44,905 bases of DNA, taken from positions 1 through 44,905 of IMG/VR virus record IMGVR_UViG_3300021438_000023. The stretch is one strand, 5' to 3'. This DNA is from a virus. The notes under the pieces were generated by a model. The model was not told the DNA's origin. It was given only the letters and a program-made list of their open reading frames with translations, and searched no databases. The position numbers were made by a program, and so were the translations under genes. Shown here piece by piece: positions 1 to 44,905 of the stretch (position 1 is the stretch's first letter; every line of letters begins with the position of its first letter).

Positions 1-7
1 GGCCGCG

Positions 8-133
8 CCGCTGACCCGGGGGGTGGGGGGTCTGGCGCGGGGGTTTGCTTGTAGTCTTTTATAAAAATTCACCCCGGACCCCGACCCAAACCCCTATGAC
101 GCACCATCCCGAGTGTGCGATCCCCCTGGTACT
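8..133. repeat. 126-bp terminal direct repeat, left copy
   Basis: Bases 8-133 are identical to 44780-44905. The seven bases before this copy differ from those before the right copy at three of seven positions, so the repeat begins sharply. Its first part is G-rich (two runs of six G) and its second part is C-rich, and it contains two CCCCG sites in tandem. It lies directly before the terminase genes, where cos, pac or terminal repeats usually lie. It could be a true short terminal repeat or the overlap an assembler leaves when a circular or permuted genome is opened. The sequence alone cannot decide. Confidence 0.95.
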
Positions 134-171
134 TCCTTGCCTCCCCCCTGGTTATAGTGAATCATGTAAAA

Positions 172-852
172 ATGCATGAAATTGACGTAACTTCCATAGA
201 AAACAGCCAAAAACACGACATTTTACAGCTAATTCCAGAGGAGTTATTACGCCTGGTAAAGGCTCTTCCGGTCTCTATTTTGGAGCAAAACGAGGTTACT
301 TTAGCCACTTTGGTGCGTCCCACGGAGCAGAAGCATTTGATTCGTGTTCAGTTTTGGAACCTGGTTGAAAAGAACAAGGCCCGGGGCACCCGATTCACGA
401 TGCAGGAGTTATCATCTGGTATAAGTACGCCTGAATTTCTATCAAAATGCTGCCGAGACAAGCACTTTCTTGCCTGGTTATTGATCCCGCGTGTGTCTTA
501 CGACGTGCGTGTGGAGGCCCTTCTGGATCAAGGGTATGAAAGACTTAGAGAAGTGCTGGAGTTGCCGTTTACGGATGAGAAGGGTCAGAGCAACACTAAG
601 GCGATAGGTCAGGTTATTGCGGTGGTGAAGATGTTGGATATGAGAAGACATGGTGGATACGTGCAGAAGATTGAGGAGAAGAGTTATCAGATCCATGCGA
701 AGGCTGGGGATAATACTTTGGTACCGGGCGCGGGGTCCATGACTTTAGATGAGTTGGATATGAAGATTAAGGAGTTAGAGTCTAATCTTGGTATACGGCA
801 GTTATCGACGACTACGACTATAGAGATTGAGTCGGAGGCAGTTGATGAGTGA
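172..852 (+). CDS. Probable small terminase subunit (TerS)
   Basis: A 226-residue protein directly upstream of the large terminase gene, overlapping it by 8 bases. TerS recognises phage DNA and recruits the large subunit for packaging. The assignment rests on position and size; I see no diagnostic motif. The protein is helical and rich in charged residues, and its C-terminal third (MTLDELDMKIKELESNLGI) reads as a coiled coil followed by a Thr/Glu-rich tail. I chose ATG 172. A GTG at 115 extends the frame but begins inside the terminal repeat, and neither start has a clear ribosome binding site. It could instead be a different small packaging-associated protein. Confidence 0.5.
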   Translation: MHEIDVTSIENSQKHDILQLIPEELLRLVKALPVSILEQNEVTLATLVRPTEQKHLIRVQFWNLVEKNKARGTRFTMQELSSGISTPEFLSKCCRDKHFLAWLLIPRVSYDVRVEALLDQGYERLREVLELPFTDEKGQSNTKAIGQVIAVVKMLDMRRHGGYVQKIEEKSYQIHAKAGDNTLVPGAGSMTLDELDMKIKELESNLGIRQLSTTTTIEIESEAVDE

Positions 853-2374
853 CTTGAAGGCGATAAAGAAGAAGAAGTTAGAGTTGCTGGAGCAAGAGGA
901 TAGGAAGAGAAAGGGGTTACCGCACATATATGGTTTTCCCTGGTATGATTGGGCGCATGACTTTTTTACTACGCTTAATAAAGTAGCTCTTTTGACGGCG
1001 GCGAACCAGGTCAGTAAGTCTTCGACTAATATAAGAACTTGCATAGAGTGGGCGGTGAATAAGGACTTGTGGGAAGTGTTGTGGCCGAACAATACTCCTA
1101 GGCAGTTCTGGTACTTGTACCCCGATTATGCGTTCGCGACGAGTGAGTTTGATACGAAGTGGGTCCCCGAATTTTTGCCTCGTGGGGAGATGAAGGATGA
1201 TCCTGTGTATGGTTGGGAAGAGATGTACAAGCAGGGTAAGCAGATCCACTACATACAGTTTAAGTCTGGTGTCAGGGTGTACTTTAAGGCGTACTCGCAG
1301 GATGTGCACAGTCTTCAGGGTAGTACGGTTCATGCGATATTTTGTGATGAGGAGATGCCGTCGGAGTTGTACTCAGAGTTGCAGTTTAGACTTGCAGCTA
1401 CCAATGGTTACTTCCGCATGGTTTTTACTGCCACTAGGTCTCAGGAATTTTGGCGAGAGGCTATGGAAGAGATCGGCACACAGTTTGAGAGATTTAAGAA
1501 CGCGTGGAAGAGGTCTGTGAGTTTGTATGATTGCTTGGAGTACAGGGATGGATCCAAGAGCCCGTGGACGAGGGAGAGAATTAAGGAAATTGAGGACTCG
1601 TGTAAGGATGACAACGAGAGGTTGCGCCGGGTCCATGGTCGGTTTGTACGATCAGACTCTAGACTTTTTACGTTTACTAAGAAGAGAAACTCTTTTGTTC
1701 CAGGGGAGAACGACTGGTTAGTGCCGCCTAAAGATTGGATGGTTTTTGCTGGTGTCGACATAGGCTCTGGGGGGGATGAGAACTCGAAGTCTGCGATTGC
1801 TTTGGTAGCAGTAAGGCCTGACTTTAGGTATGCCCGGGCATTTAGAGTTTGGCGTGGTGACGGGACGATTACTACGGCGGGGGATGTGTTTAACAAATAC
1901 TTGGAGATGACTGCAGACCTAGATGTGTTTGCAGCATATTATGATTATGCAGCAGCAGACTTCTACACCATCGCAGAGCGCGCAGGTGTACCATTTACCC
2001 GTGCGGATAAAGGGAACAACCGGGGTATTGAGATCCTCAACACGTGTTTTACTTACGGTATACTTTATATTGATGATACTGGCGATCTGGAGCTTATGAA
2101 GCTTGCCAACGAGTTGACCAATCTTGGTGTAGACTCTAAGAAGGGCGATGACTTGGCGGATGCTTTACGGTATGCGCTTTCTAAGCTTCCGATTGACTGG
2201 TTGAAGTTGAAGGAAGATTTCAAGAAGGGGATCAAGGCCGCGGTGGCTAAGGTCGAGGAAAATGAACTGATTAAGGAACGAAGAGGGGTACGGCAGCAAG
2301 TAGAGGCTCCAGACTTGGGTAGGTCAGTGGCTAGTGAGATTGCTGAGTGGAACGGTCTTTTGGATATGGAGTAG
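845..2374 (+). CDS. terL: Large terminase subunit (TerL)
   Basis: A 509-residue packaging motor ATPase and nuclease that translocates DNA into the prohead and cuts the concatemer. The ATPase half has a Walker A-like TAANQVSKSST (residues 51-61), Walker B IFCDEE (165-170) and a coupling TATR (195-198). The nuclease half has an RNase H-like set: D305 in VDIGSG, D367 in YYDYAA and D436/D439 in GDDLADA. The P-loop has Ser where most phage homologues have Gly (NQxGKS). Start ATG 845 overlaps the TerS stop and follows GGAGG at 834-838, so it is preferred over TTG 827. Full length, with no disruption. Confidence 0.93.
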   Translation: MSDLKAIKKKKLELLEQEDRKRKGLPHIYGFPWYDWAHDFFTTLNKVALLTAANQVSKSSTNIRTCIEWAVNKDLWEVLWPNNTPRQFWYLYPDYAFATSEFDTKWVPEFLPRGEMKDDPVYGWEEMYKQGKQIHYIQFKSGVRVYFKAYSQDVHSLQGSTVHAIFCDEEMPSELYSELQFRLAATNGYFRMVFTATRSQEFWREAMEEIGTQFERFKNAWKRSVSLYDCLEYRDGSKSPWTRERIKEIEDSCKDDNERLRRVHGRFVRSDSRLFTFTKKRNSFVPGENDWLVPPKDWMVFAGVDIGSGGDENSKSAIALVAVRPDFRYARAFRVWRGDGTITTAGDVFNKYLEMTADLDVFAAYYDYAAADFYTIAERAGVPFTRADKGNNRGIEILNTCFTYGILYIDDTGDLELMKLANELTNLGVDSKKGDDLADALRYALSKLPIDWLKLKEDFKKGIKAAVAKVEENELIKERRGVRQQVEAPDLGRSVASEIAEWNGLLDME

Positions 2375-2376
2375 AG

Positions 2377-2616
2377 ATGACGTTTAAGGAAATTGAGAAG
2401 TACATCAAGTTTGGTAGGAAAATGGGGCTAAAAGAGCTTAAGATTGGCGATTTTGCTGTTAGTTTTGGGGAAGAACCTGTTAAAATGAGCCGAAAGTCAG
2501 CTAAGGAAAAACTTGCACTTGACGAGATTAGAACGCAAGCTATCTTAGACGAGATGAAAATAATGGATCCCGTAGAATATGAAGAAAAACTTTCTCTTGG
2601 TGAGATTGAGGGCTAA
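2377..2616 (+). CDS. Small protein between terminase and portal genes
   Basis: A 79-residue charged, mostly helical protein that starts two bases after the terL stop and ends two bases before the portal start. I do not recognise the family. The first half (MTFKEIEKYIKFGRKMG...) looks like an amphipathic helix followed by a short beta segment (LKIGDFAVSFGEE), and the second half is a Lys/Glu-rich helix. ATG 2377 follows GGAG in the end of terL. Being locked into the terminase-portal operon suggests a role in head assembly or packaging, but that is inference from position only. Confidence 0.7.
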   Translation: MTFKEIEKYIKFGRKMGLKELKIGDFAVSFGEEPVKMSRKSAKEKLALDEIRTQAILDEMKIMDPVEYEEKLSLGEIEG

Positions 2617-2618
2617 AA

Positions 2619-4763
2619 ATGTCTGATAGTAAGAAACTTCAAGAGCTAAATAAGATGTACACCGACGCTGAGACTGCGGACAAAGAAGTCTATGCAGAGA
2701 TGCGGTCTAATGTGTTGTTAATTTCTGGTGATCACTACGCCAAGAAGAACTGGAAGTTCATATCTTCACTGCGTGATAATACGGCTTTGACCAATGATCA
2801 AAAGATTCGTTTGGTTAAGAACCATGTGAACCGTATTTATAAGATTTATGTGAATAACATCGTATCGATGGCCCCCGGCACAACGATTGTGCCTAAGAAT
2901 GAGAAGGAACTTCAGGACCAAAAGGCTGCAGAGATGCACAAGTCTGTTTGGCAAGATATCAAGCAAAAGCTTGGTTATGAAGAGATGGTTCAGCAATTAG
3001 CGGGTGATTATGTAGGTCTTGGTGAGGTATTTGTTAAGGCATATTGGGATTGGGAAAAGGGATACCTTAAGAAGACTGAGCAACAAGTAGAGATGGGTAC
3101 AGATGGTCAGCCACAAGTAGTTGGTGAGACCAATAAGTTTAGCGGTCAGTTGGTTTGGGAGAGAATTTTTGCGTTTAACGTGTTTAGACCTAGCAATTGC
3201 CAGAGTTTTTATGAGGCAGAATGGCTTGGTATACGTAAGATGGTTCCCAAAGATAAACTCATGGAGAAGTACGGTGAGGATGAGCAGATTAAGAAGGGTT
3301 TAGAGTCTGATGGTGAGACTACCTTCATGGTTTTTGACTCTAACAAAGCAGGATACCAGGAAAAGAAGCAAGATTTGTTGGTGAAGGAGATTTACTACAA
3401 GCCTTGTGCTGAGTATCCGAATGGATATTTTTATATTTATACTAAAGGTGCGATTTTAGAGGAAGGGGAACTTCCTTTTGGTATGTGGCCATTCGCGCAG
3501 GCTGGTTTCGACGAACTTCCTACGCACCCACGTTACAGATCGTTCATCAGACAGATTAAGCCATATCAGGTTGAGTTGAATCGTGTGGCGAGTAAGATTG
3601 CTGAGCACCAGATCACTTTAGGTGATGATAAGTTGGTACTTACGAATGGATCTAAGATGAGTCCTGCGGGAGAGCAGCCTGGAATCAGAGCGTTCTCTGT
3701 GTCAGGGGCAAGTCCTGTGGTTATTCCTGGTAGATCAGGTGATCAATTCCTTGGTTACATGAGTGCGACGGTACAAGAGATGTACCAAGTTGCGATGGTT
3801 CAGGAAGAGTTAGAAGAGAAGCAGTCAGGACAGATCGATCCTTATGCTTTACTTATGCAGTCTTCTCGTTGGAAGAAGAAATTCTCTCTTCATGTGCAGA
3901 GATTTGAGAGATTCTTGAACGAGCTAACTAGATTATCTTTAGAGATCACTAGGCAGTTTATTGAGACAGATGAATTGGTTGCAGTAGTTGGTAAGAGCGA
4001 AGCGGTTAACTTAGCAGAGTTTAAGAAGCAGTCTTTCCTTGGTTATGACATTGAGATCGAGCCACAGGTTGAGGATGCTGAGAATCGTATTGGTAAGAAG
4101 TTAGCTTTAGACAGATATATTCAGTATGCAGGAGCAAATCTTAGCAAGGAAGATATTGGTAAGTTCTTGCGACTTGATCCGTACTTGAATACTGAGCAAA
4201 TGTTCTCTGATTTCACTCTGGCGTACGATAATTCTGTGAACGACATCTTGGCATTGGACCGAGGTGAGTCTCCAGATATTAACAAGTACAGATATCCAGA
4301 TGTTGGGTACATTGTGCAGAAGTTATCTCACCGAATGGGTTTGAGTGATTTTAAATTCTTACCTCCTCAGGTGCAGCAGAATTATGCGATGTACTTGCAG
4401 CGGTACGAGATGCTTATTGCTCAGATGGCGCAAGAGCAGGCTGCATTAAATGCAGATATGATTCCTACGGATGGTCCATTGGTTAGAACTGACTTATGGG
4501 TCCAAGATCCTGCGAATCCTGCGAAGCAGATTAGGTACTCATTACCTACAAGTTCTCTTCTTTGGATTAAGGATAGAATGGAGAAGCAGGGAGCTACGAT
4601 GGATGTACTAAATGCTCAACAGCAAGCAGTTGTTGGTGACGTAGTACAACAGTTGAAGGCGAGTGCGGCTAGACAGCAAGCAGCGCAGGCTCCTCAAATG
4701 CCCCCCGAAGCGGCGGCACTAGCACAGAAGTTAGCTACTATGGGACAGGCAAGTTCCAAGTAA
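2619..4763 (+). CDS. Portal protein, P22-like size
   Basis: A 714-residue protein between terminase and scaffold genes. Portals form a dodecameric ring at one capsid vertex through which DNA enters and leaves, and they dock the terminase and the tail. Length is close to the P22 portal (725 residues) and larger than T7-type connectors. The N-terminus is helical (KKLQELNKMYTDAETADKEV), the middle mixes strand and helix, and the last 80 residues are Gln/Ala-rich (QQLKASAARQQAAQAPQMPP), like the long C-terminal helical barrel of podoviral portals. No catalytic motif is expected. Call based on order, size and composition. Confidence 0.85.
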   Translation: MSDSKKLQELNKMYTDAETADKEVYAEMRSNVLLISGDHYAKKNWKFISSLRDNTALTNDQKIRLVKNHVNRIYKIYVNNIVSMAPGTTIVPKNEKELQDQKAAEMHKSVWQDIKQKLGYEEMVQQLAGDYVGLGEVFVKAYWDWEKGYLKKTEQQVEMGTDGQPQVVGETNKFSGQLVWERIFAFNVFRPSNCQSFYEAEWLGIRKMVPKDKLMEKYGEDEQIKKGLESDGETTFMVFDSNKAGYQEKKQDLLVKEIYYKPCAEYPNGYFYIYTKGAILEEGELPFGMWPFAQAGFDELPTHPRYRSFIRQIKPYQVELNRVASKIAEHQITLGDDKLVLTNGSKMSPAGEQPGIRAFSVSGASPVVIPGRSGDQFLGYMSATVQEMYQVAMVQEELEEKQSGQIDPYALLMQSSRWKKKFSLHVQRFERFLNELTRLSLEITRQFIETDELVAVVGKSEAVNLAEFKKQSFLGYDIEIEPQVEDAENRIGKKLALDRYIQYAGANLSKEDIGKFLRLDPYLNTEQMFSDFTLAYDNSVNDILALDRGESPDINKYRYPDVGYIVQKLSHRMGLSDFKFLPPQVQQNYAMYLQRYEMLIAQMAQEQAALNADMIPTDGPLVRTDLWVQDPANPAKQIRYSLPTSSLLWIKDRMEKQGATMDVLNAQQQAVVGDVVQQLKASAARQQAAQAPQMPPEAAALAQKLATMGQASSK

Positions 4764-4778
4764 AGAAAGGAATAAAAT

Positions 4779-5735
4779 ATGTCAGAAGAACAAGTTCAAG
4801 GAGGAGCGGTTGAATCTGCTCCAGCGGAAGGGATTTCCCAAGAAACACCAGTCGAGACTTCATCAGCACCTGTAACAGAAGGTATTGCTCAGGACTCTAC
4901 TGAATATGCTCCTAACTATAAGTTTAAAGTTATGGATGAGGAGAAGGAAATTGATGAGTACCTTCGTCCAGTAATTAAGGACCCCGAAACTGAGAAGAAG
5001 ATTCGCGAATTATACGAGAAAGCTTACGGGTTAGACTATGTTAAGCCCAAGTATGAATCGACTAAGAAAGAGTATGAGGCTCTTCAGCAGAACTGGAATA
5101 TGGTGTCTCAGGATGTCCAAAAGGTAGGAACATTCCTAAAAAATAAAGATTTTAGTTCTTTTTTCAATGCTTTTAAGTTGTCAGACGAAGATATTTTCAA
5201 ATATGCTATGGGTAGATTGGAATACTACGAGATGCCGCAGGAAAAGCGAGCAGCTTTAGACGCGCAGGCGCAACGTAACCAAGAGTACGCTAATTTGATG
5301 ATGGAGAATCAGCAATTTAAGCAAGCTCAGCAAGCTGAAGAAAACAATAGATTTCTTTCTTCACTTGAAACTGCAGTTACTGCCCCGCACGTACTTAGTA
5401 TATCCCAAGCCTTCGATGCTAAGGCAGGCAAGCCTGGTGCATTTAGGGATGCTGTGATAGCTCACGGTCAGGCGCAATTCCATGTTCTAGGAAGAGACTT
5501 GGAACCGCACGAAGCTGTAGAGTCCTTAGTAAGAACTTTCGGCCTGGGTTCAGCGGCGGCAAGCCAAACTCCAGCGCAAGCGGCACCTGCAAGTGCGTCA
5601 GCCCCTGGTGAGAGACCTCAGTCATTGCCTAAAGTTGGAGGTAGCGGCACGAGTTCGCCTGTAAAGGCAAAAGTTAAGAGTCTTTCAGACTTACGTAAAT
5701 TACAAGAAAACGCTTTTTCAACAGGTCACGGTTGA
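4779..5735 (+). CDS. Capsid scaffolding protein
   Basis: A 318-residue protein placed between portal and capsid genes, where scaffold genes sit. It is low in complexity and strongly helical: an acidic Ser/Thr/Pro/Glu-rich N-terminus (residues 1-45), a charged helical middle, a Gln-rich coiled segment (about 165-195), an Ala/Pro-rich linker (about 255-285) and a basic C-terminal helix (VKAKVKSLSDLRKLQENAF). Scaffolds of P22 and other phages bind coat protein through a basic C-terminal helix, which this fits. No protease motif is visible, so it is not obviously a protease-scaffold fusion. Ribosome site AAAGGA lies before ATG 4779. Confidence 0.8.
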   Translation: MSEEQVQGGAVESAPAEGISQETPVETSSAPVTEGIAQDSTEYAPNYKFKVMDEEKEIDEYLRPVIKDPETEKKIRELYEKAYGLDYVKPKYESTKKEYEALQQNWNMVSQDVQKVGTFLKNKDFSSFFNAFKLSDEDIFKYAMGRLEYYEMPQEKRAALDAQAQRNQEYANLMMENQQFKQAQQAEENNRFLSSLETAVTAPHVLSISQAFDAKAGKPGAFRDAVIAHGQAQFHVLGRDLEPHEAVESLVRTFGLGSAAASQTPAQAAPASASAPGERPQSLPKVGGSGTSSPVKAKVKSLSDLRKLQENAFSTGHG

Positions 5736-5751
5736 CCTAGGAGATTAAAAA

Positions 5752-7038
5752 ATGGCTACTACAAGATCATTTCAGGATATGCTCAATGAGTATCTTCCTA
5801 ACGACCTTTTTAAGGACGAATTAATTCAACGCGATTGGTACCTTCAAAACATTCAGAAGGACAGTAACTGGAAAGGTGGAGACATCGTTGTTCCATTTCA
5901 AGGTGCTGCAGCTTCTAGCTTGAAGTTCGGTGGTTTGACTTCTGAGTCAGACATCGCTGAGTACAACTTTGTACGTGGAAAAATCCAGGGTTACAAAGAG
6001 ATTTGGGGAACATTGGTATTCAACGAGACAGATATCATGCAACACGACGGTCGTGTTAATGAGCAATCTTTCTTAAGAATCCTTCCTGACCAAATCGAAG
6101 AGTTCATGAACTACATGAAGATGGCTACATCTATCAACTTGTTGACTGGTCCACACTTCGCAAAAGTAACTGATGCTACTTCTGCAGGAACTGGTATCTT
6201 GGCAGTTGATAAGATTGACCGCTTCGAAATCGGCATGAAATTAGAGCTTTCTGATGCTTCTGGAACTGCAGAGCACTACGAGACTCTTTATGTAATCGCT
6301 ATCGATGTTAACGCAGGAACTATTACTCTTTCTGCAACTCGTGGTGGTGCGGCTGCTGATATGGACGGTTCTGGTGCTCTTTTCAATGCAGTAGGTGTTT
6401 CTACTTCATTCAAGTTCTACCATGACGGTGTATGTGTTGCTGGCGTTCCTGCAAATCACTTCAACTCATTAAGATCTGCGTTGTTGTCTGCTGGAAACGG
6501 TGGTGCTGCTACTCTTCATGGACAAACTAAGACTGCTTACCCAGCTCTTCAAGCTATCAACGTAAGTGGATCAGCTATCAGCTCATCTAACATTCTTGAT
6601 AAGTTGTTCGACGCTTGGACTACTCTTAAGACCAAAGCAAAAGCTGCTAACCCAGACGTTTGCGTTATGAGCTACAAGCACTTAGGAACAATCATGAAGT
6701 TGATCGAGGCTGGCGGTGGAGTTCACCAAGCTATCCTTAAGAACCCTAAGGCATCTAAGTACAACTGGACTGAGATTGAAATCATGGGCGTTCGCGGTGG
6801 CTTTAAGATCGTTGGTATCCAGGAAATGGACGACGACATTATCGCTTTCCTTGATATGTCAGCAATGACTTTCAGAACTAATGGTTACTTCATGAAGAAG
6901 AAGTCTCCAGAAGGTTTGGAGTACACTCGTATTCGTGGTGCTTCTGGCTTCAAACTTATCACTGACATTTGCTTGTTCGGTGAGCAGGAAGTTAGAAAAC
7001 CAGCTACTTGTGGAATTATCCACTCAATCAGCTACTAA
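5752..7038 (+). CDS. Major capsid protein
   Basis: A 428-residue protein after the scaffold gene and before a strong terminator. An HK97-fold coat is inferred from position and size (P22 coat is 430 residues). Residues about 140-225 are a beta-rich insertion (GMKLELSDASG... TITLSATRGGAAADM), resembling the inserted domain of several podoviral coats. Codon use is the most biased in the window, dominated by GCT, CTT, GGT and AAC, as expected of the most abundant virion protein. AGGAG precedes ATG 5752 at normal distance. Confidence 0.88.
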   Translation: MATTRSFQDMLNEYLPNDLFKDELIQRDWYLQNIQKDSNWKGGDIVVPFQGAAASSLKFGGLTSESDIAEYNFVRGKIQGYKEIWGTLVFNETDIMQHDGRVNEQSFLRILPDQIEEFMNYMKMATSINLLTGPHFAKVTDATSAGTGILAVDKIDRFEIGMKLELSDASGTAEHYETLYVIAIDVNAGTITLSATRGGAAADMDGSGALFNAVGVSTSFKFYHDGVCVAGVPANHFNSLRSALLSAGNGGAATLHGQTKTAYPALQAINVSGSAISSSNILDKLFDAWTTLKTKAKAANPDVCVMSYKHLGTIMKLIEAGGGVHQAILKNPKASKYNWTEIEIMGVRGGFKIVGIQEMDDDIIAFLDMSAMTFRTNGYFMKKKSPEGLEYTRIRGASGFKLITDICLFGEQEVRKPATCGIIHSISY

Positions 7039-7049
7039 GCGGATTAACT

Positions 7050-7083
7050 GGGGTGGTACGAGAGTACCACTCCTTTATTTTTT
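7050..7083 (+). terminator. Rho-independent terminator after the capsid gene
   Basis: A 10-bp stem (7050-7059 with 7064-7073, one G-T wobble) is closed by a GAGA tetraloop and followed by TTTATTTTTT. It lies 11 bases after the capsid stop codon and ends just before the ribosome site of the next gene. It would cap capsid mRNA and reduce read-through into the downstream virion genes. Confidence 0.92.
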
Positions 7084-7092
7084 GGTGGGGAC

Positions 7093-7515
7093 ATGAGTAT
7101 TATAATTAATCTTAGTGAAAACGAATACAAACAGCTCCTACCAGTACAGACACAATTAACCCCGATCACTTTATCTAGTTCATGGGTAGATCTTTCCCCG
7201 GGCCATTTAATCAATGTAAATGGTGCGTCTTCTATGGGTTTATGGTTTGATTTATCCCCTGGTACTGTATTTAACTTTAGAATAATGGCGACATTTGCTA
7301 AGGAATCCTCTGATTTCTTTCAATTACCCATTCAGTATGTAACTGCTACAAATATCGCGGTTACTGTACAGGAGTTTGAATTAGATACTACTACTATGTA
7401 TAATAAGGTCATAATATCTATACCACTAGCCAGTGTAATAAACTTTTGTAAAGTTCAGGTTAAGGGTTCTGGAAGTGTAGATAGGGCATTTATTACTAGA
7501 AGAGAGGGACCTTGA
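7093..7515 (+). CDS. Virion-associated protein, unknown
   Basis: A 140-residue, largely beta-strand protein, first gene after the capsid terminator. I recognise no named family. Alternating hydrophobic and polar stretches (SSWVDLSPGHLINVNGASSM, MYNKVIISIPLASVINF) suggest a beta-sandwich, as in head decoration or neck proteins. It ends KGSGSVDRAFITRREGP and its stop overlaps the TTG start of the next gene. Layout resembles the 135-residue protein at 11104-11511, and the two flank a run of beta-rich genes. A structural role is inferred from position. Confidence 0.7.
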   Translation: MSIIINLSENEYKQLLPVQTQLTPITLSSSWVDLSPGHLINVNGASSMGLWFDLSPGTVFNFRIMATFAKESSDFFQLPIQYVTATNIAVTVQEFELDTTTMYNKVIISIPLASVINFCKVQVKGSGSVDRAFITRREGP

Positions 7516-8321
7516 GCGGAATCGGAAGTTTAGCCCTAGTTAATATACCGAGTTCTGTTACCATAAGTGGTGGTGGCAACACGGCCACTGTTAATCCAGA
7601 CGGGTCTATTAATGTAAATGTAATAAGTGCTACGAGTACTGTTTCATTAGTAGCGCAGAATTATTATAGTGAAGTTTCAGGGGTATCTTCTGGTGTAACC
7701 CAGACGGTACTGTCGTATAGCGTTCCTGTCGGTAAGATACAGAACATAAGCAGCATTAGTGCAAGTGGTACTAACATTGCTGTGTTTGCGGTGTATATCA
7801 ATACTGTATTGGTAGCGAAGAAGAGAACATACTTTGGCGATAGCCTTGGTGTTGAGTTTATTTTTGGAAGCAGTGGATACTCAGTATCTGCTGGTGATTT
7901 GATTGAGGTAAAGGCGACTAGTACGAGAGGAATAGCCTCTGACTATGAAGCTGAGCTTGTATATGCGGATGTGACGAGTATCTCGTCAGTAAAAGAGTAT
8001 TTTAATGAGATTTCTGGTGCGGCGGCTGCTGTATCTAATACTATTTTAAGCTACACAGCACCTGCAGTGACGAACATCCATTTGGTATCTATAGATGTCA
8101 GTGGGGATCAAATAGCTCAGTATGATGTAGAATTGAACTCATCTACTATATCTAGGCGCAGAACTTACTTTGGGTCTAGTCTTAATGACGTGATTAATTT
8201 TGAGACAACTGGGACGGTAGGTTTAAAGTTACTTCCTGGGGATACTATTTTGGTTAAGGCTACGCACAGTAGGGCTACGGTAGGATCATTTTGTTGCAGA
8301 TTAGTTGTGGTGGAGGAATAA
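7512..8321 (+). CDS. Virion protein with two tandem beta domains
   Basis: A 269-residue protein that starts at TTG 7512, overlapping the previous stop and preceded by GAGGGA. After a Gly/Ser/Asn-rich N-terminus (TVNPDGSINVNV) come two similar domains of about 105 residues. The first has YYSEVSG, RTYFGDSLG and GDLIEVKATSTRG; the second has YFNEISG, RTYFGSSLN and GDTILVKATHSRA. The duplication is clear and in register. Such small beta domains are common in phage decoration and fibre proteins. Function unknown. Stop TAA shares one base with the next ATG. Confidence 0.8.
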   Translation: MSGIGSLALVNIPSSVTISGGGNTATVNPDGSINVNVISATSTVSLVAQNYYSEVSGVSSGVTQTVLSYSVPVGKIQNISSISASGTNIAVFAVYINTVLVAKKRTYFGDSLGVEFIFGSSGYSVSAGDLIEVKATSTRGIASDYEAELVYADVTSISSVKEYFNEISGAAAAVSNTILSYTAPAVTNIHLVSIDVSGDQIAQYDVELNSSTISRRRTYFGSSLNDVINFETTGTVGLKLLPGDTILVKATHSRATVGSFCCRLVVVEE

Positions 8322-8491
8322 TGAGTATAGAGTATAAAAAAAAGCAGCTAGAGCTTGATCGTGTAACTTTAGCAAAAAAAGAGCTGGAGTTTCGTATCGA
8401 AGAGCGTTTAGATGAAATTGAAAAGTTAAAAGAACACATTTTAGTTCAAGAAAAAAGAGTAAAAGAACTCCAGGAGGAGTTAAAAAAATAA
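8321..8491 (+). CDS. Short coiled-coil protein
   Basis: A 56-residue protein made almost entirely of one charged heptad-type helix (KKKQLELDRVTLAKKELEF through KRVKELQEELKK). Start ATG 8321 overlaps the previous stop (TAATG) and follows GGAGGAA, so it is translationally coupled. No membrane segment or signal is present. It is probably an oligomerisation or assembly factor for neighbouring virion proteins; no family recognised. Confidence 0.75.
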   Translation: MSIEYKKKQLELDRVTLAKKELEFRIEERLDEIEKLKEHILVQEKRVKELQEELKK

Positions 8492-8506
8492 TAGGAGACC
8501 ATAATC

Positions 8507-9334
8507 ATGGCTGATTTCAATAGTTCTCTACCCGTAAGAACGGAAGCAAACGGGGACCTAGCGGTAAAAGTTGTAGATAAAACAACCACCTCGCAGGCAA
8601 TGGCAGTTGATGCCAATGGTCTTGTGAGTGCAAAAATTTCTGACGGATCTGGAAATGCGATCACGTCACAAGTGTCTGGCGCGCAACGTGCGATGGACGT
8701 ACAAATTCTTGTGTCTGGTACTGTAAAGGATCCAACTCAAGTACGTGCGTTGACTGCTACTGACGTAGTGAGTTCTCGTATGCAAGACGGTGCTGGTACA
8801 GCTCTTACTTCAACTCTTCAAGGTGCTAAACAATCTTTACACGTAGCTGTTGTTAACTCTGGTGGTACTATTGTAGATCCTACACAGATTAGAGCTTTAG
8901 CGTATACTACAGATTTCGTAGCTGTTAAGGGTTCAACTGGTAACCAGTTAGCTGTTAACGCTGACGGATCTATCAACGTATCTGCAGGTGCTGCGGGAAC
9001 TCCTGTATTGGCGTACAATACAGCTTCTGCAATTGCTGCTGCTGGTACATCAAACCACGACTACACTGTTACAGCTGGAAAGACTTTCACATTTAAAGGA
9101 TTTTCTGCAAGTGCTTCTGGTCGTATGAAGATTGAAGTTCAACTTGAGACTGCAGCAGCTTCTGGTGTTTTCAACACTAAGTTTGTTGTATTCTCTTCTG
9201 CTGATGCTCAAATCTCTCAAGCAGTATTCTCTAACATCACTCAGGTTGCTAGTGCTAAGGTTCGTATCATTAGAACTAACTTAGACAAGTCTGCAATGGA
9301 TGTTTATTCTACTATTGAAGGTTCTGAGGCTTAA
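8507..9334 (+). CDS. Virion protein with repeated DGSGN-type modules
   Basis: A 275-residue beta-rich protein. The N-terminal half holds repeats of the form DGSGNAITSQVSGAQRAMDV and DGAGTALTSTLQGAKQSLHV, each followed by DPTQVRAL or DPTQIRAL. The C-terminal half (from about residue 165, TPVLAYNTASAIAAAG) is a separate domain with a KTFTFKGFSASASGRMKIEV core that resembles domains in other phage virion proteins. The same DGSGN module occurs in the next gene (DGSGNNVTSHSAGASRGLDV), so the two are paralogous in part. GGAGA precedes ATG 8507. Codon bias is strong, suggesting high expression. Confidence 0.75.
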   Translation: MADFNSSLPVRTEANGDLAVKVVDKTTTSQAMAVDANGLVSAKISDGSGNAITSQVSGAQRAMDVQILVSGTVKDPTQVRALTATDVVSSRMQDGAGTALTSTLQGAKQSLHVAVVNSGGTIVDPTQIRALAYTTDFVAVKGSTGNQLAVNADGSINVSAGAAGTPVLAYNTASAIAAAGTSNHDYTVTAGKTFTFKGFSASASGRMKIEVQLETAAASGVFNTKFVVFSSADAQISQAVFSNITQVASAKVRIIRTNLDKSAMDVYSTIEGSEA

Positions 9335-9352
9335 TAATTAGAAAGAGGTCGC

Positions 9353-11104
9353 ATGGCTGATTTAGATATTACACAGGCATCAAAAATGGTTTCGATAACG
9401 GGATCTAGCTCTACGGGAGTAGAGCAGACTCCTGTGCAATCTACATCCCAGGGCGGCCTCCACGCCAATTTAAGAGACGCTTCAGGAAATGAACTTGTCT
9501 CAAAACAAATTGGAACTCAGGTAACTTCTACCGATGTTGGTTTAGTTACCAACTCAGTTCTTCATGCTTGGTCAACCGCTGGCGGTGGTGCTTTCGTTGA
9601 TGTTAAGGCAAATCCATCAGGTAGCTTGATGACTTCTGCATCTGTTGCTGATGGTTCTGGAAACAATGTCACTTCACACTCGGCAGGTGCAAGTCGTGGT
9701 CTGGACGTATCTATCATTGATGGTTCTGGAAATCAGATCACTTCATTCGGTGGTGGTACTCAGTATACTGAAGATGCTGCTGCTGCTGCTGATCCTGTTG
9801 GAACTGTTCCTATATTAGTTAGAGCAGATACCCCAGCTGCTGTTACTACAACAAATGGTGACAACGTGGCACAACGTGGAACTAATTATGGTGCTGCGTA
9901 TGTTCAGGTTGTAAATTCATCAGGTACTTTGATTGACACTTTTGGCGGTTCAGGTGGAACTGCTGCTGCTGATAAAGCGGCTTTTACTTATGGAACAACT
10001 TCAAATACTCCCGTTGGTGGTGTTTATCAAGACACAAGTCCTTCGTTGACTGCTGGTCAAGAGGGTGCTGTTAGACTGACTGCAAACAGAGCGTTTCATA
10101 CTAATCTTAGAGATGTGAATGGTAATCCTGTAAGCGTTGCTCAGGTATCAACTGACTATCACTTAGAAGTGATGCAATCCTCTACAGACTTCTATTTATC
10201 TGCTGCTGGGCAAAACTCAAGTACGACTAACTTAGCGGCGGCTGCAACATTCTTTGGTTCTATCGAAGACGTATTTGCTCAGCAAAACTATTCGATTCTA
10301 TTTAAGGCCGATCAGCCTGTTACTTTAAACATTAAGCAATACATTGATGCTGCTGGAACTTATAAAGTTGTAGATAATCAGTTTACTATTCCGGCGAATA
10401 CTGGATGGGCGCGATCTGGCGTTATGAATGGTAACTATTTGCAGGTTACTGTCACGAATACAGGCGCATCTACCACAACTTCATTAAATTTAAACACTGC
10501 CTATGGAACGATAGCTCCATCAACTGCATTGAACAATCTGCCTGTTTCTTTGCAAGAGATTGATGGAACTGCTTTGTCATATACAACTGGTATTCCTACT
10601 TTCTTACAGGCTCCAACTAGGGCGACTTATGCCGCCGTAGCTCAATCAACTACTTTAGCAGCGACTCCAACGGATGTTTTCACTATCTATGGTAGTGCTA
10701 CAAAGACAGTTAAAGTGCAGCGTATCATTATGTCAGGAACTCAAACTACTGCTGCCGCAAGGGATATTATCATCAATTTACGCAGTACGGCAAATACTGG
10801 TGGAACTTCAGCTTCAATGGGAGCTAGACCTTTAGATTCAACTTATGCCGCTGGAACTGCTACGACATTGACATATACAGCCAATCCAACAGCTCTTGGA
10901 ACTAGCGTAGGTTCTATTTATTCGGCAAAATTATTGATACCTACTTCTACAGGTCAGCCATCTGTATTAGATCTTAACTTAGCTCAAACATTCGGCTCTC
11001 CTGTCGTTCTTCGTGGAACTGCTCAAGGACTATGTGTGAATTTCAACTCAGTTACATCAACTGGTGGAGCTGTTTCTTGTGTGTTTATCTGGACGGAGGA
11101 ATAA
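9353..11104 (+). CDS. Large modular virion decoration or tail protein
   Basis: A 583-residue protein built of modules. The N-terminus shares the DGSGN...GASRGLDV unit with its upstream neighbour (about residues 100-130). Next is a segment common in phage proteins (QYTEDAAAAADPVGTVPILV, AQRGTNYGAAYVQVV). The C-terminal 160 residues begin TRATYAAVAQ and contain TPTDVFTIYGSATKTVKVQR, then TANTGGTSASM and YTANPTALGTSVG, a C-terminal domain seen in many phage virion proteins. A run of GCT codons (near 9777-9790) encodes a short Ala tract. Stop TAA overlaps the next ATG. Exact location in the particle is unknown. Confidence 0.75.
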   Translation: MADLDITQASKMVSITGSSSTGVEQTPVQSTSQGGLHANLRDASGNELVSKQIGTQVTSTDVGLVTNSVLHAWSTAGGGAFVDVKANPSGSLMTSASVADGSGNNVTSHSAGASRGLDVSIIDGSGNQITSFGGGTQYTEDAAAAADPVGTVPILVRADTPAAVTTTNGDNVAQRGTNYGAAYVQVVNSSGTLIDTFGGSGGTAAADKAAFTYGTTSNTPVGGVYQDTSPSLTAGQEGAVRLTANRAFHTNLRDVNGNPVSVAQVSTDYHLEVMQSSTDFYLSAAGQNSSTTNLAAAATFFGSIEDVFAQQNYSILFKADQPVTLNIKQYIDAAGTYKVVDNQFTIPANTGWARSGVMNGNYLQVTVTNTGASTTTSLNLNTAYGTIAPSTALNNLPVSLQEIDGTALSYTTGIPTFLQAPTRATYAAVAQSTTLAATPTDVFTIYGSATKTVKVQRIIMSGTQTTAAARDIIINLRSTANTGGTSASMGARPLDSTYAAGTATTLTYTANPTALGTSVGSIYSAKLLIPTSTGQPSVLDLNLAQTFGSPVVLRGTAQGLCVNFNSVTSTGGAVSCVFIWTEE

Positions 11105-11511
11105 TGTTAAATTCTGGTTATGATCCCGTAAATGTTAACGATTTCGAAAAATCAAAACTATCTTTTTCTGGTCAGGGCATTTACTTTGAGTGCTCTGAAA
11201 ATGCTGAAGCATCCCAAGACCTTGTTTTAGCTGATGATTACCTTCTAACTGGAGGGACTCTTATCGTAAAAGGCGGAGACCTGCATGATAAGGTTTACCT
11301 TCAAGTCATCCATCCTCAAGCCGGACTTTTGAGCGAGTTTGTTAGTGGATTTAGGGTTATCGGTGACCAACAAAAGCAATTTGACCTTCAGCTTCCATAC
11401 CCTGCTAAGATTCCAGGCGGTCTATCTTTACGCTGCAAGTTTGTAGCTGGTGCGACTGTTGGAGTCCGTGACATAGCTGTAAACTTCTATCTTCATAAGG
11501 TATTAGTTTAA
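11104..11511 (+). CDS. Virion-associated protein, unknown
   Basis: A 135-residue beta-rich protein. ATG 11104 overlaps the previous stop (TAATG) and follows GGAGGAA; the longer reading frame upstream is only an open-frame extension. The sequence alternates strands with turns such as GGTLIVKGGDLHDKVYLQVI and ends VRDIAVNFYLHKVLV, suggesting a jelly-roll or beta-sandwich. No named family recognised. Its last base is the first base of the next gene. Confidence 0.75.
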   Translation: MLNSGYDPVNVNDFEKSKLSFSGQGIYFECSENAEASQDLVLADDYLLTGGTLIVKGGDLHDKVYLQVIHPQAGLLSEFVSGFRVIGDQQKQFDLQLPYPAKIPGGLSLRCKFVAGATVGVRDIAVNFYLHKVLV

Positions 11512-12026
11512 TGAAGATTAGGTTTAACTTCTCCAACTCTACAGTTTGGTGGAAGCAGCCTGGTGTGAAGTTGATTCACTTATTCGACAACGTATCTGTG
11601 AGCCATTTTTCTATAGAATTGGAGCTTATTTCTGGCGAGTATATCTACGAATCAGTTTTTCCTAAATCTAGAAAGATTACAAAAGAAGAGTGGCTTACTC
11701 ACAATAAGCTAGTTCATTATTATGAGTGGGAAGTACCTTCTGAGCTACAGGCCCATGTATTTGAGTTTTTAGAAGCCCAGTGTGATAAGTGGTACTCGAT
11801 CCCTCAATTACTACTTATAGCCGTTACTAACCTATCAAGGACGGCGAATATATTATTAAACTGGAGTTATATCAATAAAAACAACGCCTTAATCTGCACT
11901 GAACTTGGAGCTATATTTGTCCAGAAATTCTGGAAATACAAGACTGAGGAAAGTTTGGATAAAATAGGTGTTCATGATATGATCCAAATAGCGTTAAAAT
12001 ATAAGAAATCTGGCCCTACCTGGTAA
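11511..12026 (+). CDS. Possible permuted NlpC/P60-like cysteine peptidase
   Basis: A 171-residue protein with a His-first, Cys-later arrangement: SVSHFSIEL (about residues 36-44), then ALICTELGA (about 125-133). In circularly permuted papain-fold proteins of the NlpC/P60 superfamily (YiiX/YebB-type), the catalytic His precedes the Cys and the Cys is often followed by S/T-E-L. A polar third residue is not obvious. In a virion gene block such a fold could cleave cell wall peptides during entry or process a virion protein. There is no signal peptide. The assignment is by motif shape only, and it may be an inactive homologue. Confidence 0.45.
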   Translation: MKIRFNFSNSTVWWKQPGVKLIHLFDNVSVSHFSIELELISGEYIYESVFPKSRKITKEEWLTHNKLVHYYEWEVPSELQAHVFEFLEAQCDKWYSIPQLLLIAVTNLSRTANILLNWSYINKNNALICTELGAIFVQKFWKYKTEESLDKIGVHDMIQIALKYKKSGPTW

Positions 12027-12080
12027 TCTAATCTTGCTCAAGGTATGATAAGGCTATACTCTTCTTAAGAGGGGATAATC

Positions 12081-12320
12081 ATGGCTGAATATATTCAAAA
12101 TTTAGAATACTTAATGAAAGCGCACCGATCTGAGTATGTAAAAGTACATCAAGTATTTGATGCTTTTGACCGAGTTGAATATGTATATACAGCTCACATC
12201 TCTATCGCTCATGGCGAACCATGCGTATGCACAAGATATTCATACATTGGGGCAACGCCAAAGGTTCAGTACTATAAAGAATATGAGGCTACCTGGGACT
12301 CTGCTTGGGAGCTTTTCTAA
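12081..12320 (+). CDS. Small conserved-looking protein before the tail fibre gene
   Basis: A 79-residue protein with many aromatic residues (YIQNLEYLMKAHRSEYVKVH, RVEYVYTAHISIAHGEPCV, YYKEYEATWDSAWELF). Family not recognised. A good GAGGGG ribosome site lies at 12070-12075 before ATG 12081. The 54 bases before it are non-coding, with a weak promoter-like pair (TTGCTC and TATACT, only 15 apart). The composition suggests a compact alpha-beta fold. It may assist fibre folding or attachment, by position. Confidence 0.65.
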   Translation: MAEYIQNLEYLMKAHRSEYVKVHQVFDAFDRVEYVYTAHISIAHGEPCVCTRYSYIGATPKVQYYKEYEATWDSAWELF

Positions 12321-12329
12321 GGAGTAATA

Positions 12330-15300
12330 ATGGCTGGAGTTTTTTCTAAGCACCGTTTCCAAGTATGGAACTCTACACAACATCCGTATAAGCATAACTT
12401 AGCAGAGTTTGCCTATGGGAACGACTCTTTACCTGGTGTAACGAACATTGAGCAGGCGATAGACTGGCTTTTGGCTGCTTTATACCCTCAAACTATGCCT
12501 TCAGTAGCTACTCCTGCGGATCTTCCGTTAGGTGGTGTGGTTACTAACACAGTAGCTACTCCTGCGGTATTTACTTTAGCTGGGCACTTATTTAAAAATA
12601 CAGACCTAGTTAAATTCTCTACAACGGGTACTTTGCCCACTGGTTTGTCAGTTGGACTTTCGTACTATGTAAAAGTAGTGGATGCTAATACATTCCAAGT
12701 TTGTTCTGATAAAGATTTGCTCCTTCCAGTAGCTTGTACTGACGTAGGTGTCGGTGCTCACTCTGTCGCTATGAAGAATAACTCTTATAAGGTTGTTCTA
12801 AATGATGGTGACGGGAAGGCTGCAAGTTACCGCTGGGAACAGCGTGAGGGTGAGGCCGTAGCTTCTTGGCATAAGATCTATGACATGGACTGGGGCCAGG
12901 ATTCAATCTTAGCTGCAGTTATGGACATGACCCAGGAGTGGTATGTAGCTAAGTATGGTAAGGATGATTTAGATCCAGCTGGTTCTCCTCTTGTAGGAGC
13001 CAATGCTGGTCAACACGTATACGGTGGTCTTAGTCCTAATACTAACCTTACTCTTCATGCCAATGCGGGAGATGGGACTGGTGCAAGCACTGGTTACGTT
13101 CAGGTGGATGATAATGTTCGTCCTACCGATGATAATTTATACGATTTAGGTACGATTCTTAAGAGATTCTACGCTTTATATTTGTCTAACTCAGCAACTG
13201 TTAACACGATGACTTTGGCAACCGGATCTATCACTGATAGCACTGGTGCGATTTCATTCGGCAACGAGAACTTAAGCACAACTGGAAATGTTACAGGAAA
13301 CACTCTTACCGCAATTACAAGCGCCCTTATTAACAGTACTTTGTCTCTTTCTTCTGGTTCTATCACTGATAGCACTGGAGCGATTGCGTTTGGAAACGAA
13401 AATTTATCTACAACTGGCGATATTACTGGTGCTACTCTTAATGCAACAACACAGGCGGTGATTGATGGAACCCTTACTATTACTAGCGGCTCCATTACTG
13501 ATTCTACTGGTTCTATTACTTTTGGAACAACAGGATTAGTAACTACGGGGACTGTACAGGGTGGAGATGCTACATTTACTAAGGTAAGTGTAGATAATTT
13601 AGCTCTGGATGTGAATACTTTATCCAGCACAAATGTGAATGGAGATATTCACTTAGATCCTAATGGTACAGGTAAGGTTAAGTTAGATGCGTCTACGGAT
13701 GTATCGAATGATCTAACTGTATTGGGCACTTCTCTTTTAGACGACGTGCAGGTAGTGAATGGTACGTTAACGACTACTGGTGTAGATCAGGATCTTACCT
13801 TTTCTCCCAATGGCCTTGGCTCTATCATCGTAGAGAAGGATGTACTTCCTTCTAGTCCTAATGCTAAGAGCTTAGGAAATTCTACAGACTTATTTAAAGA
13901 TTTATATTTAGCGGGAAATATCGGGGATGGTTCAACGACTATTTCTCAAGCGACTCTGCAGTCATTTAGGGCTGCGAATACTGGAGTAGCTACAGGCCAT
14001 TCTCTTTTCTGGGATGGTGCTAAATGGGTTTCTTCAGCTCCCGATACTGAAGTAGTGCACAACACTGTTTCAGGCCTAACTACTGGGGATGCTGGCCACA
14101 CTCAATTTGTTATGCTTCAAGGACGAACGGGTGGTCAGACAGTCCAGGGAGGGACTGCATCTACTGAGCATTTAGTATTAGAGTCTACTTCTCATGCTAC
14201 TAAGGGCTTAGTGAAGACTAAGGACTCTTTAGTTCCTAATACTACTGCAGCGTACACATCTCAGTGGGATGGTACTGACTTAGGTGGAAGTTCTAATTAT
14301 TTCAGAGATGTTTATACTAAGGGTGAATTTAAGGGTCTTAGAGTAGAGAATGTGGCTGTAGAGCCTGCTTTTTCTCCTCTAAATTCTGGTCGTTTAGTGT
14401 TCAACACTGTTGATGGTAAGATCAAGTACGACACAGGAACTCAGTGGAAGGAAGTTGGTAGCGGCACTGGTGGTGGCGGAGTTAACTGGATCACTTATGG
14501 TGATGCAGAAGCTGGAACTACTACTGGCTGGACAGTGACTGCCAATACTTCTGGAACGGCTGAGCCGGATGGAACATTTACTTTGTTCCCTGCGACTACA
14601 TGGACAGTAAGTTCTTCTTCTCCTCTATCTGGAACAAATAGTTACTTAGCTACTTTGAATCAGGCTGGTGAGCAGATTGTTTACGACTTCACTATAGATG
14701 ATGCTAATAAGTTTAGACGGCAGACTATTGATTTCGATTATACGATTGTAAGTGGTACTTACGCATCAGGAGATCTGTCTGTTTGGATCTACGATGTGGG
14801 TAACTCTACTTTCATTAGGGATGTTAGCCCTAAAAGTATCGCAGCTCATGGATTGCCCTCAGCGCATATGTTCTGTGAGTTTCAAACTACTGGATCAACT
14901 TCTTATAAGTTAGTTATCCATAGCAAGATAAGCACAGGTGCTGTTGTTAAGTTTGACGGTTTCTCTATTGCTCCAAAGAATAGAAGTTACACTCCAAATA
15001 TATCTGATTTAATATCATACCCAGGTTCTCCAGTTATTGGTGCTACTACGACAGCTCCAACATATACAGCTTATTCAGGTGAGAATCAGTGGAAATATAG
15101 TAAAAACGGAGATAAAGCAGCAATATCAATTTTTGTAGGATTTACATCTGTTGTTAGTGCTGGTTCAGGGACGTATTTATTTCCAATGCCATCAGGTCTA
15201 GTAATAGACTCTACAAAAATTAATGTAAGTACAGACCCTAATATAGCGACAAATATCGGAAGAATGTTTATTTGGGATGCAAATTCATCAAGCAAAAAAA

Positions 15301-16226
15301 TAGGATATGTCTGGGCATATAACACTACAAATCTTGCCGCGTATGTGGGAAATGATTCAACATCTATTGCCTCTGTCACTAATTCTAATGCTTACATATC
15401 TGGATCTGTAAGATATTCACTAGAAGTACCTGGGGTTCCTATCGTCGGATGGTCATCAAATGTTGTCACTGTTGACGCTGTTCCTGAATCATCTGTCGTG
15501 GCAAGAGTATATAAAAATGGTACACAAGCTCTTAATTCTGCAACTACAACAAAATTTACTGGATTTACAGTAGATAGTGATAAGACAGCAATGTGGAATA
15601 GTTCATTAAATAGATTTGATATTCAATATCCTGGTGATTTCACATTACATACGCATGGAGATATTGGATCTGTTGCCAACAGTCTTTTTGTCATAGGGTA
15701 TGATAAAAATTCTTCAGGTTCATGGACTTACATGGGCGGTATTTCACAAAATGGATATCGAACTGGCGGATCTATTATTATCCCTGATTTAAAAAAGGGA
15801 GACTGGATTGAAGTTGGTGGATATTGTGCTGTTGGTGGAGCTACTTTAGCTGCTGGATGGTCAACTTGGATTGCACTAGAAAAAATACCAAGTGTGGCTC
15901 AAATCGGTTGGGATAAGCCAATCAATGTCGAAGAAGTAAGCACACAAACTGCAAGTGGTACATTCACAGTAAACTGGTCAAGCTCTTTGCTTCATGAAGT
16001 GACTATCTCTGGAAATAATACAGTTTCTTTTGCTGGCTCATATAATGGTCAGACTTGTAGTTTGCTTGTGTATAACAGTGCTGGATCTGACTACACTTTG
16101 ACTTTCCCAACTTTAATTAAACAAACTGCATTTACGGCAACTGTTAAAGCTGGAAAGAGAAATGCATATACATTCATTAAAACAAGTGCCGGATTCTACG
16201 CATCTTGTATTGAGGATATGTCATGA
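12330..16226 (+). CDS. Long tail fibre or receptor-binding protein
   Basis: A 1298-residue protein and the largest gene in the window. The N-terminus (about residues 1-60) has the compact sequence expected of a tail-attachment domain. Residues about 299-415 hold three 44-residue repeats of SITDSTGAI(S/A)FGNENLSTTG type, then beta-helical shaft sequence. A GDAEAGTTTGW-type carbohydrate-module-like segment starts near residue 725. From about residue 890 the codon use changes (more ATA, AAA, TTT), and a domain GTYLFPMPSGLVIDSTKI appears that resembles exchangeable fibre tips. The end (VSFAGSYNGQTCSLLVYNSAG) resembles fibre C-terminal domains. It probably sets host range; the tip looks recently exchanged. 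Confidence 0.85.
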   Translation: MAGVFSKHRFQVWNSTQHPYKHNLAEFAYGNDSLPGVTNIEQAIDWLLAALYPQTMPSVATPADLPLGGVVTNTVATPAVFTLAGHLFKNTDLVKFSTTGTLPTGLSVGLSYYVKVVDANTFQVCSDKDLLLPVACTDVGVGAHSVAMKNNSYKVVLNDGDGKAASYRWEQREGEAVASWHKIYDMDWGQDSILAAVMDMTQEWYVAKYGKDDLDPAGSPLVGANAGQHVYGGLSPNTNLTLHANAGDGTGASTGYVQVDDNVRPTDDNLYDLGTILKRFYALYLSNSATVNTMTLATGSITDSTGAISFGNENLSTTGNVTGNTLTAITSALINSTLSLSSGSITDSTGAIAFGNENLSTTGDITGATLNATTQAVIDGTLTITSGSITDSTGSITFGTTGLVTTGTVQGGDATFTKVSVDNLALDVNTLSSTNVNGDIHLDPNGTGKVKLDASTDVSNDLTVLGTSLLDDVQVVNGTLTTTGVDQDLTFSPNGLGSIIVEKDVLPSSPNAKSLGNSTDLFKDLYLAGNIGDGSTTISQATLQSFRAANTGVATGHSLFWDGAKWVSSAPDTEVVHNTVSGLTTGDAGHTQFVMLQGRTGGQTVQGGTASTEHLVLESTSHATKGLVKTKDSLVPNTTAAYTSQWDGTDLGGSSNYFRDVYTKGEFKGLRVENVAVEPAFSPLNSGRLVFNTVDGKIKYDTGTQWKEVGSGTGGGGVNWITYGDAEAGTTTGWTVTANTSGTAEPDGTFTLFPATTWTVSSSSPLSGTNSYLATLNQAGEQIVYDFTIDDANKFRRQTIDFDYTIVSGTYASGDLSVWIYDVGNSTFIRDVSPKSIAAHGLPSAHMFCEFQTTGSTSYKLVIHSKISTGAVVKFDGFSIAPKNRSYTPNISDLISYPGSPVIGATTTAPTYTAYSGENQWKYSKNGDKAAISIFVGFTSVVSAGSGTYLFPMPSGLVIDSTKINVSTDPNIATNIGRMFIWDANSSSKKIGYVWAYNTTNLAAYVGNDSTSIASVTNSNAYISGSVRYSLEVPGVPIVGWSSNVVTVDAVPESSVVARVYKNGTQALNSATTTKFTGFTVDSDKTAMWNSSLNRFDIQYPGDFTLHTHGDIGSVANSLFVIGYDKNSSGSWTYMGGISQNGYRTGGSIIIPDLKKGDWIEVGGYCAVGGATLAAGWSTWIALEKIPSVAQIGWDKPINVEEVSTQTASGTFTVNWSSSLLHEVTISGNNTVSFAGSYNGQTCSLLVYNSAGSDYTLTFPTLIKQTAFTATVKAGKRNAYTFIKTSAGFYASCIEDMS
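13224..13570 (+). repeat. Three 132-bp tandem repeats in the tail fibre gene
   Basis: Repeat units start at 13224, 13356 and 13488, a 132-base (44-codon) period. Units 1 and 2 share ATCACTGATAGCACTGG exactly; the third is shorter and more diverged. They encode SITDSTG...FGNENLSTTG shaft units. In-frame gain or loss of units could change fibre length. Confidence 0.88.
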
Positions 16227-16537
16227 TTTTTCATATTTACTTTACTACGAAGTATTTTCAGACAGTAGAGATGTCGGATGAGGCTATGGTAAAATTCCAG
16301 GTCTCTTTAAACACTGGTGTTCCTGAAAATATCATTACTGTGTATAAATTTGATAAGGCTGAATTAGATGCTTTTTTAGTAGCTAATCAGAGCAAGAAAA
16401 TAGAGTTTGAAGGTGGCGTAGTTAAAGTTACTGAAATGCAGGATGTAACTTCTATTGAAGTAATTGACGATGTTTCTTATGAAGTTATTACACCAACAAA
16501 AGTTACTGTTGCGAGTCTTCCAGGAGTTGCTGTGTGA
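16223..16537 (+). CDS. Small protein downstream of tail fibre, possible fibre partner
   Basis: A 104-residue protein overlapping the fibre stop (ATGA). It begins MIFHIYFTTKYFQTVEMS and includes a segment rich in Val, Asp and Glu (VVKVTEMQDVTSIEVIDDVS). Small genes directly after a tail fibre often encode fibre assembly chaperones or caps; that role is inferred from position only. No motif recognised. Its stop overlaps the GTG start of the glycine-rich protein. Confidence 0.7.
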   Translation: MIFHIYFTTKYFQTVEMSDEAMVKFQVSLNTGVPENIITVYKFDKAELDAFLVANQSKKIEFEGGVVKVTEMQDVTSIEVIDDVSYEVITPTKVTVASLPGVAV

Positions 16538-17634
16538 AGAGGCCGTTTGCTTTTGTAAAAACATCCACAATACCTAAGATAGTCACTGGAGCAGACGGAG
16601 ATTTAGTAATAAATAATGGTCAGACTGTAAGCGTTTCTCCTGGTTCAGTTAAGCAATACAATTCAATTACAATTAATTCTGGAGGAACTCTTTTAATTGA
16701 GGGAACTGGTCTAACTAAGACTGAAATTGGATGTCGTAATAATTTTGTTTTGGACGGCACTATAATTTGTAGAACTTGGCTTAATGGCGGTTCTGAATCA
16801 ATATCTGGAAATACTACTCTCGGAAACAAACCATATTCATTTACATTAACTCAAAATGCTGGTGGAGCTGGCGGAAATTCTGGGTCTACAAATTGGGGCT
16901 GGCCGGGGTACGGTGGCGCGCAATCTAATGGATGGGGTGGCGGAGGTGGCGGAAGTCACGGTACACACTATTCATACGATAAAGAGGGTAACGTAACGGG
17001 CGAGAGTTATTATTTTGGTGGAAATGGCGGAGTCCACGGGGTTTCTAATGGGGGCACAGGTCAAACAGATGGATATGGTGGGGGATCTACTGGCGGCAGC
17101 GGCGGAGCATCTTCTCAAGGATATAACACCGACGGAGTCGGTTGGTCCGGTGGAGCGGGTGACCCCTATGGAAGAGCCGGAGGAGTAGGTGGTGGCGGCG
17201 GCGGCGGCGGTGGCGCTACTGCGCATCCATGTGGAGGAGCCGGTGGCGGTGGCGGTGGCGTTAAAGGTACGCACGGCGGTTTTTTATTTCTTTACATTGA
17301 AGGATCTATTTCCGGCGCGGGAACGCTTGGTCTTTATGGTTATGGCGGAGGAAGTGGCTCAAACGGCGGCTGGGCGGCGGGATATGGCTACTCTGGGGGA
17401 TCTACTGGCGGCGGCGGCGGTGGTGGCGGCGCAGGCGGCTCCGGTGGGTATGCTTTAATTTATAAGCCTTCTTTAGCCTCCATAACTTTCGGGATAAATG
17501 TAAATGGCGCAGGTGGCGGTGGTGGCGGCGGTGGCGGATACCACAACGGGCGGGGAACGCCATCCCAAGGTTTCAACGGAGCGGGCGGAGCAAGCGGAAG
17601 CACGGGCGGAAGCTCCGTAAACAATTGGGGTTAA
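16534..17634 (+). CDS. Glycine-rich tail or appendage protein
   Basis: A 366-residue protein starting at GTG 16534, which overlaps the previous stop (GTGTGA) and follows AGGAG. Residues about 20-80 are beta-helix-like (GDLVINNGQTVSVSPGSVKQ). Residues about 105-366 are dominated by runs of Gly with Ser, Asn and Tyr, including several stretches of five to eight Gly. Polyglycine-rich domains occur in phage fibre tips and adhesins, where sandwiched polyglycine helices form binding loops. The Gly tract gives a local G+C peak. Function as an adhesin or fibre tip is inferred. Confidence 0.72.
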   Translation: MKRPFAFVKTSTIPKIVTGADGDLVINNGQTVSVSPGSVKQYNSITINSGGTLLIEGTGLTKTEIGCRNNFVLDGTIICRTWLNGGSESISGNTTLGNKPYSFTLTQNAGGAGGNSGSTNWGWPGYGGAQSNGWGGGGGGSHGTHYSYDKEGNVTGESYYFGGNGGVHGVSNGGTGQTDGYGGGSTGGSGGASSQGYNTDGVGWSGGAGDPYGRAGGVGGGGGGGGGATAHPCGGAGGGGGGVKGTHGGFLFLYIEGSISGAGTLGLYGYGGGSGSNGGWAAGYGYSGGSTGGGGGGGGAGGSGGYALIYKPSLASITFGINVNGAGGGGGGGGGYHNGRGTPSQGFNGAGGASGSTGGSSVNNWG

Positions 17635-17635
17635 G

Positions 17636-18118
17636 ATGGCTAAATTATCTAAGATTAAAGTAAAAGATATTAAGTTAAAAAACCCCTGCGATAGCTATGA
17701 AAATATCACTATAAATGACGGTGTAGACGTTGAGAAAAGCTTTACAATAGAAGAGATTGCAAATTTCCCTACGACTAAATACTCAGATATTCTTTGGTTA
17801 ATAAAAGAGTATAACCCCGAAGCATTGCTAGAGCTGACTGAAATTCTATGGCAAGACTACAATAAAAAATCCAAGTCTTTATCTCATGTAAAAAATAATC
17901 CAATCTTACCAACTAAATGGTCTGACCCCGATCATGACGAAAAAGTTATTCTTTTTAAGATTAAAAATCTAAGTAATCATATAAATAACCCCCAAAAATT
18001 ATCTCAAAGATTGAGTGAAATACTTCGTTATTTGGCTAATAATGAAGGGATAGATATGAAGACAGTGCTTCAAGAGGCACTTTACTTTTATGATAAAGGG
18101 ATTAAAAAGAAGAAATGA
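17636..18118 (+). CDS. Unknown protein, lysine-rich
   Basis: A 160-residue basic, helical protein that begins one base after the glycine-rich gene. It starts MAKLSKIKVKDIKLKNPCDS and ends YDKGIKKKK. A middle segment (EALLELTEILWQDYNKKSKS) is helical. I do not recognise the family. AT-rich codons differ from the glycine-rich gene upstream. Stop TGA overlaps the ATG of the next gene, so the two are coupled. Position suggests a tail or lysis function, but no evidence decides. Confidence 0.7.
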   Translation: MAKLSKIKVKDIKLKNPCDSYENITINDGVDVEKSFTIEEIANFPTTKYSDILWLIKEYNPEALLELTEILWQDYNKKSKSLSHVKNNPILPTKWSDPDHDEKVILFKIKNLSNHINNPQKLSQRLSEILRYLANNEGIDMKTVLQEALYFYDKGIKKKK

Positions 18119-18750
18119 AATACCTAAGCGGACTACCTACGGTAAATGGTGCCAGTGATTTTAAGGATTCCAGCATGGTTGCTGGTACTTTAGTCTGGCT
18201 TGGTTTATCTGATGTAGATCTATCTAGCTACTTCATAAACGGCCTTCCGGTTAGACATCCGACTGAGACTGGGGCAAACCTGCCCAATACCTTCTCTAGG
18301 GATCAGATGATAATGCTTGCGGCAGGGCTTTATAAGCAGGGGCGTACTGACCTGGTTAAGTCGATGCTAGATAGAGTTATAATTTCAAATAGTACAGCAC
18401 CAAATTCTCATGAATACGATGGATCTAAGAAGCTTTTTGGTGGCGATTTAATGTTGCCTCATCACATAGGATATCTCATAGCCTGTTCTGGTTTACCCCA
18501 GGGAATTTCTCCTCTTAAGTGGCTTGTGAAAGAGATTAAGTTTAATGCCAAATGGACCCCGCTCAGAGAGCCTAATCAGCTCATAGCAATGTGTGATATT
18601 GCTGGACCTGAGTACGTTAAGTTTTATAAAGAAAAGACCCCTGAGTGGAAGAAAGCCATTTCAGACTACTGGTTTGAAAACGAAGGGGCTTGGCGTGGAG
18701 AAAAAGAAGTGGGTTTAGCCCTAATTGATAAGGTGGAATCTTATGGATAA
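18115..18750 (+). CDS. Unknown phage protein near the lysis genes
   Basis: A 211-residue soluble protein starting at ATG 18115 within the previous stop. Segments such as LSGLPTVNGASDFKDSSMVA and TFSRDQMIMLAAGLYKQGRT, then GDLMLPHHIGYLIAC and REPNQLIAMCDIAGPEY, look like a helical, possibly alpha-alpha barrel protein with substrate loops. Similar RDQ-containing proteins occur in other phages near tail or lysis genes, to my recollection; no activity is assigned here. No signal peptide. Confidence 0.65.
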   Translation: MKYLSGLPTVNGASDFKDSSMVAGTLVWLGLSDVDLSSYFINGLPVRHPTETGANLPNTFSRDQMIMLAAGLYKQGRTDLVKSMLDRVIISNSTAPNSHEYDGSKKLFGGDLMLPHHIGYLIACSGLPQGISPLKWLVKEIKFNAKWTPLREPNQLIAMCDIAGPEYVKFYKEKTPEWKKAISDYWFENEGAWRGEKEVGLALIDKVESYG

Positions 18751-18931
18751 TCAGATATACGAGTGGATAAAGGACGATATTAAGTACTTAAAAGACGAGA
18801 TTCGCACCATTGATGGTAAGGTAGATCAGCTTTTAGAGTTTAAGTGGAAAGTGGTAGGCGGCACTATTTTGGCCAGCCTAGTCTTGACGGGGATATTCCA
18901 GATCATGTTAGCATTACTACAAAAGGGGTAA
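18743..18931 (+). CDS. XhlA-like membrane protein, candidate holin component
   Basis: A 62-residue protein with an N-terminal charged coiled coil (DDIKYLKDEIRTIDGKVDQL) and one C-terminal transmembrane helix (VVGGTILASLVLTGIFQIML) ending LLQKG. This is the layout of XhlA-type haemolysin/holin-associated proteins, which act with a holin to release the lytic enzyme or depolarise the membrane. ATG 18743 overlaps the previous stop and follows AGGTGGA. It begins a four-gene membrane cluster (to 19643). Confidence 0.65.
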   Translation: MDNQIYEWIKDDIKYLKDEIRTIDGKVDQLLEFKWKVVGGTILASLVLTGIFQIMLALLQKG

Positions 18932-18933
18932 AT

Positions 18934-19140
18934 ATGAACAAATTTTTAGCAATTTTAGACGAGTGTGTAGACCAAGAGAAATTGGTTAAAATGTTAGCAA
19001 AAGAATACGCTGAGAAGGCAGTTCTTGATGTTAAAGCAAAAATCGAGTCTGGCGAGATTGATCCTGTTAAGGGAACTGAGCTAGATAAAGAAGTTATGCT
19101 TAAAGCAGTTAACTTTGTATTAGCACAAATCGGAGCATAA
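18934..19140 (+). CDS. Small acidic helical protein in the lysis cluster
   Basis: A 68-residue protein from ATG 18934, preceded by AAGGGG. It is helical and charged (FLAILDECVDQEKLVKML, KAVLDVKAKIESGEIDPVKG) with no transmembrane segment. It lies between the XhlA-like gene and a hydrophobic small gene. Family not recognised; a regulator of lysis or a structural helper are both possible. Confidence 0.65.
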   Translation: MNKFLAILDECVDQEKLVKMLAKEYAEKAVLDVKAKIESGEIDPVKGTELDKEVMLKAVNFVLAQIGA

Positions 19141-19141
19141 T

Positions 19142-19369
19142 ATGTGGCCACAGCTTGCGAAAATGCTAGTTGATAGATTGATAATTGTTTTACTTAAACA
19201 AGTATCTTTCTTCTTACCTAAGATCATTACAGAATGGATCAAAAAGCGTGAGCAACTAGCAGCGCAGGCTGCAGCTAAAAAAGAGCACGATGCCGTTGTA
19301 GCTAACCCAGAATCAACTCCACAGGAGATAGCCGATGCGTATGCTAAGTATCGTAATTCTGGCCGCTAG
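19142..19369 (+). CDS. Small membrane protein, holin or inner spanin candidate
   Basis: A 75-residue protein starting one base after the previous stop. The N-terminal 30 residues are hydrophobic to amphipathic (LAKMLVDRLIIVLLKQVSFF) and are followed by a charged Ala/Lys/Glu helix (KREQLAAQAAAKKEHDAVV). A membrane anchor plus helix fits an inner-membrane spanin or a small holin. The next gene, a lipoprotein, starts 35 bases before its end in another frame, like overlapping Rz/Rz1 pairs. Role inferred. Confidence 0.6.
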   Translation: MWPQLAKMLVDRLIIVLLKQVSFFLPKIITEWIKKREQLAAQAAAKKEHDAVVANPESTPQEIADAYAKYRNSGR

Positions 19370-19643
19370 TCTTACGGCTTGTGGTAAGTGGTTACCTGTT
19401 GGTTTTCCAGAGGTACCCAAGATAGAGTCTGAACACCTGGTAGTAATCCAGGGGGAGAAGGCCTATTGTTTTAAATTGAAGATTATATCAGCAGTTCCTA
19501 AAAAGCTTGCTGAGCCTGTAGCTGTTCCTCTTAGTGAGTGTAACGAGCTGGGTGGTTTACTTCCAGATGAGGCTGTGAAGCTTGATAATTGGGTAGAGGA
19601 AGTCTACCGCTGGGGTAAAGACAATAAGTGCTACCAGAACTAA
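19335..19643 (+). CDS. Small lipoprotein, outer spanin candidate
   Basis: A 102-residue protein with a signal peptide and lipobox LTAC (Cys16 lipidated), so it is probably anchored to the outer membrane and exported. Further Cys residues lie in AYCFKL, SECNEL and near the C-terminus (KCYQN). It begins inside the preceding membrane gene in a different frame (ATG 19335, or ATG 19341). That overlap and the lipobox fit Rz1-type outer spanins, although Rz1 proteins are usually shorter and Pro-rich. It could instead be a superinfection or exclusion lipoprotein. Confidence 0.68.
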   Translation: MRMLSIVILAASLTACGKWLPVGFPEVPKIESEHLVVIQGEKAYCFKLKIISAVPKKLAEPVAVPLSECNELGGLLPDEAVKLDNWVEEVYRWGKDNKCYQN

Positions 19644-19666
19644 AAAGTCATTTCTTAGTCTTTTAA

Positions 19667-19695
19667 TTTACTCGAAGATAGTCTCCGTATATTAT
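19667..19695 (+). promoter_or_regulatory. Sigma70-like promoter before the nozzle gene
   Basis: TTTACT (19667-19672) and TATTAT (19690-19695) are separated by 17 bases in the 75-base gap before 19719. The spacing is ideal and both boxes match consensus at four or five of six positions. It would start a transcript for the nozzle, adaptor and ejection-protein block. GGGAG at 19708-19712 is the ribosome site of the next gene. Confidence 0.6.
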
Positions 19696-19718
19696 GGACT
19701 GGATAAGGGAGATTCAAA

Positions 19719-22373
19719 ATGGCGGGAACAAAACAAATCAGTGAGGTTTTAAATCTCACTGGTGGTCTTACTGATGAGTATGTCACTGAAGCGGATGGGT
19801 CTGTAGCTGCGGCACAAAATATGTGCTTAGATAGCGATATGCTCCCGATCCAAAGACCGGGGAGCCATAGCCTACCCTTGGCAAGTACTACCACTGGTGG
19901 CAGATGTACTGATGTTAGCAATCAAAAAGCGATCAAGCAGATTACTGATTTAAGGGAAGACATTGTTCTTCATACAGATCAGAGAGCTGTGGTGTATAGT
20001 AAGACTTCTGGTGGAAGTGCCGTTGAACCCACTGGTACTCCGGGGGATTTGTTTGTAAAGATAGATGGTACTACAAAGCCAAGTGGGAATCGTGTGAACG
20101 CTCACTACTGGCAAGAGCAAGTATTTGCAGCTAGTGGAGAGCATTGCTTTCCAGCTAAGACTTATTACGATGAGAACTTAGCGGCCTGGGTATCTAGATC
20201 TGCAGGGATGCCTATTTTTACTACTAATAATATACCAGAGGCAGACTTTGAAACAGGGGGATTAGGTGGTAGCGGCGGATTTGTATCTCTACCCAGTGGG
20301 AATAATTACGACATAATTGGTATTCAGATATATGAAGATGTGTCTGGTTCCCCTATGTATAATTTAGATACTACTGCTCTTATCTCTACTTCAGGACGTA
20401 TTTATGTAAGTAGATTTACTAATCCTGTTGTCCCCGTAACTAGGACTGATAATCGATATGTGTATATAACTTATTCACTATCGTATAAAGTTGACAATAT
20501 AGACTATGTTGATGAGGGCTCCTGCTCGTATCCATTTTATGTCAAATCCAACTATGGATTTGAGCATCAGAAGTGGGATATTTATATTCGAAGACCTTCT
20601 CTTTCAAAATCGACTTTTAAATTAGATTCTGTACAAGAAGCTAATATGAAAGTTAACGTATATGTTTCTACAAATAACAGCACTGTTTTATACCAGGTAT
20701 ATTCACAAGCCCCTACGCCTGTAGTGGACGTGGTTAATGGTAATTACTACATTGCTCAAGTATACGGTAAGACAGACTCACAGCTACAGATAGGATATGT
20801 GGCTCCTGGGGGCGCTCTTTATCCGTCTATTCCCTGCTATATCAATGGTGGTGTAGAGCCAAATAATCCTCCTCCTATGGCTAAGTTCATGAGGATCGTT
20901 GGTAACTATGCTTACTACGGTAATATGCGTGGTATAGATAAAGATTTTCAAACTTATGATTATCCAAATGTCGTGTACCAGTCGCAGAACTTCGACCCCG
21001 ACTCAGTACCCCCTAGATTTGCCATAGAGTTCCCCGATGAAGTCACTGGTATTGGTGCTGCAGGGGAGAGAGTTATCGTTGGTACTAAGAAGGCTATGTA
21101 CCGCATCGATGGAAGATACGATGAGACTGGTGCTGGATATGTTGTTCCAGAAGTATTATCTAGAGAGACCGGGTGTATTTCTCACTCTAGCATGATTAGT
21201 GTTGGAGACCTTTGCTACTTCCTAGGTGAAGAAGGTTTCTGTATGAGTGACGGTGTGACTGTTAGGAATCTAAGCGCCCATATCTATAAGACCTACTCTA
21301 CTCTGGCTCTAACTAAAGTATCAGATGCTGCTGGAGCCTACACATATATTGACTACGATGCAGCCCAAAAGCTGGTTACCGTAGCTTATGATAAACAGAA
21401 CAATAGAATCATATGGACCTTTGATGATGATGAGGCCTATGTACTAGAGTTAAGAGCTATAGCTAACTGGAGAGGAAGTTTCTGGGGACCTTGGAAAGTA
21501 GAGAGTGACTCAGGTGCTTTTTCTGCAGTGGGATCTGTGAATAGTGGAATAGTTAGGGGAGATTCTAGAGGATTCTTCTGGACTATGTCTAATGGATATT
21601 TCAGTGATCCTAAGTACGCTAATGCTAACTACAATACCTGGGACCGGATGCCTATTGTCTACGTTCTTAAGACAGCTAAGAATTTCTTCTCTAGTAAGAC
21701 AGTGAAGAAGTGGGTTACTGCTATGAGTATCTTGATTAAAAGGATCCGGCCTGTGGCTGTATACGATAGCCACTCTCCTACATTAGACCTTCAGATCAAT
21801 TCATACAACGATGGCAACAAAGTGGTTAAGGCGTTAAATCCTATCCATTATACTGGGGACCGGGATCAACTAGAAAACACAGCTTTTGTGGGTAACCAGA
21901 GCGTGTCTGTACAGGATGAGAAAACACTGGTTATGTTCACCAGAAGGTTTCCATCCCCTGGTCTTCGCTGCATATCTAAGTCTTTGGAGTTCACCAATGC
22001 CTATAGACTAATTGGCAAGAGTGACTCTTTGGAGACTTGTGTGGTAGTAGGAACTGCCGCGGCTTTACCTACGTTAGCGTGGCCTTTAGAAGGTTCTTTG
22101 GATGTCACTAGGAACGACTACTATTTGACCCTTGAAAAGGACAATTATGCAGTGAAATACAAGGTTCTTAGCTCATCTTCAGCTACCCTGGTTTTAGACC
22201 AATCCCCTGGTAACGGTTCAGGGTACAAGTGGAAGCTGTATGCGTTTTCTAAGTACCAGTTCTTTGGATTTGCTGGTGCCAGTATTTTCTTTACTCCATT
22301 TGGGGCTACCCATGAGATGTACAATATATCTGAGCAGGGTGGAAATACTGGAGATACAGGTGAGCCTGCATGA
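19719..22373 (+). CDS. Nozzle-like tail protein
   Basis: An 884-residue protein beginning LNLTGGLTDEYVTEADGSVA. Residues about 440-530 contain VTGIGAAGERVIVGTKKAMY, then MISVGDLCYFLGEEGFCMSDG, a pattern typical of the beta-propeller in podoviral tail nozzle or tubular proteins (T7 gp12-like, P22 gp10-like). Other parts are beta-rich, with long strands and Ser/Thr/Tyr. The adaptor candidate follows one gene later, which supports a head-tail connector and nozzle set. The protein is longer than T7 gp12 (794) and P22 gp10 (472), so it may carry an extra receptor or wall-binding domain. Confidence 0.7.
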   Translation: MAGTKQISEVLNLTGGLTDEYVTEADGSVAAAQNMCLDSDMLPIQRPGSHSLPLASTTTGGRCTDVSNQKAIKQITDLREDIVLHTDQRAVVYSKTSGGSAVEPTGTPGDLFVKIDGTTKPSGNRVNAHYWQEQVFAASGEHCFPAKTYYDENLAAWVSRSAGMPIFTTNNIPEADFETGGLGGSGGFVSLPSGNNYDIIGIQIYEDVSGSPMYNLDTTALISTSGRIYVSRFTNPVVPVTRTDNRYVYITYSLSYKVDNIDYVDEGSCSYPFYVKSNYGFEHQKWDIYIRRPSLSKSTFKLDSVQEANMKVNVYVSTNNSTVLYQVYSQAPTPVVDVVNGNYYIAQVYGKTDSQLQIGYVAPGGALYPSIPCYINGGVEPNNPPPMAKFMRIVGNYAYYGNMRGIDKDFQTYDYPNVVYQSQNFDPDSVPPRFAIEFPDEVTGIGAAGERVIVGTKKAMYRIDGRYDETGAGYVVPEVLSRETGCISHSSMISVGDLCYFLGEEGFCMSDGVTVRNLSAHIYKTYSTLALTKVSDAAGAYTYIDYDAAQKLVTVAYDKQNNRIIWTFDDDEAYVLELRAIANWRGSFWGPWKVESDSGAFSAVGSVNSGIVRGDSRGFFWTMSNGYFSDPKYANANYNTWDRMPIVYVLKTAKNFFSSKTVKKWVTAMSILIKRIRPVAVYDSHSPTLDLQINSYNDGNKVVKALNPIHYTGDRDQLENTAFVGNQSVSVQDEKTLVMFTRRFPSPGLRCISKSLEFTNAYRLIGKSDSLETCVVVGTAAALPTLAWPLEGSLDVTRNDYYLTLEKDNYAVKYKVLSSSSATLVLDQSPGNGSGYKWKLYAFSKYQFFGFAGASIFFTPFGATHEMYNISEQGGNTGDTGEPA

Positions 22374-22711
22374 TAAACTTTAACAAGAAGTTTACTACCA
22401 GAGATGCAAAGGCGGCGTATGACCCCACCTCTTTGTACCGTTTCCTGCAGGATGTGATCTATTACATCAAGTCTATAGCCCTTTTAAAGTACAATTTTGT
22501 GTTTAAGGAAGTTACTTTAGATAGTGACGGTATCCATGAGATACGGCATGGTCTAGGGTATAAGCCTAAGGATGTGATAATTACCTACCTTTCAGGGGGG
22601 AATATTACTTTTAACTATGACCAATTTACGTCGGATGTTATAGTAGTTACTACTACTGGAATTACTTCATCCTTAACAGTAAGATTTTTATACGGATTAC
22701 ACGAGGATTAA
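22370..22711 (+). CDS. Small virion protein, unknown
   Basis: A 113-residue protein coupled by ATGA to the nozzle gene. The N-terminal half is helical (DPTSLYRFLQDVIYYIKSIA). The C-terminal half, IHEIRHGLGYKPKDVIITYL, resembles the short beta domain with an HGLGYxPKDV signature found in fibre and baseplate proteins of several phages. Likely a structural tail component. No catalytic motif visible. Confidence 0.65.
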   Translation: MINFNKKFTTRDAKAAYDPTSLYRFLQDVIYYIKSIALLKYNFVFKEVTLDSDGIHEIRHGLGYKPKDVIITYLSGGNITFNYDQFTSDVIVVTTTGITSSLTVRFLYGLHED

Positions 22712-22712
22712 C

Positions 22713-23423
22713 ATGGCATATGTGACACTTCAGCAGGCTAAGGATAAGGTAATTTTAGATCTTGATTTAGACCATGAAAGCTTTATCAGAGACTCTGAAT
22801 TAACTGGGTATTTCAACGATGCAGTTTCAGAGGTTAATAAACTCCTTATGAAGCTAAATGGTGAGGATACTTACTACCTATCTAATGCTAAAATTAGCAC
22901 AATTGCAGGTACTTCAGAGTACGCCCTTCCCACCGATATTTTTGGTAATAAGATCGTAAGGGTTATATACCAGAGTAGCAATACAGATATGTATACTGTT
23001 AAAAGACTACGTGGAAGAGCGATGTATGAGCTTGCTCAGTTTGCTAATACAAGCCCTAGCAGCAAGGATCCTTACAAGTACATTCTGGTGAATAAGTCTA
23101 CTTCAGCTGGTCATAAAATGACCCTATTCCCTACTCCCCAGGTGAGTGAGTCTAATGTACTTACAGTTTGGTATATTAGGGAAGTTGAGAAGGCTACTCT
23201 TGGTGCATCTTTACTAGACTGCCCAGAGGAGTTTATCCAGTTTGTTTATGCTTTTGTTAAGATGGAGTGTCTTAAAAAAGACATTGGAAACCCGATGCTT
23301 GAGATCGCGCTCCAAGATTATATTAGACTTAGGCAGGACATGGTTGATACATTGACTAATCAAACCCATGATGGGGATAATGAAATTGTTCAAGATTTCC
23401 GCTATTACGATGACTCTATTTAG
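22713..23423 (+). CDS. Head-tail adaptor (connector) protein
   Basis: A 236-residue protein with the usual adaptor pattern: an N-terminal helical domain (DHESFIRDSELTGYFNDAVS) followed by a beta domain containing TSEYALPTDIFGNKIVRVIY, then a helical C-terminus with aromatic and acidic residues (EEFIQFVYAFVKMECL). T7 gp11-like and other podoviral adaptors bind under the portal ring and connect it to the nozzle. Size and the LP(T/S)DF-type turn fit. ATG 22713 lies one base after the previous stop. Confidence rests on pattern and gene neighbourhood. Confidence 0.72.
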   Translation: MAYVTLQQAKDKVILDLDLDHESFIRDSELTGYFNDAVSEVNKLLMKLNGEDTYYLSNAKISTIAGTSEYALPTDIFGNKIVRVIYQSSNTDMYTVKRLRGRAMYELAQFANTSPSSKDPYKYILVNKSTSAGHKMTLFPTPQVSESNVLTVWYIREVEKATLGASLLDCPEEFIQFVYAFVKMECLKKDIGNPMLEIALQDYIRLRQDMVDTLTNQTHDGDNEIVQDFRYYDDSI

Positions 23424-23431
23424 GAGATATT

Positions 23432-24223
23432 ATGAGCTGGCTTAGTAACTTAACTGGTGTGAATGTAGATATAGCTAAGGCATCTGGACGAGACCCCGGA
23501 CCAGCCCCAGTAATTAAAGGACCACCTTCATGGGAAGAAACCATGGGGAGCAAGTGGGAGCAGATCAATCAAGATTTGCTGGGTGCTAAAAAGGGCCAAG
23601 CCTTAGACCAATCTCAGTTAATCAACCAATCTGCAGAAGCTAAGGCTATGCAGAACCTAGCTATGCGTGGTGGTGCAAGTGGTGCAGCACGAGCGAATAT
23701 CGCAAGTGATACGATGGGAAATATGGTTCAGCAACAGGGAGCAATTGGATCTGATTTCTACAATCAAAGCCTAGATAGCCAGATCCAACAGATGCAGGAT
23801 AAATCAAAATACGAGCTAGCCGTCCAGCAAGGAAAAGACACTTCAGCGGGGGCTAGATATGGTGCCCAGGTTGCTGCAGCTGCGAGTCCTTGCTGCTTTA
23901 TCTTCTTAGAAGCTAGATATGGCACCGGAGCCATGGACTTGGTAGTTAGAAAATATAGAGATGAATTTATGACTGAAAGAAACAAGAGAGGATACTACAA
24001 GTTATCTGAAGTGCTTGTTCCTTTGATGAGAAAATCTAAAGTTGTAAAATTTTTAACTCGTGCTTTAATGACAGACCCATTGGTAGCTTATGGAAAAGCA
24101 TACTATGGATCGGGGAGCAAACTAGGATTAGTATTCGCTCCTGTTAAAAACTTCTGGTTAAAGACCTTCGATTACCTTGGTCAAGACCATAAATTTGTAA
24201 GAGAAAATGGTGAGGTTATCTAA
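23432..24223 (+). CDS. Internal virion protein with a CFI-box-like domain
   Basis: A 263-residue protein. The N-terminal 145 residues are low-complexity, Gln/Ala/Gly-rich and probably disordered or helical. The C-terminal part begins SPCCFIFLEARYGTGAMDL (about residues 153-171) and continues with VRKYRDEF, then RGYYKLSEVLVPLMRKSK. The CFI...YG...R.RD spacing resembles the CFI-box (CFIATAAYG) domain seen in exported or surface-associated bacterial proteins. Its position among ejection-protein candidates suggests a protein carried in the capsid and released into the cell. AGGAGA precedes ATG 23432; the stop shares a base with the next ATG. Confidence 0.65.
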   Translation: MSWLSNLTGVNVDIAKASGRDPGPAPVIKGPPSWEETMGSKWEQINQDLLGAKKGQALDQSQLINQSAEAKAMQNLAMRGGASGAARANIASDTMGNMVQQQGAIGSDFYNQSLDSQIQQMQDKSKYELAVQQGKDTSAGARYGAQVAAAASPCCFIFLEARYGTGAMDLVVRKYRDEFMTERNKRGYYKLSEVLVPLMRKSKVVKFLTRALMTDPLVAYGKAYYGSGSKLGLVFAPVKNFWLKTFDYLGQDHKFVRENGEVI

Positions 24224-24759
24224 TGCAAAGATTAACTTCTGGTGGCGGTGAAGTAGGATTAGGTGGAAGCTCAGGAGGCGGTGTGGATCCAATGACAATG
24301 GGTGCGTCGGCAGCGACGCAATTATTACTAGGTGTTTTAAATGCTGAAAGCCAAAATGCTCAGGCAAAAGGACAAGCAGAGTTAGATGCTGCTAAAGGTT
24401 TGTGGTCCGGGTTCAATAAAGAGTGGGCACCAAGAAGTGTAGCTCAATATGCAGATCCTGGTATGTACGCTCTTGCTGGTGCTCTAAAGGGTGTCGGAGA
24501 CGACGCTTCTCTTAGAAGCGTTGAGGGAATGTCTAAGTGGTTTAAATCTCTTGGTGAAAAGCCTGGAGCAGAAGGAACATCTTCTAAAGTTGGAGCCCCT
24601 GTTCAAGAGATGGCCCCAGCCGCTATTCCTCAACCAGTGGCTCCTCAGACTATGCCTGCCGAAGGTCCAAAAAGTTTCGAAGATTTCTTACAATCTCTTC
24701 CACCAGGCTCTGGTAAAATGCTTCCTGCTACTCGTGGAAGTAAATGGTATACAGCCTAA
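24223..24759 (+). CDS. Internal virion protein candidate, Gly/Ala-rich
   Basis: A 178-residue protein whose ATG overlaps the previous stop (TAATG). The N-terminus is Gly-rich (SGGGEVGLGGSSGGGVDPMT), the middle is Ala-rich helical (ESQNAQAKGQAELDAAKG), and the C-terminal third is Pro-rich and probably disordered. No family recognised. The low-complexity, helical character and location match podoviral ejection proteins. Its last residues (ATRGSKWYTA) are positively charged. Confidence 0.65.
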   Translation: MQRLTSGGGEVGLGGSSGGGVDPMTMGASAATQLLLGVLNAESQNAQAKGQAELDAAKGLWSGFNKEWAPRSVAQYADPGMYALAGALKGVGDDASLRSVEGMSKWFKSLGEKPGAEGTSSKVGAPVQEMAPAAIPQPVAPQTMPAEGPKSFEDFLQSLPPGSGKMLPATRGSKWYTA

Positions 24760-24773
24760 CATTGGAGTGAATA

Positions 24774-26123
24774 ATGGGTATTATTGATAATATGCTTGGA
24801 TTAGCAGGACTATTAGAAGAGCCAGCTCAGGCTTTCGATGCAGGAGGATTCTCTAAGGTTTTAGATATAGCAAAGCCTATTGTTAAAAAAGACCCAGTAT
24901 CTAAAAAACTTGAGACCACTAAGGCTATAGCTAAACCAAAGCCTAAACCACAAGTACAAGTTGCACCACAAGTACAAGTAGACCCTACTCCAGTGCAAAG
25001 TCCTCTTACGCCAGAGCAAGAAGCTATAAATGCTCGCCTAAGAGAGTTTGGTAAAGGATCATATACTGAATATGGTAGTAGAGTTCTCTCACCAGAAGAT
25101 GCAGCTCTTGCTAGTAAACAGGCTCTTGTTTTAAGAGAAGAGGCTGGTAATACGGGACTTAACCAGGCCTTAGGTGCTCTTAATTTAATGCAGAAAAATT
25201 TAGGTATGGAAGCTGAGAAGGCTCGAGGAAAATATGAAAGTAATCCTCTTGCTGGGGTTACTGCGTCTCCATTTCTAGAGACACTTGGTTTTGATAAGTG
25301 GGCTAAAAATGTAACACCAGTTGGTTCATATGACTTAAGCCAGTTAAAAGACAAGTTCGCAAGATTTGAAGAGATATCAAAACTTGCACAAGCTTCTCAA
25401 AAAGAATCTGCGGATCTTTATGCAAAACAATTCCACTCTATGGTTGGAAATGCTCCTGTTATAACTAAGGTAGAATCTAATAGACTTGCTGAAGATGCTC
25501 TAAAAGCTAAGATGATTGCTGATGCTAATAAAGCAAAGGCAGCTAAGGATAAGACAAATACATTAACAGCAAAGCAAAAAGAAGACTTATTGAAGAATAT
25601 CAATAAAGCTAATTTTTCTTCTAATCAAACGTATATAAAAGATACTCTTAATGGATTATCTAAACTTTCTTCTATTAGTCCAGCAGATTCAACTATCTTA
25701 AAAAACTGGGTTACGAGTGGAAATGATATACCAGAATTACTAGCTAATTCTGCCTTAAGTCCCCAGATTAAGGGAGTTATGCAATCATACATGGGAGTAC
25801 TAAATCCATATATTCACTCTATATCTGGCTCTGCAGTATCTAAACAAGAGTTAGCTCGTATGCTAACTCAATCAGGACTTAGTGCTGGTGCAAGTGTGTC
25901 TTCTATTAAAAAGGGAATTACTGATCTAATTAGAAAGACTAACGAAGACTTTAGAAATACTGTTCTTTCAGCACATCCAGAGGTGCTAGACCTACATAAA
26001 CAAAGAACTGGTGTAGATCTTCAAAGAGTTTATAATGAAACAAATTCTTTGCTATCAAATGTAGATAACCCTAAATCAGATGATGGACAAAAGTATTTAG
26101 ATAAAATTAGAGGATTAAAATAA
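24774..26123 (+). CDS. Internal virion or ejection protein candidate
   Basis: A 449-residue protein, mostly helical, beginning MGIIDNMLGLAGLLEEPAQA and followed by a basic Lys/Pro-rich stretch and a Pro/Gln/Val-rich linker. The central part is Lys/Ala/Glu-rich helix (KAKMIADANKAKAAKDKTN). No enzyme motif is seen. Location and composition match internal core proteins that leave the capsid with DNA. GGAG precedes ATG 24774, and the last stop base starts the next small gene. Confidence 0.65.
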   Translation: MGIIDNMLGLAGLLEEPAQAFDAGGFSKVLDIAKPIVKKDPVSKKLETTKAIAKPKPKPQVQVAPQVQVDPTPVQSPLTPEQEAINARLREFGKGSYTEYGSRVLSPEDAALASKQALVLREEAGNTGLNQALGALNLMQKNLGMEAEKARGKYESNPLAGVTASPFLETLGFDKWAKNVTPVGSYDLSQLKDKFARFEEISKLAQASQKESADLYAKQFHSMVGNAPVITKVESNRLAEDALKAKMIADANKAKAAKDKTNTLTAKQKEDLLKNINKANFSSNQTYIKDTLNGLSKLSSISPADSTILKNWVTSGNDIPELLANSALSPQIKGVMQSYMGVLNPYIHSISGSAVSKQELARMLTQSGLSAGASVSSIKKGITDLIRKTNEDFRNTVLSAHPEVLDLHKQRTGVDLQRVYNETNSLLSNVDNPKSDDGQKYLDKIRGLK

Positions 26124-26251
26124 TGCCATTAAAATCAGGTAAATCAAAATGGGTTATTGCTGCAAATATAAAAAAAGAGATGGCGGCCGGGAAACCACAG
26201 AAACAAGCTATAGCTATTGCTCTATCAAAAGCAGGGAAAAAGAAGGTATAA
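26123..26251 (+). CDS. 42-residue basic protein of the KPQKQA(V/I)AIA type
   Basis: A small gene starting in the stop of its upstream neighbour (TAATG) and ending one base before the next start. It encodes a 42-residue basic helix containing AAGKPQKQAIAIALSKAGKK. Short phage proteins with a GKPQKQA(V/I)AIALSKA core are widespread among structural genes of tailed phages; their function is not established. The match in the core is strong, so this is a real gene despite its length. Confidence 0.8.
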   Translation: MPLKSGKSKWVIAANIKKEMAAGKPQKQAIAIALSKAGKKKV

Positions 26252-26252
26252 T

Positions 26253-28286
26253 ATGGCTGAATTTGGACCACAAGTACTTACTGAAGAACAAATTTTAAAG
26301 GGTGATATTCCTGATTTCAACGCAACTCCTGTATGGGTTGAAGCATGGAATGAGATGAATAAGAAATTATCTACAGCTACACCAGAGAAAAAAGCTGAGT
26401 GGTTAAAAGATCCTGCCAATGTAGAGGCTTTTCAAAAGGTATCAGAGCAAGTAGCTAAACATGGCCCTGCATTTCAGACTGTAACTGGCCCTGAAGTATT
26501 TGGTGAATCATATGATCCAAATAAAATGCATCCTGATGTAAGCTATACTGATCGCTTAATGACAAAGCTATCTAATCCACGCCCACAAGACATGGTAAAT
26601 AAATTAGAGAAAAAATATCCAGATCTAACTTTTGTTCATGATAATAAGAATGTTTATATGAAGAAACATGGGGCTGGAGAAAAGTGGTATCCATTAGATC
26701 CACAACAGGGCCTATTATCAGCAGATATGCCAGAAAATTTAAAAGACATCGGTGAATTAGCTCCTGAGATTGCTGGCCAGATGGCTGGTCAAACTCTAGG
26801 TGGTACAGGAGCCATGTTATTAGCCGCTCCATTTGTAGCAAATCCGTTAGCTCTATCTCTTATTGGAATGGCTGGATCTGGATTAGGATCAATGGGAGCT
26901 GAGTATGGACTTGAAAAGTTATCTGGAACTCCTGTAGATCCAGCAAAAGTAGCTACTAGTGGTGCCGTTGGATTACTAAATATACCAGGGGTTACTACCT
27001 CTATAAATCCTACTATAGCTAAACAGGCCTCAAAGTATTCTCCTCTTATTTCAGATACTCTACAAAATATAGGGGCTAGCGCAGAATTAAAATCTGGTAC
27101 TGCTCCTGAAGTTATAAATGTAATGAAGCCTGAGACTAAATTAAATTCTGCTATTGAAACTAATCTAGGTATAAATAGCTTAAGACCAGGCAACTATAAG
27201 AAAATAGTAGGCCCTGAACTTATGCAAAAGTACCCAGAACCGGGGACCCAGTTCATGGATGTTGCAGATGAATTTGGTAAAAAAGTTACAGAGGTTGTAA
27301 ATAAAAGAAGAAAAGAACTTCAGACCTCTTTTGATAAAGTAGAAGCTCCTGTATTAAACGACCCATTTGATACATCAGAAATTCTTAAAAAACTTCAAGC
27401 ACAAAAAGAAGAATACCTGTTTAAAAAAGGGTCTTCTCCTGGACAGTATAATGCAGAAATAAATAATCTTAATGATGCAATTGATTACTTCTCAAATCCA
27501 GTTTCTTTTAGAAATGTAAGAGATTTATTGGCAACTGGAGAAGAGAGTAATTTAGCAGCTAAAATATCTGGGGCAATAACAGGTGAAGGAGCTTATGAAA
27601 GCTCTGTTAAGAAAGCTCTAAATAACAAGACTGGAAAATATACTCGTGATTTATACTCAGGTATTAGAAAGCAAATGAACGCTATGGCTCCTGGAAGACA
27701 GGAAGTAGATAATGCGTTTGAAAAGTTTGTAGCTGATTCTAAATCATTGGGGAATATAATCCAGAGTGGAAGAGTATCTGACATTGATAAATCCGTTGCC
27801 GCAGGTGTTCTAACTGGTGAAGGGGCTGGAAGCCAAGAAGCTAGAGATTCCATACGCAAATTAATTGACTCCATGGATGTAAATGATTCAGGAAAAAGAA
27901 CTATGTACAGAGATCTTGGAAGATATAAAGCTTTGGGAGAAAAGGCAGCTAAAGATTCACCAGATATAGTTCAAAAAGTACTTGGTGCTAGTGCTCAAAT
28001 TGGTGGCAGAGGAACCGCAGTAGGAAAAACAACTGCAACTTTGAAGTCAATTGGAGACGCTGGAAATTTTGTAGCTAGAAATATAAGAACTCCAGGCGGA
28101 GTTGATTATGCTGGACTGTCTCAATTACTAGGTCTTGGAGTAAATGTTTCGGGCCAAGAGAGTATTAAAAATTTAGCTCCAACTAGATTTAATCAAGCAA
28201 TATCTAGAGATCCTGAGTGGGTTAAAAATGTAACTGATGCACAGAAAAAAGCCCTAGAAATGTACATTAATCAGGGAGGTAACTAA
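26253..28286 (+). CDS. Large internal virion (ejection) protein candidate
   Basis: A 677-residue protein from ATG 26253, one base after the 42-residue gene. The N-terminal 170 residues are helical and charged. Residues about 190-260 are a hydrophobic Gly/Ala-rich segment (QTLGGTGAMLLAAPFVANPL, then LSLIGMAGSGLGSMGAEYGL), which could insert in a membrane. The rest is helical with a Gly/Ser/Arg pattern. Large proteins of this type in podoviruses form the DNA-ejection channel across the envelope. No lytic motif was found. Stop overlaps the next ATG. Confidence 0.66.
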   Translation: MAEFGPQVLTEEQILKGDIPDFNATPVWVEAWNEMNKKLSTATPEKKAEWLKDPANVEAFQKVSEQVAKHGPAFQTVTGPEVFGESYDPNKMHPDVSYTDRLMTKLSNPRPQDMVNKLEKKYPDLTFVHDNKNVYMKKHGAGEKWYPLDPQQGLLSADMPENLKDIGELAPEIAGQMAGQTLGGTGAMLLAAPFVANPLALSLIGMAGSGLGSMGAEYGLEKLSGTPVDPAKVATSGAVGLLNIPGVTTSINPTIAKQASKYSPLISDTLQNIGASAELKSGTAPEVINVMKPETKLNSAIETNLGINSLRPGNYKKIVGPELMQKYPEPGTQFMDVADEFGKKVTEVVNKRRKELQTSFDKVEAPVLNDPFDTSEILKKLQAQKEEYLFKKGSSPGQYNAEINNLNDAIDYFSNPVSFRNVRDLLATGEESNLAAKISGAITGEGAYESSVKKALNNKTGKYTRDLYSGIRKQMNAMAPGRQEVDNAFEKFVADSKSLGNIIQSGRVSDIDKSVAAGVLTGEGAGSQEARDSIRKLIDSMDVNDSGKRTMYRDLGRYKALGEKAAKDSPDIVQKVLGASAQIGGRGTAVGKTTATLKSIGDAGNFVARNIRTPGGVDYAGLSQLLGLGVNVSGQESIKNLAPTRFNQAISRDPEWVKNVTDAQKKALEMYINQGGN

Positions 28287-28840
28287 TGCCCGGTCCATGG
28301 AACTCAAAAAGATATGAACGACCTGCGCCTCCTTCAAAATACTATCAGGGGAAAGAGCCTAAGAAGTATAAAAAATACATCAATGATACTACATATATAA
28401 TTACTGATGATAAGGGCAATATGTATGGTGCGGGGTCAGATCCAGTATCAAGCTCTTCAGTACCTATACAGGAAGCGCCTAATAAAAAAGAATCTTGGGA
28501 TTATTTGGCTAATAAAATGTACGAAGCAGGTGGGGAAATGCCTAGTAGCGACCAGCTTTATAACCTGGTTAATTCCCCTGTTGATCAAGAATTACCATTA
28601 AAGAAGGCACAAGCAGCATCTGGATCCTCTATGACTCAGGCAGAACTACTTCGTATGATGGGTGGAGGTCTTCCTACAAAGAGATCCCCGCAGTCCGTTG
28701 CAGATAACTCGCAGTGGTTTAGATTGGCCCCCGGTTCAGAGGCAGATAGAATAATGTCTACATATAATAAGCGAGTTTTAGACTTGCCAAGAGCAGCAGA
28801 AGATTTTGTAATCAGAGCTTATCCAGGAGTAAAGAAATGA
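28286..28840 (+). CDS. Unknown protein at end of structural operon
   Basis: A 184-residue basic, Pro/Ser/Tyr-rich protein (RYERPAPPSKYYQGKEPKKY) with little predicted secondary structure in the N-terminal half and a helical end (DLPRAAEDFVIRAYPGVKK). Starts in the previous stop and ends in an ATGA overlap. Family not recognised; probably a virion or internal protein by operon membership. Confidence 0.62.
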   Translation: MPGPWNSKRYERPAPPSKYYQGKEPKKYKKYINDTTYIITDDKGNMYGAGSDPVSSSSVPIQEAPNKKESWDYLANKMYEAGGEMPSSDQLYNLVNSPVDQELPLKKAQAASGSSMTQAELLRMMGGGLPTKRSPQSVADNSQWFRLAPGSEADRIMSTYNKRVLDLPRAAEDFVIRAYPGVKK

Positions 28841-29214
28841 AATTAAAAATATCAATGGGTGAAGAGTCTATGATGGATCCAAAAGAGGCTATGCACCACC
28901 TTATGAAAGCAGAAGAAATCAAGGCAGATCCTAAGCTTATGGCTTTGGTAGAAAAAGAGATCGCTACTCACAAGAAGAAGATCAAGTCTATCTCTGACAT
29001 CCGTAAGGCTGCTAGTGAGTTTGATCCAGAGGCAGAAGATAAGAAGGAAAAAGAGGCTCCAGAAGGGTCGAAAAAGGACCTAAAAGAAGACAAAAAAGAG
29101 GGGGAAACTATGGATAAAAAGATGACCCCCGATGACCATGCCGAGAAGGAAGACAAAGTATCCAGAGTTAAGAACTCTAAGAATCCTACAATGGTTGGTC
29201 GTCAGCTAAAGTAG
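28837..29214 (+). CDS. Highly charged protein, last rightward structural gene
   Basis: A 125-residue protein with a Lys/Glu-rich low-complexity middle and end (EDKKEKEAPEGSKKDLKEDK), preceded by a more ordered N-terminus (MKLKISMGEESMMDPKEAM). Family not recognised. Its last 29 bases overlap the end of a convergent leftward gene (29186-29557), so there is no room for an intergenic terminator and the two mRNAs share antisense ends. Confidence 0.65.
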   Translation: MKLKISMGEESMMDPKEAMHHLMKAEEIKADPKLMALVEKEIATHKKKIKSISDIRKAASEFDPEAEDKKEKEAPEGSKKDLKEDKKEGETMDKKMTPDDHAEKEDKVSRVKNSKNPTMVGRQLK

Positions 29215-29557
29215 CCTTGTGCTTTTTAGTCTGAAACTTTTTGGTATTATCCTTATCACAAAGTGAGCAAATAACTGCATAACATTCATCCCAGTTTTCT
29301 GGGGAAGCGACAAGTGCCAGACCATGGCACTTTTCTATTTGACGTAGGTTATAAGTCTGCAAAGCATCCGCGGGTATACTGTACTCACGCTTTAGTTCGA
29401 TAGCCACGAAGAATCCATTGGCACAGATAAGGTAATCGGGGACCCCACGAATGGCTACCTGTTGGATCTTTTTAAACCAGATTTTATTCATTCTTTCTAG
29501 GGCGGTTAGATCTCTGGCGACTTGGTTTTTAAATAGAGTTTCCTGCTTTGCTGACAT
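29186..29557 (-). CDS. VRR-NUC domain nuclease
   Basis: A 123-residue single-domain nuclease of the PD-(D/E)XK superfamily. The core is RGVPDYL (Asp41), then FVAIELKREY (Glu54, Lys56), and a later helix LQTYNLRQIEKCHG, which is the VRR-NUC pattern. Such enzymes cut branched DNA intermediates and are common in phage replication clusters, often near a polymerase or helicase. Start ATG 29557 lies inside the end of the polymerase gene (29-base overlap). Its own end overlaps the convergent structural gene by 29 bases. Confidence 0.86.
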   Translation of the reverse strand: MSAKQETLFKNQVARDLTALERMNKIWFKKIQQVAIRGVPDYLICANGFFVAIELKREYSIPADALQTYNLRQIEKCHGLALVASPENWDECYAVICSLCDKDNTKKFQTKKHKATLADDQPL

Positions 29558-31319
29558 TTATCTTCTCCACTAATGCCCACGATTTATCGCTCATGCTTGC
29601 TTCTGTTAGCAGAGGCAAGTGTGCATGAGGGTAGGCTGAAGTCATAATTGTCTGCAATTCTGGAATAATTGCAAGTTCATTTTCAGCTATCTCAAAACAT
29701 ATTTCGTCGTGCACCTGAAGGATCATTCTTGTTGACTTATCCTCTAGATATTTATGCAAGCGGGACAGGGCAATTTTCACCACGTCAGCACATCCCCCTT
29801 GGATTACGTAGTTTGGTGCTTTGTAAGCGTAGTCTTTTTGGAAGTGATAGACCCTTCCATACCAGTTAGATATCGTTCCTCGTTCGGCTTTAGCGATAAT
29901 ACCTTTAATGAATCTAGCGACCATGGGTAACTTGGCGAAGTAGATTCGCTTGAGTTCGTGGGCTTCTGACAAGGAGATCCCAAGAGTATCTGCAAGCTTC
30001 TGCGCACCCCCTCCGTAGAGGAGCATAAAATTAATTGTCTTTGCAGTGGTTCTGTCAACACCCATAATTTCTGCAGTTGCTGTGTGTACATCTAGGCCCC
30101 CTTTAATCGCTTCTATTACTGGTAACTCTTCAGCAAGATCCAGGAGCATCCTGTACTCTTGGGCTTGGTAGTCTATGGATAGCCACTTATATCCTGGAGA
30201 TGGTGTGAAACACCCCCGCACCAGGAACTCTTGAGTTAGGTCTTTTTCTTTGTTTACGTTTTGAAGGTTTGGATCAGCACAGCTAAGTCGGCCTGTAGCT
30301 GTTCCAGACTGTCTAAAGCTGGGATGGATCCTTCCGTCTCTTCCCTTAAGGCGCACAAAGTTTCCATAGTACGTCCTAGCTTTTTTGTGTGCTTCTCGAT
30401 GGTCGCGTACTGCTTTTGCAAGTGGGCTAGTAAAATTAGACAGGATCTCGTCTGTAAAACTAGGATTTCCTTTTTCTGTGTATCCAATTCGCTCATTGTC
30501 TCCTGGGATAACTTTAAAAGCCTCGTGTAGAGATTTTCCTGAATCGATAAAGTCCCTTCCACTGATTCTTTTAAATTCATCGCGGCTTCTTTCGCACCTA
30601 GAAAGTTCCGAATGTAACGCCCTCTGTGTGTATCGTTCATCCAACCCCACTCCAGCTACTTCCATATCTAGAAGAGCTGTTGTTACCAGAGATTCAATCT
30701 TGACTACGTCGAAGATACTTTTCTTCACTGACAAAGTGTCTAAATAATTCTCTTGTAGAACTGCTAAATCTTCAAGCAAATAACTGCCTATTTGAAAGCA
30801 TAGTTCAGCGTCCTTGATATTGTATGGAAGAAGCAATTCATCGGGGACCCTATCAAAGTCTGGCACCCGATCCTTGGCCCCAGTAGTAGGGTCTATTTCC
30901 ACTCTGTATAACTTGTTCTCTCTGATATAGAGATCAACCTTCTTATCCTTCTCAAGCTTATACCACTTAGCTACAGTATCTAAAGAATACGACATTTCAT
31001 CGTTCTTATACAGCCGGGCTAAAACCATGGTGTCTAGGATGGAAGCTCTGATAGGAGCACCAGATGTTAGGGCTGTCTTTAAGAACCTTAAGTCGAACTT
31101 GGCGTTGTGGATATAAAAGGTATTGTTTGGATCTGCTAGAAGTCTAAGGACTACGAATAAAAGTCCGTCGAATTTTGGATCGTTGTTTCGAAGTGCGAGG
31201 CTCCGGGATCCATCGGTTATGGCTATGGAGATTATCTTGTCTCCACGAAAAGGATCTAGGCCCGTGGTCTCTATGTCTAACCCAAATGTATTGGAAGAAA
31301 ATAAATCCCACGGACCCAT
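29529..31319 (-). CDS. Family A DNA polymerase with 3'-5' exonuclease
   Basis: A 596-residue replicative polymerase without a 5' nuclease domain. The exonuclease has LDIETTG (D15, E17), HNAKFD (N72, D76) and YNIKDA (Y166, D170). The polymerase has motif A SIDYQAQEYR (D383-R390), motif B RTTAKTINFMLLYG (R423, K427, Y435) and motif C QVHDEI (H538, D539, E540). Motif A differs from the usual DYSQIELR at several sites but keeps the Asp, Glu and Arg. T7-like size suggests it may use a processivity partner. The start follows a tiny gene and has no strong ribosome site, so coupling is likely. Confidence 0.94.
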   Translation of the reverse strand: MGPWDLFSSNTFGLDIETTGLDPFRGDKIISIAITDGSRSLALRNNDPKFDGLLFVVLRLLADPNNTFYIHNAKFDLRFLKTALTSGAPIRASILDTMVLARLYKNDEMSYSLDTVAKWYKLEKDKKVDLYIRENKLYRVEIDPTTGAKDRVPDFDRVPDELLLPYNIKDAELCFQIGSYLLEDLAVLQENYLDTLSVKKSIFDVVKIESLVTTALLDMEVAGVGLDERYTQRALHSELSRCERSRDEFKRISGRDFIDSGKSLHEAFKVIPGDNERIGYTEKGNPSFTDEILSNFTSPLAKAVRDHREAHKKARTYYGNFVRLKGRDGRIHPSFRQSGTATGRLSCADPNLQNVNKEKDLTQEFLVRGCFTPSPGYKWLSIDYQAQEYRMLLDLAEELPVIEAIKGGLDVHTATAEIMGVDRTTAKTINFMLLYGGGAQKLADTLGISLSEAHELKRIYFAKLPMVARFIKGIIAKAERGTISNWYGRVYHFQKDYAYKAPNYVIQGGCADVVKIALSRLHKYLEDKSTRMILQVHDEICFEIAENELAIIPELQTIMTSAYPHAHLPLLTEASMSDKSWALVEKINVSKAGNSI

Positions 31320-31322
31320 ATA

Positions 31323-31400
31323 CTAACAAGCTTTCTTGGTAGTTTTTTTAGTAGAAGGTTTTTGTGTAGTCGCCTTCTTAACAGTTGCTTTCTTAGCCAT
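31323..31400 (-). CDS. 25-residue Lys/Thr/Ala basic peptide
   Basis: A tiny gene of 25 codons between the RHH gene and the polymerase gene. It encodes a peptide with nine or more Lys and runs such as KKATVKKATTQKP, ending KKAC, like the tail of histone H1 or a nucleoid peptide. A strong AAGGGGGA ribosome site precedes ATG (minus strand, 31398-31400). Its stop lies three bases before the polymerase start, so it may couple polymerase translation. Function unknown; it could bind DNA or act only as a coupling leader. Confidence 0.62.
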   Translation of the reverse strand: MAKKATVKKATTQKPSTKKTTKKAC

Positions 31401-31410
31401 ACTATCCCCC

Positions 31411-31629
31411 TTAGTAGTTAGAAATTAATGTCTCGATGCACTCTGATGCAGAGACATTATTTGCTTTGCTTAAGTTATTTAATTTTTCTTTCGCCTCTGG
31501 TGAAATGCGCACGTATAAAACTTCGTGACGATTACCAGAAGGTCTTCCTACAGGACGCTTAAAGTCAATACCGGGAACGGTGCTTTTCTTTCCTCGTCCA
31601 GAAAGAACTTTCTTATTTTCTTTACCCAT
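31411..31629 (-). CDS. Ribbon-helix-helix DNA-binding protein
   Basis: A 72-residue protein with a basic disordered N-terminus (residues 1-35) and an Arc/CopG-like ribbon-helix-helix core: EVLYVRISPEAKEKLNNLSK, then NNVSASECIETLI. RHH dimers bind short inverted or tandem DNA repeats with a beta ribbon. Its gene starts within the exonuclease gene (82-base overlap, different frame), with GGAGAT as ribosome site. It is the only clear RHH regulator in the window and a candidate to bind the dyads at 43300-43523, which is speculation. Confidence 0.78.
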   Translation of the reverse strand: MGKENKKVLSGRGKKSTVPGIDFKRPVGRPSGNRHEVLYVRISPEAKEKLNNLSKANNVSASECIETLISNY

Positions 31630-32255
31630 ATTTTTCTATCTCCATCCCAATTGTAACCACGCTTCTTAGCGAGATCACGTTGCTCATAACGAACATCTGC
31701 TCTGATCTCTAACATTGGAGTTGAAGATATTGCAAGCACATTTTTCTTATCGTATAAATTTAGCAAGCGCATACAAGTCATAGCGTCTGTTAGTGCTCTA
31801 TGCGGGAAGGGATTGATGAACCCATGATCTGCCGCCATGTATACCAGTGATGTACTCTTTGGTTTATACTTTAGTGGAAGATCTATTTTGGTATCGATCA
31901 CGGGAAGCTTTGGGAGTTCCAGGCCATGTCTAGCACAATTGTTTTTTAAGATAGGGATGTCATACTCAAGGCCGTTGTGGGCCACATAGAAATCTACATT
32001 ATTGTCAGTGATGAAGTTGATGAACTCAAGCAAGACTTCGTCTGGTTGTTTGGCATAGCGATCAATAATGTCTGCAGTGATTCCAGTGATATCAGTAACT
32101 TCTTTTGTGATATCTTCCTTAGGTACCATGAAGTCTGATTTTACTACTATGGGAGCGTCGTTATCTATCTCATACAGAGCATATCCTAGCTCAATAATAC
32201 AGTCCTTCGTAACGTCCAACCCAGTCGTTTCCGTGTCTAGTGCCAAGAATTTCAT
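31548..32255 (-). CDS. DnaQ-like (DEDDh) 3'-5' exonuclease
   Basis: A 235-residue protein. Exonuclease motifs are LALDTETTGLD (Asp7, Glu9), VAHNGLEYD (exo II) and HRALTDA (His and Asp of exo III), the DEDDh type. A C-terminal segment RGYNWDGDRKIWVKKI looks like the small W-D...W DUF5710-like module and may bind nucleic acid. It is separate from the polymerase, which has its own exonuclease, so it may process RNA, degrade host nucleic acid or trim recombination ends. The last 82 bases overlap the RHH gene. Confidence 0.87.
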   Translation of the reverse strand: MKFLALDTETTGLDVTKDCIIELGYALYEIDNDAPIVVKSDFMVPKEDITKEVTDITGITADIIDRYAKQPDEVLLEFINFITDNNVDFYVAHNGLEYDIPILKNNCARHGLELPKLPVIDTKIDLPLKYKPKSTSLVYMAADHGFINPFPHRALTDAMTCMRLLNLYDKKNVLAISSTPMLEIRADVRYEQRDLAKKRGYNWDGDRKIWVKKIRKFFLDEERKAPFPVLTLSVL

Positions 32256-32264
32256 GCATACCTT

Positions 32265-32567
32265 TCAGTTAGGGAGACCGAGCAAAGAGCTTATAGGATC
32301 CACTTCTATGTAGTTCCTAAGCACCCAGTCTAAATCATGCATATTATCTTCCAGGTCTTTATCGGTGAAAGTCAACGTGCAAAGTAGCATTTGGCCCTTT
32401 ATCATAACGTCGCTTATATGAGCAGAGGATTTCTTGGATCCTTTTTTAAAAAGAAAAGGGTTGCCGTACACAAGACTAGCAACCCTTACCTTCTCGGCGT
32501 TCTTCATGCCCTCAGGAAAATCTACTTCCACAATGTAGGGAACTTCTTCTTCCTGATCATCAAGCAT
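32265..32567 (-). CDS. Unknown protein of the replication cluster
   Basis: A 100-residue acidic protein (MLDDQEEEVPYIVEVDFPEG) with alternating hydrophobic strands (MLLCTLTFTDKDLEDNMHDL). Start ATG 32565-32567 shares a base with the upstream stop. Family not recognised. Tight coupling to the 253-residue gene upstream suggests a shared task in replication or recombination. Confidence 0.65.
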   Translation of the reverse strand: MLDDQEEEVPYIVEVDFPEGMKNAEKVRVASLVYGNPFLFKKGSKKSSAHISDVMIKGQMLLCTLTFTDKDLEDNMHDLDWVLRNYIEVDPISSLLGLPN

Positions 32568-33328
32568 TAAAACTTTTCACCTACATTCTTTGTGGCTGGA
32601 GCTGGGGCTTCTTGATAAACCTCCTCAACTACTTCAGCGTCTACTACAGCTTTGCCAGATTTGAATGTCTGGTACCACTTTAGTAGAGTAGGCTCTACCT
32701 CCGTAAACTTAATTGTAGGCTCAACTCCGGCCATTTTGAAAACAAAAAAGTTACCCTTTTCATTTTTAGTGTGCTCGGATTTTAAAGAGATTGTGAAATA
32801 AGCAGCGGGCTTACCAACATTTCTTGCTCTTAAAGCTACTGTAGAAATGTCTTGACCAGCCTTAAATCCTGTCATCTTAAATGAGATGATACATGGAATT
32901 GCAGAAGCGTCGTCTAGGTCTTTGTCCAGCATAGATAGAACATTGATAGACAGCACGTATCTAATCTTCTTGCCTTCATGCATGAACGGCTCTCTTGGTT
33001 GATTAGCATTGGCTGCAGTGTACTCTTCGATCTTAACGAACTCAAACTTTCCGTTGATCTCTTCTTCAACAACCCAGTTCTTGAAGATGTAAATTGGAAC
33101 GAACTTAAGAGTCTCACCCTTCTTCGCAAGCACCATACCAGTAACAGAATCAACCATTTCACCTGGCATTGCTTTGCCATCGGCTACTAGATCACTCTGT
33201 GCCTGCATAAGTAGAACGCGTGATATACGAACGTCCTTTGCTTCAACTTCCTCGCTACCCCAGGAAGCACTCATGTCTGTGGTCACTGCTAATGCACTTG
33301 TTTCTTTAATCGATACTTCTTTTTTCAT
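32567..33328 (-). CDS. Unknown conserved-looking replication-cluster protein, possible ssDNA-binding role
   Basis: A 253-residue protein. ATG at 33326-33328 follows AAGGAAG; an upstream in-frame extension has no ribosome site. The body contains RISRVLLMQAQSDLVADGKA and PGEMVDSVTGMV, then a beta-rich region (LKFVPIYIFKNWVVEEE) and a tail rich in Glu, Val, Pro and Ala. Proteins with a similar VLLMQAQSDLV...GE..DS.TG pattern occur next to replication genes in other phages. Location, the beta content and the tail suggest DNA binding, perhaps as an SSB substitute, but I see no OB-fold signature. Confidence 0.62.
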   Translation of the reverse strand: MKKEVSIKETSALAVTTDMSASWGSEEVEAKDVRISRVLLMQAQSDLVADGKAMPGEMVDSVTGMVLAKKGETLKFVPIYIFKNWVVEEEINGKFEFVKIEEYTAANANQPREPFMHEGKKIRYVLSINVLSMLDKDLDDASAIPCIISFKMTGFKAGQDISTVALRARNVGKPAAYFTISLKSEHTKNEKGNFFVFKMAGVEPTIKFTEVEPTLLKWYQTFKSGKAVVDAEVVEEVYQEAPAPATKNVGEKF

Positions 33329-33344
33329 ACTTCTTCCTTTCATA

Positions 33345-33767
33345 TTACTTCTGTCTAAAAGACAGAATTTGTTGTCTAGTCGGTTCACCAAGGCCTGGAA
33401 TTGAGAACATCAAGTTGCCAGCCTCTACTGCAGCTTCAGCCTCTCTACGATATAAACTATTAATCGTCTGGCTGTGTACTGTGATAGTAGATTCAAACAA
33501 GCCCCGATCCTTAAGCCAAGCAAAAAACTGTTCCCTTGACTCGGGGTCCTGTGGCACTCTAACTGTCTCTCTTACCTGCATAGAGATACGTCCTACTTTA
33601 CCAGCATATGAGCTGATCTCGTTCGTCTCTAACATTGCTAAAGCCTTCTTCTCTAATTCGTCTAACTTCTCGTTCACACGCTTAGATTCCTGCTTAACTT
33701 TATCACACTCTTCTCTCTGCTTCTGTATCTCTTCACAAATCTGTTCAAACTCAACAATTGTATTCAT
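33345..33767 (-). CDS. Coiled-coil protein, first gene of the replication operon
   Basis: A 140-residue protein: residues 1-48 form a charged coiled coil (EEIQKQREECDKVKQESKRV), then a compact domain (VGRISMQVRETVRVPQDPES, REQFFAWLKDRGLFESTITV). A coiled coil plus small domain is the layout of Gam-like or Gp157-like proteins that protect DNA ends or support recombination, but sequence identity is not established. AGGAGG precedes the ATG at 33767. It is the first gene after the promoter at 33794-33821, so it is probably made early and in quantity. Confidence 0.65.
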   Translation of the reverse strand: MNTIVEFEQICEEIQKQREECDKVKQESKRVNEKLDELEKKALAMLETNEISSYAGKVGRISMQVRETVRVPQDPESREQFFAWLKDRGLFESTITVHSQTINSLYRREAEAAVEAGNLMFSIPGLGEPTRQQILSFRQK

Positions 33768-33793
33768 TGTTGTCCTCCTTATTAGTTGATAGC

Positions 33794-33821
33794 ATTATAC
33801 TTTAAATTATAGATAGTGCAA
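33794..33821 (-). promoter_or_regulatory. Strong early promoter of the replication operon
   Basis: On the minus strand TTGCAC (33816-33821) and a perfect TATAAT (33794-33799) are 16 bases apart. The -35 belongs to the GCTTGCAC family also found at 42484, 43673 and 44417. It lies in the 57-base gap after the helicase stop and directs transcription into the coiled-coil, unknown, exonuclease, RHH and polymerase genes. Confidence 0.8.
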
Positions 33822-33824
33822 GCA

Positions 33825-35225
33825 CTAAATATCAAAAGCCATTGTTTTTATAAGCTCTGCGCCAATTTCTTTTTTGGCACTAAGCGCCTGGGTTATGCGT
33901 TCATCAATAGTTCCAGGGCAAACGAGATCAATACGTGTGACAGAAGAATGTATCTCACTGCCGCCTCTGTAGTTTCTAGCTTCACTTTGGATGTCGTCTC
34001 CAAGCTTGAAGTTTCGTGAATAATAGATAGAAATATCACTAGAAATAAGGTCGATACCAATACCCACACTTTGATTACCGATAACAACTCTGGATTCACC
34101 ACGCTCAAACTCCTCTACTGCAGCAAACTTTTCCTTCGCTGTCTGCTCGCCCGTTAACATTACATACTTAATCTTGTTCTTCTCTAACATCTTAGCTATC
34201 TGCTCATGGTTATGCCTGAAGCAAGCCCACACAATAATCTTATGCTGGGGAGCCATCTGCAGAACTAACTCCTCCAAAGCATCAAGCCTTGGATTCTCCT
34301 TGAACTCCATAAAACTCCCATCATCCAGGGGCATATAACCAGTGGTGATCTGCTGAAGCCTAAGGGCCTTAGTCATAGCAAGAGAAGCTACGCAAGCCTT
34401 GTCCTGTATGTACGTGACAAAGTCTCTCTTCATAGTCTCATAGTGCTTCTTCTGATCAGGACTCATGTCCACCCACAATTCCTTCTTGATGAACGGTGGA
34501 AGATCCAAGCACTCCTCTTTCTTAACGTGCATAGTGCACGAAGAAATCTTTTCCTCAATGTCTTTACCACTGCCAGTGATAGGAACCCAATTTGGAAAAT
34601 GCTTATGCGAAGGCATCCCAGCGTTGGCATCTCTAAAGTACTTAAGCTTAAAGAAGTGGAACTTATTCCCAAACCTTTCACCAAGATCTAAAACATACAT
34701 CTGCGTGAAAGCATCCATCTGAGAATTAAGGATCGGGGTTCCAGAGAGGATGTACCTAAAGTACGCCCGCTCTGCAATCTTCATGACCTTCTTACTTCTC
34801 TTAGACGTTGGATTTTTTATGTAGTGACTCTCGTCAACGATCAATACACTTGGAGTAAACTCCAGTATTGCTTCGTACAAATCATCGTTAAGTAAAGCAT
34901 CATAGTTCAGAATGAATATCTGACCCGGATCCTTTTTCGTTTGCTCTAGAAAAGTTTTTGTTTTAGCAGCGCCAGTACCTTTGAGAACATGGATTTTAGA
35001 ATCGGGGATCTTGCTAAAGATTCCCCATTGCTTCTTCCAGTTCTGCAAGGTGATAAGTGGCGTGATGATAATGGTAGGTAGCACTCTCCCATACTCGTTG
35101 TATCTACTTCGTACAGTGTGGATAACGGTAGCTGTCTTACCTGTTCCGACTTCAAAGAAGAATCCAAAGTAATTGCGTTCAAGTGCTCTCCTGATTCCCT
35201 CTTCTTGATGCTTCCAAAGTTTCAT
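33825..35225 (-). CDS. SF2 (SNF2/DEAD-like) helicase
   Basis: A 466-residue ATP-dependent DNA translocase or helicase. Motif Q-like start KLWKHQEEG, Walker A GTGKT (residues 27-31), DESH (131-134) and LSGTP (about 159) lie in the first RecA-like half. The second half has a C-terminal helicase core with IGNQSVGIGIDL and QSEARNYRGG (arginine finger region). This is a small DESH-type helicase common in phages and likely to unwind or remodel replication forks. ATG overlaps the upstream lysozyme stop (ATGA). Confidence 0.9.
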   Translation of the reverse strand: MKLWKHQEEGIRRALERNYFGFFFEVGTGKTATVIHTVRSRYNEYGRVLPTIIITPLITLQNWKKQWGIFSKIPDSKIHVLKGTGAAKTKTFLEQTKKDPGQIFILNYDALLNDDLYEAILEFTPSVLIVDESHYIKNPTSKRSKKVMKIAERAYFRYILSGTPILNSQMDAFTQMYVLDLGERFGNKFHFFKLKYFRDANAGMPSHKHFPNWVPITGSGKDIEEKISSCTMHVKKEECLDLPPFIKKELWVDMSPDQKKHYETMKRDFVTYIQDKACVASLAMTKALRLQQITTGYMPLDDGSFMEFKENPRLDALEELVLQMAPQHKIIVWACFRHNHEQIAKMLEKNKIKYVMLTGEQTAKEKFAAVEEFERGESRVVIGNQSVGIGIDLISSDISIYYSRNFKLGDDIQSEARNYRGGSEIHSSVTRIDLVCPGTIDERITQALSAKKEIGAELIKTMAFDI

Positions 35226-35905
35226 ACTTTGTCTTTCGGTAATAGTTCCCTAAGAATACAAGCAGCGCCCAGATAGTCGTTTGTACGAGCATTAGAGTCG
35301 AATTTGCCATCGTAGGTATAGCGACCACTTGGATGAATTTTGTCAGTACAAGACCACAAATAACAGGAAGCAAGCCCGCGTTTCTTATACCCCCATCCAT
35401 TGTAAGCCTCCATCGACTTAAGCATATCAACGATTGTCCATTGATCTGTGTAGTTATATTTATCCAAGCCATCAAAGCGCAAAGCATCTACGGCAGCCTG
35501 TTGCCAAGAATCAAACGGACCACGTCCGCGGGGAACATTGCGAGTAGGACCGGGGAGCGGGTCGCCATTGTGTAAGCAAGTGTTGAAGTTAAGGCTCGCT
35601 TCTCTCCAGTGAATTGCTGCCACCATCTGCCATGGTATATGGGTCACGTGTTCGATAAATACGTAGCGGTTTTTATTATCATAGATAACCTGGATAGCAC
35701 GAGTAAGATCTCGTAGCTGCTCCCGATCTACTACGAATGATCTATATCTGTCGAAGTACCAGTCATCACTTCCAAAAGCGTACTGCTTCGGGGCCTCTAC
35801 CTTTGGCTCTTCCTTCTTTGGAGGATCTACCTTGGTTGGTTCCTCTACCTTTGGGGCTGGTTTAGTTAGCCAGGATTTTATTAGTGTCAGAATCTTTTGT
35901 AGCAT
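35222..35905 (-). CDS. Peptidoglycan-degrading enzyme (endolysin candidate)
   Basis: A 227-residue protein. N-terminus (residues 1-15) is an amphipathic helix, followed by a Pro/Lys/Glu linker (16-42). The catalytic domain contains AAIHWREASLNFNTCLHNGD, with Glu102 as the probable acid, then GPFDSWQQAAVDAL and YNGWGYKKRGLASCYLWSC. This pattern is a phage lysozyme-like family that cuts glycan strands. The gene sits in the leftward early operon before the helicase, far from the holin-like genes at 18743. AGGGGGAG precedes ATG 35905. It may also be a virion-independent early wall enzyme. Confidence 0.85.
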   Translation of the reverse strand: MLQKILTLIKSWLTKPAPKVEEPTKVDPPKKEEPKVEAPKQYAFGSDDWYFDRYRSFVVDREQLRDLTRAIQVIYDNKNRYVFIEHVTHIPWQMVAAIHWREASLNFNTCLHNGDPLPGPTRNVPRGRGPFDSWQQAAVDALRFDGLDKYNYTDQWTIVDMLKSMEAYNGWGYKKRGLASCYLWSCTDKIHPSGRYTYDGKFDSNARTNDYLGAACILRELLPKDKV

Positions 35906-36104
35906 ATGCAGCTCCCCCTTGATAAGGCCTTGTTATTGTATTCTTTTGTTCTACCCAGACAATTAAAAAGTGTCCGTTCGATTTCTGTAGAATATATTCA
36001 ATGTGTCCATCGATCACTAGATTGATAAAAGGATCTTGAATCTCTTTTATAGTCACTTCTAATTCATCTACTGTCACACTCTTTGCGTACCATTGTTTAA
36101 TCAT
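35862..36104 (-). CDS. Small early protein, unknown
   Basis: An 80-residue protein. Start ATG 36104 follows AGGTGG; a longer form from 36122 lacks a good site. Strand-rich (VDELEVTIKEIQDPFINLVI, HFLIVWVEQKNTITR). It overlaps the lytic enzyme gene by 44 bases. Family not recognised. Confidence 0.6.
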   Translation of the reverse strand: MIKQWYAKSVTVDELEVTIKEIQDPFINLVIDGHIEYILQKSNGHFLIVWVEQKNTITRPYQGGAAYATKDSDTNKILAN

Positions 36105-36340
36105 AAATCCACCTGTATACATGGTTGAGATAGTCTGTTCTCATGTCTGACTTTGTCGTGCCAATACTCAATGAAAGCATCGATGTCTTTGATTGCTATG
36201 TACTTCATGCACTCATTTTTAAATTCACTGTGAACTTCAATTGTTAGTGTGTCATCGAAAAGTTCATATTTAACAGATAAAGAAACCCCATGAAGTCTTG
36301 CGAACTCTAGCAATTTGTTTAAGTCGTAATTATTTTTCAT
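36101..36340 (-). CDS. Small early protein, unknown
   Basis: A 79-residue protein with an N-terminal helix (YDLNKLLEFARLHGVSLSV), a beta pair (ELFDDTLTIEVHSEF) and a helical end (IKDIDAFIEYWHDKVRHENR). Family not recognised. It overlaps its upstream neighbour by 4 bases and its downstream neighbour by 4, so it is part of the same early polycistron. Confidence 0.62.
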   Translation of the reverse strand: MKNNYDLNKLLEFARLHGVSLSVKYELFDDTLTIEVHSEFKNECMKYIAIKDIDAFIEYWHDKVRHENRLSQPCIQVDL

Positions 36341-36603
36341 TTCTTATCCACCTCATTGAGCGCGTCGTGTGCTACCATACAATTTCCATCACAGTAGTCA
36401 GTCCCGAAGTCTATCGCTATTTTCTCCAAAGCCTCGCGCATTATCTTGTTTTGGCGTTCTAGTTCCGCATAGGCGGAGTATTCGATGACATGAAGGCAAC
36501 GAGGGTCAATTAAAGTTTTATTTCTATCAACATCAAATGGGATGACAAAAGCCTCTCTGTCGTTAGATTGTTGCTTTATCCAAAATTCTCTCGGCTTACT
36601 CAT
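36337..36603 (-). CDS. Small early protein of a common phage type
   Basis: An 88-residue protein: MSKPREFWIKQQSNDREAFV, then VIEYSAYAELERQNKIMREA and a Cys pair in DYCDGNCMVAHDAL. The EYSAY.ELE helix followed by a short C-terminal part is common in phage and prophage accessory proteins; biochemical role unknown. Overlaps both neighbours by a few bases. Confidence 0.65.
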   Translation of the reverse strand: MSKPREFWIKQQSNDREAFVIPFDVDRNKTLIDPRCLHVIEYSAYAELERQNKIMREALEKIAIDFGTDYCDGNCMVAHDALNEVDKK

Positions 36604-36907
36604 CTTTTGCCCCTTTATAGTCGATTAAGGCGTGACGGGCGCGTCTGCCGAAATCATCTTCAATAGACGAAGTTTGTTTTTTATTGCCAGGAATAGAGAT
36701 GTTTACACAATAGTCTAGGTATTTAGCTTCATTTGCATAAAATTCCAAAGCCTCCACAAGCTCATCAATTTCCTTCTGCATTTCAGCTTGCATCCAATTG
36801 GCTCCGTCAATAAAAGCATCAAGTGAATTTGTATTAAATTCATTCTTAATTTCCTCTTCATTGTAAGCTAGTGCAGCATCATCAAGGCGTTCTTTTAGTG
36901 GTTTCAT
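36596..36907 (-). CDS. Small early protein, helical
   Basis: A 103-residue acidic helical protein (MKPLKERLDDAALAYNEEEI, IDGANWMQAEMQKEIDELVE). The DGANW..AEM motif recurs in phage early proteins of the same general type as the neighbouring gene. Function unknown. Start ATG 36907 overlaps the stop of the lipoprotein gene upstream. Confidence 0.64.
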   Translation of the reverse strand: MKPLKERLDDAALAYNEEEIKNEFNTNSLDAFIDGANWMQAEMQKEIDELVEALEFYANEAKYLDYCVNISIPGNKKQTSSIEDDFGRRARHALIDYKGAKDE

Positions 36908-37104
36908 TTACAAATCTTCTCAAATTTAAAAACAGGCGGATTAATATAAATGTTTCCACTGGCGCAGTCGATAACCCTAAAAGTCGTGCTGTTTATATAA
37001 TCATTACAAATATCTTCTCCGATTTTAACTTTGGCTTGGCAAGATTTTGCATTTTCGCCTGAATTGCAGCCAATTAGCATTATCAATAAAAATAAATATC
37101 TCAT
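36904..37104 (-). CDS. Small lipoprotein, possible exclusion factor
   Basis: A 66-residue protein with an N-terminal signal and lipobox LIGC (Cys13), so the mature form would be about 54 residues and membrane-anchored outside the cytoplasm. Four further Cys (SCQ, ICN, DCA and ICK) could form two disulphides. AAGGAG precedes ATG 37104. Early lipoproteins of this size often block superinfection by binding a receptor; that is inference. It lies in the leftward early operon, not the lysis cluster. Confidence 0.65.
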   Translation of the reverse strand: MRYLFLLIMLIGCNSGENAKSCQAKVKIGEDICNDYINSTTFRVIDCASGNIYINPPVFKFEKICK

Positions 37105-37216
37105 CTCTCACTCCTTAAAGCGGCTTTCGGACATGAACTGGGGCCCCCAGATAGCTCCTTATCAACTTTTTAACGTCTTACGGATAACTAATGTCATAGT
37201 CCTACTCGCCTATATA
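37105..37216 (-). promoter_or_regulatory. Intergenic region with a CTGGGG dyad
   Basis: The 112 bases between two leftward genes hold a perfect 6-bp dyad, CTGGGG C CCCCAG at 37138-37150, and a short leader frame of eight codons ending in the ribosome site of the lipoprotein gene. No convincing sigma70 promoter was found. The dyad could be a protein-binding site or a small RNA stem. Confidence 0.4.
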
Positions 37217-37429
37217 TTAATACCTAACAATCTCAGTGAAATTTCCTTCTTTACCTGCTATTGCCTTAGTACCAAAAAACATTGCTGTTTCTATGTGGGT
37301 TTTAAATACCGCTTTTTCTCGACCTTCTGGCATTAACTCAAGAGCCTTTTCGCAGGCATCTGCCATTTTACTTTTTAATAAAGCAACCTCTTCAAATCCC
37401 TTTTCATTTAACTTGTGCGTATCGAACAT
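37217..37429 (-). CDS. Acb2/Tad1-like cyclic-nucleotide sponge candidate
   Basis: A 70-residue, two-helix protein. Residues 6-30 form one helix (KLNEKGFEEVALLKSKMADA) and 33-58 a second with MPEGREKAVFKTHIETAMFF. The pattern R-(E)-x-A-x-x-(K)-T-x-x-E-x-A-M-(W/F) in a short helical hairpin matches Acb2-type proteins, small phage hexamers that bind cyclic oligonucleotide or cADPR-type signals and block CBASS or Thoeris defence. The match is by pattern only. ATG 37429 follows AAGGGGA, in preference to 37453. The leader holds a predicted pseudoknot. Confidence 0.55.
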   Translation of the reverse strand: MFDTHKLNEKGFEEVALLKSKMADACEKALELMPEGREKAVFKTHIETAMFFGTKAIAGKEGNFTEIVRY

Positions 37430-37448
37430 ATTGTCCCCTTTTGTTATT

Positions 37449-37526
37449 CCCACAACTCACCCGTTAGTTGAACAAAGTCGGGCTAGGACTAATCCCTTTT
37501 ACTGGCGAGTGTGGGGGTTCAACTAA
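37449..37526 (-). ncRNA. Predicted H-type pseudoknot leader RNA
   Basis: Two interleaved stems. Stem A: TTAGTTGAAC (37464-37473) with GTTCAACTAA (37517-37526), 10 perfect pairs. Stem B: 37449-37461 with 37504-37515, 11 Watson-Crick pairs plus one G-U that pairs only in minus-strand RNA, with one bulged base. The order B', A', B, A makes a pseudoknot with nearly abutting stems and a 30-base loop. Stem A includes the stop codon of the upstream gene, and the 3' end on the minus strand lies 8 bases before the ribosome site of the Acb2-like gene. It does not fold as a tRNA. Confidence 0.55.
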
Positions 37527-37761
37527 ATCCTAATTTCCTATTGTATCTCTTCCTGCAGTACTCATCCCAGAACTCAGCAAAGTCTGGGTGACCAATCAAA
37601 ACAGGCTGCCAGTACATCCAATCAAAGCCGCACTTCTTGGCAGCAAGGACCGGGGACCAGCCCTCTATAAGTTGCTCTTTAAATCTTGGTATTAAAGCAA
37701 CGATATCATCCTTGTTTGTTCTCTTAAGAGTACGACTCTTCTTCTCTGGTGCTAGTAACAT
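37519..37761 (-). CDS. Small helix-turn-helix-like protein
   Basis: An 80-residue protein, basic at the start (MLLAPEKKSRTLKRTNKDDI), with helical segments IPRFKEQLIEGWSPVLAAKK and CGFDWMYWQPVLIGHPDFAE. The VLAAKKCGFDWMYW region looks like a turn between two helices as in small DNA-binding domains of phage regulators or TerS-like proteins. Family not recognised. Its stop lies within the predicted leader pseudoknot. Confidence 0.55.
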   Translation of the reverse strand: MLLAPEKKSRTLKRTNKDDIVALIPRFKEQLIEGWSPVLAAKKCGFDWMYWQPVLIGHPDFAEFWDEYCRKRYNRKLGFS

Positions 37762-38054
37762 CCCGACTCCTGAAGGATAAACTGCTCTTCATCCTTTTCT
37801 AACTCAGGCACAGCAACTTCATAAAACTCACCAGTCCACTCATCAAGAAGGACTGCGTAGTTTATAAAACGCTTGCCGTTGTCATCTTCGCTGAACTCGT
37901 AAAATAAATGTGGATCCTTCATGTCGCCAGTGTTGGGGAAAACACCCGGCTTGAAACGATAGCTCTTAGAGCTTTTCTTATCTACATAATCATAGACATT
38001 ATATTTATAGATCTCACCCTCCGGAACATTTCTAATATAATTTAATACTAACAT
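37752..38054 (-). CDS. Small early protein, unknown
   Basis: A 100-residue acidic protein (MLVLNYIRNVPEGEIYKYNV; EFSEDDNGKRFINYAVLLDE) with mixed strands and helices; the end (ELEKDEEQFILQESGCY) is acidic. Family not recognised. It overlaps the next gene's start by 10 bases and its upstream gene's end by 7. Confidence 0.6.
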   Translation of the reverse strand: MLVLNYIRNVPEGEIYKYNVYDYVDKKSSKSYRFKPGVFPNTGDMKDPHLFYEFSEDDNGKRFINYAVLLDEWTGEFYEVAVPELEKDEEQFILQESGCY

Positions 38055-38260
38055 ATCTGCCTCGCTTGATTATTTCTTCGATTCACTTTCTGAGTACACA
38101 GTGAGCACATATCTCCAAGGTGTACTTTATGCTTTGGTATAAAACTCTTTCCACATTTTGTGCAAGCTCTTTTTCTACATGGTGTGCATATACCTGATGC
38201 GTTAACAACCATGCGGCCGCACCCTTTTAGGCACGGCTCTTTATCATAATGAGCGGGCAT
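38048..38260 (-). CDS. Two-ribbon zinc-finger protein
   Basis: A 70-residue protein with eight paired Cys: CLKGC (10, 14), CTPC (25, 28), CTKC (33, 36) and CSLC (52, 55). This spacing fits two four-Cys zinc ribbons, followed by a basic tail (KVNRRNNQARQIC). ATG 38260 follows a strong AGGAGGAAG; the longer frame from 38287 lies in the upstream gene. Function could be nucleic-acid binding or inhibition of a host factor. Confidence 0.78.
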   Translation of the reverse strand: MPAHYDKEPCLKGCGRMVVNASGICTPCRKRACTKCGKSFIPKHKVHLGDMCSLCTQKVNRRNNQARQIC

Positions 38261-38459
38261 CTGCTTCCTCCTGAGAAAGCTCACCATCGATCACATTCTT
38301 TAAATACTTAAGAGTCTGCTCGTATGAAGAGAAGTGAAGCTTTATAAGCTCACCGTGAAAATCTAATCTTAAATAATATCCGTTAACTAACTTTGTAATA
38401 GTTACAGAGTCTAAGATCGTTTTTATATTTCTTTCATTTAATAACTCTATCGGGTCCAT
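38244..38459 (-). CDS. Small early protein under a dyad-controlled start
   Basis: A 71-residue protein: MDPIELLNERNIKTILDSVT, then beta-type VNGYYLRLDFHGELIKLHFS and a helical end (LKNVIDGELSQEEADARSL). Family not recognised. Its ribosome site GGAG is partly inside an 8-bp inverted repeat (38461-38485). Overlaps the zinc-finger gene by 17 bases. Confidence 0.62.
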   Translation of the reverse strand: MDPIELLNERNIKTILDSVTITKLVNGYYLRLDFHGELIKLHFSSYEQTLKYLKNVIDGELSQEEADARSL

Positions 38460-38460
38460 G

Positions 38461-38489
38461 ACTGTCTCCTTGTTGATGAGACAGTGATA
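38461..38489 (-). promoter_or_regulatory. Promoter edge with ribosome-site-masking dyad
   Basis: A perfect 8-bp inverted repeat, ACTGTCTC (38461-38468) and GAGACAGT (38478-38485), with a 9-base loop, surrounds the ribosome site of the gene starting at 38459. On the minus strand a -10-like TATCAC (38484-38489) overlaps its outer arm, with TTGATC 16 bases upstream. The dyad could be an operator at the transcription start, or an RNA hairpin that hides GGAG. Both readings give negative control. Confidence 0.45.
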
Positions 38490-38507
38490 GCATAAATTAT
38501 TCGGGGA

Positions 38508-38822
38508 TCAAGAAAATTTTTGTCTTTTTTTACGAAAGCAGAAATTCTTCCTAAGTTCCACCGATGCGTTATGGCAAATTGTCTCCTCAACATCGCTATT
38601 TAACGATGTGTGATATAATCCAACTTCTGCCATTACTGCATGAAAGAACTCATGAAAAAAGATTTCTTCTTTATCATCCTTTGAAAGACCGTGTGTTATG
38701 AAAATTGTCTTTGATGCGGGGTCTATGTAACCATCGACTGGCTTACCGTCCATCGTAAGCCTCCATTTATATTGAATTTTCCAAAGATTGCCACGGATGA
38801 AAATTTCTTTAGGTATGTTCAT
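38508..38822 (-). CDS. Small zinc metalloprotease-like protein
   Basis: A 104-residue protein with a metal site HEFFH (His57, Glu58, His61) in IFFHEFFHAVMAEVGLY and a downstream acidic helix (SDVEETICHNASVELR) where a third ligand would lie. It resembles compact phage peptidase domains of the ImmA/IrrE or SprT type but lacks extra domains. Such proteins can cleave repressors or host proteins. The start follows a ribosome-site-like AAGGGG; the region upstream (38823-38911) is shared with the divergent primase gene. Confidence 0.75.
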   Translation of the reverse strand: MNIPKEIFIRGNLWKIQYKWRLTMDGKPVDGYIDPASKTIFITHGLSKDDKEEIFFHEFFHAVMAEVGLYHTSLNSDVEETICHNASVELRKNFCFRKKRQKFS

Positions 38823-38911
38823 TAAACCCCTTAAGCGAAATTTTTCTTGCCTCGCTCGTTAAATTATAGCTACCCTGGCACTTCAGCACAACAAACCAAA
38901 GGACAAAAATC
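38823..38911. promoter_or_regulatory. Divergent intergenic region
   Basis: The 89 bases between the leftward metalloprotease gene and the rightward primase-helicase gene. On the plus strand TTGCCT and TATAGC are 13 apart, too close for a good promoter; a weaker TTTTCT gives a 17-base spacing. AAAGGA near 38900 is the ribosome site for 38912. A promoter is expected here but the call is weak. Confidence 0.35.
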
Positions 38912-41359
38912 ATGATTTATCTGTATAAGAAACTAGGACCGGGGGCCATGGTCCAGATCCCAGGCGTGGGATATAACTCAATCCAGGAGCTATTTACCAA
39001 GGGCTATTCTGGTCGAGATAATACAAACATTTATTATTCCGTGCACCATACTTTACCTGGAAATGAACGCTACTTCACAAAGTGCGAATATCTCTATTAC
39101 GACATCGACAAAGTCGACAAGACTAAAGGCTGGGAACTTTACCTTAAGGCCGTGTCAGAAGCTTTGTGCATACCAGAGAAGTCAATCAACGTGGTGTTAT
39201 CTGGTAACGGGTACCACTTCCTAATCAAGCTCACAAATAATAGGCACTTCAACGAAGACACCTATTTCCAATCGCTCAGACCTTATTATAAAAAAAGCAT
39301 GGACCTAATTTCTGCAAAGCTAGCAGAAAATAATATCCCTGGTAAAATTGACATGGTCTTCGATAAGGGCCGTATCCTAAGAGTACCAGGTACACTCAAT
39401 GAAAAAGAGGGACTACCCACAGTAGAAAGCTCTTTGCTTCAGATCTCAAACGATGAAATTGATTTTGATTTAAAGTCGGTTAGTCACTTAAGTGTTATTG
39501 TTAGTGCGAGAAGAGACCAGGCTCAAGTGATCACACAAGAGCCTACCCTCAGCATCAACAACAACAGAGAACCATTGCCAGCTAAGGTGGCAGAAGTTCC
39601 AAGTGAAGTCAAGGAAACAATTGCCCCTAACTATTACGAGTGGATCGGGGGACAACCAGATCAAGAGGGAGTTCTCACAGGCTGTGAGTTCCTCAAGTGG
39701 TCAGCATTAAACCAAACCGAAGTCTCTGAACCCCAGTGGTATGCAGCTTTATCTATTACTTCACGCCTTCCAGACTGGAATAAAATCAGTCATGCTATCA
39801 GCTCCAATCATCCTAAGTACAATGCGCGGGAAACAGACGAAAAGATTCAACAAGCTCTACAGTCTGCAGGACCTAGGACTTGTGAGAATATCTCATGTCT
39901 ATGGGATGGCTGCGGAACGTGCCCCAATAATGGCAAGGTGAAAAGCCCCATACAACTCACAGGCCCTAACTTCATCGCCACAGAACAGACAGGCTTCTAC
40001 AATATAGTGCAAGCAAACAATGGCCGCGTGAAACACGTACCAAACTATCAAGACCTGATGAAGAAGTTCACTATCGAGACTCCATACGTCTCCAGAAATG
40101 AGCAAATCTACACTTGGGATGGCTTGGTATACAATGAACTCCCAATGATCGCCGTTGAAAATTATGCCTATGAGAAAATGAACCCTAAGCCAGACTCTCG
40201 CATAACTGCAGAATTTAGGAAGCTTATTACCATGACTAACTTAATGCTTGATAACCAAATCGGGGTCACTAACCACAAAATCAACCTAAAAAATGGTGTG
40301 TATGACCTACTTTCTGGTACATTGGCCCCGCACTCACCAAAGAATTTCTTCACGTCTCACATAGACTGTAACTTCGAACCGGGGGCCACGTGCCCTAACT
40401 TCAAGTCTTGGTTAGAAGAAGTATGCTCACACGACAAAGAAAAAGAGGAAGCACTTCTTGATTACATGGCCTATGCACTAGCAGGAACCGATCAAGACAA
40501 TGAATTGGTTTTAATCCTCACAGGTGAAGGCCAGAACGGTAAGTCAACCTTTATGAAAATCATGAAAATGTTGTTTGGTACGTCTATGAGTTCCACTACC
40601 GCCAAGAAGCTCGCTAGCCCCTTTGGTAAGTATGCCCTAGAAAATAGAGCCATATGCCTTTTAGAGGAAGTCCCAAGCTATAAAGATAGGGATTTCTGGG
40701 AAGAAGTGAAGAACATTTCAAGCGGTGGGTACGTAGAAATTGAACGCAAATTCCAGATGCCATACGAGCACCGTGTGCGCTGCCGCTTGGTAATGACTTG
40801 CAACAAATTACCCGGCGGAACTGACATCACTTTCGGATTCATGCGCCGATTGCTTATAATACCCTTCACCTATACCGTGCCACAGGAACAAAAACGCGGC
40901 GGATTCGAAAAGCAATTCACCAAAGAAATGCCGGGAATCCTAAATGAACTACTCGCCCGCATCGAAAAGCTAAAAGAGCGGGGCTTCATGCTCACTATTC
41001 CACAAGCGTCACGGCTAGCCGCGGAAGCGTACGAACTTGAAAAGGATAATATTGCCCGCTTCACAGTAGAAAAGGTAAGGATTCACTCTGAAGTCTTGCC
41101 AGTACCAAAAAATAAAGTCTCAGACGTGGTCCTATATACGTCGACCGGAATCCCCTTGATCAATATCCCAAAAGTCTACACAAGCCATTACTTGCCATGG
41201 TGTGAAGAGGAGGGCATCAAGTACCCGGAAACCAAGCGGGCCTTCTCAATAAACTTTATCAAGACTGTGAAGTCAAAAGTAGGTCTTGAGGTCGACCAAA
41301 TAAAAAGCAATAACGGTGACCTTCAAAATTATGTCGTCGGCGGCATTATCCTCAAATAA
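38912..41359 (+). CDS. Primase-helicase (AEP-like primase plus SF3 helicase)
   Basis: An 815-residue replication initiator. Residues about 1-200 look like an archaeo-eukaryotic primase: YYDIDK (62-67), SGNGYHFLIK (97-106) and KIDMVFDKGR (145-154). Residues 324-337 hold a Cys cluster (CENISC, CGTC). The helicase has Walker A GEGQNGKST (538-546), Walker B-like ICLLEEVPS (581-589) and sensor VMTCNKLPGG (627-636), as in D5/P4-type helicases. It opens the origin, unwinds and primes. Codon use is richer in C-ending codons than neighbours. It is the only rightward gene in this leftward block. Confidence 0.92.
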   Translation: MIYLYKKLGPGAMVQIPGVGYNSIQELFTKGYSGRDNTNIYYSVHHTLPGNERYFTKCEYLYYDIDKVDKTKGWELYLKAVSEALCIPEKSINVVLSGNGYHFLIKLTNNRHFNEDTYFQSLRPYYKKSMDLISAKLAENNIPGKIDMVFDKGRILRVPGTLNEKEGLPTVESSLLQISNDEIDFDLKSVSHLSVIVSARRDQAQVITQEPTLSINNNREPLPAKVAEVPSEVKETIAPNYYEWIGGQPDQEGVLTGCEFLKWSALNQTEVSEPQWYAALSITSRLPDWNKISHAISSNHPKYNARETDEKIQQALQSAGPRTCENISCLWDGCGTCPNNGKVKSPIQLTGPNFIATEQTGFYNIVQANNGRVKHVPNYQDLMKKFTIETPYVSRNEQIYTWDGLVYNELPMIAVENYAYEKMNPKPDSRITAEFRKLITMTNLMLDNQIGVTNHKINLKNGVYDLLSGTLAPHSPKNFFTSHIDCNFEPGATCPNFKSWLEEVCSHDKEKEEALLDYMAYALAGTDQDNELVLILTGEGQNGKSTFMKIMKMLFGTSMSSTTAKKLASPFGKYALENRAICLLEEVPSYKDRDFWEEVKNISSGGYVEIERKFQMPYEHRVRCRLVMTCNKLPGGTDITFGFMRRLLIIPFTYTVPQEQKRGGFEKQFTKEMPGILNELLARIEKLKERGFMLTIPQASRLAAEAYELEKDNIARFTVEKVRIHSEVLPVPKNKVSDVVLYTSTGIPLINIPKVYTSHYLPWCEEEGIKYPETKRAFSINFIKTVKSKVGLEVDQIKSNNGDLQNYVVGGIILK

Positions 41360-41376
41360 TGAATCGGGGCCCCAGC

Positions 41377-41730
41377 CTATGGGGTCACCGAATAAGCCTT
41401 GTCATACTTTCCCAGATAAAAATAGCAATAATAATTTGGCTGATTACCATAGTCGCCCGTCTCATGATAACTGACCGGGGCAATCTCACGGACTATCGAA
41501 TAGACTTTTATCCCAAGCTCTTTTAATTCTTTGGGCTCCCGGTCTATGTGATAGGGATTCACACAATGACCTTTTGTAAGATCTTCCGAGACTTGCATCG
41601 GCCCCGCTTTCAATACTATGTTGACTGTGCTGTAATGTTCCCAAGTGACAGACCAAACATAAGGCTTTGGAAATGCCTTCTTAATTTCTTCTCTTATTTT
41701 CTTTACTTTGTCTTTCTCAATGTAAGCCAT
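41377..41730 (-). CDS. LPD29-like protein
   Basis: A 117-residue protein: MAYIEKDKVKKIREEIKKAF, then PKPYVWSVTWEHYSTVNIVL, and a Tyr-rich end (NQPNYYCYFYLGKYDKAYSV). This two-part layout, a K/R-rich helix followed by a beta domain ending in YYC...G.YDK.Y.VT, matches LPD29-type domains of phage and plasmid polyvalent proteins, of unknown activity. Convergent with the primase gene; a short CCCCA-TGGGG hairpin (41370-41384) overlaps its 3' end. Confidence 0.65.
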   Translation of the reverse strand: MAYIEKDKVKKIREEIKKAFPKPYVWSVTWEHYSTVNIVLKAGPMQVSEDLTKGHCVNPYHIDREPKELKELGIKVYSIVREIAPVSYHETGDYGNQPNYYCYFYLGKYDKAYSVTP

Positions 41731-41745
41731 AATTACTCACTCCTT

Positions 41746-42411
41746 TTAGTGTCTAACAAACCCGCTGTTATCTTTTTTCGCCCTGCCCTTAGGTAACAAA
41801 CCCACAACTGAATTTCTTTTATCCAAAAATCTCAAGTCGTGCGCTAACCCATCAATAACGCTCTTTCCAGCAAACCTTTTAGGCAAAGTATCACCAGAAA
41901 AGACAACTGCATAATTATGCAAGCTCGCCGCAATTTCACTCGCTGAAGTCTTCTCACTCGCTGAAAGAGTTAAATGATAATTTGCAGGAACTACTCGGCC
42001 CGGAATCTTGGTGTAATCGTAAAACTGTATATGTGAAAACTCGGTAAAAAGCTCGGGGGCTACAAGCTCCCATCTTATGTCTGACGTTCCGTTAAGCCTA
42101 ACCGCTGGCTTCATTCCAAGCCTTTTCGCTTTTCTCTCCAGCGCCAGAATATCTTTTCGAAGCTGCGCCTTGAAACCAGAAAGGTCGTCTAGAAACCAAA
42201 GTGTCTTCTTAATGCGCGCTTGCTGGATAGACTTAAAAGCGCCCCTTCCCGCAAAGTATAAACAAGACTTTCTGCAGCCTGCAGAGGATCCGGGGCATAA
42301 ATTAACGCCTCGCCGTGCAATACTGTGCGGTGCCAAATAGATGATCCCGGTCAGATAACCAAGTGACTCACCAAGTGTAGTTTTTGCATTTTCGATTGCT
42401 AAAATCTTCAT
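41746..42411 (-). CDS. GP88-like protein
   Basis: A 221-residue protein with the GP88 signature: ENAKTTLGESLGYLTGIIYL, NLCPGSSAGCRKSCLYFAGR (Cys39, Cys46, Cys50) and AVRLNGTSDIRWELVAPELF. GP88-like proteins occur in diverse phages and mobile elements; the three-Cys cluster could bind an iron-sulphur cluster or zinc, and the biochemical role is unknown. AAAGG precedes ATG 42411. The promoter at about 42461-42489 directs it. Confidence 0.8.
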   Translation of the reverse strand: MKILAIENAKTTLGESLGYLTGIIYLAPHSIARRGVNLCPGSSAGCRKSCLYFAGRGAFKSIQQARIKKTLWFLDDLSGFKAQLRKDILALERKAKRLGMKPAVRLNGTSDIRWELVAPELFTEFSHIQFYDYTKIPGRVVPANYHLTLSASEKTSASEIAASLHNYAVVFSGDTLPKRFAGKSVIDGLAHDLRFLDKRNSVVGLLPKGRAKKDNSGFVRH

Positions 42412-42460
42412 AAAATTGCCTTTCTAATGAATTACATAATGTCATGCGTTTGTGATATCA

Positions 42461-42489
42461 GTTATCTATTGTTTTTTTAATTTGTGCAA
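42461..42489 (-). promoter_or_regulatory. GCTTGCAC-family promoter before the GP88-like gene
   Basis: Minus strand TTGCAC (42484-42489) and GATAAC (42461-42466) are 17 apart. The wider GCTTGCAC matches the promoters at 33816, 43673 and 44417; the -10 is weaker. It lies 50 bases before the GP88 start. An inverted repeat GTCATGC (42441-42447) and GCATGAC (42499-42505) flanks it and could be an operator. Confidence 0.55.
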
Positions 42490-42501
42490 GCGATTTCTGC
42501 A

Positions 42502-43060
42502 TGACGTGCCGCTTCAGTAAGCAGAGAAAAAAGTGCTCCAAATCGAATTAAATGCCAGTAGAGGAGAGGCTTTTTTAGGTCGAATTTTGGAGGTTTGCTG
42601 AAGCTATGCGTTATGATGTGGTGCGGTGAAAAAAGTGAAATTAAATTAAATTAATGGGGTGATGCGGCGGGGGTCATTATGCAGTGGGTTGGTGTTCGGG
42701 GAGCCAGAAAATACCAGAAAATAGGGGAAAAATGAAAATCTTTCCTGAAGCGGTGCATTGATAAGGTAAGTTTTTGATATTGCAGGGGGATTTCTAGGGT
42801 CGGGGGTATTGCAGTGGGTGATTATAAAATAGGCTTCCTGAAGCGGTGAGTCGAGGTTTCGGCCAATAAAATCAATTACTTAATGCGTCGCCCCGTCTAG
42901 GTTATTAAGTATCCTCTTTAATACGTAAGGAGAAAATATTTTATCTAAATACCTGGTTTTTGTCACACTAAGTCAAAAGTTCCAAACCCCCTAATATCGC
43001 TTTTTTTACATAGACGTAATTTGGATTTTGAAGGCCTACTTTGCTGAAGCCACGCATTAA
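42502..43060. repeat. Five dispersed CTGAAGC repeats
   Basis: Copies: inverted at 42502-42518, then direct at 42598, 42745, 42838 and 43044. Two share CCTGAAGCGGTG exactly (42744 and 42837); two share CTGAAGC followed by a YGCRTTA-type end. The motif looks like a degenerate 14- to 16-bp unit repeated across 560 bases, as in iterons or remnants of an expanded repeat. Confidence 0.6.
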
Positions 43061-43116
43061 AGATATCATAAAATAAAACTTGAATTTTTGATATATTCTG
43101 CAATCGTTTATTGCCT

Positions 43117-43135
43117 CCCGGTCCGATTGGCCGGG
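43117..43135. other. GC-rich hairpin in the control region
   Basis: CCCGGTC (43117-43123) pairs with GGCCGGG (43129-43135), seven pairs with one T-G wobble and a 5-base loop. It is followed by TCTTTGG rather than a T run, so a terminator is doubtful. It may be an origin structural element. Confidence 0.4.
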
Positions 43136-43286
43136 TCTTTGGTTCTGCCCAGCTTGGTAAGCGCTTGGTAAGACCCCCGCAAACTAATTTACAGCCCATT
43201 AGCACCGCATCAAGTACCCTGGACTATAAAAGCTATATATAGGAAGTTTAACGCGCCGCTAATGACCGATTAAAAAGAAATGAAAA

Positions 43287-43523
43287 AAATACAAAAAATT
43301 GTAAAAATTTCAATTTGTGATTGTAAAAATTACCCGGTGACAAAAATTGTCACCGCGAAGAAATTACCCGGTGACGAAAATTGTCACTGGTGTGTAAAAA
43401 TTTCATGTCAAATAATTTATTTACTTTTGTAAAGATTACATGGCCCCTCTCATGTAAAAAATACAAAATCATTTTTATTTATTGACGTGCAAAAATTACA
43501 GTGCCCCTCGTGTAATAATTACA
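43287..43523. repeat. Array of TGTAANNNTTACA dyads and two GGTGAC palindromes
   Basis: Seven 13-bp sites related to TGTAANNNTTACA: 43300, 43322, 43393, 43428 (perfect), 43453, 43488 and 43511 (perfect); a weak half-match lies at 43356. Spacings alternate near 22-25 and 34-37 bases. Between them lie two palindromes with GGTGAC and GTCAC arms: 43335-43355 (nine perfect pairs around AAA) and 43369-43389 (seven pairs), 34 bases apart. GCCCCTC lies between the last two pairs. Two-turn and three-turn spacing suggests a bound protein array, as for an initiator or repressor. Confidence 0.75.
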
Positions 43524-43546
43524 AATCAAAAAATATGCATTGACTA

Positions 43547-43590
43547 ACTGAAGATCCGGGAGCACGTGCGCGCCCGTTCAGTTTTTATTT
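43547..43590 (+). terminator. Terminator-like hairpin before promoter P1
   Basis: ACTGAA (43547-43552) pairs with TTCAGT (43577-43582), and CGGG (43557-43560) with CCCG (43573-43576), separated by a 4-base bulge. A T-rich tract (TTTTTATTT, 43582-43590) follows directly. It would stop rightward transcription from the repeat region before the early genes. Confidence 0.5.
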
Positions 43591-43604
43591 CTGGTGAATG
43601 TAGC

Positions 43605-43656
43605 AGTGAAAATAATTCATGCAATCAAAAAGTGAAAATAATTCATGCTGTCAAAA
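43605..43656. repeat. Tandem 26-bp direct repeat upstream of P1
   Basis: Two adjacent copies (43605-43630 and 43631-43656) match at 24 of 26 bases, each containing AGTGAAAATAATTCATGC. The second copy ends 17 bases before the -35 box of P1. Such placement fits an activator or repressor site, or an A/T-rich upstream element for RNA polymerase. Confidence 0.75.
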
Positions 43657-43672
43657 AATAATTAATTATTGC

Positions 43673-43700
43673 TTGCACTATTAATTAATAGTGTTACAAC
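43673..43700 (+). promoter_or_regulatory. Early promoter P1
   Basis: TTGCAC (43673-43678) and TACAAC (43695-43700) are 16 bases apart. The surrounding GCTTGCACTATTAATTAAT matches P2 at 44417 closely and the replication promoter at 33816 at the -35. The transcript leader has a small hairpin around GAAGC and GCTTT before an AAAGGA ribosome site. Confidence 0.7.
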
Positions 43701-43748
43701 TGGACTTGTTCGAAGCATGGAGCTTTGAATAAAAACAAAGGACATAAA

Positions 43749-43961
43749 ATGAAAATACAAGTAAAGGTCTTGCTAATCGGTTCAGTGCTAATGACTGCAC
43801 AACTAATTAGCTCGTCATTATATATTTACAGTCAAAATCAAAAGATTGCGGAGCTTAGTCAAAAGCTTGCAAGTCAACCAACACAATACAGAATTATTCA
43901 GATTGAACCCACCGGAACAATTGAGTATAGAGTCAAGGCGCTTGCACGTGAAAACAATTAA
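43749..43961 (+). CDS. Small early membrane protein
   Basis: A 70-residue protein with one N-terminal transmembrane helix (VLLIGSVLMTAQLISSSLYI), then a short coiled segment (NQKIAELSQKLASQP) and a basic tail. ATG 43749 follows AAAGGA and is preferred over TTG 43725. It is likely inserted with the bulk outside or inside the cytoplasmic membrane; direction is not clear. It sits directly under P1 and could act on host membrane functions or superinfection. Confidence 0.7.
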   Translation: MKIQVKVLLIGSVLMTAQLISSSLYIYSQNQKIAELSQKLASQPTQYRIIQIEPTGTIEYRVKALARENN

Positions 43962-44292
43962 ACTTACAAGTACATCGGACCCCGGCCATGGCTGGCTTAG
44001 GGTCCCGGTCCAGCTAATCTCTAAGACCGATGTTTATCATCGCATCTCGGAGTTTTCTTACATAGACAAGAATTTTGTTTATCTCGAGGAAGATTGCGAC
44101 GCTGGCCTAGTAATCAAGTCACTAGAGAGCCAAGGTTACAAGCTTGAGATAAAGCATAGGAACGTAGAGCGCACGAATATCAGGAACAAGGCCCGATATT
44201 CTGCTCTGACAATTGCAGCCGCGCTTTACTTTAAGTCAGTGAAGCTTGGCCCCGGTGATGCACCACTATTCAGCCCGGAGTTGCTAACATGA
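43948..44292 (+). CDS. Small early protein with DPGHGWL signature
   Basis: A 114-residue protein starting at GTG 43948 inside the previous gene. The start of the protein (KLTSTSDPGHGWLRVPVQLI) and YLEEDCDAGLVIKSLESQGY match a common phage hypothetical type with a DPGHGWL.V signature; function not established. A later Arg/Lys-rich segment (EIKHRNVERTNIRNKARYS) may bind nucleic acid. Stop overlaps a 16-residue gene. Confidence 0.7.
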   Translation: MKTIKLTSTSDPGHGWLRVPVQLISKTDVYHRISEFSYIDKNFVYLEEDCDAGLVIKSLESQGYKLEIKHRNVERTNIRNKARYSALTIAAALYFKSVKLGPGDAPLFSPELLT

Positions 44293-44339
44293 TAGCAATT
44301 GCAATCTATTTCATTATCTTTGCAACTTTTATCCTGTAG
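44289..44339 (+). CDS. 16-residue hydrophobic peptide
   Basis: ATG 44289 overlaps the previous stop (ATGA) and opens 16 codons for MIAIAIYFIIFATFIL, an almost wholly hydrophobic peptide that could span a membrane. Coupling to the upstream gene supports translation, but no own ribosome site is seen and such a short frame may be chance. Confidence 0.35.
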   Translation: MIAIAIYFIIFATFIL

Positions 44340-44368
44340 CGGTTCCTTTGTTTCCCGCTACTTGATCG

Positions 44369-44394
44369 GCTGGGTATTGTAAAAAATACCCGGC
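44369..44394 (+). terminator. Terminator-like hairpin between P1 genes and P2
   Basis: GCTGGGTATT (44369-44378) pairs with AATACCCGGC (44385-44394), ten pairs with one T-G wobble and a 6-base loop, followed by TTAAATTATTATTT. The T tract is interrupted by A, so efficiency may be moderate. It ends transcripts from P1 before P2. Confidence 0.6.
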
Positions 44395-44416
44395 TTAAAT
44401 TATTATTTAATACTGC

Positions 44417-44444
44417 TTGCACTAATTAATAGTTGTGTTAAAAC
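44417..44444 (+). promoter_or_regulatory. Early promoter P2
   Basis: TTGCAC (44417-44422) and TAAAAC (44439-44444) are 16 bases apart. The context GCTTGCACTAATTAATAG repeats that of P1, and the leader again has a hairpin (CCCGC with GCGGG) before AAAGGA. P1 and P2 look like a duplicated promoter-leader cassette. Confidence 0.68.
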
Positions 44445-44489
44445 AGTCTTGTTCCCGCGATGAAGCGGGACAAAAACAAAGGAAACACA

Positions 44490-44672
44490 ATGGACAAAAA
44501 GAAAATGAACCAAATAAAAAACAGAATCCAGAAAGCAAGACTAGGATTCGGAGTGATGGGGTCAATGATACTGATATACGAAAAGGAAGCAATGGCCCCC
44601 GAGACTAGACAACAACTCGAGGCGTACTTAACAAAGTATCCGCTTGAATTAAATTACTGGGCTTCTTTATGA
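44490..44672 (+). CDS. Small early protein, last rightward gene
   Basis: A 60-residue protein: basic N-terminus (MDKKKMNQIKNRIQKARLGF), then GVMGSMILIYEKEAMAPETR and a helical end (QQLEAYLTKYPLELNYWASL). Family not recognised. ATG 44490 follows AAAGGA and is preferred over 44460. Driven by P2, so probably very early and strongly expressed; a host-takeover role is plausible but not shown. Confidence 0.68.
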   Translation: MDKKKMNQIKNRIQKARLGFGVMGSMILIYEKEAMAPETRQQLEAYLTKYPLELNYWASL

Positions 44673-44714
44673 AGCCCCTCGCCCCCTGACTATAACTTCG
44701 ATGTATCGCTAGCC

Positions 44715-44730
44715 GTGCGGATATCCGCAC
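44715..44730. other. 16-bp perfect palindrome before the terminal repeat
   Basis: GTGCGGATATCCGCAC is a perfect palindrome, followed by two TTGATCA copies (44735 and 44748). It lies 50 bases before the terminal repeat and after the last early gene. It could be a packaging or terminase site, or a terminator stem without a T run. Confidence 0.55.
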
Positions 44731-44779
44731 ACTTGTTGATCATTGAGTTGATCAATCATTCCGATTCAGGCTGCTCGCT

Positions 44780-44905
44780 CCGCTGACCCGGGGGGTGGGG
44801 GGTCTGGCGCGGGGGTTTGCTTGTAGTCTTTTATAAAAATTCACCCCGGACCCCGACCCAAACCCCTATGACGCACCATCCCGAGTGTGCGATCCCCCTG
44901 GTACT
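44780..44905. repeat. 126-bp terminal direct repeat, right copy
   Basis: Identical to bases 8-133. If the two ends overlap, the circular unit is about 44,779 bp and the terminase genes directly follow the palindrome and early genes at 44490-44730. No gene was found between 44673 and the repeat. Confidence 0.95.

Follow-up and report, generated by a model that had tools for sequence, protein, structure and literature searches.

A candidate RNA pseudoknot in the intercistronic leader of an Acb2-like gene in a viral genome

The minus strand of a viral genome of 44,905 nucleotides (the whole stretch of DNA analysed, hereafter the window) carries two interleaved stems, S1 and S2, at positions 37449–37526, between two leftward genes, the second of which encodes an Acb2-like protein. 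We tentatively favour a reading in which this element is a structured intercistronic RNA, private to the phage, whose stems together form a pseudoknot that would act in cis on the Acb2-like gene. Both stems are read directly from the sequence, at the minus-strand coordinates that a first-pass annotation of this DNA had given; formation of the pseudoknot, and any function, are what we infer. The stems and their surroundings, all on the minus strand, are:

37526–37517 (minus): 5′ arm of S1, UUAGUUGAAC, which includes the UGA stop (37521–37519) of the upstream ORF
37473–37464 (minus): 3′ arm of S1, GUUCAACUAA, forming 10 perfect pairs with 37526–37517
37515–37504 (minus): 5′ arm of S2, CCCACACUCGCC, whose partner is 37461–37449
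37461–37449 (minus): 3′ arm of S2, GGUGAGUUGUGGG, forming 12 pairs with 37515–37504, with one G-U and one bulged U
37474–37503 (minus): L2, inner loop of 30 nt that can itself form a weak hairpin (−3.5 kcal/mol)
37427–37440 (minus): translation start of the Acb2-like gene (ribosome site AAGGGG, start codon AUG), in a small local hairpin in every modelled state
37217–37429 (minus): Acb2-like gene, 70 aa, predicted member of a cyclic-oligonucleotide sponge family (PF24729 and structure match)
37519–37761 (minus): upstream ORF, 80 aa, no family, for which the only candidate relative matches very weakly (12.3 bits, E 0.005)
37105–37216 (minus): 112-nt gap 3′ of the Acb2-like gene, containing CUGGGGGCCCCAG, a near-palindromic hairpin that lacks a U-run; folding of the gap is ordinary (z −0.65)

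Two interleaved stems on a single strand are the arrangement of an H-type pseudoknot, and here they are connected by linkers of 1 nt (L1), 30 nt (L2) and 2 nt (L3), with a bulged U in S2 that was missing from the earlier description. The ribosome site of the Acb2-like gene (AAAGGGG) starts about 8 nt 3′ of S2, and S1 covers the stop codon of the upstream ORF, both as the first-pass annotation had reported. Scans of the 89-nt gap before the Acb2-like gene, for sigma-70-like promoters and for terminators, gave no match. A role for S1/S2 in frameshifting or readthrough was considered and rejected, since the stop itself lies inside S1 and inspection of the sequence showed no slippery heptamer before it. 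The S1/S2 pair is a real sequence feature, and the pseudoknot that it could form is plausible but unproven.

Compact interleaved pairs were ranked across the window by Turner stacking, with one bulge allowed and L1 and L3 together limited to at most 6 nt; the GC-rich ends of the window, where many interleaved stems occur, were left out of the ranking. Outside these ends S1/S2 ranks first, at −38.2 kcal/mol compared to −29.8 kcal/mol for the next pair, and it was matched by a compact pair in 0 of 20,000 local 120-nt shuffles and by an interleaved pair of any spacing in 10 of the 20,000. That both stems are nevertheless coincidental, occupying a gap left by gene gain or loss and having no RNA function, is a doubtful though serious possibility. 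The same score is attained in 7 of 79 whole-window, dinucleotide-preserving local shuffles (~9%), and 558 kb of other viral DNA contained five pairs as strong as S1/S2 (about one per 110 kb), one of these five lying below 52% GC; all six strong background pairs that we opened for context lie inside or overlap long open frames. The failure to find a homologue of the element, described below, also fits coincidence. Weighing against it, S1/S2 is a clear outlier within its own window, and restriction to intergenic, sense-strand positions (~2.6 kb of gaps on a crude gene map) lowers the chance to ~1%, a figure reached by post hoc multiplication. Statistical support for S1/S2 against chance is moderate, and comes from a single genome. 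An apparent twin at 12503–12567 (plus) was rejected as a repeated palindrome within a gene, and a search of the phage's own genome found no second copy of the element. At the ends of the record there is a 126-nt exact direct repeat (8–133 and 44780–44905), attributable to terminal redundancy or to circular assembly, which is very GC-rich compared to the 42% of the genome.

Nested folding of a 121-nt RNA from this region gave −30.5 on the sense (minus) strand, which is ordinary (z −1.18), and −24.1 on the antisense (plus) strand (z 0.05), the sense strand being the better of the two. A sense-strand RNA, as proposed in the first-pass annotation, is supported, but the argument that had been drawn from the single G-U pair is weak, because such a pair has about even odds of falling either way. 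In the nested ensemble the outer S2 pairs have a probability of ~0.98 and S1 is near zero, and S2 by itself accounts for the nested fold. This would suit a simpler reading, on the unlikely side in our judgement, in which only S2 is real, as an intercistronic hairpin (a plain stem serving, for example, as an exonuclease barrier or a spacer), S1 is a chance complement and no pseudoknot forms; by our own base-odds estimate, 45 kb should contain a few perfect inverted repeats of 10 bp whose spacer is <60 nt. The placement of S1 tells against this reading, as it abuts S2 within 1–2 nt on both sides, which puts the pair beyond all 20,000 local shuffles.

Energy does not decide between the two folds. 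A pknotsRG-like estimate for S1 and S2 with unstructured loops comes to about −18 kcal/mol, and inclusion of the inner hairpin with milder penalties brings it, by our own reckoning, up to about −28 kcal/mol, compared to −25.7 kcal/mol for the nested fold of the same 78 nt; on these rough values the pseudoknot would tie with the nested fold. On geometric grounds, linkers of 1 and 2 nt appear too short to cross helices of one turn, which disfavours a coaxial stack. In rigid A-form docking at native lengths, the full stems coexist side by side in an antiparallel orientation (~170 degrees) with the linkers extended to their limit, and a stricter setting of linker reach in this coarse docking is slightly exceeded, suggesting that a side-by-side pseudoknot would be feasible but strained.

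The identity of the downstream gene, proposed in the first-pass annotation, held up. Its product matches Pfam PF24729 (Acb2/Tad1 hairpin domain) at E 1.7e-7, with 31.8 bits over a cutoff of 27, and the closest solved chain is 9ptq, ‘Acb2 homolog 43’ (E 6e-30, with an alignment of relatives as the query). The sequence profile makes the gene a solid Acb2 relative, whose product, a predicted sponge, probably disarms a bacterial immune signal. For the upstream ORF, searches of viral contigs and phages found no relative beyond the 12.3-bit match.

We searched widely for relatives of the element. No Rfam family matches it at the gathering threshold, and a permissive search (E up to 10) returned only one chance match, outside the element. 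None of 22 Acb2-bearing loci (19 viral and 3 genome; 38–77% identity, some of them near-duplicates) has a comparable leader; most of these Acb2 relatives start within ~15 nt of the preceding stop and a few at 20–50 nt. A weaker interleaved pair (−24) is present in L074/L075, within the upstream coding sequence. Blastn in phage records detected no DNA homologue of the element, and a pattern comprising S1b and the start of S2b, scanned against 2.9 million viral contigs, gave 51 matches; in no case were the two complementary arms correctly placed. Relatives reached through the primase, helicase and polymerase are only distant (polymerase 37–44%, helicase up to 48% identity) and lack the leader; in a related phage, a divergent Acb2-like gene (L172, positions 1492–1710 of the 47 kb record to which L098 also belongs) overlaps the 3′ end of the polymerase gene and likewise has no leader. 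Nor did any of the ~170 loci examined yield a homologue of the element, which counts against the favoured reading. The first-pass annotation had held that homologous phages keeping the gene and losing the stems would speak against its proposal; the relatives found do refute a conserved control element of Acb2 genes, but not a lineage-specific one. A conserved Acb2 riboswitch is not supported by these sequences, and the element is possibly, as far as is visible, a private cis-acting intercistronic RNA of this phage.

The same results bear on the first-pass proposal of a translational riboswitch that senses a ligand and controls the Acb2-like gene, a reading that did not survive and that we consider exceedingly improbable. 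Compact pseudoknots are known among riboswitches, and both this general precedent and the position of the element, 8 nt 5′ of the ribosome site, would fit such a function. Opposed to it are the Rfam results and the absence of the element from every Acb2 locus found, together with the behaviour of the ribosome site: its pairing (37440–37427), modelled with nested folds only, is nearly the same for the free RNA, for an RNA with a ribosome at the upstream stop and for one with its pseudoknot arms taken up, which argues against a simple site-hiding switch. Nor is there an arm complementary to the ribosome site, except for a weak CCC/GGG. In E. coli, termination-reinitiation coupling is near zero by a gap of 38 nt (PMC10666635), and by analogy the Acb2-like gene, 89 nt from the preceding stop, is probably under its own, independent initiation control.

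The genes from 38822 to 33825 run leftward and overlap or lie ≤50 nt apart except at two gaps, the only ones longer than 50 nt in the 33.8–38.8 kb interval, which flank the Acb2-like gene (89 nt before it and 112 nt after). Relatives of the replication genes have no match to the Acb2-like small-gene block, except for one weak match to a metalloprotease-like gene (L093), and in L065 and L066 the primase adjoins the helicase with no such block between. With two flanking gaps and a block missing in relatives, the Acb2-like gene looks like an accessory cassette, which suggests that the gene and both gaps were inserted together and brought their own leader. A DNA-level element (an insertion site, a protein-binding site or a trace of the cassette insertion) could draw on the same gaps and the same block-free relatives, as well as on 7–8-nt complements common to both gaps, but appears very unlikely: by our own estimate, complements of that length are close to what chance gives in gaps this long, the X-Y...X′-Y′ order is unlike that of a normal inverted repeat, and the genome holds no second copy.

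Elsewhere in the window, the genes at 33345–33767 and 32567–33391 (minus) have matches in Pfam to the gp33- and gp34-like families of phage Pam3, hinting at a replication module akin to that of Pam3-type phages. The 228 nt at 31320–31547 (minus) that separate an exonuclease-like gene from the DNA polymerase gene have a more stable fold than their shuffles (z −2.3), include a strong hairpin in the region of GUCUCUGCAUCAGAGUGCAUCGAGAC, and may also hide a short lysine-rich ORF. A 54-nt gap at 7039–7092 (plus) has a strong fold (z −4.1) and might be a terminator at the end of a likely virion gene.

Under the favoured reading of a pseudoknot-forming leader, the element would be a structured intercistronic RNA within a leftward polycistronic message. 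Provided that this RNA is made, nested thermodynamics makes S2 near-certain, and S1 would join it to give the pseudoknot, with two helices of about one turn each lying side by side, joined by the 1- and 2-nt linkers. A ribosome terminating at the upstream stop would, judging by its footprint size, unfold S1 along with most of S2, and the structure, re-forming in the interval before the next ribosome, would separate Acb2 initiation from upstream translation; alternatively, the refolded RNA may serve as a protein-binding platform, like the T4 gene 32 pseudoknot. Such action would be post-transcriptional and in cis, bearing on translation of the Acb2-like gene or on stability of its message, and its likeliest role would be to insulate or modulate Acb2 initiation or message stability. 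A bolder proposal, in which a counter-defence gene stands under its own leader pseudoknot of unusual geometry, and ribosomes ending the preceding gene unfold it so that sponge output tracks translation of the operon, strikes us as improbable. The post-transcriptional timing and dosing of phage immune-blocking proteins is little studied, and an Acb2 gene with a leader RNA would, if true, provide a concrete and easily tested case; it is currently a single-genome prediction, of modest interest unless S1 is confirmed by probing.

Among known systems, Acb2 (anti-CBASS 2) genes are the family to which the downstream gene belongs, and its relatives there have no such leader. In the repY-repZ system of IncI plasmids, translational coupling depends on a pseudoknot. 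The element resembles that system in that translation of the upstream frame terminates within the structure, which ribosomes would consequently remodel, and differs in that the candidate pseudoknot gives no sign of activating initiation, the gap measures 89 nt and no antisense RNA was found. The closest analogue, which the element appears to resemble without being a member, is the gene 32 leader pseudoknot of phage T4. The gene 32 operator consists of a ~28-nt coaxial pseudoknot 67 nt upstream, together with A+U-rich repeats (PMC3014915, PMC535899), whereas the candidate here spans 78 nt, with an S1 of 10 bp and an S2 of 12 bp, and lies 8 nt from the ribosome site; its 1- and 2-nt crossing linkers are hardly long enough for full coaxial stacking, no autoregulator is known for it, and UUAAA repeats are absent from the downstream stretch AAUAACAAAAGGGGACAAU. 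In T4, T2 and RB69 the leader pseudoknot is a translational operator 5′ of the ribosome site, its 5′ part in T4 overlaps the preceding frame, segG, and it is absent from phage RB49, giving a patchy distribution (PMC3014915, PMC535899). The element described here shares these traits: it would be a pseudoknot in a phage message, placed 5′ of the ribosome site of one gene, overlapping the preceding frame and patchily distributed.
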